In this document: in pieces, positions 1-64,000 of the stretch
Position numbering within the stretch: the first letter of the stretch is position 1
How the letters are laid out: each line of letters starts with the position of its first letter
Assembly: GCF_000482545.1 (NCBI RefSeq)
Contig: NZ_KI519454.1
Location: forward strand, 1,550,001-1,614,000
Length of the DNA: 64,000 nucleotides
Direction: 5' to 3'
Source of the DNA: Arthrobacter sp. 35W
GTDB taxonomy: Bacteria; Actinomycetota; Actinomycetes; Actinomycetales; Micrococcaceae
Made by a program: the position numbers and the translations under genes
The notes under the pieces: generated by a model
Told to the model about the DNA's origin: nothing
The model's input: only the letters and a program-made list of their open reading frames with translations
The model's database searches: none

Positions 1-1224
1 CGGCAGGCGACGGGCCTGGATGATGAAGAGGCCTTCCTCGTCGCCATCAAGCGCCTCGGCAACCTGGATGCCGTCTCCCACGAGTTTGCCCGCGAACACT
101 CCGACCGACTGTGGAAGCAGCTCGTCCTGGTTCCGGAAGGTTCCGACGACGCCGGCGCGCCGCCCTGGCGCGAACTGGCGGTCGTCCTTGCCCTGGCTGT
201 CGGAGCGGGTGTGGCGGTCAAGGCTGGCCTTGCCTGGATCAACGACGGCGACGCGCTGGTGCGCAACGCCGGCCTGCTTGTCTTCCCCTTCCTGGCCGGG
301 TACTTCGCGTTCAAGCGCCGGGTTTCCGTGCCGGTGGCGGTGGGGCTCATCGTCCCCTTCGCCGTTCTGGCGGCCACCCTAAACCTGTACCCGTTCATGG
401 CAGGCGGTTCCACGGGGATGCTCGCCGCCCTCCACGCCCTGGTGGTCCTCTGGCTGCTGGTGGGAGTGGCCTACGCCGGAGGGCGGTGGCGCTCCGACAG
501 GCGGCGCATGGACTTCGTCCGCTTTACCGGTGAGCTCGCAATCTACTTCACCCTGCTGGCGCTCGGGGGAGCCGTCCTGATCGCGCTCACAGCCGCCACC
601 CTCCGGACCATTGGCATCGACTTCGAGCCGGTCCTGGAGGAGTGGATCCTGCCGTTCGCCGTGCCCGGAGCCCTTGTTGTCGCGGCCTGGCTCGTCGAAG
701 CCAAGCAGCAGGTCGTCGAAAACATCGCTCCGGTCCTTACACGCGTGTTCACGCCTCTGACGATTGCCATGCTGCTCGTGCTTTTGCCCGTGCTGGCCAC
801 CGCGGGCGGCCTCGCCGGCATCGACAGGAACCTGCTCATCCTCATGGACGCAATCCTCATCCTCGTGCTGTGCCTGCTGCTGTACTCGATTTCAGCCCGC
901 GATGCACTCGCGCCTCCCGGGCTGTTTGATGCCCTGCAGCTGGTCCTGGTGGCCGCGGCCCTTGCCGTCGATGCCCTGATGTTGACGGCGATGCTGACGC
1001 GCATCGCCGAGTTCGGCTCCAGCCCCAACAAGATCGCCGCACTTGGCCTCAACGTGGTCCTTCTGGTCCACCTGCTCGGGGCCGCCTGGCTCGCCATAGG
1101 GTTCCTGCGCGGCCGGCGCCCGTTCACCGCCGTCGAACGCTGGCAGACACGGTACCTTCCGGTCTACGGCGTCTGGGCCGCCGCCGTCGTTCTGCTCTTC
1201 CCGCCCCTGTTCGGGTTCGCCTAG
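1..1224 (+). CDS. DUF4153-like polytopic membrane protein (5' end missing)
   Basis: The reading frame is open from the first base, so the start lies outside the window; 407 codons are visible. The first ~55 residues are soluble and acidic, resembling the short helical prefix found ahead of some actinobacterial membrane proteins. About ten hydrophobic segments follow from residue ~58 to the C-terminus, with short charged loops (RRRMDF, EAKQQVVE, RGRRPF). The arrangement resembles DUF4153/DUF4173 proteins, whose function is unknown. It ends with TAG 22 bp before the convergent ZIP gene. I cannot name a substrate or role. Confidence 0.75.
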   Translation, partial: RQATGLDDEEAFLVAIKRLGNLDAVSHEFAREHSDRLWKQLVLVPEGSDDAGAPPWRELAVVLALAVGAGVAVKAGLAWINDGDALVRNAGLLVFPFLAGYFAFKRRVSVPVAVGLIVPFAVLAATLNLYPFMAGGSTGMLAALHALVVLWLLVGVAYAGGRWRSDRRRMDFVRFTGELAIYFTLLALGGAVLIALTAATLRTIGIDFEPVLEEWILPFAVPGALVVAAWLVEAKQQVVENIAPVLTRVFTPLTIAMLLVLLPVLATAGGLAGIDRNLLILMDAILILVLCLLLYSISARDALAPPGLFDALQLVLVAAALAVDALMLTAMLTRIAEFGSSPNKIAALGLNVVLLVHLLGAAWLAIGFLRGRRPFTAVERWQTRYLPVYGVWAAAVVLLFPPLFGFA

Positions 1225-1246
1225 CAGTACAGACCCAGGCGCTTGC

Positions 1247-2482
1247 CTAGGCCTGCACCAGCAGGCCGGTCCCAAACATCACGGCAAGCCCGGCGATGAT
1301 GCCGGCGATGGTCAACGGCGTCAACGTCCTGCCCGAGGAATCCTTGAGCATGGGGACGAGTTTGACGGCGACCTGGGCCACGGCCCCGGCCCCGACCCCC
1401 AGCAGGAAGGCCGAGAGCGCCGGCTGGTAGACGGTGGCACCCACCAGGGCGCCGAGCACCGCCGGCGCACCGGCGATGAGACCGAGCGCGGCCAGCCAGC
1501 CCAGCCTGGGCGGTTCCTTGGCCAGCGGCGTGACAATCGCCAGCCCCTCGGTGGTGTTGTGGATGGCAAAGCCGACAATCAGCGACGCGCCCAGCGCCAG
1601 CGAGCCCACGGCATAGGCGGAGCCGATGGCCAGCCCCTCGCCGAGGTTGTGGAGCCCGATGCCGATGGCAATCAGCAGCGCCAGCCGCCGCGGCGGGAGC
1701 ACAGGGGCACGCCCCAGGCCGCCGCCGTCGTCGTTGCGGCGCATCCATGCATCCGTTCCCTCCAAAATGAGGTACGCGGCACCCGCGCCCAGGAAGACCA
1801 CCAGCGGACCGCCGAAGGCCCCGCTGCCGCCCAGGACGTCGACAGCTTCCATGATCGCGTCCATCGCCAGGAACGCGAGCAGGCCCACGGTGACGCCGAG
1901 CAGCACGCGGATCCATGCCGCCGAGGAACGGCGGATGAACGGCATCCACAGCATGCCCAGCGCCACCGGAATGACGCCCACGTAGATGCCCATCAATGTC
2001 ATCAGCCCAAAGAACTGGTGCCCGCGCTCCGGACTCAGCGCCGCCGCCTCAATGTCGGCGGGGATCTTGGCCCCCGCAGAGGTCACGAGTGCCACCTCGT
2101 AGGGGTCCCCGTCCACCCACATGTAGTAGATGCTCAGCGTGGAGGATTCCAGCGGTCCCATTGTGGCCCGCGTCTGGGTGAACGTGGCGTAGTAGTCCGA
2201 GACGTTCACCTGGGCGATCGACACCGGGTCCGGCCCCTCGTTGCGGACGGTGATGTCGATCTGGCCGGGCGTGAGGCGGATGTTCTCAATGGCCACCTCT
2301 TCCTTGGGCGGGACGCCTTCGGAGAGCGTGGCCAGACCCGGGGCGTTGACCAGCCAAAACAGGCCCAGCACGACGGCGATGAGCACCAGGGGACCCAGGC
2401 CCAGCAGCCACCGCGGCGCCAGCGGCCGGTGCGGACGCGGCGCCGCGGAGGTGTCCGCGTGCGTGTCTTCATGGATGCTCAT
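1247..2482 (-). CDS. ZIP-family metal transporter with extra N-terminal extracytoplasmic domain
   Basis: A 411-residue protein. It opens with a short cytoplasmic tail and one membrane segment (residues ~27-45), then a ~90-residue beta-rich stretch (~55-145) that should lie outside the cell. A ZIP-like bundle of membrane helices follows (~150-411). The two ZIP metal-binding signatures are visible, HNLGEG and HNTTEG, in adjacent helices. ZIP proteins move divalent metals such as Zn, Mn or Fe into the cytoplasm. Its ATG overlaps the TGA of the upstream multicopper oxidase by 4 bp, so the two are translationally coupled. The fused outer domain is unlike ordinary ~260-residue bacterial ZIPs; it may receive metal from, or dock, the oxidase (inference). 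Confidence 0.87.
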   Translation of the reverse strand: MSIHEDTHADTSAAPRPHRPLAPRWLLGLGPLVLIAVVLGLFWLVNAPGLATLSEGVPPKEEVAIENIRLTPGQIDITVRNEGPDPVSIAQVNVSDYYATFTQTRATMGPLESSTLSIYYMWVDGDPYEVALVTSAGAKIPADIEAAALSPERGHQFFGLMTLMGIYVGVIPVALGMLWMPFIRRSSAAWIRVLLGVTVGLLAFLAMDAIMEAVDVLGGSGAFGGPLVVFLGAGAAYLILEGTDAWMRRNDDGGGLGRAPVLPPRRLALLIAIGIGLHNLGEGLAIGSAYAVGSLALGASLIVGFAIHNTTEGLAIVTPLAKEPPRLGWLAALGLIAGAPAVLGALVGATVYQPALSAFLLGVGAGAVAQVAVKLVPMLKDSSGRTLTPLTIAGIIAGLAVMFGTGLLVQA

Positions 2483-3606
2483 GCTGCGCTCACCTCGAAG
2501 AATCCCATCCAGCCCAGCTCGGCGAACTCGGTCTTGTGGGCATGGAACATGTACTTGCCCGGATAGGGGAAGCGCAGCTCCACGATGCCCCGCTGCCCCT
2601 GGACCTGGGAGATGGTGTCGGTGTACTCGCTGGGGGTCAGCATGGTGCCGGTGGGGTAGTAGTGGAAGAAGTTTCCATGCACATGGAAGGAGTTGATCGG
2701 ATCATACTCAAGGATGTTGATCAGGTGGATCCGCACCAGCGCGTTCTGCTTCACCTGGACGGGGAAATCCATGTAGTGGAACGGCAGTCCATTGACCGAG
2801 TAGAACTCGTTGTCGTCCCCGCCGTCGGTGTTGTAACCGTTCATCACCATCACCATTTCGTCGTCGGCCTTGGGCCGGCCCTCCCTGGGCTCGATGATGA
2901 AGGCTCCGTAGAGGCCCTTGGCGATGTGCGGTGCCAGCGGCGACTGGTGGCAGTGGTACAGATGCGTGCCAAATGGTGCCGCATCGAATTCGTAGGTGAA
3001 GCTCTGGCCGGGGCCAATCGACCCGGGGCCGATGCCGGCGGTGCCGTCCATGGTGGCCCGGTGGATGCCGTGGAAGTGGATGGTGTGCGGGTGCGAGCCG
3101 GCGTTGGTGAAGTGGATGCGCAGCGCGTCGCCCTCCTGCGCCCAGATCGTGGGACCGGGGATCCGCCCGTTGTAGCTCCATCCTTTGAAGATGACGCCCG
3201 GAGCGATCTCGAAATCCTTGTCGACCGCGACGATGTCCCACTCGCGCAGCGTCCGTCCATCCGGCAAGGTACTGGTGCGACCGCGGTCGAAATCGCGCAG
3301 GATGGCCGTGGGGTCGATGCCCGCGCGCTCCGGCGGGACGGAGCCACCGGCAAATCCCGCGTGCCCGGCGTGGCTGCCCATGGCATCGTGGCCGGCGGCG
3401 TCCATGCCTGCCGCGCCGGCGTTGTTGGAGGTCGCCAGGGGTGCGGACGGCAGCCCGCCGTCCGATGAGCCGGTGCCCCCGTGGTGGCCGCTGCCGTCCA
3501 AGGGCTGCGGCGCCAGCACCGAAGCGAACGGGACGGCGGCGAGGACAGCCGCCCCGGACAGCATGGACCGCCTGCTCGGAAGCTTCTCAGGCAGTATTTT
3601 CGGCAT
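2479..3606 (-). CDS. NirK-like two-domain multicopper oxidase, Tat-exported
   Basis: 375 residues. The N-terminus has a twin-arginine signal (SRRSML followed by a hydrophobic stretch), so it is predicted to be exported folded. After a Gly/His/Asp-rich linker come two cupredoxin domains. The first carries HTIHFHGIH and HLYHCHQSPLAPH, giving the type 1 copper Cys and His ligands; the axial position in H-x-x-x-G-L is Leu where NirK has Met. The second carries HVHG and a late HAH motif. The length fits two-domain oxidases, not three-domain laccases. Candidate roles are nitrite reduction or metal-ion oxidation; pairing with a ZIP transporter and a DtxR-type box favours a metal role (inference). 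First gene of the two-gene unit. Confidence 0.87.
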   Translation of the reverse strand: MPKILPEKLPSRRSMLSGAAVLAAVPFASVLAPQPLDGSGHHGGTGSSDGGLPSAPLATSNNAGAAGMDAAGHDAMGSHAGHAGFAGGSVPPERAGIDPTAILRDFDRGRTSTLPDGRTLREWDIVAVDKDFEIAPGVIFKGWSYNGRIPGPTIWAQEGDALRIHFTNAGSHPHTIHFHGIHRATMDGTAGIGPGSIGPGQSFTYEFDAAPFGTHLYHCHQSPLAPHIAKGLYGAFIIEPREGRPKADDEMVMVMNGYNTDGGDDNEFYSVNGLPFHYMDFPVQVKQNALVRIHLINILEYDPINSFHVHGNFFHYYPTGTMLTPSEYTDTISQVQGQRGIVELRFPYPGKYMFHAHKTEFAELGWMGFFEVSAA

Positions 3607-3622
3607 GCCATTCCCTTACTTT

Positions 3623-3634
3623 TAGGTGTGCCTA
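3623..3634. promoter_or_regulatory. DtxR/MntR-like operator ahead of the oxidase-ZIP unit
   Basis: TAGG-TGTG-CCTA is a perfect 4+4 inverted repeat in an AT-rich stretch 17 bp upstream of the oxidase ATG. With flanking bases (TTTAGGTGTGCCTATATTT) it resembles the TTAGG...CCTAA-type boxes of the DtxR/IdeR/MntR family. This suggests repression by iron or manganese. No regulator gene of this family is in the window. Confidence 0.5.
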
Positions 3635-3731
3635 TATTTTAGTGCCTCCAGATTAGCATTCGGCCACGGCAAGCCACCATGGATGTCCCGGGACCAATAG
3701 TCCCCACAGGCGTCACGCCTGCATGAAAGCG

Positions 3732-4505
3732 CTACCGCGCAGCCGCAGAACGGCTGGCCTCCGCGCCAATTCCCGCGGCAGCTTCAAGCTCCTGGATAGC
3801 ACTCAGGGCCATAGCGTAAGAATTCTGCAGAGAGTCCAACGCCTTATGGTGCTCGTCGGCCAGCCTCTCAACCTCGCTGTCGAGCATTCCAAGGGTGGCC
3901 GGCAGAGATGCAGGGACCGCATGTGCGAGGAAGCTGCCGAGGACCGACAAGGCGGCCAGCATGAGGTTTCCCGCAGCCCGGGCGTCGCTGGGCCGGTGCT
4001 GCGTCATCAAGACCTCGCGGGCCCGTTCAATCCGGCCCACCAGTCCAGCGGCCAATTCCGCGTCCTCGGCCCCCATGTTCCCGCAATAGAGCAACTTCCC
4101 GGGATGGGTCGAAGCCAGCTTCCGGGCCCGCTCCAGCGCGCGGCGATAGCGCCCGCCTCGGATTCGAGCCAGGACCATGCCGGAGATGCCGAACGCGGGG
4201 ACAAGCCCGAAGATGTAGGCGAATCCAACCCAAAGGGGGATCTTGTCCACCAGTCCGGGCGAGACTTTCGACGCCGCGAAATTGCCCACGGGAATGAGAA
4301 TGAACAGGCCAACGGCGGTCGTGGTGCCCCAGTTCCAGCCGCCGTCGTCCCGGACCGCGACGTCGGAACCAGCAGCCTCGGCTGCCGTCAATCCGATGTT
4401 CAGGTGCTCTGCCACCATGGTGTCTGCGATCCTTGCCTCAGGATTCAGTGCCGCGAATACAGTGACAGGTGGCAGCAGGTCATGGGCGGGTGCTGTGGAT
4501 GCCAA
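3732..4505 (-). CDS. hypothetical membrane protein with C-terminal coiled coil
   Basis: I do not recognise a family. I chose the TTG at 4505 because it follows AAAGGGG at a normal spacing; the frame is open further upstream to another TTG at 4556 without a visible ribosome site. The protein (257 aa) has hydrophobic segments near residues 57-78, 89-115 and 175-200, a basic stretch after the second one, and a helical, heptad-rich tail (LDSEVERLADEHHKALDSL...). It stands alone between two minus-strand units. A local membrane-anchored scaffold role is possible but not shown. Confidence 0.6.
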   Translation of the reverse strand: MASTAPAHDLLPPVTVFAALNPEARIADTMVAEHLNIGLTAAEAAGSDVAVRDDGGWNWGTTTAVGLFILIPVGNFAASKVSPGLVDKIPLWVGFAYIFGLVPAFGISGMVLARIRGGRYRRALERARKLASTHPGKLLYCGNMGAEDAELAAGLVGRIERAREVLMTQHRPSDARAAGNLMLAALSVLGSFLAHAVPASLPATLGMLDSEVERLADEHHKALDSLQNSYAMALSAIQELEAAAGIGAEASRSAAAR

Positions 4506-4631
4506 GGGTTCCCCTTTATGTTCGAAGCCTCGGGGCGCGGCATGGGACCAACACAACCCCCAACGTGTATTGACGCCATGATTCTAGGGATGCAAGGTGG
4601 GTACGGCCCGCCGACCCGCCGCACGATTCCG

Positions 4632-5489
4632 CTAGCGGCGGCGGGCGGCCCAGGCTGTCCGGCTGCCGACCACGTGAAGGTCCCCGCGGACCAGCAGTTG
4701 GCGGGGATCCTTGCCCGCGAGGAGGCTGTCGAGGGCGCCGGCGTCTTCAGCGGAAAGCCGCCCATCAAGGGCTGAGCGAATGCGGCCCAGGAAGCCCTGG
4801 GCGTACCGCACTGCAATCGTCGGCTCCGGATTCACCCGGATGGGAAAGCTGCGGCGTTCGACACCGTCGAACCCGGCCCGTTCCATCGGGAGGCTCCAGT
4901 CCTCATAGCCGTTCCAGCCGGCCTGCGCCAGGGCCTCGTGGCAGCGCGCCTCAAGCCCGGGCCGGCCCAGCCCGACGTCGTCGGGAAGAAAGCGCGGCAG
5001 CGCATCCATCTCCACGGCCAGCATCAGTCCGCCCGGCACCAGGGCGGAGCAGGCATCGCGCAACACCCGCTGGGGGTCGGCGACTTCGTGCAGGGAGGAC
5101 GATGCCCAGATGACGTCGACGGCGCCAAGGGCGGGCCAGGCCTCGTCGACGTCTGCCTGCACCGTGGCGACGCGGTCGCCCAGCCCCGCCGCGCCGGCAG
5201 CGGCTCTGACGCGCTCGAGCATCACGGTGGATTTGTCGACGGCCACCACATGGGCCGTCGGGAACGCTTCGGCCAGCGCCAAGGACCCGGTGCCGGTGCC
5301 GGCGCCGAGATCCACGATGGTTCGCGGCGACGCCGGCACAAGCCGCCGCGCCCATGCTGTGACGTCCGCCAGATAGGAGCCGAAGACGGCGGCATCCAAG
5401 TCCAGCTGCTCGGGCAGACCCGAGGCGTGGTCGTGTCCGTGGCGTTGTCCTTGGCCGTGGTGGTGGCCGGTGTGGGATTCATGTGTCAT
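4632..5489 (-). CDS. SAM-dependent class I methyltransferase with His-rich N-terminus
   Basis: 285 residues from the ATG at 5489. The first ~22 residues are His-rich (THESHTGHHHGQGQRHGHDH), like nickel- or zinc-binding tails. Motif I of class I methyltransferases follows (VDLGAGTGTGSLALAE), then an acidic residue for the SAM ribose (AVDKS) and motif IV-like VDVIWASSSLHE. The substrate is unknown. It is divergent from the XRE-cupin regulator at 5538, with only 48 bp between the two starts, so the regulator probably controls it. The His-rich tail suggests metal binding or metal-dependent control; that is inference. Confidence 0.82.
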   Translation of the reverse strand: MTHESHTGHHHGQGQRHGHDHASGLPEQLDLDAAVFGSYLADVTAWARRLVPASPRTIVDLGAGTGTGSLALAEAFPTAHVVAVDKSTVMLERVRAAAGAAGLGDRVATVQADVDEAWPALGAVDVIWASSSLHEVADPQRVLRDACSALVPGGLMLAVEMDALPRFLPDDVGLGRPGLEARCHEALAQAGWNGYEDWSLPMERAGFDGVERRSFPIRVNPEPTIAVRYAQGFLGRIRSALDGRLSAEDAGALDSLLAGKDPRQLLVRGDLHVVGSRTAWAARRR

Positions 5490-5530
5490 GTCTTCAAGGC
5501 TAACCACATTCTGCGCCAATGGCATAGAGT

Positions 5531-5547
5531 CTTGCGCATGACGCAAG
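5531..5547. promoter_or_regulatory. perfect inverted repeat over the start codon of the XRE-cupin regulator
   Basis: CTTGCG-CATGA-CGCAAG has perfect 6-bp arms around a 5-bp centre that contains the ATG of the regulator gene. It also lies 42 bp from the divergent methyltransferase start. This is a likely autoregulatory operator for the XRE protein. Confidence 0.5.
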
Positions 5548-6137
5548 AACTCGAATTGGATGCCCTCATCCGTGGACGCATCCGCGCCCTGCGGCTGGCC
5601 CGCGGCTGGTCACTGGATTCGCTGGCCGCCCGCTGCTCCATCAGTCCCTCCACCATGAGCCGCATTGAAACGGGCCACCGCCGCATCGCCCTCGACCAGC
5701 TGGTGCCCATAGCGCGAGCCCTGGGCACCACGCTGGACCAGCTCGTCGAAGCCGCCGAGGACCAGGACGTCGTCATCCGCCCACAGGCGCAGCATGCGCC
5801 GGGGCAGACAACCTGGCTGTTGTCCCGTGAGGAGACCCTCCATGGTGCGACGGTGGCAAAGATGCGGATCACCGCCGAGTGGCCGGCCGGCCCGGAGCAT
5901 CGGCGCGTGCACCCCGGCCGCGAGTGGTTCGCCGTCCTATCCGGCACCGCCCGCCTCCAGTTGGGGGAGCGGACCATCCTCGTCCAGGCGGGGGACGCTG
6001 CGGAATTCTCCACCATGGTTCCGCACGTGATCGGAGCCCACAACGGGCCGGTGGAAATCCTCACCATCTTCGACCACGACGGCGAACGGGCCCACATGCA
6101 CGATATGCACGGGGGAGAGCAGCTCACCCAGTCATAG
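5538..6137 (+). CDS. XRE-family regulator with C-terminal cupin domain
   Basis: 199 residues. Residues ~8-65 form a helix-turn-helix of the XRE/Cro type (RIRALRLARGWSLDSLAARC, then SPSTMSRIETGHRRI). Residues ~110-195 form a small cupin barrel (HPGREWFAVLSGTARLQLGE, later VPHVIGAHNGPVEI). Such HTH-cupin proteins usually sense a small ligand and control a neighbouring gene. Here the divergent methyltransferase is the obvious target. The C-terminal HMHDMHGG stretch adds more histidines, echoing the His-rich tail of the methyltransferase. The ATG at 5538 fits the start of the HTH domain and lies inside a palindrome. Confidence 0.85.
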   Translation: MTQELELDALIRGRIRALRLARGWSLDSLAARCSISPSTMSRIETGHRRIALDQLVPIARALGTTLDQLVEAAEDQDVVIRPQAQHAPGQTTWLLSREETLHGATVAKMRITAEWPAGPEHRRVHPGREWFAVLSGTARLQLGERTILVQAGDAAEFSTMVPHVIGAHNGPVEILTIFDHDGERAHMHDMHGGEQLTQS

Positions 6138-6381
6138 ACCGCTAATAATTGTTTAGCTGCCTAAAGTTTCTTGATCGATTGCCACTCCTGCTCGTGCCAG
6201 CGTCTGGGCGGATGGAGCAGTCCTTGGGAAGCCGATGCCACAGCCACTTCCCAACATTTGGATGGTCACCATCAGACAGCGCCGGGGAACGGGCGGCGAT
6301 GGAGGAACGGGACCAGGAAGTCACGACGACAACGCGGTGGCAATCTGGCCTGCCGCCGCGGCTGCCAGCCCGCCGGTGTGT

Positions 6382-6984
6382 TCACTCCGGCAGCAGGACG
6401 CGGACCTGGTTCCTGATGTCCTGCGTTACTTCATCGACGGTGCTGGCGATGTTGATCGTGGCAGCCATGCTCAGGAACATGATCGCGGAGACGATGTGCG
6501 CGAGCGTGGCGGCACCGCCTGACTCGATGCGCTGGTCCCGCCGCAGCACGACGGCGATGGCCTCCTCCGTCTGAAAGGCGAGGCCGAGCGCATCGCGGTG
6601 GTGGGGTTCCCCGGGGTCGCCGAAGACCATTTCACGCAGGTAGGTCCTGCCATTGTCGATCTGGGTTCGGTTGCACTCCACCACTTGACGGACAAGTGCC
6701 ATCACAGCGTCGAGCACGTCGGGAATTGCCTCAGCGGCAGCCCTGCCCCTGGCGAGTGCATCGGCATAGCTGGAGTTCTGCACCAGCAGGAGCAGCTCGC
6801 CCTTGGTCTTGGCGTAGAGGAACAGGGTGCCGGTGCCAATGTCGGCCTTGTCGGCGATTTGCTGGGTGGTGACGTCGTCGACACCATGCTCCGCAAAGAG
6901 CTCGTGTGCGGCCGCCATGATGCGGTCGAGTTTGGCCTGCTTGTTCCGCTCACGCCGTCCGGCCGGTTGAGGAGCTGCTGGCAT
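6382..6984 (-). CDS. TetR-family transcriptional regulator
   Basis: 200 residues from the ATG at 6984, preceded by GGAGGG at 6-nt spacing. The N-terminal HTH is typical (IMAAAHELFAEHGVDDVTTQQIADKADIGTGTLFLY). The C-terminal helical domain (ligand pocket and dimer interface) has no recognisable specificity. It is divergent from an old-yellow-enzyme gene. A palindromic motif in the shared intergenic region recurs in a longer version ahead of the quinone-reductase gene at 10087. I infer that it represses all three flanking reductase genes and is released by a reactive electrophile or quinone. Confidence 0.87.
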   Translation of the reverse strand: MPAAPQPAGRRERNKQAKLDRIMAAAHELFAEHGVDDVTTQQIADKADIGTGTLFLYAKTKGELLLLVQNSSYADALARGRAAAEAIPDVLDAVMALVRQVVECNRTQIDNGRTYLREMVFGDPGEPHHRDALGLAFQTEEAIAVVLRRDQRIESGGAATLAHIVSAIMFLSMAATINIASTVDEVTQDIRNQVRVLLPE

Positions 6985-7007
6985 AACGTTCCCTCCGGGA
7001 ATAATGT

Positions 7008-7021
7008 CTGACTGCACTCAG
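7008..7021. promoter_or_regulatory. candidate TetR operator between tetR and the OYE gene
   Basis: CTGACTGCACTCAG is an imperfect 14-bp palindrome (two mismatched positions). Its minus-strand reading contains TGAGTGCAGTCA, close to the centre (TGAGTGCGCTCA) of the larger palindrome at 10132-10165. It lies 24 bp upstream of the tetR ATG. Confidence 0.4.
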
Positions 7022-7154
7022 TTATGACGATAGTCGGTACTGTGTGGGCTCGGATATGTGTGTGTTCATTCTCCCACGAAGGTCCGGAGCGTCCAGCTCC
7101 GCCCCCCGCAGTCCCGGCGTTCATGACCGACCGACATGAAGGACCAATCTCCCC

Positions 7155-8231
7155 ATGACTTTGTCTTCTCTTTGGCAGCCGTTCACCCTTGGCGGCGTGG
7201 AACTTCCGCACCGGCTCGCATTGGCCCCGATGACCCGCAACCGCGCCAATCCGGATGGCACCCCTGGCGACCGTGCCGCGACGTACTACGGGCAGCGGGC
7301 ATCCCTCGGCTTGATCATCACCGAAGGCACCCAGCCTTCGGCGGACGGGCAGGGGTACCCCAACACCCCCGGGATCTATGCACCCGAGCACGTCGAAGGT
7401 TGGCGGAAAGTCGCCGACGCGGTGCATGCCGGCGGCGGGCTGCTCTTCATCCAGTTGATGCATGCCGGCCGGATGTCACACCCGGACAACACGCCACACC
7501 AGCGCCAGCCGGTGGCGCCGTCGGCGGTCTCCGCCATTCAGGACATAGCCACCGCGGCCGGCCCCCAAAAGACGCCGGTGCCGCGCGAACTCAGCCCAGA
7601 GGACATCGAGACCACGATCGCCGACTTTCGCCATGCCGCAGCATCGGCGATCGCCGCAGGCGCAGACGGAGTCGAGATCCATGGTGCGAACGGGTACCTG
7701 CTGCACCAGTTCCTTTCCCCCAACTCCAACCACCGCACCGACTCCTACGGCGGGTCGGTGGAAAATCGGTCACGGTTCGTTTTCGAGGTGGCGCGGGCCG
7801 TCGCCGACGAGATTGGAGCGGACCGGGTTGGCATTCGCCTCTCGCCCGCCATGCCGTTGGGCGGAATCGACGAGGGTGGCGCCGTGAGCGTGCGCGAGCA
7901 GTACCTGCATCTGGTGGGTGAGCTTGCGAGCCTCAACCTCGCCTACCTGCACCTGCACCACGTCGGCAACGACGAATTGCTGCGCACCCTCCGCCAGTTG
8001 TGGCCGACCGCGGTGTTGGTGGTCCGCGACGGCCGGACCCGCGAGCAGATCGCCGACGACATCGACGCGGGCCTTGCCGACATCGCGCCGCTGGGCCGGT
8101 TCGCACTGGCCAATCCAGACGTCGTCGAACGCCTGCGCACCGAGGCCCCGCTGAATGAGATGGACCCGGCGACCATCTACGGCGGCGGCAACGCAGGGTA
8201 CATCGACTACCCCGTCCTGGCACGCGCCTGA
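7155..8231 (+). CDS. old yellow enzyme family NADH:flavin oxidoreductase (alkene/nitro reductase)
   Basis: 358 residues, full length for the NemA/OYE group. Family features include LALAPMTRNRANPDGTPGD at the start, the FMN-site loop IITEGTQPSADGQGYPNTPG, the substrate-binding HGANGYLLHQFLSPNSNHR with its active-site Tyr nearby (DSYGGSVENRSRF), and a C-terminal phosphate-binding region (LGRFALANPDVVERL). These FMN enzymes reduce activated C=C bonds or nitro groups with NAD(P)H in the cytoplasm. First gene of a two-gene unit with the SDR, divergent from tetR. Confidence 0.92.
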   Translation: MTLSSLWQPFTLGGVELPHRLALAPMTRNRANPDGTPGDRAATYYGQRASLGLIITEGTQPSADGQGYPNTPGIYAPEHVEGWRKVADAVHAGGGLLFIQLMHAGRMSHPDNTPHQRQPVAPSAVSAIQDIATAAGPQKTPVPRELSPEDIETTIADFRHAAASAIAAGADGVEIHGANGYLLHQFLSPNSNHRTDSYGGSVENRSRFVFEVARAVADEIGADRVGIRLSPAMPLGGIDEGGAVSVREQYLHLVGELASLNLAYLHLHHVGNDELLRTLRQLWPTAVLVVRDGRTREQIADDIDAGLADIAPLGRFALANPDVVERLRTEAPLNEMDPATIYGGGNAGYIDYPVLARA

Positions 8232-8298
8232 TCGTGCGCCCCTGGGCCACCCCTCCCGAACGCACCGAATGGTGCAGCCAGTCAACACAAGAAGGATC

Positions 8299-9018
8299 AT
8301 GGAAATGCCCACACTCAATGGAGCAGTTGTCCTCGTCACCGGAGCAAACGGTGGCATCGGAACCCATTTCGTCCACGAGGCTCTGGCCCGTGGTGCGAGC
8401 AAGGTCTATGCAAGCGCACGCACCCCCCGCACCTGGGACGACGATCGCATCGTGCCCCTGGCCCTCGACGTCACCGATCCCGCTGCGATCCAAAAGGCGG
8501 TGGAAGCCGCCTCGGATGTGACGGTGTTGATCAACAACGCCGGCGCCTCCGTGCCCAGCGCCGGCATCCTCAGCCACACGGACGAGGAAATCCGGACCAA
8601 TGTGGAAACCAATTTCCTGGGCCCGCTCTTCCTGGCCCGTGCGTTCGCACCAATCCTGTCCGCGAAGGACGAGTCGGTGCTCATTGACATCCACTCAGCA
8701 CTGAGCTGGTACGCGGTCGCCGGAATCTACAGTGCCACCAAGGCAGCGCTGTGGTCGGCCACAAACTCGCTGCGCCTTGAGCTTGCCCCCGACGGCGTCC
8801 ATGTCGTTGGTGTGCATGTAGGGTACGTCGACACACCCATGGCTGAGCACGCCACCGGCCCGAAGACGGACCCCGCGGACCTCGTGAGCGCCGTGTTCGA
8901 TGCCGTCCAGACCGGCCAGTACGAGGTCCTGGCCGATGCGACATCGGTGCAGCTCAAGGCCGGGCTCAGCGCACCCCTGGAAGCGGTCTACCCGCAACTG
9001 GGCGGTGTCACCGTCTAG
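8299..9018 (+). CDS. short-chain dehydrogenase/reductase (SDR)
   Basis: 239 residues from the ATG at 8299 (GAAGGA ribosome site 3 nt upstream). It has the Rossmann motif TGANGGIG, the NNAG motif (INNAGASVPSAG), and the catalytic Ser and YxxxK pair (HSALSWYAVAGIYSATKAA). Classical SDRs reduce carbonyls or oxidise alcohols with NAD(P)(H). The gene follows the old yellow enzyme by 67 bp on the same strand, so both probably act in the same electrophile- or ketone-detoxifying response. Substrate unknown. Confidence 0.9.
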   Translation: MEMPTLNGAVVLVTGANGGIGTHFVHEALARGASKVYASARTPRTWDDDRIVPLALDVTDPAAIQKAVEAASDVTVLINNAGASVPSAGILSHTDEEIRTNVETNFLGPLFLARAFAPILSAKDESVLIDIHSALSWYAVAGIYSATKAALWSATNSLRLELAPDGVHVVGVHVGYVDTPMAEHATGPKTDPADLVSAVFDAVQTGQYEVLADATSVQLKAGLSAPLEAVYPQLGGVTV

Positions 9019-9028
9019 CGGCGAATCT

Positions 9029-9069
9029 GGGGCACCGCTGGTCAATCAACTGCACACCAGCGGTGCCCC
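9029..9069. terminator. bidirectional hairpin terminator between SDR and quinone reductase
   Basis: Perfect 14-bp arms, GGGGCACCGCTGGT and its complement, with a 13-nt loop. It sits between two convergent genes. There is no T-tract, as is common in high-GC actinobacteria. Confidence 0.75.
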
Positions 9070-9091
9070 GCCTGGGACGACGGACCCGTGG

Positions 9092-10087
9092 TCAGGCGTT
9101 GCTGATGACCGCCTTGCCGCGAAGGCCACCCTTCTCCAGTTCCTGGAGAGCCTGGACGGTCTGATCGAAGGGGAGGATTCGTCCAACGATCGGACGCAGC
9201 GCACCGCCGTCGATGAGGGAGGTGATCTGGCGCAGCTGGTCGCCGTTGGCGCGCATGAACAGGAACTCATAGCTGACGCCAAGCTTCTTGGCCCGACGTC
9301 GGATGCCGGCACTGAGCGCGGTGATCCCCAGACGCAGCACCGGATTCAGGCCAATCTCGCGGGCGAAGGCCGGGTCCGGTGGCCCGGCGATCCCGATGGC
9401 CTTGCCGCCAGGCTTGAGTACACGCAGGGACTTCTGGAGGTTCTCGCCCCCGAGGCTGTCAAGCACCAGGTCGTAACCGGAGAGCACCTGCTCGAAGTCC
9501 TGGCTGCGGTAGTCGATGATGGTGTCGGCGCCGAGCTCGCGCACGAAGTCTGCGTTGGATGCGCTGGCCGTGGTGGCAACGCGCGCCCCGAGGTGCTTGG
9601 CCAGCTGGATCGCTATCGACCCCACCCCGCCGGCGCCGGCGTGGATGAGGACCTTGCGCCCCGGCCGCAAATTGCCCCGTTCGACGAGCGCCTGCCATGC
9701 GGTCAAGGCCACCAGCGGCAGCGAGCCCGCTTCCTCGAAGCTGATTGATGCCGGCTTGAGTGCCAGATCGGCCTCGGCGACCGCGATACGCTCTGCAAAC
9801 GTCCCGATGCGGTCCTTGTCCGGCCGGCCGTATACCTCGTCGCCAGGCTTGAACGCCTGCACTCTTGCGCCGACGCGGACCACGACGCCGGCAAAATCGT
9901 TGCCGAGGATCAACGGCAGTTTGTAGGGCAGTATCTGCCTGAACTCGCCGGCCCTGATCTTCTCGTCTAGTTGATTGAGTCCAGCGGCCCGTACCTGCAC
10001 GAGCACGTCGCGCTCTCCAACGACGGGCTCGGGTACGTCCACTTGCTCCAGCGGTCCCTTGTACCGGTTGATCACGAACGCCTTCAT
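9092..10087 (-). CDS. NADP-dependent quinone oxidoreductase (zinc-independent MDR family)
   Basis: 331 residues from the ATG at 10087 (GGAGG at good spacing). An N-terminal GroES-like domain (NDFAGVVVRVGARVQAFKPGDEVYG) lacks the zinc-ligand set of alcohol dehydrogenases. A Rossmann domain follows with HAGAGGVGSIAIQLAKHLGA and the YDLVLDSLGG segment. These are typical of quinone oxidoreductase/enoyl reductase-like MDR proteins, which pass NADPH electrons to quinones or enones. It converges with the OYE-SDR unit and has a large palindrome over its promoter that shares its core with the tetR-OYE intergenic region. Confidence 0.9.
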   Translation of the reverse strand: MKAFVINRYKGPLEQVDVPEPVVGERDVLVQVRAAGLNQLDEKIRAGEFRQILPYKLPLILGNDFAGVVVRVGARVQAFKPGDEVYGRPDKDRIGTFAERIAVAEADLALKPASISFEEAGSLPLVALTAWQALVERGNLRPGRKVLIHAGAGGVGSIAIQLAKHLGARVATTASASNADFVRELGADTIIDYRSQDFEQVLSGYDLVLDSLGGENLQKSLRVLKPGGKAIGIAGPPDPAFAREIGLNPVLRLGITALSAGIRRRAKKLGVSYEFLFMRANGDQLRQITSLIDGGALRPIVGRILPFDQTVQALQELEKGGLRGKAVISNA

Positions 10088-10131
10088 GGGAGCCTCCTGC
10101 TCGGTGAGATGGCACTTGCGCATCTTTGAGT

Positions 10132-10165
10132 ACATTCAATTATGAGTGCGCTCATAATTGAATGT
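10132..10165. promoter_or_regulatory. perfect 34-bp inverted repeat upstream of the quinone reductase
   Basis: Arms ACATTCAATTATGAG and CTCATAATTGAATGT match without error around a 4-bp centre, TGCG. The AT content contrasts with the surrounding high-GC DNA. It begins 45 bp upstream of the quinone-reductase ATG, so it overlaps the expected promoter. The centre matches the motif at 7008-7021. Likely operator of the TetR protein encoded at 6382-6984. Confidence 0.65.
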
Positions 10166-10237
10166 CAACGGAGGACTCGTGAATGGCGGTCGCATGCCGG
10201 GTGTCGGCCAAGCGAAGCCGGCAATTGGTGCGTCCGG

Positions 10238-10468
10238 CTATGCGGCGGGTGCGGTGTCGCGCCGCTCGTGGGTCTCGCCATAGGGGACGTCGCGGCTGAC
10301 GGTGACGGTGTACGTGGTGGTGCCGTGCCGGGTGACTAGGATGCCGTATTGGCGGTCCTGCATGGCACGCGTGCGGGCGATTGCCTCGGCCGCGTTGAGG
10401 TCATTTTCGAGGGTGTCCGGATCGTGGGCGGTGATTTCCAGAACCAGGTCGGAATGGTGTTTGATCAT
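10238..10468 (-). CDS. small hypothetical protein
   Basis: 76 residues, starting at the ATG at 10468, which follows GGAG at 6-nt spacing; an upstream ATG at 10480 is possible. The sequence is protein-like with an alternating hydrophobic pattern (HSDLVLEITAHD, RQYGILVTRHGTTTYTVTVSR), suggesting a small alpha/beta fold. No family recognised. It stands alone between the quinone-reductase promoter region and the lacI unit. Confidence 0.55.
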   Translation of the reverse strand: MIKHHSDLVLEITAHDPDTLENDLNAAEAIARTRAMQDRQYGILVTRHGTTTYTVTVSRDVPYGETHERRDTAPAA

Positions 10469-10801
10469 CGGGGTCTCCATTGGTGGCGTGCTGCCGGATG
10501 TGCCGGCGTCGAAATGGGGTTGGGTGACGGGTGCCCTGTTGGGGCGCGCAGTGTCTATGGGGGAGTCTGTGGCTCATTGGTGTGCCCGGCATGCTGTGAT
10601 GGGGCGGGCCGGCGGTTGTGTCCGGCGCATTGGATCGGGGAGTGTTGTACGTCTCGCGGATCCATACTCAGTGTGGGTGATCGGCAGACCTGAGGCAATA
10701 CGTTCCCGCATATTTGTTCCGGCGGTGGTGCAGATCGCTGGACGGGCCGAAGGTGGACTGTCCAGCGCTGGTTGCCGAGGGGGCGGTTCCCGGCGGCCTC
10801 T
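10469..10801. other. intergenic stretch without a convincing gene
   Basis: About 330 bp between the small hypothetical gene and the stop of the lacI-type gene. Reading frames across it have poor composition. I see no hairpin or palindrome of note. Confidence 0.5.
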
Positions 10802-11818
10802 TCAGCAGCCGCAGGACCGGCGGATGATGAGTTCTGTTGCCAGGAGTTGGACCCTGCCGTCCGGCTCGGCGGGGGAGAGGGCTGCCTCAACCGCTGCTTC
10901 GGCGATCTGGCTGATGGGCTGCCGCACGGTGGTGAGCTGCGGCCAGCTGAATTCCGATTCGGAGGTTCCGTCGAAGGAGACGACAGCAATGTCGTCGGGG
11001 ATGGATAGCTTGGCTTCGTGGATGGCGCGGAGGGCGCCCACGGCCAGCAGGTCGGAGCTGGCAAAGAGGGCCGTCGGGGGCTTTGGCCGTTGCAGCAGGC
11101 GAAGGGCCGCTTCATACCCGCCCTGTCTGCTGAAGTCGGTGTATTCCACGGGCCCCTCGGCCAGGCCCGCCTCGTGGAGTGCCTTCCTCCAGCCATTGTG
11201 CCGGGGATCCACGCGGGAGGGGTCAATGTCTTTGCCGACCAGCAGGGCAATATCGCGGTGGCCGTGGCCGATAAGGTGCTCCACCCCCGTGACGGCACCC
11301 TGTTCATAGTCGGTGCTGACCGTAGGAACGCCGTGCACGCTACCGGACTGGTCGATGAGCACGCGGGGAATCCCCTGGACCGGCATGGCGGCCACCTCGC
11401 TTGGACTGAGCACTGTAGCGAGGATAATCGCGTCAACCTGTCGTGACACGAGATTGAGGGTGTTCTTCCGCTCGGTGTCTGCATCCGTGCGGGAGTTGGC
11501 GGCGAGGAGGGCATACCCCCGGGCGGCGGCGGCCAGAGCCATGGAGTCCGTGAGTTCGGCGAAGTAGGGATTGGTGCTGTCGGGGACGATCATGCCCAAC
11601 AGCCGCGCAGATCCCATCGTCAACGCCCGGGCCGTGGCATTGGGCTGGTACTGCAGCGCCTTGATGGCGTCACGCACCCGCGCCGCAGTCGCTGCGGCGA
11701 CCGGCTTGGGGCCGCCGTTGATGACGTAGCTGACGACTGCCGTGCTGACCCCGGCGTAGCGGGCAACATCGGTCCGCGTGACCTTTCCGGATCCGGACTG
11801 TATCTGCAGACTTGCCAT
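10802..11818 (-). CDS. LacI-family transcriptional regulator of the alpha-galactoside operon
   Basis: 338 residues from the ATG at 11818. The N-terminal HTH and hinge are clear (TRTDVARYAGVSTAVVSYVING, later YQPNATARALTMG). The sugar-binding domain follows (LLGMIVPDSTNPYFAELTDSM, GHRDIALLVGKD, AVVSFDGTSESEFSWPQLTTV). LacI regulators release DNA when they bind the operon's sugar. It is divergent from the solute-binding protein of an ABC importer that is followed by alpha-galactosidase, so the inducer is probably an alpha-galactoside or its product. A perfect 20-bp palindrome lies between the divergent genes. Confidence 0.9.
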   Translation of the reverse strand: MASLQIQSGSGKVTRTDVARYAGVSTAVVSYVINGGPKPVAAATAARVRDAIKALQYQPNATARALTMGSARLLGMIVPDSTNPYFAELTDSMALAAAARGYALLAANSRTDADTERKNTLNLVSRQVDAIILATVLSPSEVAAMPVQGIPRVLIDQSGSVHGVPTVSTDYEQGAVTGVEHLIGHGHRDIALLVGKDIDPSRVDPRHNGWRKALHEAGLAEGPVEYTDFSRQGGYEAALRLLQRPKPPTALFASSDLLAVGALRAIHEAKLSIPDDIAVVSFDGTSESEFSWPQLTTVRQPISQIAEAAVEAALSPAEPDGRVQLLATELIIRRSCGC

Positions 11819-11849
11819 GACGACCAACCTTCCATTCACTGGTTCACAC

Positions 11850-11869
11850 CACTCTACCCGGGTGGAACG
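11850..11869. promoter_or_regulatory. weaker second LacI-type operator near the regulator start
   Basis: Shares the half-site TCTACCCG with the palindrome at 11926-11945 and retains part of the other half (GT-GA-C); its centre is ACCCGGGT. It lies 32 bp upstream of the lacI ATG, suited to autoregulation. Confidence 0.35.
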
Positions 11870-11925
11870 CGTGAAACGGGAACTCGTGGAGCAATTTCTT
11901 GTACCGATCAACTGCTTGCGGGAAC

Positions 11926-11945
11926 GAGTCTACCCGCGTAGACTC
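11926..11945. promoter_or_regulatory. LacI-type operator in the divergent lacI/transport promoter
   Basis: GAGTCTAC-CCGC-GTAGACTC is a 20-bp palindrome with perfect 8-bp arms, about 100 bp upstream of the solute-binding-protein gene. Size, symmetry and position fit a LacI-family operator. Confidence 0.65.
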
Positions 11946-12048
11946 TTTCCAGAACCGCCGAGCAGTGACCCTCCTCACGTTCTTCTCCTGCTGATATCCA
12001 GGCAACCTGAACACTTTCCAGAACACTTCAGATTCTCCGAAGGGATCA

Positions 12049-13407
12049 ATGATGATGACCATTCCAAAGACCCGTGGCACGGCGCGGATCCTCACCGCGG
12101 CTGCCGCCCTTTCCGTCGCAGCCCTGGCACTCACCGGCTGCGGGGGCTCGGGAACGGGCGGCACCGACACCGCCGTTGAAGCGGGGTCCGGCGAGGGCAC
12201 CATTAATGTCTGGGCCGTTGACGGCCAGGCGGCCGAGAACGACGCGCTGCAGAAGATCATCTCGAACTTCGAGAGTTCGCAGAGCAAGATCAAAGTGGAT
12301 CTCAAACTCTTTCCCTCCGATCAGTACACCAAGGCCGTGAACTCAGCCGCGCCGGGTGACTTGCCCGACGTTCTTGATTTTGACGGGCCGACCTTGGCCA
12401 GCTTTGTCTACAACGGCAAGATGGCCCCATTGGAAGGCTTCGTGTCCGAGGAGACGCTGTCGAACCAGACGGACTCCATCAAGGCGCAGAACACAGTTGA
12501 TAATGCCGTCTATGGCGTGGGCATGATGAATGCCGGACTTGCGCTCTGGGGCAACAAGCACCTCCTTGATGCCGCAGGCGTCGCCTACCCGACCACGCCG
12601 GAGAAGGCCTGGACGGCAGATGAGTTCACAGGCGTCCTGGACAAGCTTGCCGCCGTGGTCCCGGGCGGCAAGCCGCTGGATCTGTCCGAACAGTACGGCT
12701 TTGCCGGCGAATGGGGGACCTGCTGCTCGGCAGGTCCGGTCATCTGGTCCGGCGGCGGCACCATGCTCAAGGACAACAAGGCCTCCGGGGCATTGGACTC
12801 CGAGGCCAACGTGAAGGCTCTGACGACGTTTGCCAGTTGGAAGAAATACGCCGATCCAAACGCAGATGGGCTGGCATTCACGAACGGACGCGTCGCGCTG
12901 AGCTGGGTGGGGCACTGGACCTACCCGACATACAAGGCCCTGGGTGCTGATCTGGTATCGATCCCGCTGCCGAACTTCGGCAAGGGAACCAAGACTGCCT
13001 CCGGCACCTTTGCCTGGGGCATGGGCGCCAAGTCGAAGAACGGCTCGGCCGCCGGGAAGTTCCTGGACTTCCTGATGACTGACCAAAGCGTTCACACGTA
13101 CACCGACGCCAACGGCGCCCCGCCCGCCACCAAGACGGCACTGGCCTCATCCAGCCTTTACGGGCCGGGGAAGCAGTTGGCACTTCTCGGAGATCAGCTG
13201 GGCAAGGCCTGCGGCACCGAGGACAAGATCACCGACAGTTGCGTCAGCGTCACCAGGCCGGTGACGGCGGGCTACCCCATCGTCACGGACCAGGTCGGCA
13301 AAGCCGAGGCAGCCATCTACGCAGGCAAGGACGCCAAGGAAGCCCTCAGCGCCGCTGCCCGCGCCATCGACCAGAACTTCGCCGACAACGACGGATACAA
13401 GAAGTAG
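12049..13407 (+). CDS. ABC sugar-transporter substrate-binding lipoprotein
   Basis: 452 residues. The signal peptide ends in a lipobox (LALTGC, Cys ~29), so the mature protein is lipid-anchored outside the membrane. The remainder resembles family 1 extracellular solute-binding proteins: an early INVWAVDGQAAEND strand, a mid-protein DLPDVLDFDGPTLASF, and the C-terminal lobe with WVGHWTYPTYKALG. It delivers an oligosaccharide to the two permeases encoded next. No ATPase gene is in this operon; such systems often share an MsiK/UgpC-type ATPase encoded elsewhere. Start is one of three adjacent ATG codons after AAGGGATC. Confidence 0.92.
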   Translation: MMMTIPKTRGTARILTAAAALSVAALALTGCGGSGTGGTDTAVEAGSGEGTINVWAVDGQAAENDALQKIISNFESSQSKIKVDLKLFPSDQYTKAVNSAAPGDLPDVLDFDGPTLASFVYNGKMAPLEGFVSEETLSNQTDSIKAQNTVDNAVYGVGMMNAGLALWGNKHLLDAAGVAYPTTPEKAWTADEFTGVLDKLAAVVPGGKPLDLSEQYGFAGEWGTCCSAGPVIWSGGGTMLKDNKASGALDSEANVKALTTFASWKKYADPNADGLAFTNGRVALSWVGHWTYPTYKALGADLVSIPLPNFGKGTKTASGTFAWGMGAKSKNGSAAGKFLDFLMTDQSVHTYTDANGAPPATKTALASSSLYGPGKQLALLGDQLGKACGTEDKITDSCVSVTRPVTAGYPIVTDQVGKAEAAIYAGKDAKEALSAAARAIDQNFADNDGYKK

Positions 13408-13419
13408 AGCTTGTCCATC

Positions 13420-14385
13420 ATGACCACCCACATGCAACAGACCAAGACCACCAAGGTGCCCTCAAGGCGCCGGTCGACCGCCGGCCTTTCCGGACATCGT
13501 TTCGCGGGCCCGCTCTTTGCCAGCCCGGCCCTGCTCGGACTCGCCATCTTCCTTGTCGCACCATTCGTGCTCGCCCTCGTGCTGTCCTTCTACCGCGTGC
13601 AACTCAATAGCCCGCGTCCGGCGCGGTTCGTCGGCTTCGAGCAGTACACCCGATTGTTCACCGATCCCGATCTCTCCGCCGCCTTTGGCCATGCACTGCT
13701 GAACAACTTCACCTTCGCCCTCATCGTCGTTCCCGTGCAGACGGTGCTCGCCCTTGCCTTGGCCACACTCGTCAATCGCAAACTGCGCGGCATGGTTATC
13801 TTCCGGACCTTCATCTTCATGCCTCTGGTCTTCCCGCTTGCCCTGACGGCTGTCATCTGGCGGCTCATCTACTCCAGGGGCGACCAAGGACTCCTCAACG
13901 CGATTCTCGGGTTCTTCAGTGGCGGCGCGTTCACCAGCCACGACTGGCTCGGCGCCCCCTCCACGGCCCTCGGATCAATCATTGTCATGTCGATCTGGCA
14001 GAGCGTGAGCTTCCAGATGATCATCGTTCTCGCGGCGCTGCAAAGCGTACCGACCGAACTCTATGAGGCGGCATCACTGGACCGTGCCAGCAAGTGGGCC
14101 CAGTTCATCCACGTCACGGTGCCCGGCATCAGAAACACGCTGATCTTCGTCGCCCTCATCACCACCATCTTCTCCTTCAGGCTCTTCGACCAGGTGTATC
14201 TGCTGAGCCGTTCCGGCAGCGTCGACAGGGAGTCGACAGAGACCGTGATGACCCAAATCATCAACATCGGGTTCGACAACAACAACGTGGGCCAGGCCGC
14301 CGCCATGACAGTCATTTTCATGCTGATCATCACAGTGATCGCAATCATTCAACGCGCCGCGGCGCGCCAGCGAGGAGGCATCTGA
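13420..14385 (+). CDS. ABC sugar transporter permease (MalF/UgpA type)
   Basis: About 321 residues with six membrane helices. The cytoplasmic EAA loop that contacts the ATPase is visible (ELYEAASLDRASKWAQFIHV with the conserved G as VPGI). The start is uncertain: the ATG at 13420 is chosen, but a TTG at 13411 is nearer to the purine-rich AAGAAGTAGAG. It lies 12 bp after the binding-protein stop and overlaps the next permease by 1 bp (TGATG). Confidence 0.9.
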   Translation: MTTHMQQTKTTKVPSRRRSTAGLSGHRFAGPLFASPALLGLAIFLVAPFVLALVLSFYRVQLNSPRPARFVGFEQYTRLFTDPDLSAAFGHALLNNFTFALIVVPVQTVLALALATLVNRKLRGMVIFRTFIFMPLVFPLALTAVIWRLIYSRGDQGLLNAILGFFSGGAFTSHDWLGAPSTALGSIIVMSIWQSVSFQMIIVLAALQSVPTELYEAASLDRASKWAQFIHVTVPGIRNTLIFVALITTIFSFRLFDQVYLLSRSGSVDRESTETVMTQIINIGFDNNNVGQAAAMTVIFMLIITVIAIIQRAAARQRGGI

Positions 14386-15269
14386 TGTTGATGTCAAAGA
14401 CCGTGACCCCACACCGGAGGGGTGGAAGCATGAAACGCACCCGACGCTGGCAATCCGGCGCCCACTACCTGCTGCTGGGCGTGGTCTCACTGTTCTTCTT
14501 CCTGCCCGTCTACTACCTCATCGTCGGCAGCTTCCGCCCCACCGACGAGGTTCTCAGTGGCATCAGCGGCTTCGTCCCCACGAACCTTTCCTTCGACAAC
14601 TACACCGGCGTCTTCGACCACCTCAGTTCTGACGCCACCGGATACTTCGGACAGTTCGCGGCCGTCTCAATCCTGGTCACCACGGTGGTCGTCGCGGGCA
14701 GCCTGGTGGTGAACTCAATGGCGGCCTACTCCTTCGCCAGAATGCAATGGCGCGGGAAGAAGGTCCTCTTCCTGCTGGTCATTGTCCTGACCATCATCCC
14801 GTTTGAAGCCGTTGCCCTGCCGTTGTACTACATGTTCTCCGGCCAGCGGGACACCATCTACATCCAGGCAATTCCGTTCATCGCCAATGCGTTCTCGATC
14901 TTCCTGTTCTACACCTTCTTTCTCGACGTTCCGGGCGAGATCGAAGAGGCAGCGCGGCTGGACGGTGCCGGGCCATTCCGGACCTTCTTCCAGATCGTTG
15001 TGCCCATCACCAAGCCGGCGTTCGCCACCGTCGCCATCCTGACCTTCCTGGCCCAGTGGGGATCGTACCTATGGCCGGTCCTCATGGTCTCGGACCCCAC
15101 CGTCCGGCCGCTCCCGTTGGCTATTAGCATCTTCCAGAACCAGCAGCCACCGGAGTGGGGCCAGGTGTTGGCCTTCGGCACGATGTTCATCGTCCCGGTC
15201 CTGGCCGTCTTCCTGGTTTTCCAGCGCTGGTTTGTCGCCAGCATCAGCAGCTCCGCGGTAAAGGGCTAG
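14385..15269 (+). CDS. ABC sugar transporter permease (MalG/UgpE type)
   Basis: 294 residues with about six membrane helices and the EAA loop (EIEEAARLDGAGPFRTFFQI). The ATG at 14385 overlaps the stop of the first permease and follows GAGGAGG, a strong ribosome site, so the two permeases are translated together. Together with the lipoprotein they form the importer of this alpha-galactoside locus. Confidence 0.92.
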   Translation: MLMSKTVTPHRRGGSMKRTRRWQSGAHYLLLGVVSLFFFLPVYYLIVGSFRPTDEVLSGISGFVPTNLSFDNYTGVFDHLSSDATGYFGQFAAVSILVTTVVVAGSLVVNSMAAYSFARMQWRGKKVLFLLVIVLTIIPFEAVALPLYYMFSGQRDTIYIQAIPFIANAFSIFLFYTFFLDVPGEIEEAARLDGAGPFRTFFQIVVPITKPAFATVAILTFLAQWGSYLWPVLMVSDPTVRPLPLAISIFQNQQPPEWGQVLAFGTMFIVPVLAVFLVFQRWFVASISSSAVKG

Positions 15270-15329
15270 CACTTACCGATCCGGCCCCGCGCGAGCGGAC
15301 GGCCCGTACTAGAAGATGGGTGTTTTCAA

Positions 15330-16298
15330 TTGGTTTTCAGTCTCAAGGACTCCTGGGTGTGGGACTTCTGGCTTGCCGACGACGGCTCCACGTTCCACAT
15401 GTATTTTCTCCACGCACCAAAAAGCCTGGGTGACCCTGCGCTCCGGCACCGCAATGCCCGGATCGGGCATGCCACCTCGCAGGACCTGAGCAGCTGGGTC
15501 GCCCACGGCGTCGTCCTTCAGCCCGATGACCCGGACGCTTTTGACGCAACCTCGACCTGGACCGGCAGCGTCCTCCAAGGCCCGGACGGAATCTGGCGGA
15601 TGTTCTACACGGGGGCCCGATTCTACGAATCACACAACATTGAAGCCATCGGCCTCGCAACGTCCCCGGACCTCCACACGTGGACCAAGCACCCGGCCCT
15701 CGTGATTGAAGCCGACGGTCGCTGGTATGAAAAATACGGCGATTCGACCTGGCCCGAAGAGGCCTGGCGGGACCCCTGGGTGTTTGCCGACCCGGCCGGT
15801 GACGGGTGGCACATGCTGATCACCGCCAGAGCCAACACCGGAGACACCGACAACCGCGGCGTCATCGGCCACGCGGTGTCGCCGGACCTGGAAACCTGGG
15901 AGGTAGGGCCGCCCCTGAGCCAGCCCGGATCCGGCTTCGGGCACCTCGAAGTTCCCCAAACCGCGGTCATGGGGGACAGCACCGTCCTGTTGTTCTCCTG
16001 CGGGGTGGACACGCTCTCAGCCCAGAAGGCAGCAGGATTCGGCGGCGGCGGGATCTGGAGCCTGGAAACCGGCCAAACCAACGGACCCTACAATGTCTCA
16101 TCAGCGGCGGTCGTCACCACGTCGCCCCTCTACAGCGGGCGCCTCATCCAGGACCGGGCCGGTCAATGGATGTTGATGGCCTGCCATGACGCCAACAGCG
16201 ACGGTTCGTTCGACGGCATCATATCGGATCCATTGCCCGTCCACTGGGACCCAGAGCGCCGCAGCCTGGCCACCGTGGCACCACCCACCAACGCATGA
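15330..16298 (+). CDS. GH32/GH68-like five-bladed beta-propeller glycosidase
   Basis: 322 residues, no signal peptide, so probably cytoplasmic. The start is a TTG giving the family-like opening DSWVWDFWLADDG, where the Asp of WDFW is the expected nucleophile position. Repeated blade motifs are visible: RIGHATSQDLSSW, STWTGSVLQGPDGIWRMFYTG, EEAWRDPWVFADPAGDGWHM (the RDP motif), and ATSPDLHTWTKHP. Related proteins are usually annotated as GH32 fructosidases, but the WMNDPNG signature of classical invertases is absent. Next to a GH36 alpha-galactosidase it could cleave the fructose side of raffinose or stachyose (inference). Its TGA lies 8 bp before the GH36 ATG. Confidence 0.75.
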   Translation: MVFSLKDSWVWDFWLADDGSTFHMYFLHAPKSLGDPALRHRNARIGHATSQDLSSWVAHGVVLQPDDPDAFDATSTWTGSVLQGPDGIWRMFYTGARFYESHNIEAIGLATSPDLHTWTKHPALVIEADGRWYEKYGDSTWPEEAWRDPWVFADPAGDGWHMLITARANTGDTDNRGVIGHAVSPDLETWEVGPPLSQPGSGFGHLEVPQTAVMGDSTVLLFSCGVDTLSAQKAAGFGGGGIWSLETGQTNGPYNVSSAAVVTTSPLYSGRLIQDRAGQWMLMACHDANSDGSFDGIISDPLPVHWDPERRSLATVAPPTNA

Positions 16299-16306
16299 GG
16301 AGTCCC

Positions 16307-18547
16307 ATGCCAACCGACAACCAGGGCGCAGTCCTGCAGCTGACCGCAGCCGGAGTCACCGTGCTCATAGACGCCACGGATGGCCAGCTGCCCGCGATCA
16401 TCCACTGGGGGCCCGAAATTCCGGCTTTGACCGCCGACCAAGCCCAGACGATGGTCCAGGCCAGCGTCCCGGTGGCCGGTTCCAACACCGTCGACCTGCC
16501 ACCCCGGCCCAGCCTGCTTCCCGGGCAGCACAGTGGCTGGACAGGCCGGCCAGGATTGCGCGGTTCCTTCAACGGCATCGGATGGTCGCCTAAGTTCCGC
16601 ACCCGCACCCTGGCCCTCAACGGCACCCCCGCCACGGGATTCATCTCTTCCGGCGCCGGTGTTCTTGAGTTCAGCGCCGTCGACGACGCTGAACGGTTGC
16701 GGCTGGACTTGGTTCTGGAGCTGCTCCCGGGCGGCCTTCTGCGGAGCCGGGCACGGTTGACCAACCTGTGCGACATGGCGTACGCCGTCGAAGATCTGGC
16801 CTTGTCCTTCCCGATTCCTGCTGAGGCTTCGGAATTGCTCGACTTCGCCGGCAACCACAACTACGAACGGGTTCCCCAGCGCGGCACGCTGCGGACCGGC
16901 ACGCATCTGCGTGAGAACCGCAAGGGCCGGACCGGTGCCGACAGCGCATACATCCTGCACGCAGGAACCCCCGGATTCGGATTCGGCCATGGCGACGTCT
17001 GGGCCGTCCACACCGCCTGGAGCGGAAACCACCAGCACTACGCCGAGCATGTCTTCACCGGCGAGCAGCTCCTCGGCGGTGGTGAGCTGCTCCTGCCCGG
17101 TGAAGTCCTCCTGGGACGCCATGACAGCTATTCAAGCCCCTGGATCTACGCCTCCTTCGGGGCCGGGCTGGATGAGGTTGCACACCGCTTCCATGCCCAT
17201 GTGCGCAGCCGCAGCCCACGGCTCTCCGCAGACCGGCCGGTGACCCTCAATGTCTGGGAAGCCGTCTATTTCGAGCACGACGCGGACAAACTCATCGATC
17301 TGGCCGAGCGGGCTGCCGCCGTCGGTGTTGAGCGGTACGTGCTCGACGACGGGTGGTTCGGTTCGCGCCGCGACGACACCTCCGGGCTGGGCGATTGGGT
17401 GGTCTCTGCGGACGTGTGGCCGACAGGGCTCCACCCCCTGGTGGACCGTGTCCACGCTCTCGGCATGCAATTCGGCCTTTGGTTCGAACCCGAGATGGTC
17501 AACCCCGACAGCGACGTCGCCCGTGCGCACCCCGAATGGATCATGGCCGCCCGCACCGATTTGCCCGTGGAGTCGCGCCACCAGCAGGTTCTCAACCTGG
17601 GCATCCCCGAGGCCTACGAACACGTGAAAGAGCAGATCCTCGCACTTCTGGCGGAGTACCGGATCGACTACATCAAATGGGACCACAACCGCGACCTCAT
17701 CGAGGCCGGGAACCAGCTCGACGGCGGACGCCCCGGCGTCCACGAACAGACCCTCGCGTTCTACGCCATGCTGGGGGAGATCCGGTCGCTGCACCCGGGA
17801 CTGGAAGTTGAATCGTGCTCTTCAGGCGGCGCCCGCATTGATCTGGGCGTCCTGGAACACACCGACCGGGTCTGGGTATCGGACAACATCGACCCGCATG
17901 ACCGGCAGAACATGCTGCGCTGGACCACGCAGCTGCTGCCGCCCGAATACCTGGGCTCCCACATCGCCTCTGGACGCTCCCACACCACCGGCCGCCAGCA
18001 CGGCCTGGCATTCCGGGCCGGCACCGCCGTCTTCGGGCATCTCGGCGTCGAGTGGGACCTGGCCAAGGCCCCCGCCGAGGACATCTCGGCCCTGCACCGG
18101 TGGATCGCGTTCTACAAGCAGGAACGATGCCTGCTGCTCACCGGCGACGTCGTCCGAATGGACGGGCACGATTCCAACGTCTTGGTCCACGGCGTCGTCA
18201 GCGGGGACCGTTCGGGGGCGATTTTCGCCGCCGCGGCGCTGGACAGTCTCTACCCCGATCCTGCCGGCCGCCTGAAGCTCCGCGGACTCGATCCGGAGGC
18301 AACGTACCGGGTGGAACCCGTCTTCCCCGGGGCCACACCCTCCGGGCTGCTGCCACCCGCATGGTGGGGCCAACCGACAGCCGCGGGCCAGACCGTCGAA
18401 AGCACGTCCCTGCGCGGCACGGCACAGGACGGCGTGGTCTTTCCGGGCGCCAACTTTCCCGGCGGTGTGCTGGCAACTGTCGGTGTCGCTTCCCCCAGAA
18501 TCCACCCCGACCAGGTGGTTCTCTACCGCATCACCAGGGCCGGCTGA
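16307..18547 (+). CDS. alpha-galactosidase, glycoside hydrolase family 36
   Basis: 746 residues, full length for GH36, without a signal peptide. The ATG at 16307 follows GAGGAG. An N-terminal beta-sandwich (~1-330) precedes the TIM barrel, which carries the expected nucleophile Asp at residue ~459 (YIKWDHNRDL) and acid/base Asp at ~526 (WVSDNIDPHDR). Other conserved parts are LDDGWFGSRRDD, WFEPEMVNPDSD and EVESCSSGGARIDLG. It releases alpha-1,6-linked galactose from melibiose or raffinose-family sugars. It closes the LacI-controlled import operon and sits 17 bp from the convergent YdeI-like gene. Confidence 0.95.
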   Translation: MPTDNQGAVLQLTAAGVTVLIDATDGQLPAIIHWGPEIPALTADQAQTMVQASVPVAGSNTVDLPPRPSLLPGQHSGWTGRPGLRGSFNGIGWSPKFRTRTLALNGTPATGFISSGAGVLEFSAVDDAERLRLDLVLELLPGGLLRSRARLTNLCDMAYAVEDLALSFPIPAEASELLDFAGNHNYERVPQRGTLRTGTHLRENRKGRTGADSAYILHAGTPGFGFGHGDVWAVHTAWSGNHQHYAEHVFTGEQLLGGGELLLPGEVLLGRHDSYSSPWIYASFGAGLDEVAHRFHAHVRSRSPRLSADRPVTLNVWEAVYFEHDADKLIDLAERAAAVGVERYVLDDGWFGSRRDDTSGLGDWVVSADVWPTGLHPLVDRVHALGMQFGLWFEPEMVNPDSDVARAHPEWIMAARTDLPVESRHQQVLNLGIPEAYEHVKEQILALLAEYRIDYIKWDHNRDLIEAGNQLDGGRPGVHEQTLAFYAMLGEIRSLHPGLEVESCSSGGARIDLGVLEHTDRVWVSDNIDPHDRQNMLRWTTQLLPPEYLGSHIASGRSHTTGRQHGLAFRAGTAVFGHLGVEWDLAKAPAEDISALHRWIAFYKQERCLLLTGDVVRMDGHDSNVLVHGVVSGDRSGAIFAAAALDSLYPDPAGRLKLRGLDPEATYRVEPVFPGATPSGLLPPAWWGQPTAAGQTVESTSLRGTAQDGVVFPGANFPGGVLATVGVASPRIHPDQVVLYRITRAG

Positions 18548-18564
18548 CGTCAATCAGGAGGCGT

Positions 18565-19116
18565 CTACGCCTGTTTATCCAGCTGCGTGAGAATGCCGGC
18601 AAGAGCTTTGGCATGCGTCACTGGGGTGTGGGCCTTGAGCAGAGGCAGGATGAGCGCGTACCGTTCGGTTCGACCGAGACGCTCGAAGGCAGTACGGGCG
18701 GGCGGGTGGTCCGCCAGCGCCGCCGCCAGCTCGGAGGGGACGTCCGCTGTGCGTTGGGATTCGTACGCAGCCGACCACCGCCCGTCCGCCTTGGCGTCGT
18801 CGACCTCCTTGATCGCGGCCGGCCGCATGCGTCCGGCCGCGATCAGTGATTCTGCCCGTGCCACATTGATCTTCGACCACGGGCTCCTTGGCCTGCGGCG
18901 GGAGTACCGCTGAAGGAAGGACTCCGCATCGCAGGCCTTGCGCAGACCGTCGATCCACCCGAAGCACAGGGCCACATCTCCCGCCTCGGCAATCGTGATC
19001 AGGGCGGCATTGGAGTTCCGCTTCCCGATCCTCAGCCAGGCTTCGGACTGGGTCTCGTGGTGGTCGGCCAGCCAGGCCTCCCAGGCGGCCGCCTCGATGA
19101 AATCCATGGCCTCCAC
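18565..19116 (-). CDS. YdeI/OmpD-associated family protein
   Basis: 183 residues. It has the family pattern WLADHHETQSEAWLRIGKRNS, the CFGWIDGLRK motif near residue 55, RYSRRRPRSPWSKINVARAE, and a tail of the type seen in these proteins. The biochemical role of the family is not established; some members are linked to antimicrobial-peptide or stress responses. Start is the GTG at 19116, preceded by AAAGGA inside the upstream gene's end; an ATG at 19107 is the alternative. It follows the VOC gene by 2 bp, so the two are co-transcribed. Confidence 0.82.
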   Translation of the reverse strand: MEAMDFIEAAAWEAWLADHHETQSEAWLRIGKRNSNAALITIAEAGDVALCFGWIDGLRKACDAESFLQRYSRRRPRSPWSKINVARAESLIAAGRMRPAAIKEVDDAKADGRWSAAYESQRTADVPSELAAALADHPPARTAFERLGRTERYALILPLLKAHTPVTHAKALAGILTQLDKQA

Positions 19117-19118
19117 GC

Positions 19119-19568
19119 CTAAGCGTCCTTTGCTGATCCGAGCACATCCAGATAGTGCGGGTTCGTCATGACCCCCAGCACGTTGCCGAAGGGATCGACC
19201 ACCGAGGCGGTGACGAAACCGGAGTCGCCGCGCGCCGTGATGGGCTGGTACTCCGTTGCGCCCATCGACAACAGCCGCTCCACGGTTTCGGCCAGATCAT
19301 CAACATGCCAGTACATCACCGCGCCGGCGGGCTTGATCGCTGCCAGTCCAGCCGGGTCGGCAGCGGTCTGAGACGGACTGTACCGGCCGTCGATGATGCC
19401 CAGCTCGTGCTGGTGGTCACCGATGCGAAACTCGGCATAGGCCAGCTTCCCGTCCGGCCCGGACCGAATGAAATAGGGTTCAAAGCCCAGGAACTTCGCA
19501 TACCAATCGGCGGCAGCCTGAACATCCGTGGCCCAGAAGCTGATGGTGCTGAATCCTCGCAGGCTCAT
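19119..19568 (-). CDS. VOC (glyoxalase/bleomycin-resistance-like) protein
   Basis: 149 residues with two beta-alpha-beta-beta-beta modules: FSTISFWATDVQAAADWYAKFLGFEPYF and VMYWHVDDLAETVERLLSMGA, ending with VVDPFGNVLGVMTNPHYLD. VOC proteins are metal-dependent dioxygenases, glyoxalases or ligand-binding resistance proteins; the substrate here cannot be told. It is the first gene of a two-gene unit with the YdeI-like protein and is divergent from the AfsR-like regulator. Confidence 0.88.
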   Translation of the reverse strand: MSLRGFSTISFWATDVQAAADWYAKFLGFEPYFIRSGPDGKLAYAEFRIGDHQHELGIIDGRYSPSQTAADPAGLAAIKPAGAVMYWHVDDLAETVERLLSMGATEYQPITARGDSGFVTASVVDPFGNVLGVMTNPHYLDVLGSAKDA

Positions 19569-19716
19569 TGCGCCTTACCTTCCACTGGCTGGTCGATCCT
19601 ACTCGCCACCATATTGGCTATTGCCCGGTGCCGGCCAGCCCTTAGGCAGAGGTAGGCACGGTGTGGCGATCTGCTTTGTTCGACAACGTTGGATGGCGGG
19701 CGGATACTGAAGAATC

Positions 19717-22700
19717 ATGAAGCCTTCCCACAGTGGGCTGCGCATTCAGCTCCTCGGCTCGTTTGTCGTGTACGTCAACGGCACCGCTGTCGAGAACAGC
19801 CACTGGCGGCTGCAAAAGGCAAGGGCCGTGGTCGCGATGCTGGCCTTGGCGTCTGGACAGCGCGGCCGCCGCGACCAGGTGCTGGACCGCCTGTGGCCCG
19901 ACTTGGAGCCAGTGGCCGCCGCACGGAATCTGCATCAGACCCTGTACGTCGCCCGCCGCACTCTCGCCGGTTCTGGAACCGGGAGCACCGGGCTGCTTGC
20001 CATCCGCGGTGATGTCGTCGTCCTCGATGACACGGGACCTGTCGCAGTTGATGTGCTGCAGTTTGAGCGCTCGGCCGCGGCAGCGTTGGCTGCCGGTGCC
20101 GAGGCAAGCCTGCGCGAAGCGGCAGGCTTGTACAGCGGCGATCTTCTGCCAGATCTGCCGGATGCGGAGTGGCTCACGATGCGCCGCGGCGAACTCCGGG
20201 AGACCCATCGCGAGGTCCTGGTGAAACTGGCGTCCGTGGTGGCGCAGCGCGCACCGGAGGAAGCCTTGGCCATCCTCACCCGTGCCCTCGAATCCGACCC
20301 CGTCCATGAGGGCGCCGTGCGGGCCCAGATGACGGCGCTGGCCGCACTGGGCCGGCGTTCGGAGGCCCTGGCCCGCTATGAGCGCCTGGTTGATGACCTC
20401 CTCGATACGTTCGGGACCGACCCGGACCCCCGGACTGCCGGACTCTTCCGGGAGTTGTTGACGGGATCGCCGCCCGAAGAACGCCGCCGCCGGCCCGACG
20501 GCGTGGCCGGCATCGACGACGTCGTCGGCCATCTCCCATCCCCATTGACGAGCTTCATCGGGCGCGAGCGTGAGCTCGTTGACGTCGAACGGTTGATCAG
20601 CCGTGCCCGCCTGCTCACCCTTACCGGTGCCGGCGGCAGCGGCAAGACCAGGCTCGCGCTGGAAGCCGCGAAGCGAGCCCGCCCCGGATACGTGGACGGA
20701 GTCTGGTTCGTCGACCTCGCGGGCGTGGGGGAGCCGCTGCTGGTCGCTGACGCTGTAGCCGAGGCCCTGGACTTGGATTCCGGGGCGGCGCCAAACCGCA
20801 TGCGCGCACTGGTGGACCAACTGCGGCGGCACTCGCTGCTCCTGGTGCTGGACAACTGCGAACACCTCCTGTCGGCCTGCGCGCAGCTCGTCGTCGCGCT
20901 GCTGGCCGGAGCCCCGGATGTCAAAGTCCTGGCCACCAGCCGGGAGCCGCTCCATGTCGACGGGGAGTACACCTTCCGGGTGCCGTCACTGCCCCTGCCA
21001 TCGCCCGTTGGCGCCGATGCCCCCGATCTGGCCGAGATTGGCCTCTTGCCATCCGTCCGGCTTTTCGTGGAGCGGTCGGCCCAGGTTCGTCCGGGCTTCA
21101 CCCTCGACGCCGGCAATGCGCAGGAGGTGGTCGAGTTGTGCCGCCGCCTCGACGGGATGCCTCTGGCTCTGGAATTGGCAGCGGCCAGAACCGCCGTTCT
21201 TGAGCCCGGTGAGATCGTCCAGCGGTTGGACGATGCCTTGTCCATGCTCAGTGGTGGAAGCAACGTTGCCACGCGGCGACAGACCCTGCGGGGCACTCTG
21301 GAATGGAGCCACGACCTGCTCGCCGAACACGAGCAGGTTTTGCTGCGCCGATTGTCGGTGTTCGCGGGTGGCTTCACCCTCGACGCCGTCGAGGCCGTCT
21401 GTCCTGCCGCAACCCTGAACGAAACTGAGCTTTTCGACCTGTTGGCCAAGCTGGTGGACAAGTCCTTGGTGGTCACCGAAAGAACGGCGGCCGGGACGAG
21501 ATACCGGCAATTGGAAACGGTCCGCCTGTTTTGCCAGGAGAATCTCGACCGTGCAGGCGAAACATCACAGTTGGCTCAGGCGCATTGTGCCCATTTCCTT
21601 GCCTTCGCCGTCGCCCACAACCCCGAGCGGGCCATCGGAATTGTCATAGAGCAGCCGACGCTGCTTGACCGTGAGCACGACAATCTGCGGGCGGCACTGC
21701 GCTGGTCGTGTGCCCACGAGCCCGATACCGCACTGCGGCTCGCCGCCAGCCTGTGGCGCTACTGGTTCGTCCGCGGCCATGCTGTCGAAGGCGCACGCTG
21801 GGTCGAGCGGGCCTTGGCCGTGGCATCTGGCCCGACCCGGCCGCGCGCGGCTGCCCTCATTGGTCTGACCGGGCTGTACAGCAGGCAAGGTCGCAGTGAT
21901 CGGCACCGGGCGCTGGGTGCTGAGGCCTTGGAGATCGTGCGGCAGATCGGCGAACCCCATGAGGTGGTGATGGCCCGCCTCGTTGAGACCTCGCTCGCCT
22001 GGAGCACTTTCGACCTGGACGAGGCCGAACAGCTGGCGGTCGATGTGCACACCGAAGCCGTCGATGCGGGCAGGGCCGAATATGCCGCTGCCAGCAGCTG
22101 GCTGCTCGGGCAGTGCGCGCTGTCCCGGGAGGACGGACCCCGTGCCGCCGGCCACCTCGAGACCTGCCTGCGCGAACTCGGCCAGTCAGACACCAGCGCT
22201 CCGCCATTCCTCCCGGTGATCACACCGAGCCTGCAACTGGTTCCGATCGTGGGACGTTTGGTCCCCTGCCTCGAGGAGACCTTGTTGTTGGGCCGGCGGG
22301 TCGGTGCCATCCAAGCCACAGGCTATGTACTGTCCGCGCTCGGTTATGCGGCCCGCTTGTCGGCAGACCCGACGTCTGCACTTGCGCTCATTGAGGATGC
22401 GGCCGAACTCTTCGCGGAGTTGGGGGACGATCTGGCCAGGGCGCAGACTCTCCACCAGCTTGGCTGCATCCTGCGCGACACCGGCGAGAACAGCGCGGCC
22501 GCGCAGGCCCTGTCCCAGGCCTGGGAGCTCCGGCACGGTTTGGGGGATCGTCGGGGGGAGCTGCTGACGGAGATCAACACCGCCCTGCTTCACGCCATGG
22601 ATGGTGAGATCTACAGCGGCCTGGCCGACGCGCGGCGCTGCCTTTCCGGGTTCGACTCCGCGGGGGACCAGGTGGGGGTGGGTGCCACCTTGACCATTCT

Positions 22701-22983
22701 GGGGGCCATCGAGCTGATGTCCGGGGAGGTCCGCGCTGCCCGGGAAATGTACAGGCGGGCAGCGGAAAGGGTCGACCCGTGGCGCCGGCATGCCGGCTGG
22801 CAACGGTTGATGGTGGCGGAGCTGTCCAACGACCTCGGAGACCGGCAGCGGGCAGGGCGCGAGATGGAGAAGGCCGCGGCGATTTTCGACCAAACCAGGT
22901 GCGTCATCGCCTCCCAGCGGTTGGCCGTGCTGCGCAGTCAGTACCCAGGCGGAGATGGCGGAATCCTGTTGAGTTCTCGTTGA
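19717..22983 (+). CDS. AfsR/SARP-like regulator: OmpR-type DNA-binding, BTAD, NB-ARC ATPase and TPR domains
   Basis: 1088 residues. Residues ~8-95 form a winged-helix DNA-binding domain of the SARP type (RIQLLGSFVVYVNG, WRLQKARAVVAMLAL). A BTAD helical domain follows to ~245. An STAND-type NB-ARC ATPase begins near 275 with a P-loop (LTGAGGSGKTRLALEAA), Walker B (LLLVLDNCEHLL) and sensor region (VLATSREPL). The C-terminal ~450 residues are helical TPR-like repeats. Such proteins switch on nearby genes when ATP and a ligand or partner bind. The FAD oxidoreductase directly downstream on the same strand is the likely target. Confidence 0.9.
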   Translation: MKPSHSGLRIQLLGSFVVYVNGTAVENSHWRLQKARAVVAMLALASGQRGRRDQVLDRLWPDLEPVAAARNLHQTLYVARRTLAGSGTGSTGLLAIRGDVVVLDDTGPVAVDVLQFERSAAAALAAGAEASLREAAGLYSGDLLPDLPDAEWLTMRRGELRETHREVLVKLASVVAQRAPEEALAILTRALESDPVHEGAVRAQMTALAALGRRSEALARYERLVDDLLDTFGTDPDPRTAGLFRELLTGSPPEERRRRPDGVAGIDDVVGHLPSPLTSFIGRERELVDVERLISRARLLTLTGAGGSGKTRLALEAAKRARPGYVDGVWFVDLAGVGEPLLVADAVAEALDLDSGAAPNRMRALVDQLRRHSLLLVLDNCEHLLSACAQLVVALLAGAPDVKVLATSREPLHVDGEYTFRVPSLPLPSPVGADAPDLAEIGLLPSVRLFVERSAQVRPGFTLDAGNAQEVVELCRRLDGMPLALELAAARTAVLEPGEIVQRLDDALSMLSGGSNVATRRQTLRGTLEWSHDLLAEHEQVLLRRLSVFAGGFTLDAVEAVCPAATLNETELFDLLAKLVDKSLVVTERTAAGTRYRQLETVRLFCQENLDRAGETSQLAQAHCAHFLAFAVAHNPERAIGIVIEQPTLLDREHDNLRAALRWSCAHEPDTALRLAASLWRYWFVRGHAVEGARWVERALAVASGPTRPRAAALIGLTGLYSRQGRSDRHRALGAEALEIVRQIGEPHEVVMARLVETSLAWSTFDLDEAEQLAVDVHTEAVDAGRAEYAAASSWLLGQCALSREDGPRAAGHLETCLRELGQSDTSAPPFLPVITPSLQLVPIVGRLVPCLEETLLLGRRVGAIQATGYVLSALGYAARLSADPTSALALIEDAAELFAELGDDLARAQTLHQLGCILRDTGENSAAAQALSQAWELRHGLGDRRGELLTEINTALLHAMDGEIYSGLADARRCLSGFDSAGDQVGVGATLTILGAIELMSGEVRAAREMYRRAAERVDPWRRHAGWQRLMVAELSNDLGDRQRAGREMEKAAAIFDQTRCVIASQRLAVLRSQYPGGDGGILLSSR

Positions 22984-23059
22984 GGACCGGTCATTAGCGT
23001 TGCTTTTGGATCCGACAAATGGATCAGACAAGACAAACAGCAATCAGGAGCATCGCATC

Positions 23060-24466
23060 ATGACAACTACGCAGACAGGGCAGACCCGCATTGGGGAGCC
23101 CACCATCGCCGAGTTCGCCGCTGGCCTGCGCGGCACGGTCGTCCGGCCGGGCGACGCTGACTACGATCAGGAACGCAGCATCTGGAATGGGGCCCACGAC
23201 CGCCGCCCGCTGCTCATCGCACGCTGTGCGGGCGTGGCCGATGTGGTCCGCACTGTCGATCTCGCACGCAGCGAGGGGCTGCCGTTGGCCGTCCGCGGCG
23301 GTGGCCACTCGATCCCCGGGTTTTCCACCGTCGACGACGGCATTGTGCTGGACCTTTCGCTGATGAAGGGCGTCCAGGTGGACCCTGCCCGCCGCCGCGT
23401 GTTGGCGCAGGCCGGATGCACCTGGAAGGACGTGGATGCGGAGACCCAGCAATTTGGGCTTGCCGTGACCGGCGGCCTGGTGTCGTCAACCGGCCTTGCC
23501 GGCTTCACCACCGGCGGTGGCATCGGCTGGCTCGTCCGCAAGCACGGGCTGGCCAGCGACAACCTGATCGGAGCCGACGTCGTCACCGCCGACGGGCAGT
23601 TTGTCCACGCCAGCGCCGAGGAGCACGCTGATCTGTTCTGGGGGCTGCGCGGCGGCGGCGGCAATTTCGGTGTGGTGACGTCCTTCGAGTACCAACTGCA
23701 CGAGGTGGGGCCCACCGTTTTCTCCGGTCTGGTGTTCTACCCCGCAGAAGAGGCCGAGCAGGTGTTGCGCGGATTCCGTGCGGCCTGCGCTGAGGCACCC
23801 GATGAGCTGACGACGCTGGTCAACATGACCACAGCCCCGCCCGTCCCGTTCCTGCCGGAATCCGTGCACGGCAAGCCTGTCATCGCCGTGGGAGGGTGCT
23901 GGTCCGGAGATTCCGATGCCGGCGAGGCCGCCACGGCGCCGTTCCGGTCATTGGGGACGGTCATCGCCGATGTGTTCGGTGCCAACCCGTATGCAGGGTG
24001 GCAGCAGGCACTCGATCCGCTGTACCCAAGGGGCATGCACAACTACTTCCGCTCGGCCTTTCTGCGCACCGCTGACGACGCATCCGTGCGCGTACTGCTG
24101 GACTCGTTTGCCGCATTCCCCAATGCCATGTCGGAGATCCACGTGCACCACCTTGGCGGTGCCGTGGCCCGGGTTCCGGCCGACGCAACGGCCTTCGCGG
24201 TCCGCGACCGGGACTTCATCGTCAACGTCATTGCGCGCACGCCAGCGGCGGAAGGCTTCGCGGATGCCGTCGAATGGGCCCGCGGTGTGACGTCCGCGCT
24301 CGGTCCGGACGCCGGGGTCTACGTGAATTTCACCGGCGAATCGGACGCGGCGCTGGTCCGGGCGTCGTACCCGGACGACACCTACCGGAGGCTCGTGGAA
24401 CTGAAGAACGAATATGATCCAACCAATCTGTTCCGGTTGAACCAGAACATCGCCCCCACTGTCTGA
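23060..24466 (+). CDS. berberine-bridge-type FAD-dependent oxidoreductase
   Basis: 468 residues from the ATG at 23060 (AGGAG upstream). The PP-loop of VAO-type flavoproteins is clear: LAVRGGGHSIPGFST, whose His is the usual covalent FAD attachment site, then GLAGFTTGGGIGWLVRKHGL. The position where bicovalent relatives have Cys shows no Cys, so attachment is probably through His only (inference). The C-terminal berberine-bridge segment ends in YDPTNLFRLNQNIAP. These enzymes oxidise alcohols, sugars or polyketide/alkaloid substrates with O2. It sits 76 bp after the AfsR-like regulator. Confidence 0.92.
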   Translation: MTTTQTGQTRIGEPTIAEFAAGLRGTVVRPGDADYDQERSIWNGAHDRRPLLIARCAGVADVVRTVDLARSEGLPLAVRGGGHSIPGFSTVDDGIVLDLSLMKGVQVDPARRRVLAQAGCTWKDVDAETQQFGLAVTGGLVSSTGLAGFTTGGGIGWLVRKHGLASDNLIGADVVTADGQFVHASAEEHADLFWGLRGGGGNFGVVTSFEYQLHEVGPTVFSGLVFYPAEEAEQVLRGFRAACAEAPDELTTLVNMTTAPPVPFLPESVHGKPVIAVGGCWSGDSDAGEAATAPFRSLGTVIADVFGANPYAGWQQALDPLYPRGMHNYFRSAFLRTADDASVRVLLDSFAAFPNAMSEIHVHHLGGAVARVPADATAFAVRDRDFIVNVIARTPAAEGFADAVEWARGVTSALGPDAGVYVNFTGESDAALVRASYPDDTYRRLVELKNEYDPTNLFRLNQNIAPTV

Positions 24467-24501
24467 CGGCAGCACCTGGCTGGGAAGCCGCGTCGGCTGG
24501 G

Positions 24502-24538
24502 ACAGGAAGATCCCCGGGATTGCCGGGGGTCTTCCTGT
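24502..24538. terminator. hairpin terminator after the FAD oxidoreductase
   Basis: Sixteen-bp arms (ACAGGAAGATCCCCGG and CCGGGGGTCTTCCTGT) with one G-U pair and a 5-nt loop, 36 bp after the stop codon. Confidence 0.7.
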
Positions 24539-24562
24539 GTTTGGGGCCCGGGGCAAGCGTGG

Positions 24563-24805
24563 GCTGGACGGAAGGATGGCTCTGAACTGTCCTCGTTCGA
24601 GGTAGTGCGCTCCCCATCGGCGGATGACCCTGCCAAGGTAGGGATCCCGTTGCTCCAGCTCCCTGTCACCACGCAGCAAGGTGGTGTAGCCGGCCTTACT
24701 TTCCGCCCGCTCTCGAAAATCTGACCGTCCCATCAACACGACAACGACCATTGCGCTAAGGACCACGGCGGCCACCGCTGGATTCGTAAGCCACGATTGC
24801 GGCAT
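24563..24805 (-). pseudogene. truncated duplicate of the membrane protein gene at 25212-25757
   Basis: About 81 codons match the C-terminal half of the protein encoded at 25212-25757: PQSWLTN, AGYTTLLRGDRELEQRDPYLG and IRRWGAHYLERGQF correspond to PQSWLTN, TGYTTLLHGDRTLEQRDPYLG and IRRPGENYLSREEF. The N-terminal part of the original is missing, and the frame then runs on into unrelated sequence antisense to the FAD gene. It lies just after the stop of the gene at 24823-25224. I read it as a leftover of a tandem duplication followed by deletion. Confidence 0.7.
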
Positions 24806-24822
24806 TCCTAAAACGCAGATGC

Positions 24823-25224
24823 TTAGTCTCGGGCGGTCAGCATTGATTCAATAGCCTGTGCGGCATTAGTTAGCTCTTCGCCGGGGTCAATGACAAGTTC
24901 GCCGGTTAGGCTCCATCCTTGCCGCTCCGATGCTTGCAGAAGCTCGATTGAGAACCTGACATGGCCGTCATGCTTTGCAGTTAACCGCAGATCGTCTTCA
25001 AGGGATTCGTATGTTTTGGTATTTGACCAGCCGCGCCAATTGAGGGACAGATCATTGAAGAATCGCAGCAGATCGTCGAATCCATTGATAGTTACTACAC
25101 GCCGGCTTGCACGCAACCCCAGGAGATCTACAGTCACCAATATGCTCTCGACCATCCCGGCTGGACTTCGTTCGGGGTGTTCAAAGATGAGCGAGCCTGA
25201 GTTGCCAATCCTCACCGATTCCAT
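24823..25224 (-). CDS. hypothetical protein, possibly DUF6228-like
   Basis: 133 residues with an alternating pattern suggesting a small alpha/beta protein: SVRIGNSGSLIFEHPERS, ILVTVDLLGLRASRRVVT, GFDDLLRFFNDLSLNWRGW, HVRFSIELLQAS. This resembles small proteins labelled DUF6228 in actinobacteria, an assignment I hold loosely. It overlaps the end of the upstream membrane-protein gene by 13 bp, so the two form an operon. No function can be assigned. Confidence 0.65.
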   Translation of the reverse strand: MESVRIGNSGSLIFEHPERSPAGMVESILVTVDLLGLRASRRVVTINGFDDLLRFFNDLSLNWRGWSNTKTYESLEDDLRLTAKHDGHVRFSIELLQASERQGWSLTGELVIDPGEELTNAAQAIESMLTARD

Positions 25225-25757
25225 GAAACATCCTCCTTCCTTTTTCTTATGTCGGCCCGTTCGTGTGCGCGCTTATCGGCGTCGTTCTTGGCGGCTCGGA
25301 GGACTTCCAGAAACTCTTCCCGTGAGAGGTAGTTCTCGCCGGGGCGGCGGATTGCCTTTCCAAGGTAGGGATCCCGCTGCTCCAATGTCCGGTCTCCGTG
25401 CAGCAAGGTGGTGTAGCCAGTCCTGGTTTCCGCCCACTCTTTCGATGCAACCCGGCCGATAAGCGTTGATACGAACATCACACTAATGAACATTGCAATC
25501 ACCATGGAATTTGTCAGCCACGACTGTGGCACACCCGAAACGCTAAGCACAAAGGTACCGAAGCAAATCACTACAGCGACGGTTGTGCATCTGATACGCC
25601 ACAGCCGGAGGGTAAAGGCGGTGGGACCTGCAATGAGGTGGCGGTCAGGGTCGTAGGCTGCCAAGCAAATGGTCCAATTCTGTAGGTTGAAAGGTCGGCG
25701 CTGGTGCTGGGATTCGCTTGTCAGACCCAGCCCATTGACCCTGGCCCTCCGCTCCAA
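25212..25757 (-). CDS. hypothetical two-helix membrane protein
   Basis: Up to 181 residues. Two hydrophobic segments (near residues 57-75 and 85-103) are followed by a soluble C-terminal half containing TRTGYTTLLHGDRTLEQRDPYLG and a charged helical tail. The TTG start at 25757 is weak; the true start may be an internal TTG closer to the first hydrophobic segment. No family recognised. A partial second copy lies 400 bp downstream, on the other side of the gene it overlaps. Confidence 0.6.
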   Translation of the reverse strand: MERRARVNGLGLTSESQHQRRPFNLQNWTICLAAYDPDRHLIAGPTAFTLRLWRIRCTTVAVVICFGTFVLSVSGVPQSWLTNSMVIAMFISVMFVSTLIGRVASKEWAETRTGYTTLLHGDRTLEQRDPYLGKAIRRPGENYLSREEFLEVLRAAKNDADKRAHERADIRKRKEDVSWNR

Positions 25758-25948
25758 GCCAGCCTAGATGGCAGGTCCAGCGGAAACGACGCTCGACCGA
25801 GGTGTGTTGCGCCAGCTCGGGAGCCCCCGACGAGCTTTGCTGGGAACAGTGGGCATATGCTTCGCCACCACTGCGCCGCTAACGTTGGTCCATAGTCGAT
25901 CGAGCCGTCCCCAACCTGCCGTCGCGAGACTTCGCGGTGACCTCGGAG

Positions 25949-25979
25949 GGTTACGTCCCGTGGAGTGGTGTAGTTCCTC
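25949..25979 (+). repeat. left terminal inverted repeat of the IS256-family element
   Basis: Begins GGTTACGTCCCGTGGAGTGG and continues about 11 more bases; pairs with 27331-27361 with about five mismatches. Confidence 0.8.
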
Positions 25980-26069
25980 CCTGGCTGCGCGTTGCCCCGG
26001 GCAACGTAGTGAGCCACCGTGCGATGGTCAGTGAGTACCGACTAAAGAACTCACAAAGGACACCACACG

Positions 26070-27302
26070 ATGGCTCTTGACCAGTCTGCCCTGCTCGACC
26101 TCATCGCTCAACTGAAGCTGACCGATGTCACCGACCGCGTCCGGTCCGCGACCGAGTCGCTGTAGCAGGAACTGATCGATGCGGAAGCGACCGCGTTGAT
26201 CGGCGCCGCTCCGTTCGACCGCACCGGCGACCGCAACGGGACGAGGCCCCGAACCCTGACCACGACGGCCGGTGACCATCATCTGAGGATCCCAAAGCTG
26301 CGTCAGGGGTCCTTCTTCCCGGCGTTGCTGGAGCCGCGGCGCCGCGTGGACCAGGCGTTGTTCGCGGTCGTGATGGAAGCGTACGTGCACGGCGTCTCGA
26401 CCCGGAAAGTCGACGATCTCGTCAAAGCGCTCGGCGCCGACACCGGGAAATCAAAGTCCGAAGTGTCCCGCATCTGCACCGGTCTGGATGCCGAAGTCGC
26501 CCAGTTCCGCGACCGCACCCTGGACAGCCAGCATTACCCCTATGTGTTCCTCGACGCGACCTACTGCAAGGCCCGTGTCGGGCACCGCATCGTCTCCCAG
26601 GCCATGGTCGTCGCCGTCGGGGTGGCTGCGGACGGGCGCCGGGAGGTCCTCGGGTTCGACGTCGGAGACAGCGAGAACGAGGGGTTCTGGACCTCGTTCC
26701 CCAGGCCGCTGAAAACCCGCGGCCTGGACGGGGTAAACCTCGTGATGTCCAACGCCCACACCGGGCTGAAGAAGGCGATCGGCACCGTTTTCCAGGGTGC
26801 CGGCTGGCAAAGATGCCGGGTGCATTTCATGCGCAACGTGCTCTCCACCGTGCCCAAAGGATCGCAGGAAATGGTGGCCTCGATCATCCGCACAATCTTC
26901 GCCCACCCCGACAGTGACCACATCGTGAAGCAATTCGGTGAAGTCACCACCATGCTTGGCCGGTCGCATCCATGGGTCGCCGAAATGCTCACCAACGCCC
27001 AATCTGACCTGCTCGCCTTTGCCGATTTCCCACAGCGCCACTGGCACCAGAGTTAGTCCACGAACCCGCTGGAGCGCCTCAACCAGGAAATCAAACGCCG
27101 AACAGACGTCGTCGGCGTGTTCCCCAACGCTGCGGCGCTCCTGCGCCTGGCCGGGGCCGTCCTGATCGAACAGCACGACGAATGGGAGGCGGCGGACCGA
27201 CGCTACTCATCCGAGGCCTCCATGCTCGAGCTGACCACGATGAACAACCCCGTCGAGGCCATCGAAGAGATCGTGCCCCTTCCGGAACTCACCGCCGCCT
27301 AA
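26070..27302 (+). pseudogene. IS256-family transposase with two in-frame TAG codons and a lost catalytic Asp
   Basis: One uninterrupted frame of about 410 codons, broken only by TAG at 26163-26165 and at 27054-27056. By comparison with remembered relatives, the first replaces Tyr (ahead of QELIDAEAT) and the second replaces Trp (ahead of STNPLERLN). The first catalytic Asp is present (VFLDATYC) and so is the Glu (NPLERLN), but the second Asp position reads SNAHTGLKKAI where relatives have SDAH. A short in-frame deletion near residue 48 is also likely. It is therefore inactive by several independent changes. Confidence 0.88.
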
Positions 27303-27330
27303 ACTAGAACAACTGACCTGCACGGTGTCG

Positions 27331-27361
27331 AGAAACTCCACCACTCCGCGGGACGTGACCA
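27331..27361 (-). repeat. right terminal inverted repeat of the IS256-family element
   Basis: Reverse complement begins GGTCACGTCCCGCGGAGTGG; it lies 28 bp after the transposase stop and pairs with the left end at 25949-25979. Confidence 0.8.
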
Positions 27362-27582
27362 AGTCGTCTGCACTCGCTCCGGTGGTGGACCCTTCATCGG
27401 GCATCAAGTCTGGCGAGGTATTTAGGAGGCTGTGACTTTTGACGATCCGCGGCGGCTCTCTTTGGGCGCTAAATGGCGGCATCAGTGAATGCGGCTATCG
27501 CTCTCAGGCCCTGTCGAGCCAAAGAGCCAGCTCACCAGCTGCGATCCAGCTCTGAATTTTGCGCTGCTGGTATCGTGGCCCA

Positions 27583-29007
27583 ATGGTAAAGAGCAGCCGG
27601 ATGAGTGTTCTCACTTCCCAGCAGGATGATTTTCCCCGCTGGTATCAGGACGTCTTGGAGAAGGCCGAGCTGGCCGAGAATGGTCCGGTGCGCGGCACGA
27701 TGGTGATCCGACCGTATGCTTACAGTCTCTGGGAGCGGATGCAGGCAGAGGTCGACGGGCGCATTAAGGCGACCGGCGCTGAAAACGTCTATCTGCCCAT
27801 GTTCATTCCACAGTCATACCTCGAACGAGAAGCCGAGCATGTCGAAGGTTTCAGCCCCGAGCTTGCCGTAGTCACGCACGCGGGTGGCAAAGAGTTGCCG
27901 GAGCCTGTCATTGTTAGGCCAACGAGCGAAACCTTGTTCGGCGAATTGATGTCCAAGTGGATCCAGTCGCATCGAGACCTGCCCATGCTGCTGAACCAAT
28001 GGGCCAATGTTGTGCGGTGGGAAATGCGGCCTCGCCTGTTCCTGCGTACGTCGGAGTTCCTCTGGCAGGAAGGCCATACCGCGCATGCCACCCGTGAAGA
28101 TGCGAACGCTTACGCGCTGCGAATCCACCTGGACGTGTATCGCGATTTCTTGCAAAACGTTCTCGCAATTCCTGTACTTGTAGGCGTCAAATCCCGGCGC
28201 GAGCGATTCGCGGGTGCAATCAACACGATGACCTGCGAGGCCATGATGGGCGATGGCAAGGCACTCCAGATGGCTACCAGTCATGAGTTGGGGCAGAACT
28301 TCGCGAAGGCATTCGACATCACCTTTGCCAGCAGCTCAGGACAGGTCGAAACGTGCTGGACCACGTCATGGGGCTCAAGCACGCGGATGGTCGGTGGGCT
28401 GATCATGGCGCACGGTGATAACCAAGGAATCCGCATACCGCCCCGCATCGCGCCAGTGCAGGTCGTGGTCCTCGCGGTGAAAGACGATGAACGGACCATG
28501 ACGACTGCCTCTTCGCTCGTCGACGAACTGATCGCGGCAGGAGTGCGTGCCCGGCTCGACAATCGGACAACACAGAGCTTCGGCCGGCGTGCCACAGAGT
28601 GGGAGCTTAAGGGCGTCCCGGTCCGCCTGGAGGTTGGTCCCCGAGATCTCGAGTCGCGCCAAGCAACGATCGTGAGACGCGACACGGGCACTAAGGAATC
28701 GATCACGCTCGACACGATCAGCACAACCATTGTCGCTCTCCTGGAGGGTATGCACACCGAGATGATCGCAGCCGCCCGCCAGCGACTGACGGACCGCACG
28801 GTGGAGGCTGCGTCCGTGGTTGAGGCCCTCGAAGCGGCCAAGACAGGATTTGCCCGAATCCCATGGGATCAACTCGGCGAGGAAGGCGAGGAAGCACTCA
28901 ACCGCGAGGCTGTTAGCGTCCGCTGCCTGCAAACCCGCGAAGGAACAGTGCCAAGCAGCGGTGACCTCGACTCCGACCTCATGGCGATTGTCGGCAGGAG
29001 TTACTAA
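27583..29007 (+). CDS. proS: prolyl-tRNA synthetase, archaeal/eukaryotic-type (Thermus-like) class
   Basis: 474 residues; the ATG at 27601 is an alternative start. It charges tRNA-Pro in the cytoplasm. Class IIa motifs are evident: GPVRGTMVIRPYAYSLWERM, the motif 2 region FLRTSEFLWQEGHTAHATRED, TSHELGQNFAKAFDI, and motif 3 as MAHGDNQGIRIPPRIAPVQV, then the anticodon-binding domain with WELKGVPVRLEVGPRDLE. The layout matches the short type lacking the INS editing insert, unlike the ~600-residue enzyme usual in this group. The C-terminal domain ends in the conserved Tyr but has lost its zinc-binding cysteines. Probably an extra, acquired copy between two transposons (inference). Confidence 0.93.
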   Translation: MVKSSRMSVLTSQQDDFPRWYQDVLEKAELAENGPVRGTMVIRPYAYSLWERMQAEVDGRIKATGAENVYLPMFIPQSYLEREAEHVEGFSPELAVVTHAGGKELPEPVIVRPTSETLFGELMSKWIQSHRDLPMLLNQWANVVRWEMRPRLFLRTSEFLWQEGHTAHATREDANAYALRIHLDVYRDFLQNVLAIPVLVGVKSRRERFAGAINTMTCEAMMGDGKALQMATSHELGQNFAKAFDITFASSSGQVETCWTTSWGSSTRMVGGLIMAHGDNQGIRIPPRIAPVQVVVLAVKDDERTMTTASSLVDELIAAGVRARLDNRTTQSFGRRATEWELKGVPVRLEVGPRDLESRQATIVRRDTGTKESITLDTISTTIVALLEGMHTEMIAAARQRLTDRTVEAASVVEALEAAKTGFARIPWDQLGEEGEEALNREAVSVRCLQTREGTVPSSGDLDSDLMAIVGRSY

Positions 29008-29038
29008 CGATTCCCGACGTGAGTATGAATTGACGCCT

Positions 29039-29059
29039 GCCAGCACACTGACTGCTGGC
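29039..29059. terminator. small hairpin after proS
   Basis: GCCAGCA and TGCTGGC form perfect 7-bp arms with a 7-nt loop, 31 bp after the proS stop. Confidence 0.4.
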
Positions 29060-29232
29060 CACGGTTCGCAGCTCTGAAGAATCAACCAGTGCTTGCAGGT
29101 ATCCACGTCTTTCTAGCTAGCCAGGTAGGGACATGAGCCGTCCCACTGAAGGTTCCCTGTCTGACGCTCGGCCGCACATCTTTAACGTCTCGGAGTATTA
29201 GGTGTTCTGCCGATCGCCGACGGATCGCTGGG

Positions 29233-29697
29233 TCAATCGTGGACGATCGCTGCATCGAACCAAATGTCTTCATAGTCAGGTGCAAGCAGAAACCGTGAAC
29301 CCGGAGGCAGGGCCAGGTAGTCAATCACTTGCGGACACCAATTCACCAAGTGGGAGACGTGCAAGGGAACAAAGAAGTCGCTGTCTTCTGATAGTTCCTC
29401 CCCTGCCCAGATGTACCAACTCGTCGTATCTCCCACCGGAGCATGTCGCAGGCCGTTGATCGGCACTACGCCGTCTTGAACATTCCGGGAAATCCCGACT
29501 TTCATGTCCGCAGGACTAGCCAAGGGTTCAGCTCCGAAACGTAGACAAACATCGAGCTGCTGGTTGGATATGCCGTTCGTCTGATCCCCACGTTTCGATA
29601 CAAATTCTCGTTTGTATTCCCAAGCTTGCCACGGTGATCTCGATGAGAGGCAGACTGTGTCCGATCCCGGACAGGAAGCAGTATCCAGACTGACCAC
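29233..29697 (-). CDS. hypothetical protein, possibly Imm33-like immunity-type protein
   Basis: About 154 residues from a GTG. Its core reads LDVCLRFGAEPLASPADMK, VPINGLRHAPVGDTTSWYIW, DFFVPLHVSHLV and LPPGSRFLLAPDYEDIWFD. I recall similar small actinobacterial proteins labelled Imm33-like, but the label is uncertain. No toxin gene is next to it. It lies between the acquired proS and a broken Tn3-family transposase, so it may be cargo. Base composition is less GC-biased than neighbouring core genes. Confidence 0.6.
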   Translation of the reverse strand: MVSLDTASCPGSDTVCLSSRSPWQAWEYKREFVSKRGDQTNGISNQQLDVCLRFGAEPLASPADMKVGISRNVQDGVVPINGLRHAPVGDTTSWYIWAGEELSEDSDFFVPLHVSHLVNWCPQVIDYLALPPGSRFLLAPDYEDIWFDAAIVHD

Positions 29698-29834
29698 CGG
29701 CTACCTAGACCGTTCTGTTCGGCCAGCTGCGGACGGCCCCGAATTTAACTGGCTTGTCGGCACTGCAATGTGGGGCCGTCCCGCAGGAGGTTCCGCTTGC
29801 GGGCGGGGATATGCTCAGGGCAACGTTGCCACAT

Positions 29835-32800
29835 TTAGGTCTCCAGGTCCTCGTCGGGGTTCCTCAATGGCCGAAGTTCCGTGCCTGTGGCACCGGTCGT
29901 GAAAGAGTAGCGGCCCAGCATGTTGATGTGTTCCGAAACCAGCGGAGACAGGCGTTGCATGTCCTCGTCGGCAATGTTGACACCCCGGTCCCGCAGCCCA
30001 GTCAGCGGGTCGTCCAGGTAGCGGGTGTTCCACAGGATGACCGCGTTCAGGACCAGGCCAAGGGCTCCGAGCTGGTCTTCCTGGCCCTCCCGGTAGGACT
30101 GGCGTATCTGGCCTCTCCTGCCATGAAAGACGAGTCTGGCCAGCGCATGTCTGGATTCCTGCACAGTCAGCTGGGTATGAATCTGCCGGCGGTATCCCTC
30201 GTCAACATCGATGAAATCCAGCAGATGCTCGGTCTTGGCTATTCTGCCGTACTCCGCCAACGCCTTTCCGAGCAGGCTTGGTGTCCCACCGCCCTGGGTA
30301 ACCCGCAGGATTTCCGAGGCGCGCACGGTCCCGGCAATCAAGGACCCAGCAAAGCGAAGCATGTCCGGCCAGCTCGCCGTAATGAGCTCCATATTGATTC
30401 GGTTGCGGCCGGCCACCGCGTTCAGCTTCCCATAGTCCGCCGTGGCGTCGATGCGCCAGAACCGTTGGTCCGGCAACCCGGCCAGACGGGGCGAGAACCG
30501 GTATCCGAGCAGGGTGAAAAGCCCGAAGACCTGGTCCGAGTAGGAGGCCGTATCGCTGGCGACCATTTCGGGGCGTTGGCCGCCATCAAGATCGAACAGC
30601 CCATCCAAAATATGCAGGGAATCGCGGACCGTCCCCGGAACCACGACGGCACCCAGCCCGGAGTCTTGGTCGTTGAGATAGTTCAGCCAGGTCAATCCAC
30701 GACCGTGGCCAAAGTACCGGGGATTTGCCCCGGAATTGACGGTGGCCACCGGCACCACGAACCGCATTCCATCGACGGACGCCAACAAGCCTGTGCCCCA
30801 GCGTTGCGCGAGTCCAAGACCGGACTGGGCCTGGATTAGACGGGCGTTGGCCGCTCGAAGCGTATCGGCGCGTACATAGTTCTGGTCGACGTGCGTCAGG
30901 CGTCCACGCGTCAGGGCGGGGTGGCCGTCCTTGACCACCGGTGTCAGGCCGACGTTGCATGCCTCGGCAACCAGGATAGCGGCGACCGAAACACCGAGCT
31001 GGCCCATCCTTGCGGAGGCCTCCGAGACGTGGCTAAATTCCGAGAGGAACCCCGTCCAGGAATGCACTTCCAGCAGCACATCGGGCAGATCCACCCGCGG
31101 CAGCATCCCGGAGACCAACCCCCGCAACTGCGTCAAGGACTCAGGGACCGTCTTGGCCTCCAAGGGTGAAAGGTGGACCTTGCCGGAATCATCAATGCGT
31201 ACCGCGGGATTGTCGGCCAGTTGCTCGGCCGCCGCAAGATAACGGGCATCAAGGCGGTGGCGAACATCGGCCAGGTGGTCCGCTGGCTCTTCCGGCAGCT
31301 GGAGCGCCCTCAAGGTCTCAGTCTTGGTTTTCTGCCACGCCGGATCGGTGAGCAACCGCGCCCGGGGATCTCCCCAGCGACGCCCACCCACCACGAAAAT
31401 GTCCCTACGCCGCAGCGCCTTATGGACGGCCTCCATCACGGCCACCGTGTAGGCCTTGCGATCGATCTCCTCCGCAACCGTGACCAGGCGCTGCCAAGCC
31501 GGCGAGAGCACGGACAGATCAACCTCGGCCGGGTCCTTCTTAAGGCCGTCCAGAACCTCCGGCAGCGCCGTCAGCGCCGCCAACGTTGGTGCTCCGCACG
31601 CGGTGGCCCCGAAGGGTGCCGCCGCGGCCAACGCCGGCAGGAACGAGCGCACGGTGGCGAACCGCCGCATCATCTCGGCTGCGGTGTCAGCCTCGGCTCC
31701 GTCGGGATTCACCACTTCGTTCACCACCTCCAGCGCGGCGCGCAGCTCGGGCAAGGACACCTGATCGGCCAGCACCGAGGCGGCCCCTGCGCCGGAATAT
31801 TCCGTATTGCACAGGACCTCGACCAGTGTTTTCGCGGCCTTCGCCAATTGCAGTGAGGCCTTGGACAAGCGGGGCAGGGACTTCAACCGGGCCGCACTGG
31901 ATTCCCTGGCCGCCTTGCGCAGAACGCGTTCGGTGACAATGGCATCCAGAGCATCACACAAATCATCGGCAATCTCCGACGTCAAGGCGCGCACGGCACA
32001 AAGCAATGTCGCACCCCGGCGCCGGCCCGATAGTCCTCGAAGCGATGAGGCCTTGCCCGCCAACCCGTAGCGGGCCAAGGCATTCATCCGGCCCTCGGGG
32101 ATCATCTCCACGTCGATGGACTCGGCACCCAGCGCCCGCAAGCGGCCCAGCCGCTCCAACTGCCGCAACTACTCCGGCACCGACACCCGCGAGGGCCCGG
32201 TCCGCAGTCTTTCCCACGCGGTCAGCCGTGACCCCTCCCCAACGCGAAGCAGACCTTCCAATTCCAGAATCAAGGCGGGGCCGGCAGCGTCAACCAGCAT
32301 GGAATGGAGGCGGTCATTTGCTCCGGCACAGACCTCTATAACCAGTCGTGTCAACGTAGAGACGCCGGGGAGAAGGACCTTGCGCTCACGCAGCCAGAGC
32401 ACCGCCCGTTCAAACAGACGCACCGGTCCCTCCGACGACGTCCAGGCCCGGGCCTCCAGAAACAGCCTCAGCTCTTCGTACCGGGCCGGATCAGAGAAAT
32501 CCGCATACCCGTAAACGGTGGAGATTTCCGCGGCGTGCTCATAACCGGTCTGTCCCCGCTGCGCGTACAGCTTGAGCACGGAAGCATCCGCAATACCCAA
32601 CTGCCCGGCCAGGGATTCCACCAACGGCCACGGAACAGCCAATGGATCCGTCAGGAACCGCCCTGCCACCCGCACCGTGATCAGTTGGACAGCGAATCCC
32701 AGGCGGTTGTGCATTCCCCGACGGCGACCAACTACCGACAGGTCTGCATCGTCCAACCAACAGAAACGTTCCAGGTCCTCCGTCGATACCTCGTCGGGGA

Positions 32801-32858
32801 ATCCGCCGAACCCTGCGGCCTGCTCATCACTTAGAAAATCGACCGCCACGGAACCCAT
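29835..32858 (-). pseudogene. Tn3-family transposase (tnpA) interrupted by an in-frame TAG
   Basis: The frame gives 229 residues, a TAG at 32169-32171, then 777 residues in the same frame; about 1007 codons in total, the normal length for Tn3 TnpA. N-terminal parts include FGGFPDEVSTEDLERFCWL and RLGFAVQLITVRVAGRFL. The catalytic region shows a conserved Asp in VASDTASYSDQVFGLFTLLG followed by YRFSPRLAGLPDQRFWRID, and the end reads SEHINMLGRYSF. Only the single nonsense codon separates it from an intact gene. Confidence 0.88.
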
Positions 32859-32876
32859 TCAACAGGCCTCTGACTC

Positions 32877-32913
32877 CTTAGCGTGAATTTCCGGGCGCTT
32901 CTTCCCCAGACCC
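32877..32913 (-). repeat. Tn3-type terminal inverted repeat
   Basis: Read inward from 32913 on the minus strand it begins GGGTCTGGGGAAGAAGC and ends GGAAATTCACGCTAAG. The inner ending ACGCTAAG matches that of Tn3/Tn21-class ends. It lies 18 bp outside the tnpA start codon. The right border coincides with the edge of a truncated DHFR-like gene. Confidence 0.7.
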
Positions 32914-32914
32914 G

Positions 32915-33063
32915 GTCTCGTCGACGAGATCCGGCTGCTCGTCTGCCCGGCGTCGCGCGGCAGGGGAACGCGCATCTTCGAGGGCCAGCAGGACCTGCAG
33001 CTGCTTGAGGCCACCCCATTCGACAACGGTGTGGTGCTTCTGCGCTACGCCATCGTGAAATAA
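32915..33063 (+). pseudogene. 3' remnant of a dihydrofolate-reductase/RibD C-terminal-like gene
   Basis: A frame ending in TAA at 33061 reads GLVDEIRLLVCPASRGRGTR, then IFEGQQDLQLLEATPFDNGV and VLLRYAIVK. This is the C-terminal ~48 residues of the RibD-C/DHFR-like family common in actinobacteria, in which the GLVDE helix precedes VCPV..G. Homology stops exactly where the Tn3 end begins, so the 5' part was lost on Tn3 insertion or a later deletion. No start codon; presumed non-functional. Confidence 0.75.
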
Positions 33064-33112
33064 GCGGCGAGGTTCCGCATCGCGGTCGCGGACGGACCGA
33101 TAGTCTCCCTGC

Positions 33113-34063
33113 CTAGCGTTCGTACAGTGCAGCCGTGGCGGTGGCAACTTCGCGCATCACGGCTTGCACCTCGGGTGGCCCAGTGACGCGGAGGTGGGTG
33201 CCGAATTGTAGGAGCTGACGCGCGGCCTCCGCCCGGTCATAGACGATGGTGATCTCTGCACGGTCGGGGTCAAGAGGATTGCTGCTGGTGAGCCGTGATC
33301 CCAGGATTCGTCGTGCGAGGTCAAGCCTGTCCGCCGCAAGCGTTGCAGTGACAGTGATTCCATTGCGGCTCCCGACAGATGTGCTGAGTTGCCGGCTCAC
33401 GCTGGCCAGCGACTCACCCCGGCGCAGGGATCGGGCAGTTGGCAGGGTCTCCCAGCGCAGGAGCCTTTCCAGCGAATACAGCCGCGGCGTGGTGTTGATG
33501 TCTGCCACCAGGTACCAACGGCCTGCCTTCGCGAGGAGTCCATACGGGTCAACGGTGCGCCAAGACGCATCCTTCTCGGCACTGCTGCGGTAGTGGATCC
33601 GCAATCGCCGGCCCGTTTGGAGGTCTTTGGCGAGATCAGCGACGTCGGCCCCGGGTGTCCCGGGGCTGAACCAGGGCATATTGTCGATGACGACCAGCCC
33701 GGACAACGGCAGCAGGGAGTGGCCGGGCACGGGATGGCGCGAAGCCAGCTTCCGGTGGGCTGTGCGCGTTGGTGCTTCAACGCCGAGCTGCCGCGCTTGC
33801 CCAGGGTCCAGACCCAGAAGCTGCAGGGCATCGATCTCGGCGGGGCTGAGTCGGGATACATCAAGTTGCGAGCCTGGCAGCAGAACGACGCCTCCGTAGC
33901 GGCCTCGTTCAGCAAAAACCGGCACGTCGGCGTCGGTCAGGGTCGCCACGTCCCGCAGAACCGTCCGGACCGATACCTGCAACTCTTCAGCCAATTCAGG
34001 GGCGGTCATGCGGTGCCGCGTCTGGAGCAGCAACATCATCGAGAGCAGGCGTTGGGACTTCAT
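33113..34063 (-). CDS. WYL-domain transcriptional regulator with N-terminal HTH
   Basis: 316 residues from the ATG at 34063 (preceded by GGGGAA). The N-terminal winged helix reads RLLSMMLLLQTRHRMTAPEL and VSVRTVLRDVATLTDADVP, typical of the DeoR/YafY type. A WYL domain follows (RRLRIHYRSSAEKD, TVDPYGLLAKAGRWYLVADI) and a C-terminal WCX segment. Such proteins sense DNA-derived or other small ligands and control neighbouring genes. It is divergent from the VOC gene at 34155, the probable target. Confidence 0.9.
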   Translation of the reverse strand: MKSQRLLSMMLLLQTRHRMTAPELAEELQVSVRTVLRDVATLTDADVPVFAERGRYGGVVLLPGSQLDVSRLSPAEIDALQLLGLDPGQARQLGVEAPTRTAHRKLASRHPVPGHSLLPLSGLVVIDNMPWFSPGTPGADVADLAKDLQTGRRLRIHYRSSAEKDASWRTVDPYGLLAKAGRWYLVADINTTPRLYSLERLLRWETLPTARSLRRGESLASVSRQLSTSVGSRNGITVTATLAADRLDLARRILGSRLTSSNPLDPDRAEITIVYDRAEAARQLLQFGTHLRVTGPPEVQAVMREVATATAALYER

Positions 34064-34154
34064 TTCCCCATTATCGATCCATACCAGACAAGAACTGTCA
34101 TGTATTGCTGTCAGGCTGGCTGTGGCCAGAAAACCACTACGCAGGAGCTTTGAA

Positions 34155-34520
34155 ATGACTACACCGAACCTCTTTCTCATCTACGTCACAGACGTCGAGC
34201 GCGCCACTGCTTTCTACAGCGATTTGTTTGGGATGGAACCCGTCGTCACCACACCCCGCTACGTCCCGTTCGAGGTCGCCCCGGGTGTGCTGTTCGCCCT
34301 GTGGTCCGGTCGCGCCGACGCGGCCACGGCGGCCACACACCGAACCAGCGAGGTCGGGCTCATGCTCCCGGGCTCGACGGCGGCCGTGGACGACTGCTTC
34401 ACCATCTGGGTGGCCAAGGGAGTCACCGTGATCGAAGAACCGTACGAGGAGGTCTTCGGACGCACCTTCGTGGTCGCCGATCCCGACGGAAACCTCATCC
34501 GCGTTTCCCCCATGGACTGA
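34155..34520 (+). CDS. VOC family protein
   Basis: 121 residues from the ATG at 34155, with GGAG 9 nt upstream. A single VOC module pair is visible: PNLFLIYVTDVERATAFYSD, LFGMEPVVTTPRYVPFEVAP and VVADPDGNLIRVSPMD. Likely a glyoxalase or resistance-type protein; substrate unknown. It is divergent from the WYL regulator with 91 bp between starts, and converges with the HAD gene. Confidence 0.88.
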   Translation: MTTPNLFLIYVTDVERATAFYSDLFGMEPVVTTPRYVPFEVAPGVLFALWSGRADAATAATHRTSEVGLMLPGSTAAVDDCFTIWVAKGVTVIEEPYEEVFGRTFVVADPDGNLIRVSPMD

Positions 34521-34543
34521 CGCGCTCCCAATCGACCCGAAGG

Positions 34544-35200
34544 TCAGCGACTCTGGGCGTCGGACCGAACGACGGCGTTGATCACCTCGGCCGCTGTAGG
34601 CGCCGAGAGGTCTGGGGCAGCCATCCCGCTGGGCCATTCCTTGCCGCGCGATACCCAGCCTGTCCTCAGACCTGCCGCACGGCCGCCGGCGATGTCTGCG
34701 GTTGGGTGGTCACCGACCATCCAACCGTCGGCAGGATCGGCAAGGAGGCGCTTCGCGGCAATTGCGAAGATCCCGGGGTCGGGCTTCTTTACCTGCTCGG
34801 CCTCGGAAATGACAACGGCATCCACATACGGCTCCAGGCCGGCCACCTGGATCTTCAGCGTTTGTTGCGCCGTCGATCCATTGGTCACGACGCCAATTTT
34901 CCAACCGCTGCTGCGGGCACGGCGGAGAGCAGAGATTGTCCCAGGGTCTATGGTCAGCAAGTCCACGTGCTCCAAGAGAAGTGCATGAGCGAGATCCTCA
35001 ATGCCCAGACCGGTGTCGAATCGATCCTTGATGGCACGCGCCAGAGATTCCCGCGGTTCGTAGCCATCGCGGTCGGCAGCAATGAGCCACTCGTCGTCCA
35101 GATCGGAACCCCCGAGTGACCGCACAAAAGTGGTGGCCCATAGGTTGAATGCCGATGCTCTATCAACCAACGTGTTGTCCAAATCCACGAGCAGCAGCAT
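34544..35200 (-). CDS. HAD-superfamily hydrolase
   Basis: 218 residues. Motif I is VDLDNTLVDR (nucleophile and acid/base Asp pair), motif II is VVTNGS, motif III the Lys of QVKKPDPGIF, and motif IV GWMVGDHPTADIAGG. The helical cap between motifs I and II places it in the subfamily I phosphatases (phosphoglycolate-phosphatase or haloacid-dehalogenase-like). Cytoplasmic phosphate-ester hydrolysis is likely; the substrate is unknown. Confidence 0.9.
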   Translation of the reverse strand: MLLLVDLDNTLVDRASAFNLWATTFVRSLGGSDLDDEWLIAADRDGYEPRESLARAIKDRFDTGLGIEDLAHALLLEHVDLLTIDPGTISALRRARSSGWKIGVVTNGSTAQQTLKIQVAGLEPYVDAVVISEAEQVKKPDPGIFAIAAKRLLADPADGWMVGDHPTADIAGGRAAGLRTGWVSRGKEWPSGMAAPDLSAPTAAEVINAVVRSDAQSR

Positions 35201-35308
35201 TCGTCCAGACTACCCATCCTCGGCTCGGCATTCACTGCCAGTGACTATCGATGGGTGTTTGTGGGCAATTGGCGGGACGGATTCAGCGAACCGAACTACC
35301 TTGGATGA

Positions 35309-35740
35309 ATGGAGGAGTGGGGCAACCAAACAGGGGTCGTGATGTTCCCCGATGGGCGGCGGGTCCGGGGGACCGGACGCCGTCGTTCCCGTGGAACTGC
35401 CGAGCCGCCCGATTTCGCCGTCTACCTCCTTGGCCGCGCCCCGGGGGACCAGCCGTGGGAGCACCGCTGGGTCAAGTGGCGGGATTTCGGCCTGCCGGCT
35501 TCCACCCCTGAAGCAGTTGGGGTGCTGCGGGAGGCGTTCGAGAGATCGACGGCGGAGCGGGTTGAGATCTCCTGCAATGGCGGCGTTGGGCGGACGGGCA
35601 CCGCTCTTGCCCTGATGGCGGTCATGTCAGGAATTCCAGCCTCCGACGCCGCAGCGTGGGTGCGCAGGAACTACCACCCACGCGCCGTCGAGACCCACCG
35701 CCAACGTCGGTGGATAATCGAGGCAGCAGCGTTGCTCTAG
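35309..35740 (+). CDS. protein-tyrosine/dual-specificity phosphatase-like protein
   Basis: 143 residues. The CX5R P-loop reads ISCNGGVGRTGTALALMAV (Cys at residue ~89, with Arg six later and a following Thr). A conserved WVRRNYHPRAVETHRQRRWI segment follows. The general-acid region (WVKWRDFGLPAS) resembles the WPD loop in position, with the Asp in RDF. It probably removes phosphate from Tyr residues or from a small phosphorylated molecule. It precedes the small membrane protein by 66 bp. Confidence 0.85.
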   Translation: MEEWGNQTGVVMFPDGRRVRGTGRRRSRGTAEPPDFAVYLLGRAPGDQPWEHRWVKWRDFGLPASTPEAVGVLREAFERSTAERVEISCNGGVGRTGTALALMAVMSGIPASDAAAWVRRNYHPRAVETHRQRRWIIEAAALL

Positions 35741-35806
35741 GACGGGTCGAGTTGCGTGCGCGATCGTGTACAGGCTGCGACTGCTGGCCGCGCCACGGAT
35801 TCGCCG

Positions 35807-36151
35807 ATGGAAAGGGGCGTGTCCTACGTGCCCGGAATTGTTCCGATGCAGCGCCCCTGGCTCCACCTGCTCTGGGCACTTCCGATTCCAGTGATTGTGG
35901 GTTTGGTGCTGCTGGTCAGCGCGCTCTGGGAATTCTGCGGAATCAACGGGAGCACAGGTGCCGGATACGGAATCAGCCGGAATCTCGGCGGCACAATCGG
36001 CAACCTTGCGCCAATACCTTTTCTGATTGGACTACCCGTCTTCCTCGTGCCTTGGGCACCCAACCACGCGTTCAGGGCAGTTGTCGCACTCGTAGTCGGA
36101 TTCGCGTTCGCGGGACTGGGGTTCGCACTTCTCGTGTCGATGGCCTCGTAA
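35807..36151 (+). CDS. small hypothetical membrane protein
   Basis: About 114 residues from the ATG at 35807; GTG codons at 35819 and 35828 are alternatives. Three hydrophobic segments are apparent: LLWALPIPVIVGLVLLVSAL, then LAPIPFLIGLPVFLVPWAP, then FRAVVALVVGFAFAGLGFAL. No family recognised. It follows the phosphatase gene on the same strand and may share its transcript. Confidence 0.6.
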   Translation: MERGVSYVPGIVPMQRPWLHLLWALPIPVIVGLVLLVSALWEFCGINGSTGAGYGISRNLGGTIGNLAPIPFLIGLPVFLVPWAPNHAFRAVVALVVGFAFAGLGFALLVSMAS

Positions 36152-36347
36152 ATCAGCGACACAGAAAGCTTCGGGCCATAGCCAGTGCCACCGGTCCCGG
36201 CGCCCGATTCCTCCATGGGACGTGGTTGCTACGCCGTAGGTGTCATGACCTGGCTGACTGCCATCGGCTGCCCCGCAAGCACGCCTTGCGGTGCAGCCGT
36301 GGACCCTGTGGGTTGGCATTGCAGGCCATATGGGGATGATTCGGGCG

Positions 36348-36785
36348 TCAGCCCTTCTTCAGTTCCTGGGCGAGCATCACGAGGATTCCGCTGGGGCCGC
36401 GGAGGTAGGTGAGTTTGTAGACGTCGGAGTAGGTCGCCACGCCGCGTAGTGGATGGCACCCGTGCTTTGCGGCTATCTCAAGGGCCTTGTCGATGTCGTC
36501 CACGGAGAAAGCCACGCGGTGCATACCGATGTCGTTCGGTTGGGTTGGGTTCGTCTCGATCGCTGTGGGATGGATGTACTCGAATAGCTCAAGCCGGCCC
36601 TGACCGTCTGGGGTTTGGAGCATCGCGATGTTGGCGTGGTTTCCATCGAGTCCGACGGCGGTGTCGGTCCACTCGCCACTGACCGTGTCACGACCCATGA
36701 CCGTCAGACCTAGGTCAGTGAAAAAGGCGATTGCTGCTTCGAGGTCGCGGACGGCGATGCCGACATTCTCAAGTTTGATGGCCAT
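36348..36785 (-). CDS. VOC family protein
   Basis: 145 residues with a clear two-module VOC layout: KLENVGIAVRDLEAAIAFF, TDLGLTVMGRD, then IGMHRVAFSVDDIDKALEIA and YLRGPSGILVMLAQEL. Expected metal ligands include His in HRVAF and Glu in LELFEYI. Resembles lactoylglutathione-lyase-like or dioxygenase-like members; substrate unknown. Stands alone. Confidence 0.88.
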   Translation of the reverse strand: MAIKLENVGIAVRDLEAAIAFFTDLGLTVMGRDTVSGEWTDTAVGLDGNHANIAMLQTPDGQGRLELFEYIHPTAIETNPTQPNDIGMHRVAFSVDDIDKALEIAAKHGCHPLRGVATYSDVYKLTYLRGPSGILVMLAQELKKG

Positions 36786-36964
36786 GCGTTGAAGCTACCA
36801 AGGCGGACCGACTATCTCCAGTGTTGAGGCACCATCGACGGCCGTGCGTGGTGTGGGTTGATAGGCGGACATGCGGGCCAGGTTGTTGAGGAAGCCGCCG
36901 CGCGTCGCAAGCAGCGAGGGAAGAAGCGCGTGGGCAAGCTGCACGGGCACCCGAACGGACCTGC

Positions 36965-37348
36965 CTAGCGTCCACCGCTTGCCAGGTAGTCGGCCGGGGC
37001 GTAGTGGATGCGGAGTTCTCGAATTTTGTCGCCGTCAAGCTGGAAGAATTCGGAGAATCGGACTGTTCCATGGGGGAGCTCTGCGTCGTACAGCACTGCC
37101 GCTCCGGCTGATGTGACAACGGCCTGAAGGATCGTGATGTCGCGAACCGTTTCGATGAAACCTCGTACGCCGTGGGTGAACCGGGTCCCGCCCGCAATCC
37201 GGCCGGCGATCGGACCGTCGAACACGAAGTCGTCTGTCAGCAGGGGGAGAAGGCCGCGGCCGTCCTCGTACGACTGGGCACCTGCAGTGAGGATGCCGTA
37301 GTAGCGGCGAAGCGTGGGGGATCCCTCGATGGGGGCCAGCGTTGACAT
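36965..37348 (-). CDS. SnoaL/NTF2-like protein
   Basis: 127 residues from the ATG at 37348 (AGGAGG ribosome site). The sequence has the alpha+beta cone pattern of NTF2-like proteins: LRRYYGILTAGAQSYEDGRG, LLPLLTDDFVFDGPIAG, FSEFFQLDGDKIRELRIHYA. Such proteins include ketosteroid-isomerase-like enzymes and small binding proteins. No substrate can be told. Confidence 0.75.
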   Translation of the reverse strand: MSTLAPIEGSPTLRRYYGILTAGAQSYEDGRGLLPLLTDDFVFDGPIAGRIAGGTRFTHGVRGFIETVRDITILQAVVTSAGAAVLYDAELPHGTVRFSEFFQLDGDKIRELRIHYAPADYLASGGR

Positions 37349-37369
37349 GGTTCCTCCTGAATATGAGAG

Positions 37370-37606
37370 GTGCTTTATGCTCGATATTTTCACGTGCGCG
37401 AGCTGCTGTCACTCGGAGAATGCCGCTGCGTGGATTTGCAAGGAGGACTCCCGGGGATCGCAACGAACCTGCTCGCTTGGCCGGAAGGTTGGGGTCCTCC
37501 TATTCCCGGACGGCTCGCCGACGGTGCCTTTCGAATAGAGCCGAGAAAGTTGGGGGTTCCGGTGAGGGATCCTTTACCGGACGCCGGCATGGTCTTCTCT
37601 GTCTAG
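37370..37606 (+). CDS. short open frame, possible gene fragment
   Basis: 78 codons from a GTG with codon use like real genes here (mostly G/C at third positions) and a protein-like sequence (HVRELLSLGECRCVDLQGG, GWGPPIPGRLADGAFRIEPR, LPDAGMVFSV). I recognise no family. It overlaps the upstream region of the NTF2-like gene on the opposite strand. It may be a small protein or the 3' end of a decayed gene. Confidence 0.3.
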   Translation: MLYARYFHVRELLSLGECRCVDLQGGLPGIATNLLAWPEGWGPPIPGRLADGAFRIEPRKLGVPVRDPLPDAGMVFSV

Positions 37607-37675
37607 ATCCCGGGCGAGCCTGGTTCCCTCGCTGCGGGTGAATCCGAAACCCGATGGACATGCTTCAGCCCACAT

Positions 37676-38482
37676 CTAGGTGGTGCGGTTTGCGGATCCA
37701 GCGGGTGCCCAGTCGAAAGTTTCAAGGAGTGGGTTCATCCGAAGTTCGTTGATGAGCTCGGTGCTGCCGCTGACTTTTGTCGCCCAGAGGTCGTAGTCGG
37801 TATAGACGAGCCATGATCTATCGGATGGCCAAATGTTCGAGGGCGTGAAGACTTGGCCATCTTCGCTGGCCTCTCTCAGAAGCGGCGGGAGATTCAGCAG
37901 GCTCGCGTCGTATACCGGATTTTCGGGTGAGTCAGGGAAAGTGCTGGTCAGGCCAGCGAAGTACATGGAGCAGGCAGCTGCGGGTGTGCGGCGGGAGAGG
38001 ACGTTGATAAGTTCGGTGAAGTCTTCTTCAGACATGGAACCTTCAGTGGGCAGTTCGATGTTCGCGGGGAAGTCTGTTGCGGGGAACCAGCGGTAGCAGG
38101 GCGGGGGTCCGTCCGCTGGGCGGGGGTGAGGGAACCGGACCAGCATCTCCGCCCAGGTGCGTCGCTGCCAATCCACTGGTGGCCTTTTTTCGTAGCCAAG
38201 CCCGCCGCCTGTAGCAGTTGTCATCTCATCAAGGTTGACCCCGTTGATGATCAGGGGTTCTTCATCTCCGGATCCGATGCGGGACTTATGCAACTCATCG
38301 TGCGTCGGAACTGGTCCTTTCGACGGGAGTTCGTAGAAGGCGTTGAGGATCCAGGTACTGTCCTCCCACCCTGAGGCGTCTATCCCTGTGAAGCCGCGGA
38401 GGTCGTCTCCGTTCCGGGAAATGAGCCAGCCCAAGTCGTCCCGGCTGGGAGCGAAGCCGCTGTTGGTTTCGTACCAATTCAT
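37676..38482 (-). CDS. hypothetical protein
   Basis: 268 residues with an AGGAG ribosome site. Acidic, soluble, rich in Trp and Pro (GWEDSTWILNAFYELPS, PPVDWQRRTWAEMLV, CYRWFPATDFPANIELPT, FTPSNIWPSDRSWLVYTDYD). No signal peptide or membrane helix. No family recognised. It lies in the accessory zone next to a P-loop ATPase gene on the opposite strand. Confidence 0.7.
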   Translation of the reverse strand: MNWYETNSGFAPSRDDLGWLISRNGDDLRGFTGIDASGWEDSTWILNAFYELPSKGPVPTHDELHKSRIGSGDEEPLIINGVNLDEMTTATGGGLGYEKRPPVDWQRRTWAEMLVRFPHPRPADGPPPCYRWFPATDFPANIELPTEGSMSEEDFTELINVLSRRTPAAACSMYFAGLTSTFPDSPENPVYDASLLNLPPLLREASEDGQVFTPSNIWPSDRSWLVYTDYDLWATKVSGSTELINELRMNPLLETFDWAPAGSANRTT

Positions 38483-38615
38483 GGGGACTCCTGTCAGTTT
38501 GAGCTATCCAATCACGGCAACGGGCTGGCGCAAAACGGTCGAAGTAGTCCTGCAGGTTCGTTCACAAGCCGATCCGCGACAGCTCACTTCGTGCACCCCC
38601 TGCCTATAATTCAGC

Positions 38616-39134
38616 ATGGGCAGCAGAAACTTCCTCATCGAGGGCGGTTCCGGAACCGGGAAGACGTCGGTGTGCGAGGAGTTGGCGCGGCGCGGCTACC
38701 ACGCCATCCACGGCGACCGGGAACTGGCCTACCAGGGCGACCCGAACACGGGTGAGCCCGTCAACGTCACGGGGCTCGCGGTCCACGACCATCACATTTG
38801 GCGCATTGACGAGGTCAGGACGCTCATCGAGGATCAGCGCGAGGAGGTGACCTTCTTCTGCGGAGGCTCCCGCAATTTCGGAAAGTTCGTGGACCTGTTC
38901 GACGGCGTCTTCGTGCTCCAGGTCGACCTCGAGACCCTGGCCCGGCGGCTTCACGAGCGTCCGGAGGACGAGTGGGGTGGGCGACAGGCAGAACGAGACC
39001 TCATACTCCAGCTCCATCGCACCAAAGAGGACGTTCCACCCCATGGCATCATCATCGATGCCACCGCCCCACTCACACATGTCGTCGACGAGATCCTCGC
39101 GAAGAGCCGAGCGGCCGGAAACACGGCCCAATAA
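38616..39134 (+). CDS. AAA-type P-loop ATPase, nucleotide/sugar-kinase-like
   Basis: 172 residues. Walker A is clear at residues ~8-17 (IEGGSGTGKTSVCEELARRG). DREL and a hydrophobic strand-Asp (VFVLQVDLETLARRL) follow, then an Arg-rich lid (RLHERPEDEWGGRQ). The size and lid resemble adenylate- or shikimate-kinase-like proteins of the AAA_17/18 groups. The phosphate acceptor is unknown. It is the last clear gene before the gene-poor dif region. Confidence 0.82.
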   Translation: MGSRNFLIEGGSGTGKTSVCEELARRGYHAIHGDRELAYQGDPNTGEPVNVTGLAVHDHHIWRIDEVRTLIEDQREEVTFFCGGSRNFGKFVDLFDGVFVLQVDLETLARRLHERPEDEWGGRQAERDLILQLHRTKEDVPPHGIIIDATAPLTHVVDEILAKSRAAGNTAQ

Positions 39135-39652
39135 CCGGTTCTACGCAGCGCGAGCCCCACTGGAATTCCCGGATTTGGAAATCAGCACGTTGCCACGGCC
39201 ACATGATTCCCCTAAAACCCGCCTGCGAAAATGTCCGGTGCAGGACTGTATGTGGAACAGGGATCCGAGTCCCGGGTGCTGGTGCTTTCGGAATGGGTCG
39301 AAGCCTCCGTTGGGCTGCCATCCTTCGGTGACGTCATCACTGATCCACTCAAGGAAGATGTCCAGCACATGTGAACGCTGGGGGAGTGAGGCGGACAATG
39401 CGACCGGGAAGGCGTGGGACGCGGTCCCGGTGTCGCTGGGACGCAGTCCAGCTGCATCAAATTGTCGCGTTCGCACCAGGATTCGAAGCCGGCGTGGCGC
39501 TGGTTCGTGGCGCACCACCGGAGGCAGGCAAAATTGCGTTGCCCTTTGGGGGCTGCCGGGCGCCGGAGCCGCAGAGGGTTCTCAAACGGGGCTGCGGGCC
39601 GCAAGTACCCAAACCTGCCAGATCAGCCGTTGAGGAGCCCCTTCCGGGCTTT

Positions 39653-39680
39653 ACTTGACATAATGTAGATTATCGGCGCG
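39653..39680 (-). other. dif: dif site for XerC/XerD chromosome dimer resolution
   Basis: A 28-bp Xer site: on the plus strand ACTTGACATAA, TGTAGA, TTATCGGCGCG. On the minus strand the core reads CCGATAAT-CT-ACATTATGTC followed by AAGT, which matches my recollection of the published actinobacterial dif consensus over its whole core. It also fits the E. coli layout of 11-bp XerC arm, 6-bp centre, 11-bp XerD arm (TTATGTCAAGT here, TTATGTTAAAT in E. coli). It lies in a long intergenic region. XerCD recombination here converts chromosome dimers to monomers at the terminus. Confidence 0.85.
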
Positions 39681-39843
39681 ATATCAGGGTCTGGAATAAT
39701 GCTGATTTCCAGCCTGTCATCTGTACGTCGATTTGGCGGTTCTGGACCTCAATTCCTGGCTCGGCCACCCCGTTCCCAAGTTCGCGCCCGGCCGACCGAC
39801 TGGGGCCAAACTGCCTTCAAACCGAAAATCCGGCCAAAATCTC

Positions 39844-39855
39844 AGACATATGTCT
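39844..39855. repeat. 12-bp perfect palindrome near dif
   Basis: AGACATATGTCT, equal to its own reverse complement, 163 bp from the dif-like site and just before the AGTTTAT cluster. Confidence 0.6.
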
Positions 39856-39867
39856 CGTTTTTGCCGA

Positions 39868-39952
39868 AGTTTATGCCTGCGTATAAACTCTCCATCTGGT
39901 CACATAAACTCGCCGAAACCATAAACTTTGACCAAAGTTTATGGAAGTTTAT
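39868..39952. repeat. cluster of six AGTTTAT/ATAAACT elements near dif
   Basis: AGTTTAT occurs at 39868, 39936 and 39946 and its complement ATAAACT at 39883, 39904 and 39921, six copies in 85 bp. Two copies form a perfect inverted repeat at 39919-39944 (CCATAAACTTTG, AC, CAAAGTTTATGG). Two others face each other with an 8-bp gap (39868-39889). Such density in high-GC DNA points to a multi-site protein-binding region. No gene is nearby that it obviously serves. Confidence 0.75.
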
Positions 39953-40254
39953 CGGTGCGGACAATTACAGTCTTTGACAAGCCGTAAAGCCGTGTTGGCC
40001 AGTTGCCGCTGTATCACTTGTAACAACGACAACGGCCAGGATGCCGGTGGACCAGCCCGGACAACCGTCGGAGCAGCCGGCGTCGACGATTCCAATCTGA
40101 AGTGCGGGCCGCCACTCCAGAAGAGACTCTGCAGGGGGGCCGAAAGGGCCGCCACTCCCCCGGTATTCATGAATTGAAATCCAATTCCGACAATTCAGAG
40201 ACAATTCAATAGCCATTGAATGTGGAGCCGCGCCGAGGTTGGCAGCCTCGTTCC

Positions 40255-41190
40255 ATGTCCACAGCCCGCCAACGCCTGGAAGACGTGCTGCCCGCGGCGG
40301 GTTTGTCCCTTGCAGACGATTCTGTACTACTTGAGAGCAACTCCAATGACGTTTGGGCCATCACGGACCCCGACCGCGGCACCGTCGTTCTCCGGATCTG
40401 CTGGCGGGGCGACAGGCAGCGGATGCTTCGCGAAGCCGCCGTTGGTCGTGAGCTGTCCAGGGTGGTTGGCTACCCTGAGGTGCTGGCCGCCGGCGCCGTT
40501 CCCGCCCCTGCGGGTCTGACCTAGATGGTCTGCCACCGGCTGCCCGGACAATCGCTTGGGATGGCATGGCCAGGGCTGCCCGAGGCCGTACAACAGACGT
40601 GCCTGGAGGATGCCGTCGCCCTGCTCAAGTCGCTCCATGCTTGGCGGCCGTCGGATGCCGCTTCCGCAATGATCGCCTCCATTGCACGGCCCCGGGAGAA
40701 CGACGCCGGCATCGCCGGAGCCTCGATCCTGCCGCTGCCACTGGACCGGGCGCTGGCGCTCCTGGCGGCCGCGGCGGAAGCGGATCCGTCCAATGCCGCC
40801 GGCTTTGCGAGGGAACGGCTGTTTCTCAGCGGGCGCGCCGGTCTGGTCTCCGGCTTTGACTCCCCCGGCTCCCCTGTTGTGCACGGCGATTTCACTGCGT
40901 CAAACCTATGGTTTGACGGCGGCAGAGTTGTTGGACTGTTGGATTTTGAATGGTGCAGATTCGCGCCGGCCTGCGTTGAACTCGACCGCATCGACGAAGC
41001 CGCTGCGGAAGAAGGGGCCGCGGGACAGCCGGCCGGTTTCCATATGCGGCTGCGCCGTCGGCTGGAAGCAGACTATCCGCAGCTGTTCGACGTCGAAGAC
41101 CTCGCGGAGCGCCTCCAAGTGCTGCAAACGGCGCATCAAATCCGCGAACGGCAGCTGGCGCGATGGTCCCGTGCCACGGGAATCCACTGA
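40255..41190 (+). pseudogene. aminoglycoside-phosphotransferase-like gene interrupted by an in-frame TAG
   Basis: One frame of about 311 codons from the ATG at 40255, with TAG at 40522-40524 after 89 codons. The C-terminal part has the APH/choline-kinase active site: VVHGDFTASNLWFDGG (catalytic Asp and Asn) and GLLDFEWCRFAP (metal-binding Asp). The N-terminal part keeps a kinase-like strand pattern (DVWAITDPDRGTVVLRICW). The stop falls in LT-stop-MVCHRLPGQSLG, where Trp is plausible (TGG to TAG). All else looks intact, so the loss appears recent. It would otherwise phosphorylate a small hydroxylated molecule. Confidence 0.85.
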
Positions 41191-41198
41191 ACCCCACA

Positions 41199-41234
41199 GT
41201 TGAGGGGTGGAAGCCTGCGCCTCCACCCCTCAAC
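41199..41234. terminator. bidirectional hairpin terminator
   Basis: GTTGAGGGGTGGA and TCCACCCCTCAAC are perfect 13-bp arms with a 10-nt loop, between the convergent APH-like pseudogene and the secreted glycosidase gene. Confidence 0.7.
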
Positions 41235-41255
41235 CCTCCCATTGGGTGTCCCGGG

Positions 41256-44200
41256 CTAGCCTTGGGGCAGCTGCAGGATCCGTGCGTTGGCCCAGTCAGC
41301 GTGGTCGCTGTTGTTTCCGTCGCCGGCGTCGGTCACCCGGAGAACGAGCTTTTCAACTCCGAAGACGTCCACGGACACGTCCTGGGGTGTGGAATAGGGC
41401 GCCGCCCGCATCACGCCACTGTCAAAGAGCACCTGGCCGTCGCCGATCACCTGGAAGGTGATCGAAGAGTACTGTGAGGTGCGCTGCGCGTCATCGATGC
41501 CAACTGTTGCCTTGAAAGTGCGGTCCGTGGGCTTGAGCGCATAGACGATCTCGGAATTGGCGTGCGCGCCCAGTCCCTTGGCGTAGGTGGTGCCGTTGAT
41601 CCTCAGCGCGCCACCGGAGACGGCACGGTCCTTCACCACGGACTGCCAGCCGGAGACTGCGCTGACCCAGTCCCGATCGCTGAGGAACACTTCCTCGCCG
41701 CCGTCGGGGATTGCTTCCTCGGTGACGGTGGTGGCTGAACTTTCGCCTCGTTCGTTGCTCGATGTCACGCGGTAGGTGAACGGTCCCCCAGCGGCCGTCT
41801 TGTCCAGGTACATGCCGGAGGTGAGTCCGCCCGCGAGCAGCGTGAAGTCCTGGGTGCCGGCCGGCGCCCGGTAGACGGTGGAGGTGATGGTCTCCGACGA
41901 CGTTTTCCACGACAGCCCCACCTGCGCCCCGTTGCGGTAGGCGTGCACATTCTGCGGTGCGGTGGGAACGGCTGTAGAGCTGGTGTGGAAGCGCTGCGTC
42001 CCGCCGGGAACCACGAGGCGCTGCCCGGTGGACGTGTTGACGGCCGTGACTTCCCAGTAGTAGTCACGTGCCGGATCCAGGCCGGAAACGGTGGCCTTCA
42101 AGCCACTGACGGTTGTCCGAGACACAACATCAACCATGGCGGGGCTCTTCGCCACCACCAGTTCATACTCCGAGGCGTTGGTCGACTTGGACCAGGTGAA
42201 CTTCGCCTGCTGGGTGTCGACTCCCACGGCCGCCTCAGCCGGGCTCTTCAACGTGAAGTCCTCCGGGTGGGTGAGGATGGTGTCACCGTGGATGTTGGGA
42301 TTGTCCTTCCCCAGGGTCTCCACGGTCATGGCGGCGCCCACGGGCACAGTGATCTCGACCTGGGTGACGGCGCGGCCATTGACGTATTCATAAGTTGGCT
42401 TGACGGGCTTGTTGTCGACCTTGACCATCGGGAATCCGCCGTCGAACTGCACCTTCCACGTCAGCGGCTGCGGGCCGGTTTCATGGCGCACCACGGTGCG
42501 GGTGGTTCCCTCGTGCGATACGCCCAGCTCGTGCTGGCCCATCTGGATGTGGTTAAGGGACAGCGAGCCAATCTCACGGGGAAGGTGGGACAGTGTGGAC
42601 ACCTCGTGCTTGGCCGCGTTGGGGCTGACTCCAGCCAACCCCTCGACGGTCTGGGACAGCAAGGTATAGCTGACCTCCGGGTAGTCCCCGTTGAGGCCTT
42701 GGGCGCGCACTTCGTGCGGTTCGTTGCGCGTCTCGATGATCTGCTTCATCCAGCCCCATGCCTCCTCGTTTTCACCGTAGTTGAACAGAGCATCGGGGAC
42801 GTAGGACAGAGACTCAACGTTGGGAGGACCGTCCACCTTGTACATCTCGTTGAGGTAGTCGAGGAAGTCGTAGGTCTTCTTGGAATTGGGGTCCGGCAGT
42901 TCCTTCAGTGCCAGGAACACCGAGGGTTCGCGGCCGAAACCGGTGAACGCCTTGTTGTCTGGGTTGCGGCCGCGGATGTACTCCGACACCCCATGCTCCA
43001 CTCCCCAGCTGGTGGAGAAGAGTTTCTGGAGATCCTTCGCCTTCTGGGCGAATTGCTGGGCTATTGCCGTGTCGCCCTTGGCCTGGGCCATGTCAGCGTA
43101 CGCAAGGAACGCTTGGTACTGGGAGCCGATGCTGTCGCCGGATTCGACCACCACCTCGCCGCCGCGCTCGTCGTAGCTTGCGGATCCCTGGAAGATGCCC
43201 TTTCCGGTTCCCTCGGCAACCCCGTTGGGGATGACCGAGTCGTGAAGGGCGATGAAGTCCGTCACGGCCTTGGTGTAGTACTGCCACAGGACCGGGTCGT
43301 TCAGATAGTCGGCGTCGCCGGTCCAGCGGTACTGTTCGTTGGCCTTCGACACCAGTTCGAACACGGCGGGGACCTCGCGGACGAAGTTCGTGTCGCTCTT
43401 GTAGTCGATGGTGTAGGTGCTGCCGTCGAAGTTCAGCGCCCAGAGGGGATACCACTTGCGCGACTCGTTGGCCGTGCCGGCAAACAGTTTGATCATGGAC
43501 TTGTTCTCGGCGTCGAGCCCCGCGAGGTGGGCACCATTGGCCTGGTGGACGAAGTCCCGTGAATAGAACGCGGTGCGGTGCGCATAGCCGGCCCAGTAGG
43601 AGGGAACGTAGTCAACCCGTTCGGGGCCGGCTGTGCCGCCGTTGACGTTGATGGGACCGTTCTTGCCCGTCTGGACGTAGCTGCGAGCCTTGGCCTTTGA
43701 CCAGTTGAAGGCTTCGACCAGCGGTGCGTAGGAGCTGTCGATGGTGATGGATTTGGGTTCGGTGGCTACCGCGGCGGTCCAGACGACGGCGGATCCGGCG
43801 GCGTCCGTGACGGTGAAGGAGACGGGGGCCCTGTAGTCGCGCGGCTGCGCGGGATCGGGGCTGATGCTGCTCCCTGGGGGCAGTGTTGCCGCGGCCGACA
43901 GGGCGGAGAGGTCGGTCTCGTAGGGCATTTGCAGCGCAATGGTGTGGTCGTTTTCGTCCAGGACGGCATCACCCTGCTGGCCAGCGATGGCGAAGTCCGC
44001 CACCGTGCGGGCGCGCGCCATCTCGACGTCGTCGATGTTGAGCCATCCGGCGCCGCCGGTGAAGAACACTTCGAGCTGGGTGTTGGCGTCGATGCGGACG
44101 GGTGCAAGGGAGTAGCGCTTGTACGAGCCGTTGGCCGGAATGTCGACCTGGGCGAGCATCTCTCCCCCGCTGGTGCGGATTCCAAAGGTGCCTCCGGCAC

Positions 44201-44567
44201 GTTCACTGGCGATCCACGCTGCGGCGGCAAAGTTCCCCGCGGCATTGACGGTGTACCGCTGCGTGAGCGAGTTGGACGCGCCGCCGTCAAGGTAGGCCAG
44301 CTTTGCCCCGGAGTGGGGAGAATTCGATGCTATGCCGCCATTGCCTGCAAAGGTCCAGCCCGCTCCTGCCGACTCAAAGCCTCCGTTGGTGAAGGTGCTC
44401 TCGGAAACCGCCGTGGCACCGGTGTTGGCTTTCAGCTGGGCTCCAAAGGTGCCTTGCTGGGCCATTGCCGCCGTTGGCGCGGCCGTTGCAGGTGTGACGG
44501 CACTGCCCAGCAGTCCGGCGGTCAAAAGAATGGTTGTGGCGATCGGAATCGCTCGTGGGTGGTTCAT
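41256..44567 (-). CDS. secreted multi-domain glycoside hydrolase with FN3 and NPCBM domains
   Basis: 1103 residues from the ATG at 44567 (GAGGAGG ribosome site). A Sec-type signal peptide is evident (TTILLTAGLLGSAVTPATAA). Residues ~55-190 look like a CBM4/9-type sandwich (FTNGGFESAGAGWTFAGNGG). The central ~270-720 is an all-helical (alpha/alpha)6-like catalytic region (SIGSQYQAFLAYADMAQAKG, FGREPSVFLALKELPD, ENEEAWGWMKQI). Two fibronectin-III-like segments (~745-925) follow, then an NPCBM-type module (SGGALRINGTTYAKGLGAHA) to the end. It should degrade a plant or microbial polysaccharide outside the cell; the linkage is not evident. A 31-bp palindrome lies upstream. Confidence 0.8.
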   Translation of the reverse strand: MNHPRAIPIATTILLTAGLLGSAVTPATAAPTAAMAQQGTFGAQLKANTGATAVSESTFTNGGFESAGAGWTFAGNGGIASNSPHSGAKLAYLDGGASNSLTQRYTVNAAGNFAAAAWIASERAGGTFGIRTSGGEMLAQVDIPANGSYKRYSLAPVRIDANTQLEVFFTGGAGWLNIDDVEMARARTVADFAIAGQQGDAVLDENDHTIALQMPYETDLSALSAAATLPPGSSISPDPAQPRDYRAPVSFTVTDAAGSAVVWTAAVATEPKSITIDSSYAPLVEAFNWSKAKARSYVQTGKNGPINVNGGTAGPERVDYVPSYWAGYAHRTAFYSRDFVHQANGAHLAGLDAENKSMIKLFAGTANESRKWYPLWALNFDGSTYTIDYKSDTNFVREVPAVFELVSKANEQYRWTGDADYLNDPVLWQYYTKAVTDFIALHDSVIPNGVAEGTGKGIFQGSASYDERGGEVVVESGDSIGSQYQAFLAYADMAQAKGDTAIAQQFAQKAKDLQKLFSTSWGVEHGVSEYIRGRNPDNKAFTGFGREPSVFLALKELPDPNSKKTYDFLDYLNEMYKVDGPPNVESLSYVPDALFNYGENEEAWGWMKQIIETRNEPHEVRAQGLNGDYPEVSYTLLSQTVEGLAGVSPNAAKHEVSTLSHLPREIGSLSLNHIQMGQHELGVSHEGTTRTVVRHETGPQPLTWKVQFDGGFPMVKVDNKPVKPTYEYVNGRAVTQVEITVPVGAAMTVETLGKDNPNIHGDTILTHPEDFTLKSPAEAAVGVDTQQAKFTWSKSTNASEYELVVAKSPAMVDVVSRTTVSGLKATVSGLDPARDYYWEVTAVNTSTGQRLVVPGGTQRFHTSSTAVPTAPQNVHAYRNGAQVGLSWKTSSETITSTVYRAPAGTQDFTLLAGGLTSGMYLDKTAAGGPFTYRVTSSNERGESSATTVTEEAIPDGGEEVFLSDRDWVSAVSGWQSVVKDRAVSGGALRINGTTYAKGLGAHANSEIVYALKPTDRTFKATVGIDDAQRTSQYSSITFQVIGDGQVLFDSGVMRAAPYSTPQDVSVDVFGVEKLVLRVTDAGDGNNSDHADWANARILQLPQG

Positions 44568-44636
44568 ACAGCCTCCTCGCTGTGAGCCGGAGCACAAACT
44601 TTGGACCCGGCTCGCGAACAGACTATGGGGCTGAAT

Positions 44637-44667
44637 TTAATTTTGCAAAGGACCTTTGTAAATTTAA
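44637..44667. promoter_or_regulatory. 31-bp imperfect palindrome upstream of the secreted glycosidase
   Basis: Left arm TTAATTTTGCAAAGG and right arm CCTTTGTAAATTTAA pair at 13 of 15 positions around a single A. It is AT-rich and ends about 70 bp upstream of the glycosidase ATG. Size and symmetry fit a LacI- or ROK-type sugar-regulator operator; the regulator is not adjacent. Confidence 0.55.
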
Positions 44668-44735
44668 CAAGAAGCCGAGCATGAGGGATCCCGGTGTGGT
44701 AGGGACTCGGTTGACCTGCCGCCAGTGGCGGAAAT

Positions 44736-45311
44736 CTAGCGGCGCCGGGGCTTCCGCGATGCCTGCAGCCAGGGCCGCAGTAGCCGGGTGCTGGCCGGAA
44801 GGAAGATGTACGTCATCAGGGGTGTCAGCAGGCAGACGTTGAGGAGCACGGCCAGCGGCAGCGGCCAGTTGCTGGTGAGCGGGTGCAGCAGGAAGTTGGC
44901 CAGCAGGCTCAGCGGGAAGAACGGCAGGAAGATGCTCACGGCCTGCTTCCACCGAGGCGGCACCACTGTCTCCGGGACGCTGACGTTCACATCCCCCGGT
45001 TGTTCAAACCAGCCCTCAATGCCGGTCCGGTGCTCCACGCGGGTGATTTCCATCAGCTCCGCGGCGCTTTCAATCCACCAGCGGCGCTCGGGCGATTCAT
45101 CCCACGCATGCAAGGACTCGGCGTCGGCGAAACGGTAGAGCATGTGCCATTCGGGGGAATCCGGCCCGGTCCGCACCCAGCCGGAACCGAGGTAGCCGGG
45201 CCATTCGCGGGCAAGTTCCTGTCCGGCGTGCGCCCATGCCGCAAATTGGCGGTGGTAGCCCGGCAGAACGGTTCGAGCGATGGAAACTGTCACAGGCTGG
45301 GCATTTGGCAC
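44736..45311 (-). CDS. antibiotic-biosynthesis-monooxygenase (ABM) domain protein with membrane tail
   Basis: 191 residues. Residues ~5-105 form an ABM ferredoxin-like domain (VTVSIARTVLPGYHRQFAAW, EWHMLYRFADAESLHAWDES, RRWWIESAAELMEI). The C-terminal third has two hydrophobic segments (VSIFLPFFPLSLLANFLLH and LAVLLNVCLLTPLMTYIFL) and a basic end. This ABM-plus-two-helix layout is common in actinobacteria; its role is unknown, and the ABM domain need not be enzymatic. It is divergent from the MFS gene. Confidence 0.83.
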   Translation of the reverse strand: MPNAQPVTVSIARTVLPGYHRQFAAWAHAGQELAREWPGYLGSGWVRTGPDSPEWHMLYRFADAESLHAWDESPERRWWIESAAELMEITRVEHRTGIEGWFEQPGDVNVSVPETVVPPRWKQAVSIFLPFFPLSLLANFLLHPLTSNWPLPLAVLLNVCLLTPLMTYIFLPASTRLLRPWLQASRKPRRR

Positions 45312-45629
45312 CCATCCAATTTATCGCCTCCACCACGGCCAAGGGCCGCGGCTGCGGCGTACCGGCCTGTGATCCCGGACAAGTGCCATCCCCGGGGCCG
45401 AGGCAACCGGGCGGAGTTTGTGACTAGATGCTGACATTCACGACTTTTCCGCCATTCCAGATCGACGATTCTGTCAAACAGCCACCCAGTGGATGAATTG
45501 AAGGGTAAAGTATCGAGAGTGATCCACGGCACAGTCATGCTGGCGGGGTGGTAGAAGCTGGCGTAGAGGGTGGGGACTGGAAAACTATGGGAAATGGCTC
45601 CACTAGTCGTGCCGCCACTGGGGACGGCC
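45312..45629. other. divergent intergenic region between ABM-protein and MFS genes
   Basis: About 318 bp, less GC-rich than its neighbours (for example GATGAATTGAAGGGTAAAGT near 45493). Likely holds the promoters of both genes. I see no clear palindrome. Part could be coding if the MFS start is the ATG at 45594. Confidence 0.4.
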
Positions 45630-46922
45630 ATGACGACTGAGGCCACAGCAGCCGCAGACAAGCCGGAACGAGCGCCCAGCATCTTCCGCGACCGCGGCTA
45701 TCTGAGCTTGTGGCTGGCCAATGTCGGCAGCGGTCTGGGTCAGCAATTCTCCGCCCTGGCGCTAAGTGTCACAGCCGTGCTGCTGCTGCACGCCACACCG
45801 TTCCAAATTGGCGTCATCACCGCCCTGGGAAATGCCGGCAACCTCATCCTCGGCATCCCCGTCGGCGTCTGGGTGGACCGCTGGCAGAAGAAGTCAGTAC
45901 TGGTGTCCGCCGAACTCGTCCGCTTCGTGGCGGTGGCCAGCATTCCCGCCACGTGGCTGCTGGGTGCCCTCAGCATTTGGCAGATCATGGTGGTTGCGGC
46001 CATTACGGGCACAGCCGGCGTGTTCTTTGACACCGCCCACACCAGCGTCCTCCCTGTGCTGGTGGGCAGGGACAGGGTGTCGGAAGCCAATGCCAGGCTG
46101 CAAACCTCCACCACCACCTTGTCGATTGTCGGGCCCGGGCTGGCCGGCCAACTGCTCCGGGTCATGGCCGGCCCGGTGCTGTTCCTGTTCACCGCCGCCG
46201 CCCATCTGCTCTCCGCCGCCCTGCTGGCGCTGATGCCCGTACGGGAGGTGCCGGTCCCAAAGTCCGACAGGGAACCCTTTGGCACCTCGCTCGCCACGGG
46301 TTGGCGGTTTGTGCTGGAGCACCCCGTGCTGCGCACCTTCATGCTGACGGCAGCGGCAAACAATCTGGGCGCCGGCGTGCTCACGGCAATCGTCCCGATC
46401 TTCGTGCTGCGGCAATTGGGCGTAGCGCCGGAAACCTACGGCCTGCTCATCGCGATCGGCGCCGTGGGAGGCATTGTCGGATCGCTGGTGGGCCTGAAGA
46501 TCAAAGACGTGCTGGGAGAGGTGCGCACCGTTGTCACAGCCAACGTCACTCTGCCGGCGGCCTTTGCACTGCTGCCGCTGGTGACGGTGGTGCCGATCCC
46601 TCCAGTGGTCGCGATCGCGGGCAGCGAGTTCCTCTTCGGCGTCATCATTGTGGTGGGCACCGTGAGCTCCTCGGGCATCCGGGCCAAGATCACACCGGCC
46701 CGGATGATGGGCCGGGTGGCCTCGGCCAGCCGCTTTGTCAGTCTGGGCGCCATTCCGCTCGGCGCGCTGTTGGGCGGCGCCGTCGCCGGCTGGCTGGGCA
46801 ATGTGCCGGGCCTGTGGCTTTCGGCCGCTCTGGCCGCTACCGCCGCCATCATCTCGCTCACCTCACCCCTGCGCCCGATGCGCGATCTTCCGCATGCCAT
46901 GGAGTACGACGGCGAAGACTAG
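45630..46922 (+). CDS. MFS transporter
   Basis: 430 residues from the ATG at 45630 (GGGGA at 5-nt spacing); an ATG at 45594 is possible. Twelve hydrophobic segments in two halves. The first helix region (YLSLWLANVGSGLGQQFSAL) and the loop GVWVDRWQKKSVLVSAELVR carry the MFS motif A pattern. It belongs to the drug/macrolide-exporter-like group (MFS_3, enterobactin- or MdtG-like). Substrate unknown. The deformylase gene starts 20 bp downstream, so the two may be co-transcribed. Confidence 0.88.
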   Translation: MTTEATAAADKPERAPSIFRDRGYLSLWLANVGSGLGQQFSALALSVTAVLLLHATPFQIGVITALGNAGNLILGIPVGVWVDRWQKKSVLVSAELVRFVAVASIPATWLLGALSIWQIMVVAAITGTAGVFFDTAHTSVLPVLVGRDRVSEANARLQTSTTTLSIVGPGLAGQLLRVMAGPVLFLFTAAAHLLSAALLALMPVREVPVPKSDREPFGTSLATGWRFVLEHPVLRTFMLTAAANNLGAGVLTAIVPIFVLRQLGVAPETYGLLIAIGAVGGIVGSLVGLKIKDVLGEVRTVVTANVTLPAAFALLPLVTVVPIPPVVAIAGSEFLFGVIIVVGTVSSSGIRAKITPARMMGRVASASRFVSLGAIPLGALLGGAVAGWLGNVPGLWLSAALAATAAIISLTSPLRPMRDLPHAMEYDGED

Positions 46923-46942
46923 CCAGGCCATAAACTTGGCCC

Positions 46943-47581
46943 ATGACTTTCAGCAGTGCACAGATCCAGGACCAGGTTGACGCCGTGATGGCCATCGTCG
47001 GCACGGGTGTTCTGCCGCCCATCGTCCAGGCCGGCCACCCGGTGCTCCGCGCCGAGGCTGCGGAGTTCACCGGCCAGCTGGCAGACGCGGAGCTGGCCGT
47101 GCTGATCGAAGTGATGCAGAAAGTGATGCATGCGGCGCCCGGGGTGGGACTGGCTGCACCGCAGCTCGGGATCGGCCTGCAGCTGGCGGTTCTGGAGGAC
47201 CTCTACCCGGTGGCCGAAACCGTCGCCGACATCAGAAGCCGGGAGCCGCTGGAGTTCCTGGCCATCATCAACCCGCGCTACACAGCCCTGGGCTCGGAGA
47301 CCGCCGCTTTCTATGAGGGCTGCCTGTCGATGACGGGATGGCAGGCAGTGGTGGAACGCCCGGCACGGGTGCAGCTGGACTACACCGACGCCGCCGGTTC
47401 GGCCCGCGCCGCCCAGTACGCGGGCTGGCAGGCACGGATCGTCCAGCATGAAACCGACCATTTGGGCGGCATCCTGTACATCGACAAGGCCCACACCCGC
47501 TCGCTGGCTGACGGCGCCGAATACGCCGCCCGCTGGGCGCAGCCCGGAATCGAGCTGGCCCAGCAGGGTCTGCGCTTCTAG
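46943..47581 (+). CDS. def: peptide deformylase
   Basis: 212 residues. All three signatures are present: GVGLAAPQLG (~67-76), EGCLSM (~125-130, metal-ligand Cys) and QHETDHLGG (~168, two His ligands and catalytic Glu). It removes the formyl group from the N-terminal Met of new proteins. It is slightly longer than typical (~170-190 aa), with ~25 extra N-terminal residues, as in other actinobacterial forms. Its stop overlaps the convergent S9 peptidase gene by 4 bp. Confidence 0.95.
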   Translation: MTFSSAQIQDQVDAVMAIVGTGVLPPIVQAGHPVLRAEAAEFTGQLADAELAVLIEVMQKVMHAAPGVGLAAPQLGIGLQLAVLEDLYPVAETVADIRSREPLEFLAIINPRYTALGSETAAFYEGCLSMTGWQAVVERPARVQLDYTDAAGSARAAQYAGWQARIVQHETDHLGGILYIDKAHTRSLADGAEYAARWAQPGIELAQQGLRF

Positions 47582-49641
47582 CGCGGCGCGTTCGCCGCGG
47601 TGGGCAGGTGCTGGGCCCACCACGCCAGGATGTGTTCAAAGCGCTGCCGCCGGTGGTGCGGCCTGCCGCTGCGGGACAACTCGTGGTTCTCCCCGGGGAA
47701 CAGCAGCAGCTGCGTGGGGACGCCCTGCATCTTCAGAGCCGTGTAGTAGCGCTGCGCCTGTTCCACCGGGCAGCGCAGATCCTCCTCGGAGTGGACCACC
47801 AGCGTGGGCGTCCGGACGGAGCCGATCTGCGCCATGGGGCTCTGCGCCGCCACGGCGTCCGGATCCGTTCCGGTGTATTCCCCGCCAAAGAACCAGCCGA
47901 TGTCGCTGGAGCCGGCAAAGCTGGCCGGATCCAGGAAGCCGCGCTCCACGATGGCCGCCGCGAACCGGTGGTCCTGGGCGATGGTCCACGCAGTGAGGTA
48001 GCCGCCGTAGGAGCCGCCCATGATGCCCACGCGCTCCGCATCCAATGCCGGGTTGGCAGCCAGGACGCCGTCGAGGAACGCCAGTACATCGGACATGTCC
48101 ACGGTGCCCATGGCATCCTTGATCGCGCGGCCGTGCTCGAAGCCATAGCTCGCCGAGCCCCGCGGGTTGCACATCAGGACGGCGTAGCCGGCCGCCGCGT
48201 AGACCTGGGCCTCATCGAAGAGCCCCCAGCCGTACTGGCTGAAGGGCCCGCCGTGGATGTTCAACAGCACCGGATGGGGTCCCTCACCCTCGGGGAGCAG
48301 CAGCCAGCCGTGCACGGGATAGCCGTCGGCGCCGTCGTACTCCACCTCGTGCAGCGGCACCACGCCGGCCGCCGCCCGGAAGCCGGCGGAGAAATCGGTC
48401 AGCGCGGCCAGAGTCCCATCGCCGCCCAGTACTGCCACATCGCCGGCGGTGGTTGGATCGGTGTAGCTGACGACGGCGGTGGTGCCGGCGGTGCCGATGC
48501 CCGCCACCACGTGGTGGCCGGTGGACAGTGCCTCGATGCTGCCGTCGGGACCGACCTTGTGGACGTGGGAGGCGCCGCGGCTGCGCACCAGGCCCAGCAC
48601 CGAGTCAGCGCCGAACGCCACGAGGTCCGCGCCGGCGTCGCCGAAGTCCACGGTGGCGGCGTCGGTGAGGCGCAGTGCCTCCCCCGCCCCCGAAGCGGCG
48701 TCGAACGGTGCCACATAGACACCCTCGTGGGCGGCGACGAAGTCGGTGCCTGTGGAACCCATGTCCGAGGCAAGGAAGTACAGCCAGCAGCCGTCGTTGG
48801 ACACCACGGGTGAATGGGCGGACAGCCGTTCGCCGCCGCCAGGCTGGCCAACCCTTTTCAGGCCGCTGCCATCGGTGCCGATGGCGTAGATGTCCTGGCA
48901 CAGGTCCGCGTCGGCGCCCTCGTGCAGGGCTGCACTGAAGAGGATGCGGGAGCCGTCCGGGCTGAACACCGGCGAGCCATGGTCCACCGGCGCCTCGGTC
49001 AGCTGGGTGGCCACGGGCATGCCGGCCGGCGATGCGGCCGCTCCACCGGGCTGCTGCTGCGCAGCGGCGGCCTTGGCCCTGCCCACGGGTTCAACGGCGG
49101 GCTCGGCATCCACGGCGGGCACCGTGAGCAGGAAGAGCTGCTTGGGCTTGTCCTCGGTGTAGCCCAGGCCGTTGCCGCGGTACTGGTAGGAGTCGATGAG
49201 GCGGGCATCTTCGGCACCGGGCCCGACGCCGTCCACTGTCCCGTAGCGCCCCGGCTGCGGCACGCGGGCCGCGAAGGCGATGCTGGCGGAATCCGGCGAC
49301 CAGGCAAAGGAGGCCACGCCCAGGGGCTGGTTGGTGAGAACGGTGGGCTCGCCGCCGCCGGCGTCGACGATGCACAACTGCGGACGACCGGCGGGCTCCG
49401 AGCGCAGGAAGGCCAGCACGGTGCCGTCGGGGGAAAAACTCGGCGCCGCGTCGCGGAAGCCGCGGGTGATGCGCCTGGGCGAACCGGCACCGCCGCCCTT
49501 CAGGGGAATGTTCCACAATTGGCCGACATAGCCATCGGCGTCGAAGTCGGCGCGGGACACCGCCACCACGGCACGGTGGGCCGAGGGATGGACGGTGGGT
49601 TTGGATACGGATGGAAGCAGGGGTAGGTGTTCAATCTTCAC
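47578..49641 (-). CDS. S9-family (prolyl oligopeptidase-like) peptidase
   Basis: 687 residues with a GTG start. The first ~420 residues form a WD40-like beta-propeller (repeated FSPDGTVLAFLRSEPAG, SPVFSPDGSRILFSAA). The C-terminal alpha/beta-hydrolase domain has the nucleophile in GIMGGSYGGYLTAW (~544), Asp in HSEEDLRCPVEQ (~618) and His in FPGENHELS (~650). It resembles acylaminoacyl-peptidase/dipeptidyl-peptidase members and probably cleaves short peptides in the cytoplasm. No signal peptide. Confidence 0.93.
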   Translation of the reverse strand: MKIEHLPLLPSVSKPTVHPSAHRAVVAVSRADFDADGYVGQLWNIPLKGGGAGSPRRITRGFRDAAPSFSPDGTVLAFLRSEPAGRPQLCIVDAGGGEPTVLTNQPLGVASFAWSPDSASIAFAARVPQPGRYGTVDGVGPGAEDARLIDSYQYRGNGLGYTEDKPKQLFLLTVPAVDAEPAVEPVGRAKAAAAQQQPGGAAASPAGMPVATQLTEAPVDHGSPVFSPDGSRILFSAALHEGADADLCQDIYAIGTDGSGLKRVGQPGGGERLSAHSPVVSNDGCWLYFLASDMGSTGTDFVAAHEGVYVAPFDAASGAGEALRLTDAATVDFGDAGADLVAFGADSVLGLVRSRGASHVHKVGPDGSIEALSTGHHVVAGIGTAGTTAVVSYTDPTTAGDVAVLGGDGTLAALTDFSAGFRAAAGVVPLHEVEYDGADGYPVHGWLLLPEGEGPHPVLLNIHGGPFSQYGWGLFDEAQVYAAAGYAVLMCNPRGSASYGFEHGRAIKDAMGTVDMSDVLAFLDGVLAANPALDAERVGIMGGSYGGYLTAWTIAQDHRFAAAIVERGFLDPASFAGSSDIGWFFGGEYTGTDPDAVAAQSPMAQIGSVRTPTLVVHSEEDLRCPVEQAQRYYTALKMQGVPTQLLLFPGENHELSRSGRPHHRRQRFEHILAWWAQHLPTAANAPR

Positions 49642-49755
49642 CCCGCGAGCCTAGTGCGGCGTGGCCGCTGTCACAACGCGCCGCGCAGGTGGACGCTGCG
49701 GCACCGGAAGAGGAGTGCGGAAGTGGAGTGCGGAAGTGGAGCCTAGGATGGATGG

Positions 49756-50652
49756 ATGGAACCAGCCGCCGTTGCCGCCCTCATTTGCCCCGTCTGCGCG
49801 GAGGAATTTGCCCCGCCCGCCGTTGGTGGCTCGGCCCTGGTTTGTGGGGACGGCCACTCCTTTGACGTGGCCCGCCAGGGCTATGTCAATCTGCTCAGCG
49901 GGGCTGGCACACACTTCCTTCCGGACACGGCGGCCATGGTCGCAGCGCGGGACGAGTTCCTGGCGGCGGGCCACTATGCGCCCCTCGCGGCCAAGCTGTC
50001 CGACGTCGTTGTGGCGCGGCTGGAGAAGACCGGGCCCGGCCACGATCCCCTGGTGGTGGATGCCGGCACCGGCACGGGCTACTACCTGCACGAGCTGGCA
50101 GCGCAGTCCGCGGCCAGGGGCCTGGATCTGCGCGCCGTGGCCATGGACATCTCCAAGTTCGCCCTGCGCCGCGCTGCCCGCGCCAATCCTGCGGCGGCAA
50201 ATGTCGTTTGGGACCTCTGGAAGCCGCTGCCCCTCGCTGCCGGCTGCGCCGACGCCGTCATGGTGGTGTTCGCCCCGCGCAATGCAGCGGAATTTGCCCG
50301 GATCCTCCGCCCGGGCGGCACGGTGGTGGTGGTGACGCCGCTGCCGGGACACCTCGCTGCGGTGGCCTCCGCCACGGGCATGCTGGGTGTGCAGCCGGAC
50401 AAGGAGGAGGCGCTGGTGGCGGCCATGTCCGGCTGGTTCCGGCCCGGGCCGGTCCACACCCTGGAGTACCAAGTGGAATTGGACCGCGCCGATGTGGCGC
50501 GGGTGGCCCTGATGGGGCCGGCCGGACACCACCTCGACGCCGATGCCGTGGCCCACAAGGTGGCGGAACTGCCGGCGGCCTCCGAGGTGGAGGCCGCCTT
50601 CAGGATCAGCGAGTTTGAACTGCTCCCGCCGCAGGAATGGGTGAAGGGCTAG
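49756..50652 (+). CDS. 23S rRNA guanine-N1 methyltransferase, RlmA type
   Basis: 298 residues. An N-terminal zinc finger (LICPVCAEEF ... LVCGDGHSFDVARQGYVNLL) is followed by a class I methyltransferase domain with motif I VVDAGTGTGYYLHEL. This zinc-finger-plus-Rossmann layout and the GYVNLL segment are characteristic of RlmA-I/RlmA-II, which methylate G745 or G748 in helix 35 of 23S rRNA. The RlmA-II branch (G748) affects tylosin-type macrolide binding; I cannot tell which branch this is. Its 3' end overlaps the convergent YczE-like gene by 47 bp. Confidence 0.85.
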   Translation: MEPAAVAALICPVCAEEFAPPAVGGSALVCGDGHSFDVARQGYVNLLSGAGTHFLPDTAAMVAARDEFLAAGHYAPLAAKLSDVVVARLEKTGPGHDPLVVDAGTGTGYYLHELAAQSAARGLDLRAVAMDISKFALRRAARANPAAANVVWDLWKPLPLAAGCADAVMVVFAPRNAAEFARILRPGGTVVVVTPLPGHLAAVASATGMLGVQPDKEEALVAAMSGWFRPGPVHTLEYQVELDRADVARVALMGPAGHHLDADAVAHKVAELPAASEVEAAFRISEFELLPPQEWVKG

Positions 50653-51280
50653 GCTCCACGGCCTGGGCCTGCTTGCCGTGCAGGTCCACGTGCAGCCAGC
50701 GCAGTGTCAGCTGGGTCAGGGGGCCGACGCCGGCGGCGAAGACTGCGGTGCCGATCCCCACCACGCCGCCGAGCAGGAATCCGGCAATCACCACCGTCAG
50801 TTCGATGCCGGTGCGGATCATCCAGACCGGCCGTCCCGTGGCCCGGACCAGGCCCGTCATGAGCCCATCGCGGGGGCCGGGGCCCATGCCGGCACCGATG
50901 TACAGCGCCGTCGCAAAGGCCAGCAGCACCAGACCTGCGGCAAACATGGCCCCCTGGCCCACCCAGAAAGTGGCCTCGGGCAGCAGGGCCAATCCGATGT
51001 CGGCGAACACGCCAATCAGCAGCGTGTTGGCCACGGTGCCCATGCCGGGGCGCTGGCGCAGTGGAATCCACAGCAGCAGGACGCCCACACTGATGATGGT
51101 GGTGCAGATCCCGAAGCTCAGACCGGTGGTGTGGGCCAGTCCCTGGCTGAAGACATCCCACGGCGAGGCGCCAATGTTGGCGCGGATCATCAGGGCGATG
51201 GCGATGCCGTAGGCAAAGAGGCCGACGAGAAGCCGAGTGGTGCGCAGTGCGAGGTTTCTGGAGGTCAGGAGGTTTGGCAT
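50606..51280 (-). CDS. YczE/YitT-like membrane protein
   Basis: 224 residues from the ATG at 51280 (AGGAGG ribosome site). Five hydrophobic segments with the family motifs ANIGASPWDVFSQGL and ALYIGAGMGPGPRDGLMTGL. YczE-type proteins are membrane proteins of unknown transport role. In many bacteria they are divergent from a MocR-type regulator (YczR), exactly as here, and are the regulator's target. The short region between them carries repeated half-sites. Confidence 0.85.
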   Translation of the reverse strand: MPNLLTSRNLALRTTRLLVGLFAYGIAIALMIRANIGASPWDVFSQGLAHTTGLSFGICTTIISVGVLLLWIPLRQRPGMGTVANTLLIGVFADIGLALLPEATFWVGQGAMFAAGLVLLAFATALYIGAGMGPGPRDGLMTGLVRATGRPVWMIRTGIELTVVIAGFLLGGVVGIGTAVFAAGVGPLTQLTLRWLHVDLHGKQAQAVEPSPSPIPAAGAVQTR

Positions 51281-51296
51281 GATTCCAGTTTTACCC

Positions 51297-51340
51297 AAAC
51301 TGGCCTTCCCTGATAGTGCCAATTCGCCTAATGTGGCCTT
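51297..51340. promoter_or_regulatory. candidate MocR operator: direct repeats between yczE-like gene and regulator
   Basis: AAACTGGCCTT (51297-51307) and AATGTGGCCTT (51330-51340) are direct repeats spaced 33 bp, about three helical turns. Between them, AGTGCCAATT resembles the half-site in inverted orientation. Direct repeats with integral spacing are typical of MocR-family sites. Confidence 0.45.
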
Positions 51341-52750
51341 ATGAGTTCCTTGGTGACTGCCCGACGATTGGCCCGCGACCTCGGCGAGTGGCGCACCGCG
51401 GGGCCCGCCTACCGCACCCTCGCAGACAGGGTCCGCGTGCTGTTGATGGACGGCCGGCTCTCCAGTGGGCACCGCCTCCCGGCTGAACGGGAGCTGAGCC
51501 AGGCGCTGGGCGTCAGCCGCACCACTGTGGCCGCGGCCTATGCCAAACTCCGCGACGATGGCTATCTGCTCAGTGTGCGCGGTTCCGGCAGCACGCTGGC
51601 CCTGCCCGGCGGCCAACGCGGCAGCCAACCGCTGGAGACCGGGCTGGCGCTGGATTTCACCAAGGCCACGGCCCCCGCCTACCCGGGGCTGGCCGCCGCC
51701 TACCAACAGGCCGCCGAGCAGCTGCCGCGCTATCTGGGCCACGACGGCTTCGACATGACGGGGCTGCCGGAGCTGCGCGAGGCCATCGCTGCCAGCTATG
51801 ACGCCCGCGGACTGCGGACCTCCCCGGACCAGATCATGGTCACCATTGGCGCCCAGCATGCACTGTCGCTGTTGACGGCCACGCTGTACTCCCCCGGTGA
51901 GCGGATTCTGGTGGAGCAGCCCACCTACCCGCACGCCCTCGACACCTTCTCGGCCGCCGGGGCCCGGCTGCTGGCGCTGCCGGTCAGCGCCGAATCCGGC
52001 TGGGACATGGCGGCTGCGCAATTGCAGATCCGCCGCTCCGCCCCGAGCATGGCGTTTCTGATGCCGGACTTCCACAACCCCACGGGTTTGTCGCTGGACG
52101 TCGAGGACAGGGCCCGGCTCACCGCCGCCGCCCAGCGCGAGGGGACGGTGCTGGTGGCCGATGAGACCACCGCGTGGCTGGACATCGACCGCGGCCCGCT
52201 CCCGCCGTTGGCTTCATTCTCGGGACAGGTGGTCACCCTCGGCTCCTTGGGCAAGCTGGCCTGGGGAGGACTGCGCATCGGCTGGATCCGGGCCCCGCGG
52301 GAGCTCCTGGCCCGCGTGCTGCGCAACCGCCCGTCCATGGATCTGGGCACACCCTTGTTCGAGCAGCTGGTGGCGACCATCCTGATGCGGGACCTGCCTG
52401 CCATGATGGCCAACCGCGCCCTGGGCCTGCGCCGGGGCCGGGACACGCTGGTGGGCCTGTTGGCCGAACACATCCCGCAGTGGGAGGTGCACGTGCCCGA
52501 TGGCGGGCTGTCGCTGTGGATCAACACCGGCACCGTCTCGACGTCGGCCCTTGCCCTGGCGGCGCGGGCGGAGGGCCTGGCAATCGTCCCCGGCCCCCGG
52601 TTTGGCCTGGACGGCGCCTTTGAACGCTACCTGCGGCTGCCCTTTGCCTATCAGAGCGACCAGTTGGCCGAGGGTGTCCAGATCCTGGCCGACGTGGCCA
52701 CCAGAGTGGGCTCCAGTCCCCTGCGGATGCCTCTCCAGGCCGTTATCTGA
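51341..52750 (+). CDS. MocR/PdxR-type regulator: GntR HTH fused to aminotransferase-like domain
   Basis: 469 residues. Residues ~20-90 form a GntR winged helix (RVRVLLMDGRLSSGHRLPAE, LGVSRTTVAAAYAKLRDDGY). The rest is an aminotransferase fold I domain that binds PLP, with the Schiff-base Lys near ~305 (LGSLGKLAWGGLRIGW). MocR proteins use PLP as a sensor. The divergent YczE-like gene identifies it as a YczR-type member. Confidence 0.92.
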   Translation: MSSLVTARRLARDLGEWRTAGPAYRTLADRVRVLLMDGRLSSGHRLPAERELSQALGVSRTTVAAAYAKLRDDGYLLSVRGSGSTLALPGGQRGSQPLETGLALDFTKATAPAYPGLAAAYQQAAEQLPRYLGHDGFDMTGLPELREAIAASYDARGLRTSPDQIMVTIGAQHALSLLTATLYSPGERILVEQPTYPHALDTFSAAGARLLALPVSAESGWDMAAAQLQIRRSAPSMAFLMPDFHNPTGLSLDVEDRARLTAAAQREGTVLVADETTAWLDIDRGPLPPLASFSGQVVTLGSLGKLAWGGLRIGWIRAPRELLARVLRNRPSMDLGTPLFEQLVATILMRDLPAMMANRALGLRRGRDTLVGLLAEHIPQWEVHVPDGGLSLWINTGTVSTSALALAARAEGLAIVPGPRFGLDGAFERYLRLPFAYQSDQLAEGVQILADVATRVGSSPLRMPLQAVI

Positions 52751-52806
52751 GGCACCGGCGGGGATGCGTAGTAGGCTGAAAGCACATTCAGTTTCTAGGG
52801 GGAACA

Positions 52807-53298
52807 ATGTACGAATGGTTGGTTCAGAACGCGTGGATCCTCTGGCTCTCGCTCTTCCTGCTGCTGGCAGTGATCGAGATGCTGACGTTGGATCTGTACT
52901 TCATTCTGATGTCCGCCGGCGCACTTGCCGCTGCCATCGCCTTCCTGCTTGGCGCCCCTTTCTGGTTGCAGATCGTCGTCTTCTCCGTCGTGGCCATCGC
53001 GATGACCATCTTCGTGCGCCCGGTTGCGATAGCCCACCTGCGCAAGGGCCCGCGTGAGCAGCGCACCAACATCGACAGGCTGATCGGGCACAGCGCCGTC
53101 GTCGTCTCCCCCGTGAGCGCCGACGGCGGTCTGGTCAAGATCGGCGGCGACACCTGGACGGCACGGATCCGCACCGGCGAACTCCTGCCCGTGGGCCAGG
53201 ACGTGGAGGTGGCTGCCATCGAGGGCGCGACGGCGATCGTTGTGCTGCGCGGCACCTCCGCATCGCCGGACTCCTCCGCAACAGCCGCCGGCCACTAG
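52807..53298 (+). CDS. NfeD-family protein
   Basis: 163 residues, with a strong ribosome site (GGGGG). Three membrane segments (~8-70) are followed by a C-terminal OB-fold domain (IGHSAVVVSPVSADGGLVKI, GDTWTARIRTGELLPVGQDV). Short NfeD proteins work with SPFH/stomatin proteins at the membrane. The next gene encodes such a partner, 114 bp downstream. Confidence 0.9.
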   Translation: MYEWLVQNAWILWLSLFLLLAVIEMLTLDLYFILMSAGALAAAIAFLLGAPFWLQIVVFSVVAIAMTIFVRPVAIAHLRKGPREQRTNIDRLIGHSAVVVSPVSADGGLVKIGGDTWTARIRTGELLPVGQDVEVAAIEGATAIVVLRGTSASPDSSATAAGH

Positions 53299-53412
53299 CC
53301 TCCGCCGCCGCGGACCATCCGGCGGCAGTGGCCATCGGGGCACCACCCTTTACGACTTGTGCCGGCGGAACCCGCCCGCGCGTAGCTCCAACTCTAGGAA
53401 ACGAGGCGAAAT

Positions 53413-54429
53413 ATGGACCCCAACGCAGGGGGCGTGGCACTGACCATAGTGCTGCTGGTCCTGGTCATCTTTGTGGTGATCGTTCTTGTCAGATCCGTGC
53501 GGATCATTCCGCAGGCGCGGGCCGGCGTGGTGGAGCGGCTGGGCAAGTACCAGCGCACGCTCAGCCCCGGGTTGACGGTGCTGATCCCCTTCGTGGACCG
53601 GCTGCTGCCGCTGTTGGATCTGCGCGAACAGGTGGTGTCCTTTCCGCCGCAGCCGGTGATCACTGAGGACAACCTGGTGGTCTCCATCGATACGGTGGTG
53701 TACTTCCAGGTCACGGATCCGCGGGCGGCCACCTATGAAATCGCCAACTACATCCAGGCCGTCGAGCAGCTCACCACCACCACCCTGCGCAACGTGGTCG
53801 GTGGCCTGAACCTCGAAGAGGCACTGACCTCCCGCGACCAGATCAACGGCCAGCTGCGCGGCGTGCTTGACGAGGCCACGGGCCGCTGGGGCATCCGTGT
53901 CAGCCGCGTGGAGCTGAAGGCCATTGACCCGCCCCTGTCCATCCAGGATTCCATGGAGAAGCAGATGCGTGCCGAGCGCGACCGCCGCGCCGCGATCCTC
54001 ACGGCCGAAGGCACCAAGCAGTCCGCCATTCTGACCGCCGAGGGTGAGCGCCAGTCCGCGATCCTCAAGGCCGAGGGTGATGCCAAGGCTGCGATCCTGC
54101 GGGCCGACGGCGAATCCCAGGCCATCCAAAAGGTCTTCGGTGCCATCCACAAGGGCAATCCGACGCAGAAGCTGCTGGCCTACCAGTATCTGCAGACGCT
54201 GCCGAAGATCGCCAATGGAACGGCCAACAAGCTCTGGATCATCCCCTCCGAGGTTGGCGAAGCCTTGAAGGGCATCGGCTCCGTGCTGGGCACGGCGACC
54301 GCGGACGCTCCGTTCACCCCGGGGGAAGACGCCGCGGCGCCGGCGGAACCGTCGTCGGAACCCACTCTGGGCAAGCCGGCTGCAGCGCCGGACTACCCGC
54401 AGGCTCCCCCGGTCGAACCCGGACAGTAG
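53413..54429 (+). CDS. SPFH/band 7 (stomatin-like) membrane protein
   Basis: 338 residues. One N-terminal membrane helix (~8-29) is followed by the SPFH domain (IIPQARAGVVERLGKYQRTL ... RIVSRVELKAI-type region, seen as WGIRVSRVELKAIDPPLSIQ). A coiled-coil stretch then carries four tandem near-repeats: AILTAEGTKQS, AILTAEGERQS, AILKAEGDAKA, AILRADGESQA. The C-terminal ~45 residues are Pro/Ala/Glu-rich. Stomatin-like proteins form ring assemblies in membrane microdomains and recruit partners; NfeD is encoded just upstream. Confidence 0.92.
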   Translation: MDPNAGGVALTIVLLVLVIFVVIVLVRSVRIIPQARAGVVERLGKYQRTLSPGLTVLIPFVDRLLPLLDLREQVVSFPPQPVITEDNLVVSIDTVVYFQVTDPRAATYEIANYIQAVEQLTTTTLRNVVGGLNLEEALTSRDQINGQLRGVLDEATGRWGIRVSRVELKAIDPPLSIQDSMEKQMRAERDRRAAILTAEGTKQSAILTAEGERQSAILKAEGDAKAAILRADGESQAIQKVFGAIHKGNPTQKLLAYQYLQTLPKIANGTANKLWIIPSEVGEALKGIGSVLGTATADAPFTPGEDAAAPAEPSSEPTLGKPAAAPDYPQAPPVEPGQ

Positions 54430-54438
54430 CAGCCCCGA

Positions 54439-54479
54439 ACAGCCCAGCGGACGGCCACCAAGGCCGTCCGCTGGGCTGT
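54439..54479. terminator. strong hairpin terminator after the stomatin-like gene
   Basis: ACAGCCCAGCGGACGGCC and its exact complement form 18-bp arms around a 5-nt loop (ACCAA), beginning 10 bp after the stop. No T-tract. Confidence 0.85.
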
Positions 54480-54701
54480 CCTGCGGGCCGGGCGTCGTAT
54501 AATGGATAACCGCGCCCATTGAACGGTTGCCGGCCCCAGAGGCCGGCCCGGCTGGCCGCGCAAAGAGTTCAGGAACAAGGCGACGCAGACATGCGTTGAA
54601 CCAATTGACGTTAGTGGCTCCAGGGGCGGACAACCGCCGCCCCGGGGCCGTCACTGCAGCGGCCGCATCCGCGGACGCTGCGAATGAAAGAGGGAGAAGT
54701 C

Positions 54702-55049
54702 ATGAGCGATCGCAGCCTTCGGGGTATGCGTTTGGGCGCCCAGAGCATGGAGACCGAATCCGGCGTTGAGCCGGCGCCCCGCCAGCGGGTCGAGTACCGC
54801 TGCGCCGACGGCGAGCAGGTCTTTGTCACGTTCTCGTCCGAGGCCGAGATCCCCCCGGTCTGGGTATCCAAGACCGGCAAGGAAGCCCTCCTGGTCAACG
54901 GCGAAAAGCCGGTGGACTCCAACGAGAAGCCGGTGCGTACGCACTGGGACATGCTGCTGGAACGCCGCAGCGTGCCCGAGCTGGAGCAGATCCTCGCGGA
55001 TCGGCTGACGATTCTGCGCGAACGCCGCGGCCAGGCCGCCAAGGCCTAG
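54702..55049 (+). CDS. rbpA: RNA polymerase-binding protein RbpA
   Basis: 115 residues from the ATG at 54702 (GAGGGAGAAG upstream). The family is recognisable throughout: RSLRGMRLGAQSMETESGVE, PRQRVEYRCADGEQVFVTF, AEIPPVW and the C-terminal sigma-interaction domain RTHWDMLLERRSVPELEQIL. RbpA is an actinobacterial factor that stabilises the open complex with the primary sigma factors. A TATAAT box at 54498-54503 could be its promoter, giving a leader of about 190 nt. It is isolated between two strong terminators. Confidence 0.96.
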   Translation: MSDRSLRGMRLGAQSMETESGVEPAPRQRVEYRCADGEQVFVTFSSEAEIPPVWVSKTGKEALLVNGEKPVDSNEKPVRTHWDMLLERRSVPELEQILADRLTILRERRGQAAKA

Positions 55050-55053
55050 GTCA

Positions 55054-55109
55054 TTGAACGAAGGAAGGGCCCGGGAACCACATGGTTCCCGGGCCCTTCC
55101 TTCGTTCAA
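55054..55109. terminator. bidirectional terminator between rbpA and the ppm-like gene
   Basis: Perfect 27-bp arms (55054-55080 and 55083-55109; outer part TTGAACGAAGGAAGGGCCC) with only 2 bp between them. It begins 4 bp after the rbpA stop and ends 20 bp before the stop of the convergent gene. Confidence 0.9.
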
Positions 55110-55129
55110 GGCCTTATCCTGCCGGAGTG

Positions 55130-55864
55130 CTACGCGGACTTCTTGCCGAAGAGCTTGTTCCAGCGCGCCGTCAGACCCCACTTGGTGACGTTGACGATGG
55201 CTTCCTGGACGATGTTGCCGCTCATCTTCGACGCACCGAACTCGCGCTCCACAAAGGTGATCGGCACCTCCACGATGCGCAGGCCCAGCTGGGCGACGCG
55301 CCAGAGCATGTCCACCTGGAAGCCGTAGCCAACGGAGTCCACCTTGGCCAGGTCCAGAGCCTCAAGGGTGCTGCGGCGGAAGGCTCGGTAGCCACCGGTG
55401 ATGTCGCGGACGCTGACGCCCAGCAGAATGCGGGAGTACAGGCTGCCGCCGCGGGAGAGCACCTTGCGGTGCAGCGGCCAGTTGACCACCTTGCCGCCCG
55501 GAACCCAGCGGGAGCCGAGCACCAAATCGGCGCCCTGCTCGATGGCGTCCAGCAGAAGGGGCAGCTGCTCGGGCTTGTGTGAGCCGTCGGCATCCATCTC
55601 AACGAGTACGTCGTAGCCCGCGTCCAGACCCCACGCGAAGCCGGCCAGATAGGCGGCGCCGAGGCCTTCCTTGCCCTTGCGGTGCAGGACGTGGACGTTG
55701 GGGTCCGAGGCGGCAAACTCGTCGGCCAGGGCCCCGGTGCCGTCCGGGCTGTTGTCATCTGCGATCAAGACGTCCGAATCGGGGACTGCTGCACGCAGCC
55801 GGGCCAAGGTCTTGGGCAGCGACTCGAGCTCGTTGTAGGTGGGGATGATGGTGAGGACACGCAC
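55130..55864 (-). CDS. polyprenol monophosphomannose synthase-like GT2 glycosyltransferase
   Basis: 244 residues from the GTG at 55864 (AAAGG upstream); a GTG at 55891 is also possible. GT-A fold motifs: TIIPTYNELESLPKTLARL, IADDNSPDGTGALADEF, the DxD as VEMDADGSHKPEQLP, and FGASKMSGNIVQEA at the end. This is the catalytic (D2) part of Ppm1/DPM1, which transfers mannose from GDP-mannose to polyprenol phosphate on the inner membrane face for lipoglycan and protein mannosylation. The acyltransferase domain fused in some mycobacterial homologues is not present here. Confidence 0.93.
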   Translation of the reverse strand: MRVLTIIPTYNELESLPKTLARLRAAVPDSDVLIADDNSPDGTGALADEFAASDPNVHVLHRKGKEGLGAAYLAGFAWGLDAGYDVLVEMDADGSHKPEQLPLLLDAIEQGADLVLGSRWVPGGKVVNWPLHRKVLSRGGSLYSRILLGVSVRDITGGYRAFRRSTLEALDLAKVDSVGYGFQVDMLWRVAQLGLRIVEVPITFVEREFGASKMSGNIVQEAIVNVTKWGLTARWNKLFGKKSA

Positions 55865-56314
55865 GTATGGGTGCCTTTCATTGCTGGTGACGTGGCGGCT
55901 TGGCCAGCCACGTGAGGACTGTTGCACGGTCTACGGCGCATCGCTGGAGTGCGGCACGGGCCAAGGAACCATTATACGGGGAATGGGGGGACGGGTTCAC
56001 GCGCCTTCGGGCCACCCGCGGACGCCCAGTGGGCGGCCGCGGCTGTTTTCTACTGACGCGTGAACCAATCCAGGTGCCAGGCTGGGCCCAGCACAACTCC
56101 CCCACGTCCATGGTGGTCCGCTGGCCGCACTGGTGCGGGCGGGCGGGGAAGGCGGTGCCTGCTCTGGCCGGGTCCGGGGATTGGTTCATCCATCCGAGCC
56201 CGTTGAAGTACGATCCTGCCGCTCCGGCGTGGTGCTGTCAACGAGCCCCTGACCTGCGGCGATGTGCATTGGCGCAGGTCAGCGGCCAGGTGGTGCCGGC
56301 AGAATTTTGCGTAA
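55865..56314. other. 450-bp intergenic region upstream of the ppm-like gene
   Basis: No convincing gene on either strand. It contains the ppm promoter side and, near its right end, the hairpin at 56249-56282 that serves the amidohydrolase gene. Confidence 0.5.
56249..56282 (-). terminator. hairpin terminator after the amidohydrolase gene
   Basis: CTGACCTGCG and CGCAGGTCAG form perfect 10-bp arms with a 14-nt loop, 33 bp beyond the stop codon of the minus-strand amidohydrolase gene. Confidence 0.55.
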
Positions 56315-57982
56315 CTATTTGCTGCCGGTCTCCGCTGCGGCCCCGCCCACGGCGTCGCGCACAGTGTAGCCCTCGGTGGCGAAGAGGCTCCGGCCCCGGT
56401 GCACGGTGGCCAGTGCCCGCGGGTCGTTCTCCGTGTCCAGGGCAGGCAGCAGCGGCGTCCGGGCGCGCGGATCGGTGCTCCAGGACTGCACGCGCTCATC
56501 GGCAACCTGCACCATGAGCTCCTCCACCTCCCACACGGCGAAGCTCGCCGGCGCCCCCGGGGCCAGCTGGCCCATCATGGGGTTGCGTTCACGCGCGGCC
56601 CGCCACCCTGCTCTGGTGTGTCCGATGAAGGCGGCACGGGCCGAGATGCGCTGGGCACCGTTGTGGTGCATCAGGGCCGCACGCACGCTGGCCCAAGGGT
56701 TCAGCGGCGTCACCGGGGCATCGGAGCCGAAGCAGATGGGGACGCCGGCCGCGAAGTAGGACGCGATGGGGTTCAGGGCCTGGGCGCGTTCGGCACCCAG
56801 ACGGCGCTCGTAGAGGGCACCGGGGCCGCCCCAAAGCGCGTCGAACATGGGCTGGACGGAGACGGTGACGGAGTGCGCCGCGAGGGCCGCAATGGCGCCG
56901 GCATCGGCCATCTCGGCGTGTTCGATCCGGTGGCCGGCAGCCCGCACCTTGTCCAGGCCAACCCGGGCCGCCGCCAACTCCAGGCCGCGGACAACGACGT
57001 CCATGGCGGCGTCGCCGATGACGTGGAAGCCTGCCTGCAGACCCAGCTCGGAGGTGGCCGCCAAGTGGTCGGCGACGGCGTCCAGGTCCAGGTAGGCGGT
57101 GCCGTGCACACCGGGCGCGTCGGCGTACGGGCTGCGCAGCAGGGCCGAACGGGAGCCGATGGAGCCGTCAATGTTCAGATCGCCGGCCAGCCCAAGAACG
57201 GGCGTGCCGAGCTCGGCCAGCAGCGTGCGGGCCTCGTCGGTGCTGCGGACGGCCTGCCCCCAATAGGGCAGCACCTCAACGCTCGCATGCTCCGTTGAGG
57301 AGGAAATGGCGGCCAGCGATGCCAGATCCGCTGCGGAACCCACATGCGGGGCGGCCATCTCGGCCAGCGCCACGTAGCCTGCTGCGGCCGCGGCATCGAG
57401 GGCGCGGCGCTGCACGCGGCTGCGCTCTGCCGGGTCGAGGCGGCGGGCCTGGGCGCGGGCGGCGTGGTGGGCCTCCCGGACCACCAGCCCGTCCCCCAGC
57501 CAGCCGTCCAGGGCCGCCAGGCCGCCCTGCTCGGCGAGGGTTCCCGAGACGACGGCGGAGTGCACATCCACCCGGGCCAGGTAGACGGCGCGTCCGGGTG
57601 CGGCACGCTCCAGCTCCGCGGACGTCGGCGGGCGGCCCTCGGGCCAGGTCGACTCGTCCCAGCCGTGGCCAAGGATGATGCCGGCATCGACGTCGGCAGC
57701 CGCGGCCACCAGGTCCAACGCCTGGGCGAGGGTGCTGGTGACGGAGAGGTCAAGCGATTCCAGGGCCAGCCCGGTTTCGGTGACATGGACGTGGGAGTCA
57801 ACGAAACCGGGCGTGATCAGGGCGCCGGCGAGATCGATGATCTGCATGCGCGAATCTGCCAGCGAGGTGGCGGCGTGCTCGCCGCCCACCCACGCCACAG
57901 TGTCCCCATCCACCAGCATGGCGGTGGCGAGGGGGTCGGCCGCGCTGTAGACGGAACCGTTGCGGTAAAGGGTCAATGACAT
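56315..57982 (-). CDS. YtcJ-like amidohydrolase
   Basis: 555 residues. The amidohydrolase_3 signature is present: ITPGFVDSHVHVTETGL (HxH metal site), GHGWDESTWPEGRPPTSAEL, GFHVIGDAAMDVVV, GHRIEHAEMAD and ICFGSDAPVTPLNPW (Asp metal ligand). N-terminal and C-terminal strands form the small beta-sandwich. Such zinc/iron enzymes hydrolyse amides or formamide-like bonds; the substrate is unknown. It stands ahead of the helY unit on the same strand but has its own terminator. Confidence 0.92.
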   Translation of the reverse strand: MSLTLYRNGSVYSAADPLATAMLVDGDTVAWVGGEHAATSLADSRMQIIDLAGALITPGFVDSHVHVTETGLALESLDLSVTSTLAQALDLVAAAADVDAGIILGHGWDESTWPEGRPPTSAELERAAPGRAVYLARVDVHSAVVSGTLAEQGGLAALDGWLGDGLVVREAHHAARAQARRLDPAERSRVQRRALDAAAAAGYVALAEMAAPHVGSAADLASLAAISSSTEHASVEVLPYWGQAVRSTDEARTLLAELGTPVLGLAGDLNIDGSIGSRSALLRSPYADAPGVHGTAYLDLDAVADHLAATSELGLQAGFHVIGDAAMDVVVRGLELAAARVGLDKVRAAGHRIEHAEMADAGAIAALAAHSVTVSVQPMFDALWGGPGALYERRLGAERAQALNPIASYFAAGVPICFGSDAPVTPLNPWASVRAALMHHNGAQRISARAAFIGHTRAGWRAARERNPMMGQLAPGAPASFAVWEVEELMVQVADERVQSWSTDPRARTPLLPALDTENDPRALATVHRGRSLFATEGYTVRDAVGGAAAETGSK

Positions 57983-58035
57983 GGTGGTGCTGTCCTTTCA
58001 CATGCTGAAAATCTGGGGCTGGCCTGAAGGCCTGG

Positions 58036-60954
58036 CTATTCGCCCACGGAGGAGTAGGCCACCACGCCGCGGCGCACTGTGTCGATGGCCTGCACGCAGA
58101 GCCGGCCGAAGCCCGGGGCCATGCCGGGGACCTTCGCCAGCTGGTCCAGCAGGTCGATCACCTGCTTGGCCCAGCGCACAAAGTCGCCCGCGGCCAGATC
58201 GGTGCCCTCCAGAACCTGCTGGAGGTGCTTGCCGCGGGCCCACTTGTACATCGGCCAGACCAGGCCCAGCTCCGGCTCGCCTGTCAGGGGCAGCTTGTGC
58301 GCCTCCTCGACGTCCTGCAGCACCGACCATTGGCGGACCACCGTGTCCACGGCGGTCTCCAGTGAGACACTGGGCATCCGGGGGCGCAGACCGCGTTCCT
58401 CGCGCTTGGCCTGGTAGACCAGGGTGGCGGCGGCGCAGGCAAGTTCAACGGCGTCGAGGTCGTCAAAGGCGCCCTCGCGCAGGCACAGGGCCACCAGCAG
58501 ATCCTTCTCGCCGTACACGCGCCGCAGCCGCTGGCCGTCGGCGCTGGGCCGCAGCGACCCGGCGTCGTCCATTTCGGCAAACCCGAAGGAGGAGAGCACC
58601 TCGCACACGCGGTCGAACGTCTTGGCAATGGTGTTGGTGCGGCCCTGGATCTGCCGCACCAGGGCGTCCGTCTCCCGGCGCAGCTTCCACCAGCGCTCCG
58701 ACCAACGGGCGTGGTTCTCCCTGTCGCTGCAGCCGTGGCAGGGGTGGGACCGCAGCTCGCGCCGGAGAGCGGCGATGGCCTCTTCCTGCTCGGCCGTGGA
58801 CGTGCGCAGCACGAAGCCGCCGGTCCGCTTGGCGCCGGCCCGCTCGCCAGGCTCGGCGCGCAGCGCATGCACCACCGCAGCCAGCAGATCCCGGCGGTCC
58901 TTGGCAACCTTGGCGTTGAAGGCCTTGGGGACCCGGACCTTGACCAGCGTCGACACCGGGCCGTCGAGGTCGTGGATGCTCAGCCGGCGGACCTGCTTGT
59001 CCATGGTCAGGATGGTGGGCCGCGGCTCGTGGGCGTACTCATCCGCGGCCAGCACCACGGCGTGGCCTGGCGCACGCCCGGCGGGGACGTCGACGACGTC
59101 GCCGGGGCGCAGGCTGGCCAGCGAGTCCTCCACGGCGGAGCGGAGCTGGCGGGACTTCTGCCGCGAGGCGGCGTCCTCCAGGTCGCTGATGCTGCGCCGC
59201 AGATTGGCGTATTCGGTGAAGTCCCCCAGGTGGCAGGTCATCGACTTCTCGTAGCCGGCCAGGGATTCCTCACGGGAGCGCACCTGCCTGGCCAGCCCCA
59301 CCACGGAGCGGTCCGCCTGGAACTGGGCAAAGGAGGATTCAAGGATGTCGCGGGAGCGGGCGCGGCCGAACTGCGCCATGAGGTTGATGCTCATGTTGTA
59401 GGTGGGCCGGAAGCTGGAATTCAGCGGGTAGGTCCGGCGCGAGGCCAGGCCGGCGACGGCGGCCGGATCCGTGCCGGGCTGCCACAGGACGACGGCGTGG
59501 CCCTCGACGTCGATGCCGCGCCGTCCCGCACGTCCCGTCAACTGGGTGTACTCCCCCGCCGTGATGTCCACGTGGGCCTCGCCATTGTACTTCTCCAGCT
59601 TTTCCAGCACCACCGAGCGGGCCGGCATGTTGACGCCCAGGGCCAGGGTTTCGGTGGCGAAGACGGCACGGACCAGACCGTCGGCAAAGAGCTTCTCCAC
59701 CACTTCCTTGAACGTGGGCAGCATGCCGGCGTGGTGGGCGGCCAGGCCGCGCAGCAGTCCGTCGCGCCAGCCCCAATAGCCCAGCACCTCGCGGTCGTCC
59801 ACGGGCAGATCGGCGCAGGCCTCGTCCACCCGGCGCGCAATCTCGTGCTGCTCATCGTCGGTGGTCAGCCACAGGCCGGCGTCGGCGCACTGCTTCACGG
59901 CGGCATCGCAGCCGGCGCGGGAAAAGATGAAGGTGATGGCCGGCAGCAGATCCGCCCGTTCCAGGGCGGTGATGACCTGGGCGCGGGTGGCCTTGCGGAC
60001 CACGCTGCGGTTCTGCGCGGGCGCGTCGTTGCGGGAGTTGCGGGAGGCCTTGTCCCGGCGCACCTGGCGTCCACCGTGGCCGTAGCGGCCGCGGTAGTTG
60101 GAGGTGGACTCGGAGCGGGCCAGGCGCAGCAGCTCGGGGTTGACGTCCCATTCGCGCCCTGACGGCACGGCTTCAAACGGCGCGGCATCCTGTGCAGGCT
60201 CCCCCGCGGCATCCGTGGCTGCGCGGTCCTGCGCCAGCGGGAGCTGGTCGAAGGACGTGTCCGAGGCGAAGAGGTCCACGATGTCGCGCGAAACCATCAC
60301 ATGCTGCCACAGCGGCACAGGGCGGTGCTCCGAGACGATCACATCCGTGTCGCCGCGGACGGTGTCCAGCCACGCACCAAATTCCTCGGCGTTGGAGACT
60401 GTGGCGCTCAGGGAGGCCAGCTGCACCTCGCTGGGCAGGTGGATGATGACCTCTTCCCAGACGGCGCCGCGGAACCTGTCCGCAAGGTAGTGGACCTCGT
60501 CCATCACTACGAAGGCGAGGTCGTCCAGGGCCTCAGAGTCCGCGTAGAGCATGTTCCGCAGGACCTCGGTGGTCATGACCACGATGGAGGCATCGCCGTT
60601 GATGTTGGTGTCGCCGGTCAGCAGGCCGACATTCTCGTGGCCGTACTTGTCCGCCAATTCGGCATACTTCTGATTGCTCAGGGCCTTGATGGGGGTGGTG
60701 TAGAACGCCTTGCGTCCCTTGGCAAGGGCCAGATAGACGGCAAACTCGCCAACGATGGTTTTCCCTGCCCCCGTGGGAGCGGCCACCAGAACTCCGCGCC
60801 CGGCCTCCAGCGAGGCACAGGCGCGGGCCTGGAAATCATCCAACTCGAAACCGAAGGTTTCCTTGAACGCGCCATAGCGCGTCCGGGCCTCGGCGCTGCG
60901 GGTCTTTGCCGCACGGTAGCGGTCAGATGGTGAGGGCTGTGCGGGCTCAGACAT
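58036..60954 (-). CDS. helY: Ski2/Mtr4-like DEAD/DEAH-box helicase HelY
   Basis: 972 residues. Walker A (LVAAPTGAGKTIVGEFAVYL, ~53), DEVH box (VVMDEVHYLADRFRG, ~150), SAT-type motif (LASLSATVSNAEEFG) and helicase motif VI (YTQLTGRAGRRGIDVEGHAV) are clear. The C-terminal DSHCT-like domain (~800-972) ends with FGRLCVQAIDTVRRGVV. It is an ATP-driven RNA helicase. Its place downstream of tatC matches the conserved actinobacterial order pafB-pafC-tatA-tatC-helY. Confidence 0.95.
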   Translation of the reverse strand: MSEPAQPSPSDRYRAAKTRSAEARTRYGAFKETFGFELDDFQARACASLEAGRGVLVAAPTGAGKTIVGEFAVYLALAKGRKAFYTTPIKALSNQKYAELADKYGHENVGLLTGDTNINGDASIVVMTTEVLRNMLYADSEALDDLAFVVMDEVHYLADRFRGAVWEEVIIHLPSEVQLASLSATVSNAEEFGAWLDTVRGDTDVIVSEHRPVPLWQHVMVSRDIVDLFASDTSFDQLPLAQDRAATDAAGEPAQDAAPFEAVPSGREWDVNPELLRLARSESTSNYRGRYGHGGRQVRRDKASRNSRNDAPAQNRSVVRKATRAQVITALERADLLPAITFIFSRAGCDAAVKQCADAGLWLTTDDEQHEIARRVDEACADLPVDDREVLGYWGWRDGLLRGLAAHHAGMLPTFKEVVEKLFADGLVRAVFATETLALGVNMPARSVVLEKLEKYNGEAHVDITAGEYTQLTGRAGRRGIDVEGHAVVLWQPGTDPAAVAGLASRRTYPLNSSFRPTYNMSINLMAQFGRARSRDILESSFAQFQADRSVVGLARQVRSREESLAGYEKSMTCHLGDFTEYANLRRSISDLEDAASRQKSRQLRSAVEDSLASLRPGDVVDVPAGRAPGHAVVLAADEYAHEPRPTILTMDKQVRRLSIHDLDGPVSTLVKVRVPKAFNAKVAKDRRDLLAAVVHALRAEPGERAGAKRTGGFVLRTSTAEQEEAIAALRRELRSHPCHGCSDRENHARWSERWWKLRRETDALVRQIQGRTNTIAKTFDRVCEVLSSFGFAEMDDAGSLRPSADGQRLRRVYGEKDLLVALCLREGAFDDLDAVELACAAATLVYQAKREERGLRPRMPSVSLETAVDTVVRQWSVLQDVEEAHKLPLTGEPELGLVWPMYKWARGKHLQQVLEGTDLAAGDFVRWAKQVIDLLDQLAKVPGMAPGFGRLCVQAIDTVRRGVVAYSSVGE

Positions 60955-60972
60955 GCTCCAAGCCTACGTTAG

Positions 60973-61809
60973 CTAGAGCTGCCCAAGTTCCGTCAACGGT
61001 GTTGCGTGGTCGGCTGTGGCGCCCGTCTCCTCGGCCGTCTTGGCGATCTTCCGATCGCGGCGCTTGTCATTGAGCATGCACAGCCCAATGGCGCCGAAAT
61101 ACAGTGCCAGCAGCGGTGCCGCCAGGAAGAACATCGAGAAGGCATCGGCGCCCGGTGCGGCCATGGCCGAGACAAGGGTGACGGCCAGGATGGTGATGCG
61201 CCAGGCCTTGAGCATGGTCCGTCCGCGGACCAGCCCCATGGCGTTGACGCCAACCAGCACCACGGGCACCAGGAACGAGATGCCCATGAACAGCATCAGC
61301 TGCATCACGAACTGCATGTAGTCCGTGGCGTGGATGATGTTGGAGCCGCCGGTGGGGGTGAAGGAGGTCAGGGCATGCACGATGTTGGGCATGATCAGCC
61401 AACCGGTCCAGATGCCTGCGGCAAAGAGCGGGATGGCGGCGAACATGTACGCCAGCGTGTAGCCGCGTTCCTTCTTGGTCAGACCGGGGGTGATGAACGC
61501 CCACAGCTGGTAGATCCACACGGGCGAGGAGAAGATGGCACCCAGGAAGATGGAGGCCTGGATCTTCAGATCGAACGAGGTGGAGACGCCATCAAAGTTC
61601 AGGGAGGCGACAACGCCGCGGTCCCTGCTGATGGCCATGATGGGCTCGGCGACGTCGGTGAACAGGCGGTCATACATGATCCAGCCTGCGACGGCGCCGA
61701 GCACCAAGGCGATGGCACATTTGAAGAGCCTGTTGCGCAGCTCAATCAGGTGGTCCTTGAGGGCCATCCGACCCTCAGGGTTGGCTTTGCGGCCCTTCGA
61801 AGTGCTCAC
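60973..61809 (-). CDS. tatC: Sec-independent protein translocase TatC
   Basis: 278 residues, GTG start. Six membrane helices with the family opening MALKDHLIELRNRLFKCAIA and the periplasmic loop before helix 2. Also FSSPVWIYQLWAFITPGLTK and the conserved Glu-containing region at KKERGYT. TatC recognises twin-arginine signal peptides, for example that of the oxidase at 2479-3606. It lies 5 bp after tatA and 18 bp before helY. Confidence 0.96.
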   Translation of the reverse strand: MSTSKGRKANPEGRMALKDHLIELRNRLFKCAIALVLGAVAGWIMYDRLFTDVAEPIMAISRDRGVVASLNFDGVSTSFDLKIQASIFLGAIFSSPVWIYQLWAFITPGLTKKERGYTLAYMFAAIPLFAAGIWTGWLIMPNIVHALTSFTPTGGSNIIHATDYMQFVMQLMLFMGISFLVPVVLVGVNAMGLVRGRTMLKAWRITILAVTLVSAMAAPGADAFSMFFLAAPLLALYFGAIGLCMLNDKRRDRKIAKTAEETGATADHATPLTELGQL

Positions 61810-61814
61810 TGTGC

Positions 61815-62099
61815 CTAGGCGGGGTTGTTCGTGCCGTTGGTGGTACCTTCACCGGGGTTGCTGGTACCGGCCTGCGGCGGGTTGTTGACGATCTTGCCCT
61901 CTACGGGGGCCTCGGTGGAGGCGGTCGGAGCGTCCGGCGTCTTGCCGTCGTTCTTCATTTCCTTCACCTCGGACTTGATGATGCGCATGGACTGGCCCAG
62001 GCTGCGCGCCATTCCGGGGAGTTTGGGGGCTGCGAACAGCAAAACGACCACAATGATAATGATCAAGAGCACCCAGGGGTTCTCAAATACACGACCCAC
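61815..62099 (-). CDS. tatA: twin-arginine translocase subunit TatA
   Basis: 94 residues, GTG start. One N-terminal membrane helix (ENPWVLLIIIIVVVLLFAAP), then the amphipathic helix (KLPGMARSLGQSMRIIKSEV) and an acidic, low-complexity tail. TatA forms the protein-conducting part of the Tat system. It directly precedes tatC. Confidence 0.95.
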   Translation of the reverse strand: MGRVFENPWVLLIIIIVVVLLFAAPKLPGMARSLGQSMRIIKSEVKEMKNDGKTPDAPTASTEAPVEGKIVNNPPQAGTSNPGEGTTNGTNNPA

Positions 62100-62120
62100 G
62101 ATAAGTCCTTTCCTTTTGGT

Positions 62121-62513
62121 TCATCCTACGTCTTTTAAAGCATTGATGTCGCGCAAGGATTGGAGCTGTCCACGCTCACTCCTGCGGGCGACGCGCCGAA
62201 GCCGTCGCGCGGAGATCCGGGCGTCCTTGGCAGCAACGTAATCATCCTTCATTTGCTCAGGCGACGCAAAAACCGCCGAGCCAGGTGACGGTGTCCCGCC
62301 ATGTTCGGCAGCGGTTTTCTCCGCCGCACGCCGCAGGGCTTCAAGTTCCCCTGCCCTGGCCCGTTGATAGGCGCCCAATTGCGCACCAGCGTCCTCGAAC
62401 GCCGAGAGTGTGCGCATCATGCGCCGCCACAGCCAGAGCCCCAGCAGGGCGATGTAGACCAGGGACAGCGCTGTGAGTGCTATCCAAATGACTATCCACG
62501 ACCACCAAGGCAT
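62121..62513 (-). CDS. hypothetical membrane-anchored coiled-coil protein
   Basis: 130 residues. One N-terminal membrane helix (WWSWIVIWIALTALSLVYIA), a second weaker part of the same stretch, then a basic helical cytoplasmic region with heptad character (AYQRARAGELEALRRAAEKT, ARRLRRVARRSERGQLQSLR). No family known to me. It lies between pafBC and tatA on one strand with 9 and 21 bp gaps, so it belongs to the same operon. Confidence 0.78.
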   Translation of the reverse strand: MPWWSWIVIWIALTALSLVYIALLGLWLWRRMMRTLSAFEDAGAQLGAYQRARAGELEALRRAAEKTAAEHGGTPSPGSAVFASPEQMKDDYVAAKDARISARRLRRVARRSERGQLQSLRDINALKDVG

Positions 62514-62522
62514 TGTGACAGT

Positions 62523-64000
62523 CTAACTGCCGGTTCCTGGTGCGGCGTCCTGGCCCGCCGTGCCCTCTGTGCCGGCATCCAGTGGCCGCGCGGCGTAGCC
62601 GGCAAGCGCTTCCCCAAGCCACGCGTCCACCGCATCCACGACGGCCGGCGGAGAGGCCACACGGCCGCCGCCGCCGAGCTGGGCCACGAGGGCGGCTATC
62701 ACGGGCGGACGCGAGGTGCGGATGCGCACGGCCGTGCCGCCGCCGGCCAACGGCGCGACGGCGTCCGCCGAATAGGCGTCGGCCACCCAGGCTGCGCGCC
62801 GGGCCAGGACCAACACCACCTCGACATCGTCGCTGGAGGGCGTGAACAGCCGCGAGGGCACCGGGCCGTCCAGGGCCACACCGCGGTCCGGTGCCTGCTC
62901 CCCCGTGGCCGCCAGCGCCGTGATGCCGCTGAGCCGGAAGGTCCGCTGGCCCTCGGCCAGGCGGCACCAGGCCTGGACGTACCAGCGCGAGTCCACGGAG
63001 AACACCCGCAGCGGCTCGATGGTGCGCTCGGTGGGCGCCGCGCCGTCGTCCTTCACGTAGGTGATGTGGGCGCAGCCGTGCGTGCGCACCAGCTCCTGCA
63101 GCGTGGTGATGGTCTCCAGCGGCGCATCCGCGGTGATCCGGGCCTCAACGGCGTTGGCCAGCCAGGCCTGGTCGCCGGCTATCGCCAGGACGTCCGCCTG
63201 CACCTTGTCCAGCACGGCGCCGCCGTCGGCGCTGGGCAGGGACCGCAGGGCCGCCAGCCCCACCAGCACCGCGCACGCTTCCTCCTGGGTGAGCCGCAGC
63301 GGCCGCGTCAGTTCCTGGGGGTCGAGGATGAAGACCACCCCGTCCTCCCAGCCGACGTCGATCAGATCGCCGTGGTAGCCGCCGGGCAGCCCGCAGACCG
63401 AGAGCAGGCCGAGGTCCGCCTCCAGCTCCGCGGCGGTGATGCCGAATTCGGTGGCCACGGAAGCGGCCTCGATGCCCGGGTTCTGCAGCAAGTACGGGAC
63501 CATGTCCAGCAGTCTGCGCAGGCGGTCCTCGGTGCTCGCCCGGGATCTGGCCGGCGCCGGCTTGCCGGGAAACGCGAAGTCCACCAGCGCACCTGCTGCG
63601 GCCTCGGCCGCGCCCGTGAGCCGGTCCAGAACATCGCTGCGGAGCTGTTCCGGCGCGACGACGACGGCGGCCGGCCCCAACGCGGCGAGGGTCGCTGCCA
63701 TCAGCTCCGGCTCGCGGTAGTGCAGTGTCAACCGGTCCCAGCCCGGCGCCGGGGCGGGCGCCACAACGGCGTCTTCACGAAGCCGTGCGGCGGTGCCCTC
63801 GGCAACGTCCACGATGGCCGTGGATTCGGTGCCGGTGCCCAGCGCGTCAAGGACCGTGGCAATGTCAAAGTCCTCGGGGCGGGCAAAGGTGGTCTTGGCG
63901 TCGACCTCGACGTCGCTGGTGATCCGCGAGAGGCGGAAGAGGCGCTGGCCGCCCGTGGGGATGTCGCGGCCGCTCAGGTACCACTGGCCGTACTTGTTGC
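62523..64000 (-). CDS. pafBC: PafB-PafC fusion, WYL-domain regulator of the DNA-damage response (5' end missing)
   Basis: The frame is open to the window edge; 491 codons are visible. The first visible residues (KYGQWYLSGRDIPTGGQRLF) belong to the WYL domain of a PafB-like half. A second, PafC-like half follows with its own HTH (RLRRLLDMVPYLLQNPGIEA, ASVATEFGITAAELEADLGL) and WYL domain (TIEPLRVFSVDSRWYVQAWC). Fused PafBC is known from Arthrobacter. It activates the LexA/RecA-independent mitomycin-type DNA damage response. It leads the tatA-tatC-helY block. Confidence 0.92.
   Translation of the reverse strand, partial: NKYGQWYLSGRDIPTGGQRLFRLSRITSDVEVDAKTTFARPEDFDIATVLDALGTGTESTAIVDVAEGTAARLREDAVVAPAPAPGWDRLTLHYREPELMAATLAALGPAAVVVAPEQLRSDVLDRLTGAAEAAAGALVDFAFPGKPAPARSRASTEDRLRRLLDMVPYLLQNPGIEAASVATEFGITAAELEADLGLLSVCGLPGGYHGDLIDVGWEDGVVFILDPQELTRPLRLTQEEACAVLVGLAALRSLPSADGGAVLDKVQADVLAIAGDQAWLANAVEARITADAPLETITTLQELVRTHGCAHITYVKDDGAAPTERTIEPLRVFSVDSRWYVQAWCRLAEGQRTFRLSGITALAATGEQAPDRGVALDGPVPSRLFTPSSDDVEVVLVLARRAAWVADAYSADAVAPLAGGGTAVRIRTSRPPVIAALVAQLGGGGRVASPPAVVDAVDAWLGEALAGYAARPLDAGTEGTAGQDAAPGTGS

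Follow-up and report, generated by a model that had tools for sequence, protein, structure and literature searches.

The 28-bp sequence at positions 39653 to 39680 of the window (the whole stretch of 64,000 nucleotides from Arthrobacter sp. 35W analysed here) is the dif site of the chromosome, an ordinary member of the known dif/FtsK system that would pin down the chromosomal terminus at single-base precision, and beside it lies what we identify as the incomplete relic of a Tn7-like (TnsABC-TniQ) transposon. What is new at this locus is the association with the transposon, a dif site alone being of an already-known kind. Taken as a whole, we consider it very probable that this chromosomal dif is acted on by XerCD and FtsK, that polar GGGGGAG heptamers guide FtsK to it and that the relic stems from Tn7-like elements for which dif would be the attachment site. 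The first-pass annotation of this DNA had recognized the dif site correctly and had overlooked both the polar motif and the transposon relic.

The site and its parts are as follows.
39653 to 39680, minus strand: dif site, 28 bp, core match without mismatch, single copy in the genome, kept in relatives
39670 to 39680, minus strand: XerC arm of dif
39664 to 39669, minus strand: centre of dif
39653 to 39663, minus strand: XerD arm of dif

Read on the minus strand, the site is CGCGCCGATAA-TCTACA-TTATGTCAAGT, with the Xer layout 11-6-11 and the actinobacterial core that the first-pass annotation had claimed; the 28-mer matches this core with 0 mismatches. A search of the window at up to three mismatches gave one core match, and none of 100 shuffled controls contained any. 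Multiple copies were sought throughout the genome (4.66 Mb, four contigs), where one copy was found at ≤3 mismatches and none of the reversed control pattern. The arm assignment follows in part the arrangement of the E. coli dif. Its other basis is the dif layout in the available portion of PMC10132070. According to the available portion of Kono et al. 2011 (PMC3025954), in which Arthrobacter is not named, the actinobacterial dif is a 28-bp sequence of 11-6-11 layout that occurs once per chromosome near the terminus, and it was predicted in 66 of 66 single-chromosome actinobacteria. Nothing essential distinguishes our site from those described there: it has 25 of 28 bases in common with the Frankia dif quoted in that portion, and is thus 3 bases off this seed.

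The sequence around dif (39135 to 40255) had been described as a gene-poor, AT-rich region of 1.1 kb. It is moderately AT-rich, with a G+C content of 57.4% versus 65.2% for the window, mostly to the right of dif, where the value is 53.4%; it is gene-poor now, yet contains the TnsA relic. Relatives were checked for absence of the site. A dif match at ≤3 mismatches is present in 33 of 37 relatives, including all 22 other genus genomes examined; a looser pattern found the exact core in two of the four remaining relatives, and gave chance-like matches alone in the last two, which are fragmented genomes. Some relatives have weaker extra matches, several of them on small contigs or plasmids. Of the 22 other genus genomes, 21 match the 1.1-kb stretch (E ≤0.001) with dif covered in each; outside dif, matches are confined to G017, G012, G016 and G019. 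The genes to the right of dif include three syntenic markers.
58036 to 60954, minus strand: HelY-like helicase gene on the XerC side, NCBIfam Hel308-type matches below cut-offs
60973 to 61809, minus strand: tatC, TIGR00945 above cut-off
62523 to 63812, minus strand: gene of a PafC-like WYL regulator, PF19187 (HTH_PafC) and WYL above cut-off

Nine of 10 relatives inspected within ±40 kb have the helicase gene on the side of dif where it lies in the window (the match being partial or distant, hence weak, in G025, G026 and G033), and 6 of 10 have tatC there; G012 has dif, and neither the helicase gene nor tatC within 40 kb of it. The earlier statement that helY-tat-pafBC read on the leading strand was right in its orientation, with the helicase gene, tatC and the PafC-like gene all reading toward dif; the name HelY is that of the first-pass annotation, the NCBIfam matches being other helicases, below cut-off.

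The position of dif on the chromosome was judged relative to dnaA, which lies on contig C2 at 1,072,864, dif being on C1 at 1,589,653. With the contig order inferred from motif polarity, the two arcs between dnaA and dif measure 2.46 and 2.19 Mb (2.66 and 1.99 Mb if C2 were reversed), and dif is roughly half-way round from dnaA, opposite oriC. The first-pass annotation had expected the site opposite oriC and also at the switch of GC skew, and only the former was found: the skew shows no sharp switch at dif, with values of +0.009 and +0.007 over the 200 kb to the left and right and of +0.020 far left and -0.010 far right on C1. This signal is too weak to locate dif, and we rejected it as proof of the terminus; a switch of GGGGGAG within 775 bp takes its place.

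We ranked 7-mers by their strand bias toward dif over 400 kb centred on the site. GGGGGAG ranks first of the 7304 heptamers with an excess of copies toward dif, 114 of its 117 copies being oriented toward dif and 3 away (57/1 on the left, 57/2 on the right), and its best single switch point falls between 39380 and 40155, in a 775-bp gap that holds dif and is bounded by two copies.
39380 to 39386, plus strand: GGGGGAG copy nearest to dif on its left, oriented toward dif, left boundary of the switch interval
40155 to 40161, minus strand: GGGGGAG copy nearest to dif on its right, oriented toward dif, right boundary of the switch interval

All 22 copies in the window are consistent (11 of 11 on the plus strand left of dif, 11 of 11 on the minus strand right of it). 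In sampled stretches farther out on C1, the counts are +68/-1 far left and +0/-42 far right; those on C2 are +2/-38 before dnaA, +1/-5 in the 40 kb round dnaA and +16/-1 from 1.15 Mb on, with the polarity flipping near dnaA. The density of the motif does not rise at the terminus relative to the rest of C1 (117 copies in the 400 kb round dif, against 69 and 42 in stretches of 220 kb far left and 160 kb far right, respectively); on C2, 40 copies lie in 220 kb before dnaA, and density is lower near dnaA only. The window has no GGGGGAG between 22554 and 37072, as in a recently inserted island, and a Tn3-family transposase at 29835 to 32858 on the minus strand is present as two adjoining frames split by a stop.

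In the 80 kb round dif of 10 relatives from several families, GGGGGAG also leads the 7-mers in 9, with 262 of 264 copies toward dif. The lack of any copy in the tenth relative, G005, is explained by the want of long homopolymers in its sequence: runs of at least 5 are depleted and Ns are scattered, so that we dismissed the apparent absence of polar motifs as an artefact and regard this public genome (L117-L120) as unfit for motif counts. The E. coli KOPS GGGNAGGG was tried and rejected as a polar motif here, its bias being too weak (59 toward versus 39 away).

The polarity could conceivably reflect mutation bias or leading-strand ribosome-binding sites instead of reading by FtsK, a possibility that we judge quite unlikely. 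Shine-Dalgarno-like sequences are G-rich, and four close variants of the heptamer are skewed as well (GGGGGAC 52/10, GGGGGAT 34/8, AGGGGAG 21/7, CGGGGAG 58/44), but the remaining single-base variants show little bias (GGCGGAG, for example, 143/129), and the reversed heptamer has no polarity round dif (left 10/10, right 8/15). Genes occupy both strands on either side of dif, and the switch is confined to 775 bp. In the available portion of the Corynebacterium aurimucosum genome paper (PMC2830990), (T/C)GGGGGAG and G(A/T/C)GGGGGA are octamers whose strand polarity served to place dif in Corynebacterium, and (T/C)GGGGGAG with the second octamer counts 856 leading versus 61 lagging copies (for KOPS, see also the available portion of PMC5993296). 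Since these octamers have been published, GGGGGAG itself is already known; its polarity is the same as that of (T/C)GGGGGAG among the Corynebacterium AIMS/KOPS, whereas here the motif is a heptamer, it is found in a Micrococcaceae-like genus and in several families, and its switch interval spans 775 bp. This breadth and sharpness is an extension. GGGGGAG is a simple candidate for the motif orienting FtsK in this part of the Actinomycetota, with a polarity sharp enough for locating dif on chromosomes and large plasmids.

The genome encodes one FtsK-gamma domain and seven tyrosine-recombinase matches, one of them closest to XerC and one closest to XerD; both score somewhat below the equivalog cut-offs, and the XerD-like recombinase is above the subfamily cut-off. 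We infer the action of XerCD and FtsK at the window dif: XerC and XerD would bind the two 11-bp arms, FtsK would pump the terminus through the closing septum and contact XerD, and XerCD would then recombine two sister dif sites, converting a chromosome dimer into two monomers. FtsK would most likely locate dif via GGGGGAG, which is aimed at dif along both replichores.

Dif-like sites also occur on actinobacterial plasmids, in match lists that extend to E values of 10 and include weak matches in other phyla. In 12 chosen plasmid records, the site lies between annotated genes, according to the PLSDB gene table, which is incomplete. On 11 of these 12, 160 of 185 GGGGGAG copies within 20 to 40 kb on each side point toward the plasmid site, whereas the reversed heptamer gives 53 of 89. 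The count is 80 of 81 on the four largest plasmids, which measure 313 to 450 kb, and 3 of 6 on the weakest. Five plasmid-like contigs of relatives gave 16/18, 12/14, 20/22 and 6/10 toward the site and, for one, no copies; the contig with 20/22 agrees with the twelfth plasmid record in the position of the site. Large plasmids with a dif-like site amid converging polar motifs have been reported for the Enterobacteriaceae and other large replicons (available portions of PMC11724359 and PMC13342612). Site and converging motifs are the same in the two cases, the motif being GGGNAGGG there and GGGGGAG on the actinobacterial plasmids here. All 16 plasmid dif sites examined (including the L164-L175 records) have a centre other than TCTACA, and such differing centres may prevent recombination between plasmid and chromosome. 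Phages were discarded as dif carriers after seven weak matches, none of which spans 80% of the query.

Plasmid sites of this kind, together with the transposon relic that adjoins the window site, raise the question of whether an integrated element left the latter behind as a secondary or plasmid-type dif, the true dif lying elsewhere. We hold this to be extremely improbable: the genome has no second site at 3 mismatches, the GGGGGAG switch and the synteny both indicate the window site, and its central six bases are those of most chromosomes of the genus and of none of the 16 plasmid sites. The single copy, the conservation in the genus genomes examined and the heptamer switch at the site thus uphold the original identification as the chromosomal dif.

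On the XerD side of this dif, two features reveal the transposon.
39404 to 39592, minus strand: relic of tnsA, the gene for the endonuclease subunit of a Tn7-like transposase, found as a translated match to the TnsA of G017; its N-terminal side faces dif, and 61 bp separate it from the XerD arm
39355 to 39548, no strand assigned: DNA block common to the dif surroundings of genus members, with 76% identity to G017 and G012 and shorter matches in G016 and G019

The relic corresponds to residues 50 to 112 of the 263 of G017 TnsA, with 62% identity over 63 residues (E = 4.2e-19); the open reading frame round it has no Pfam match at E 0.1. The block is on the XerD side of dif in G017, G012, G016 and G019 too, at other distances. 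Of the element, the window retains the tnsA piece and no element end, and no end motif occurs within 1.5 kb of dif. The block coincides in G017 with the start of a tnsA-tnsB-tnsC-tniQ operon without internal stops, in which PF08722 (TnsA), the Mu C-terminal domain (DDE transposase) and a TniB-type ATPase are above cut-off and the rve and TniQ matches below, a relative of the TniQ, P0018, being above cut-off. The element end of G017, TGTCCTGTCTC, starts 45 bp from dif and is followed by three repeats of the kind expected of transposase sites; the far end was not found within 55 kb.

Similar elements adjoin dif in other relatives. The exact 11-mer of the element end lies 48 to 56 bp before dif (measured from its first base, in the orientation of the window) in 5 of an initial set of 30 dif loci, namely in G003, G012, G016, G017 and G019, and a relaxed end motif is present within ~1.5 kb of dif at 6 of 33 loci on the XerD side and at 0 of 33 on the XerC side, of which just 30 bp are visible at one locus. 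All 16 insertions with a visible end, in 16 other genomes, are on the XerD side with the tnsA end toward dif, and leave dif intact. Measured from the outer edge of the XerD arm, their ends lie at 34, 35, 37, 37, 39, 39, 42, 43, 45, 45, 47, 49, 50, 51, 61 and 69 bp, a range rather than a single value; nine of the 16 ends contain the exact 11-mer and the other 7 were placed by eye, and the 69-bp case also has TGTC at 45. Tn7 generates a 5-bp target duplication. Both ends, of TGT...ACA type and about 5.5 kb apart, are visible in one compact element (G403), whose flanks have 16 of 17 bases in common and, in this only element with both ends, no plain 5-bp target duplication. GGGGGAG within 1.3 kb on the XerD side points at dif in 13 of 16 loci (own locus included, G016 excluded), is absent in 3 and points away in none.

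A TnsA match (E ≤1e-8) occurs in 36 of 396 genomes of the order; in 7 of these 36, our own included, TnsA lies on the XerD side at 61 to 237 bp from dif and is directed away from it, and in 29 it does not. Named TnsA loci were examined for the best 80 of 572 confirmed, 75 of which have at least 300 bp upstream. Five of these best 80 (from Arthrobacter in three cases, from Nocardioides and Kribbella in one each) have a dif in the 700 bp upstream, with ≤1 mismatch over 15 positions, and 75 have none beside TnsA, a few of them with short contig ends; as controls, the opposite orientation gave one match, 631 bp away, and the reversed pattern none below 4 mismatches. Within the genus, 9 of 23 genomes have a trace (a TnsA piece or an end) within ~1.1 kb of dif, on the XerD side in all 9. 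In a tree of 89 sequences, judged by its branching order without support values, the 13 dif-adjacent TnsA sequences are spread over 8 separate groups.

Three further loci deserve mention. TnsA fragments on the XerD side of dif in G004 and G011 (L020 about 2417-2587; L015 about 2565-2705), at distances of ~0.9 and 1.0 kb, are apparently further decayed insertions. In Arthrobacter sp. Leaf337 (L247 2655-2860), a good XerC arm with a poor XerD arm, perhaps a decayed dif-like target, precedes the element end by ~100 bp. G018 has TGTCCTGTC 44 bp from dif, with no further end match and no TnsA nearby, and was not counted as an insertion.

Since the insertions of relatives lie 34 to 69 bp from the XerD arm, with the tnsA end first and dif intact, dif most likely serves as the attachment site of these Tn7-like insertions; random insertion would not yield such a distribution. 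Part of the Tn7-like family thus seems to use dif in this manner, as judged from position. The 8 groups of the TnsA tree imply that the dif-adjacent habit is either old and often lost or has arisen more than once. It is unlikely that the traces beside dif in the genus descend without any targeting from one ancestral insertion, as might be supposed from the similar DNA block in four genus members and from the decay of several copies. The same-place insertions extend to other families and also to Nocardioides and Kribbella, the dif-adjacent TnsA sequences fall into the separate groups mentioned above, and the spacer between element end and dif differs among carriers, that of G012 resembling, by eye, the uninserted G015 and G007 rather than G017.

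Returning to dif as the attachment site, we infer active targeting by TniQ. More tentatively, an actinobacterial Tn7-like lineage might use the Xer-dif complex as a landing beacon: the small TniQ (293 aa in G017) would sense XerD or XerCD at dif and direct insertion to the XerD side, a few helix turns off, with the GGGGGAG of the element itself pointing at dif. We see this as possible, though more likely wrong than right; if true, the element would park at a host-essential site without harming dif. The idea of a small TniQ that may depend on a bound partner is drawn from the discussion of TniQ/TnsD in the available portion of PMC10293859. Plasmid dif sites were dropped as a target of the same transposon, no adjacent case having been seen: of the 40 plasmids listed among 171 with a TnsA match, one also has an examined dif, with a gap of about 23 kb between TnsA and dif, and on pHiyo8-1 a TnsA match lies about 4 kb from dif.

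Our literature searches found no report of Tn7-like elements hunting dif, nor of Tn7-like elements in combination with TniQ and dif, and for TnsA with dif, the IS1202 paper alone was relevant by title. As described in the available portions of two surveys (PMC8649781, PMC10293859), Tn7-like transposons consist of TnsA, the DDE transposase TnsB, the AAA+ TnsC and TniQ and insert near a fixed site that is left intact; one of the two notes an Actinobacteria-dominated clade without experiments. The word dif is absent from the main texts of both, a listing in the supplementary tables being possible. The elements described here have the same gene set and leave a fixed site intact, with the difference that this site is a Xer recombination site. 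In the available portion of PMC10132070, the IS1202-family "dif site hunters" insert beside pdif and chromosomal dif in one orientation and have TGT...ACA ends like those of Tn7. Both groups thus adjoin dif in one orientation and share such ends. The IS1202 family, however, has a lone transposase without TnsA, TnsC and TniQ and inserts 5 bp from the XerC side (PMC10132070), unlike the dif-side Tn7-like elements, which carry a four-gene operon and lie on the XerD side at 34 to 69 bp. The Tn7-like elements beside dif would represent a second, mechanistically different class of dif hunters besides IS1202. Targeting of dif by Tn7-like elements, if true, would tie transposon targeting to the chromosome-segregation machinery and provide a natural insertion system for a conserved, harmless site. 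Tn5053, linked with "res site hunters" in a title by Minakhina et al. from 1999, reportedly senses resolvase-occupied sites; it aims at a site-specific recombination site, as the elements described here would, and this site is the plasmid serine-resolvase res for Tn5053 and the tyrosine-recombinase dif here.

Six of 16 plasmid dif sites, and likewise 6 of 16 transposon-adjacent chromosomal ones, have a palindrome of the type CTGCRTATNNCATCNGATGNATCA (or its core) at ~6 bp from the XerD arm on its outer side; the count is 0 of 26 for other chromosomal dif sites, our own included.
Plasmid carriers of CTGCRTATNNCATCNGATGNATCA: L165-L168, L170, L174
Chromosomal carriers of CTGCRTATNNCATCNGATGNATCA: L016, L240, L242, L249, L255, L314

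The palindrome together with the XerD arm matches in 11 of the 396 genomes of the order (reversed control, 0), and an extended dif-flank pattern has no exact match in viral contigs. The view of the palindrome as part of the transposon is weakened by the plasmid carriers and by the absence of 10 of these 11 genomes from the 36 with TnsA. Related extended sites of dif and palindrome occur on Gordonia, Rhodococcus and Arthrobacter-type plasmids, and the palindrome is perhaps the site of an accessory protein or the mark of a Xer-integrated element.

Some minor features lie to the right of dif in the window. The stretch from 39690 to 40250 has no plasmid match, and the one structured-RNA match (41195-41254) is below the gathering score. 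Six copies of AGTTTAT/ATAAACT, out of eight in 400 kb, are packed into ~90 bp (39867-39953); this AGTTTATG cluster was rejected as a terminus element, as none of the 29 other dif loci compared has such a cluster and only two have a single AGTTTAT within 1.5 kb. At 40216-41190, an APH-family (PF01636) phosphotransferase frame is cut by one in-frame TAG, with an ATG directly after it, and is probably a decayed gene.
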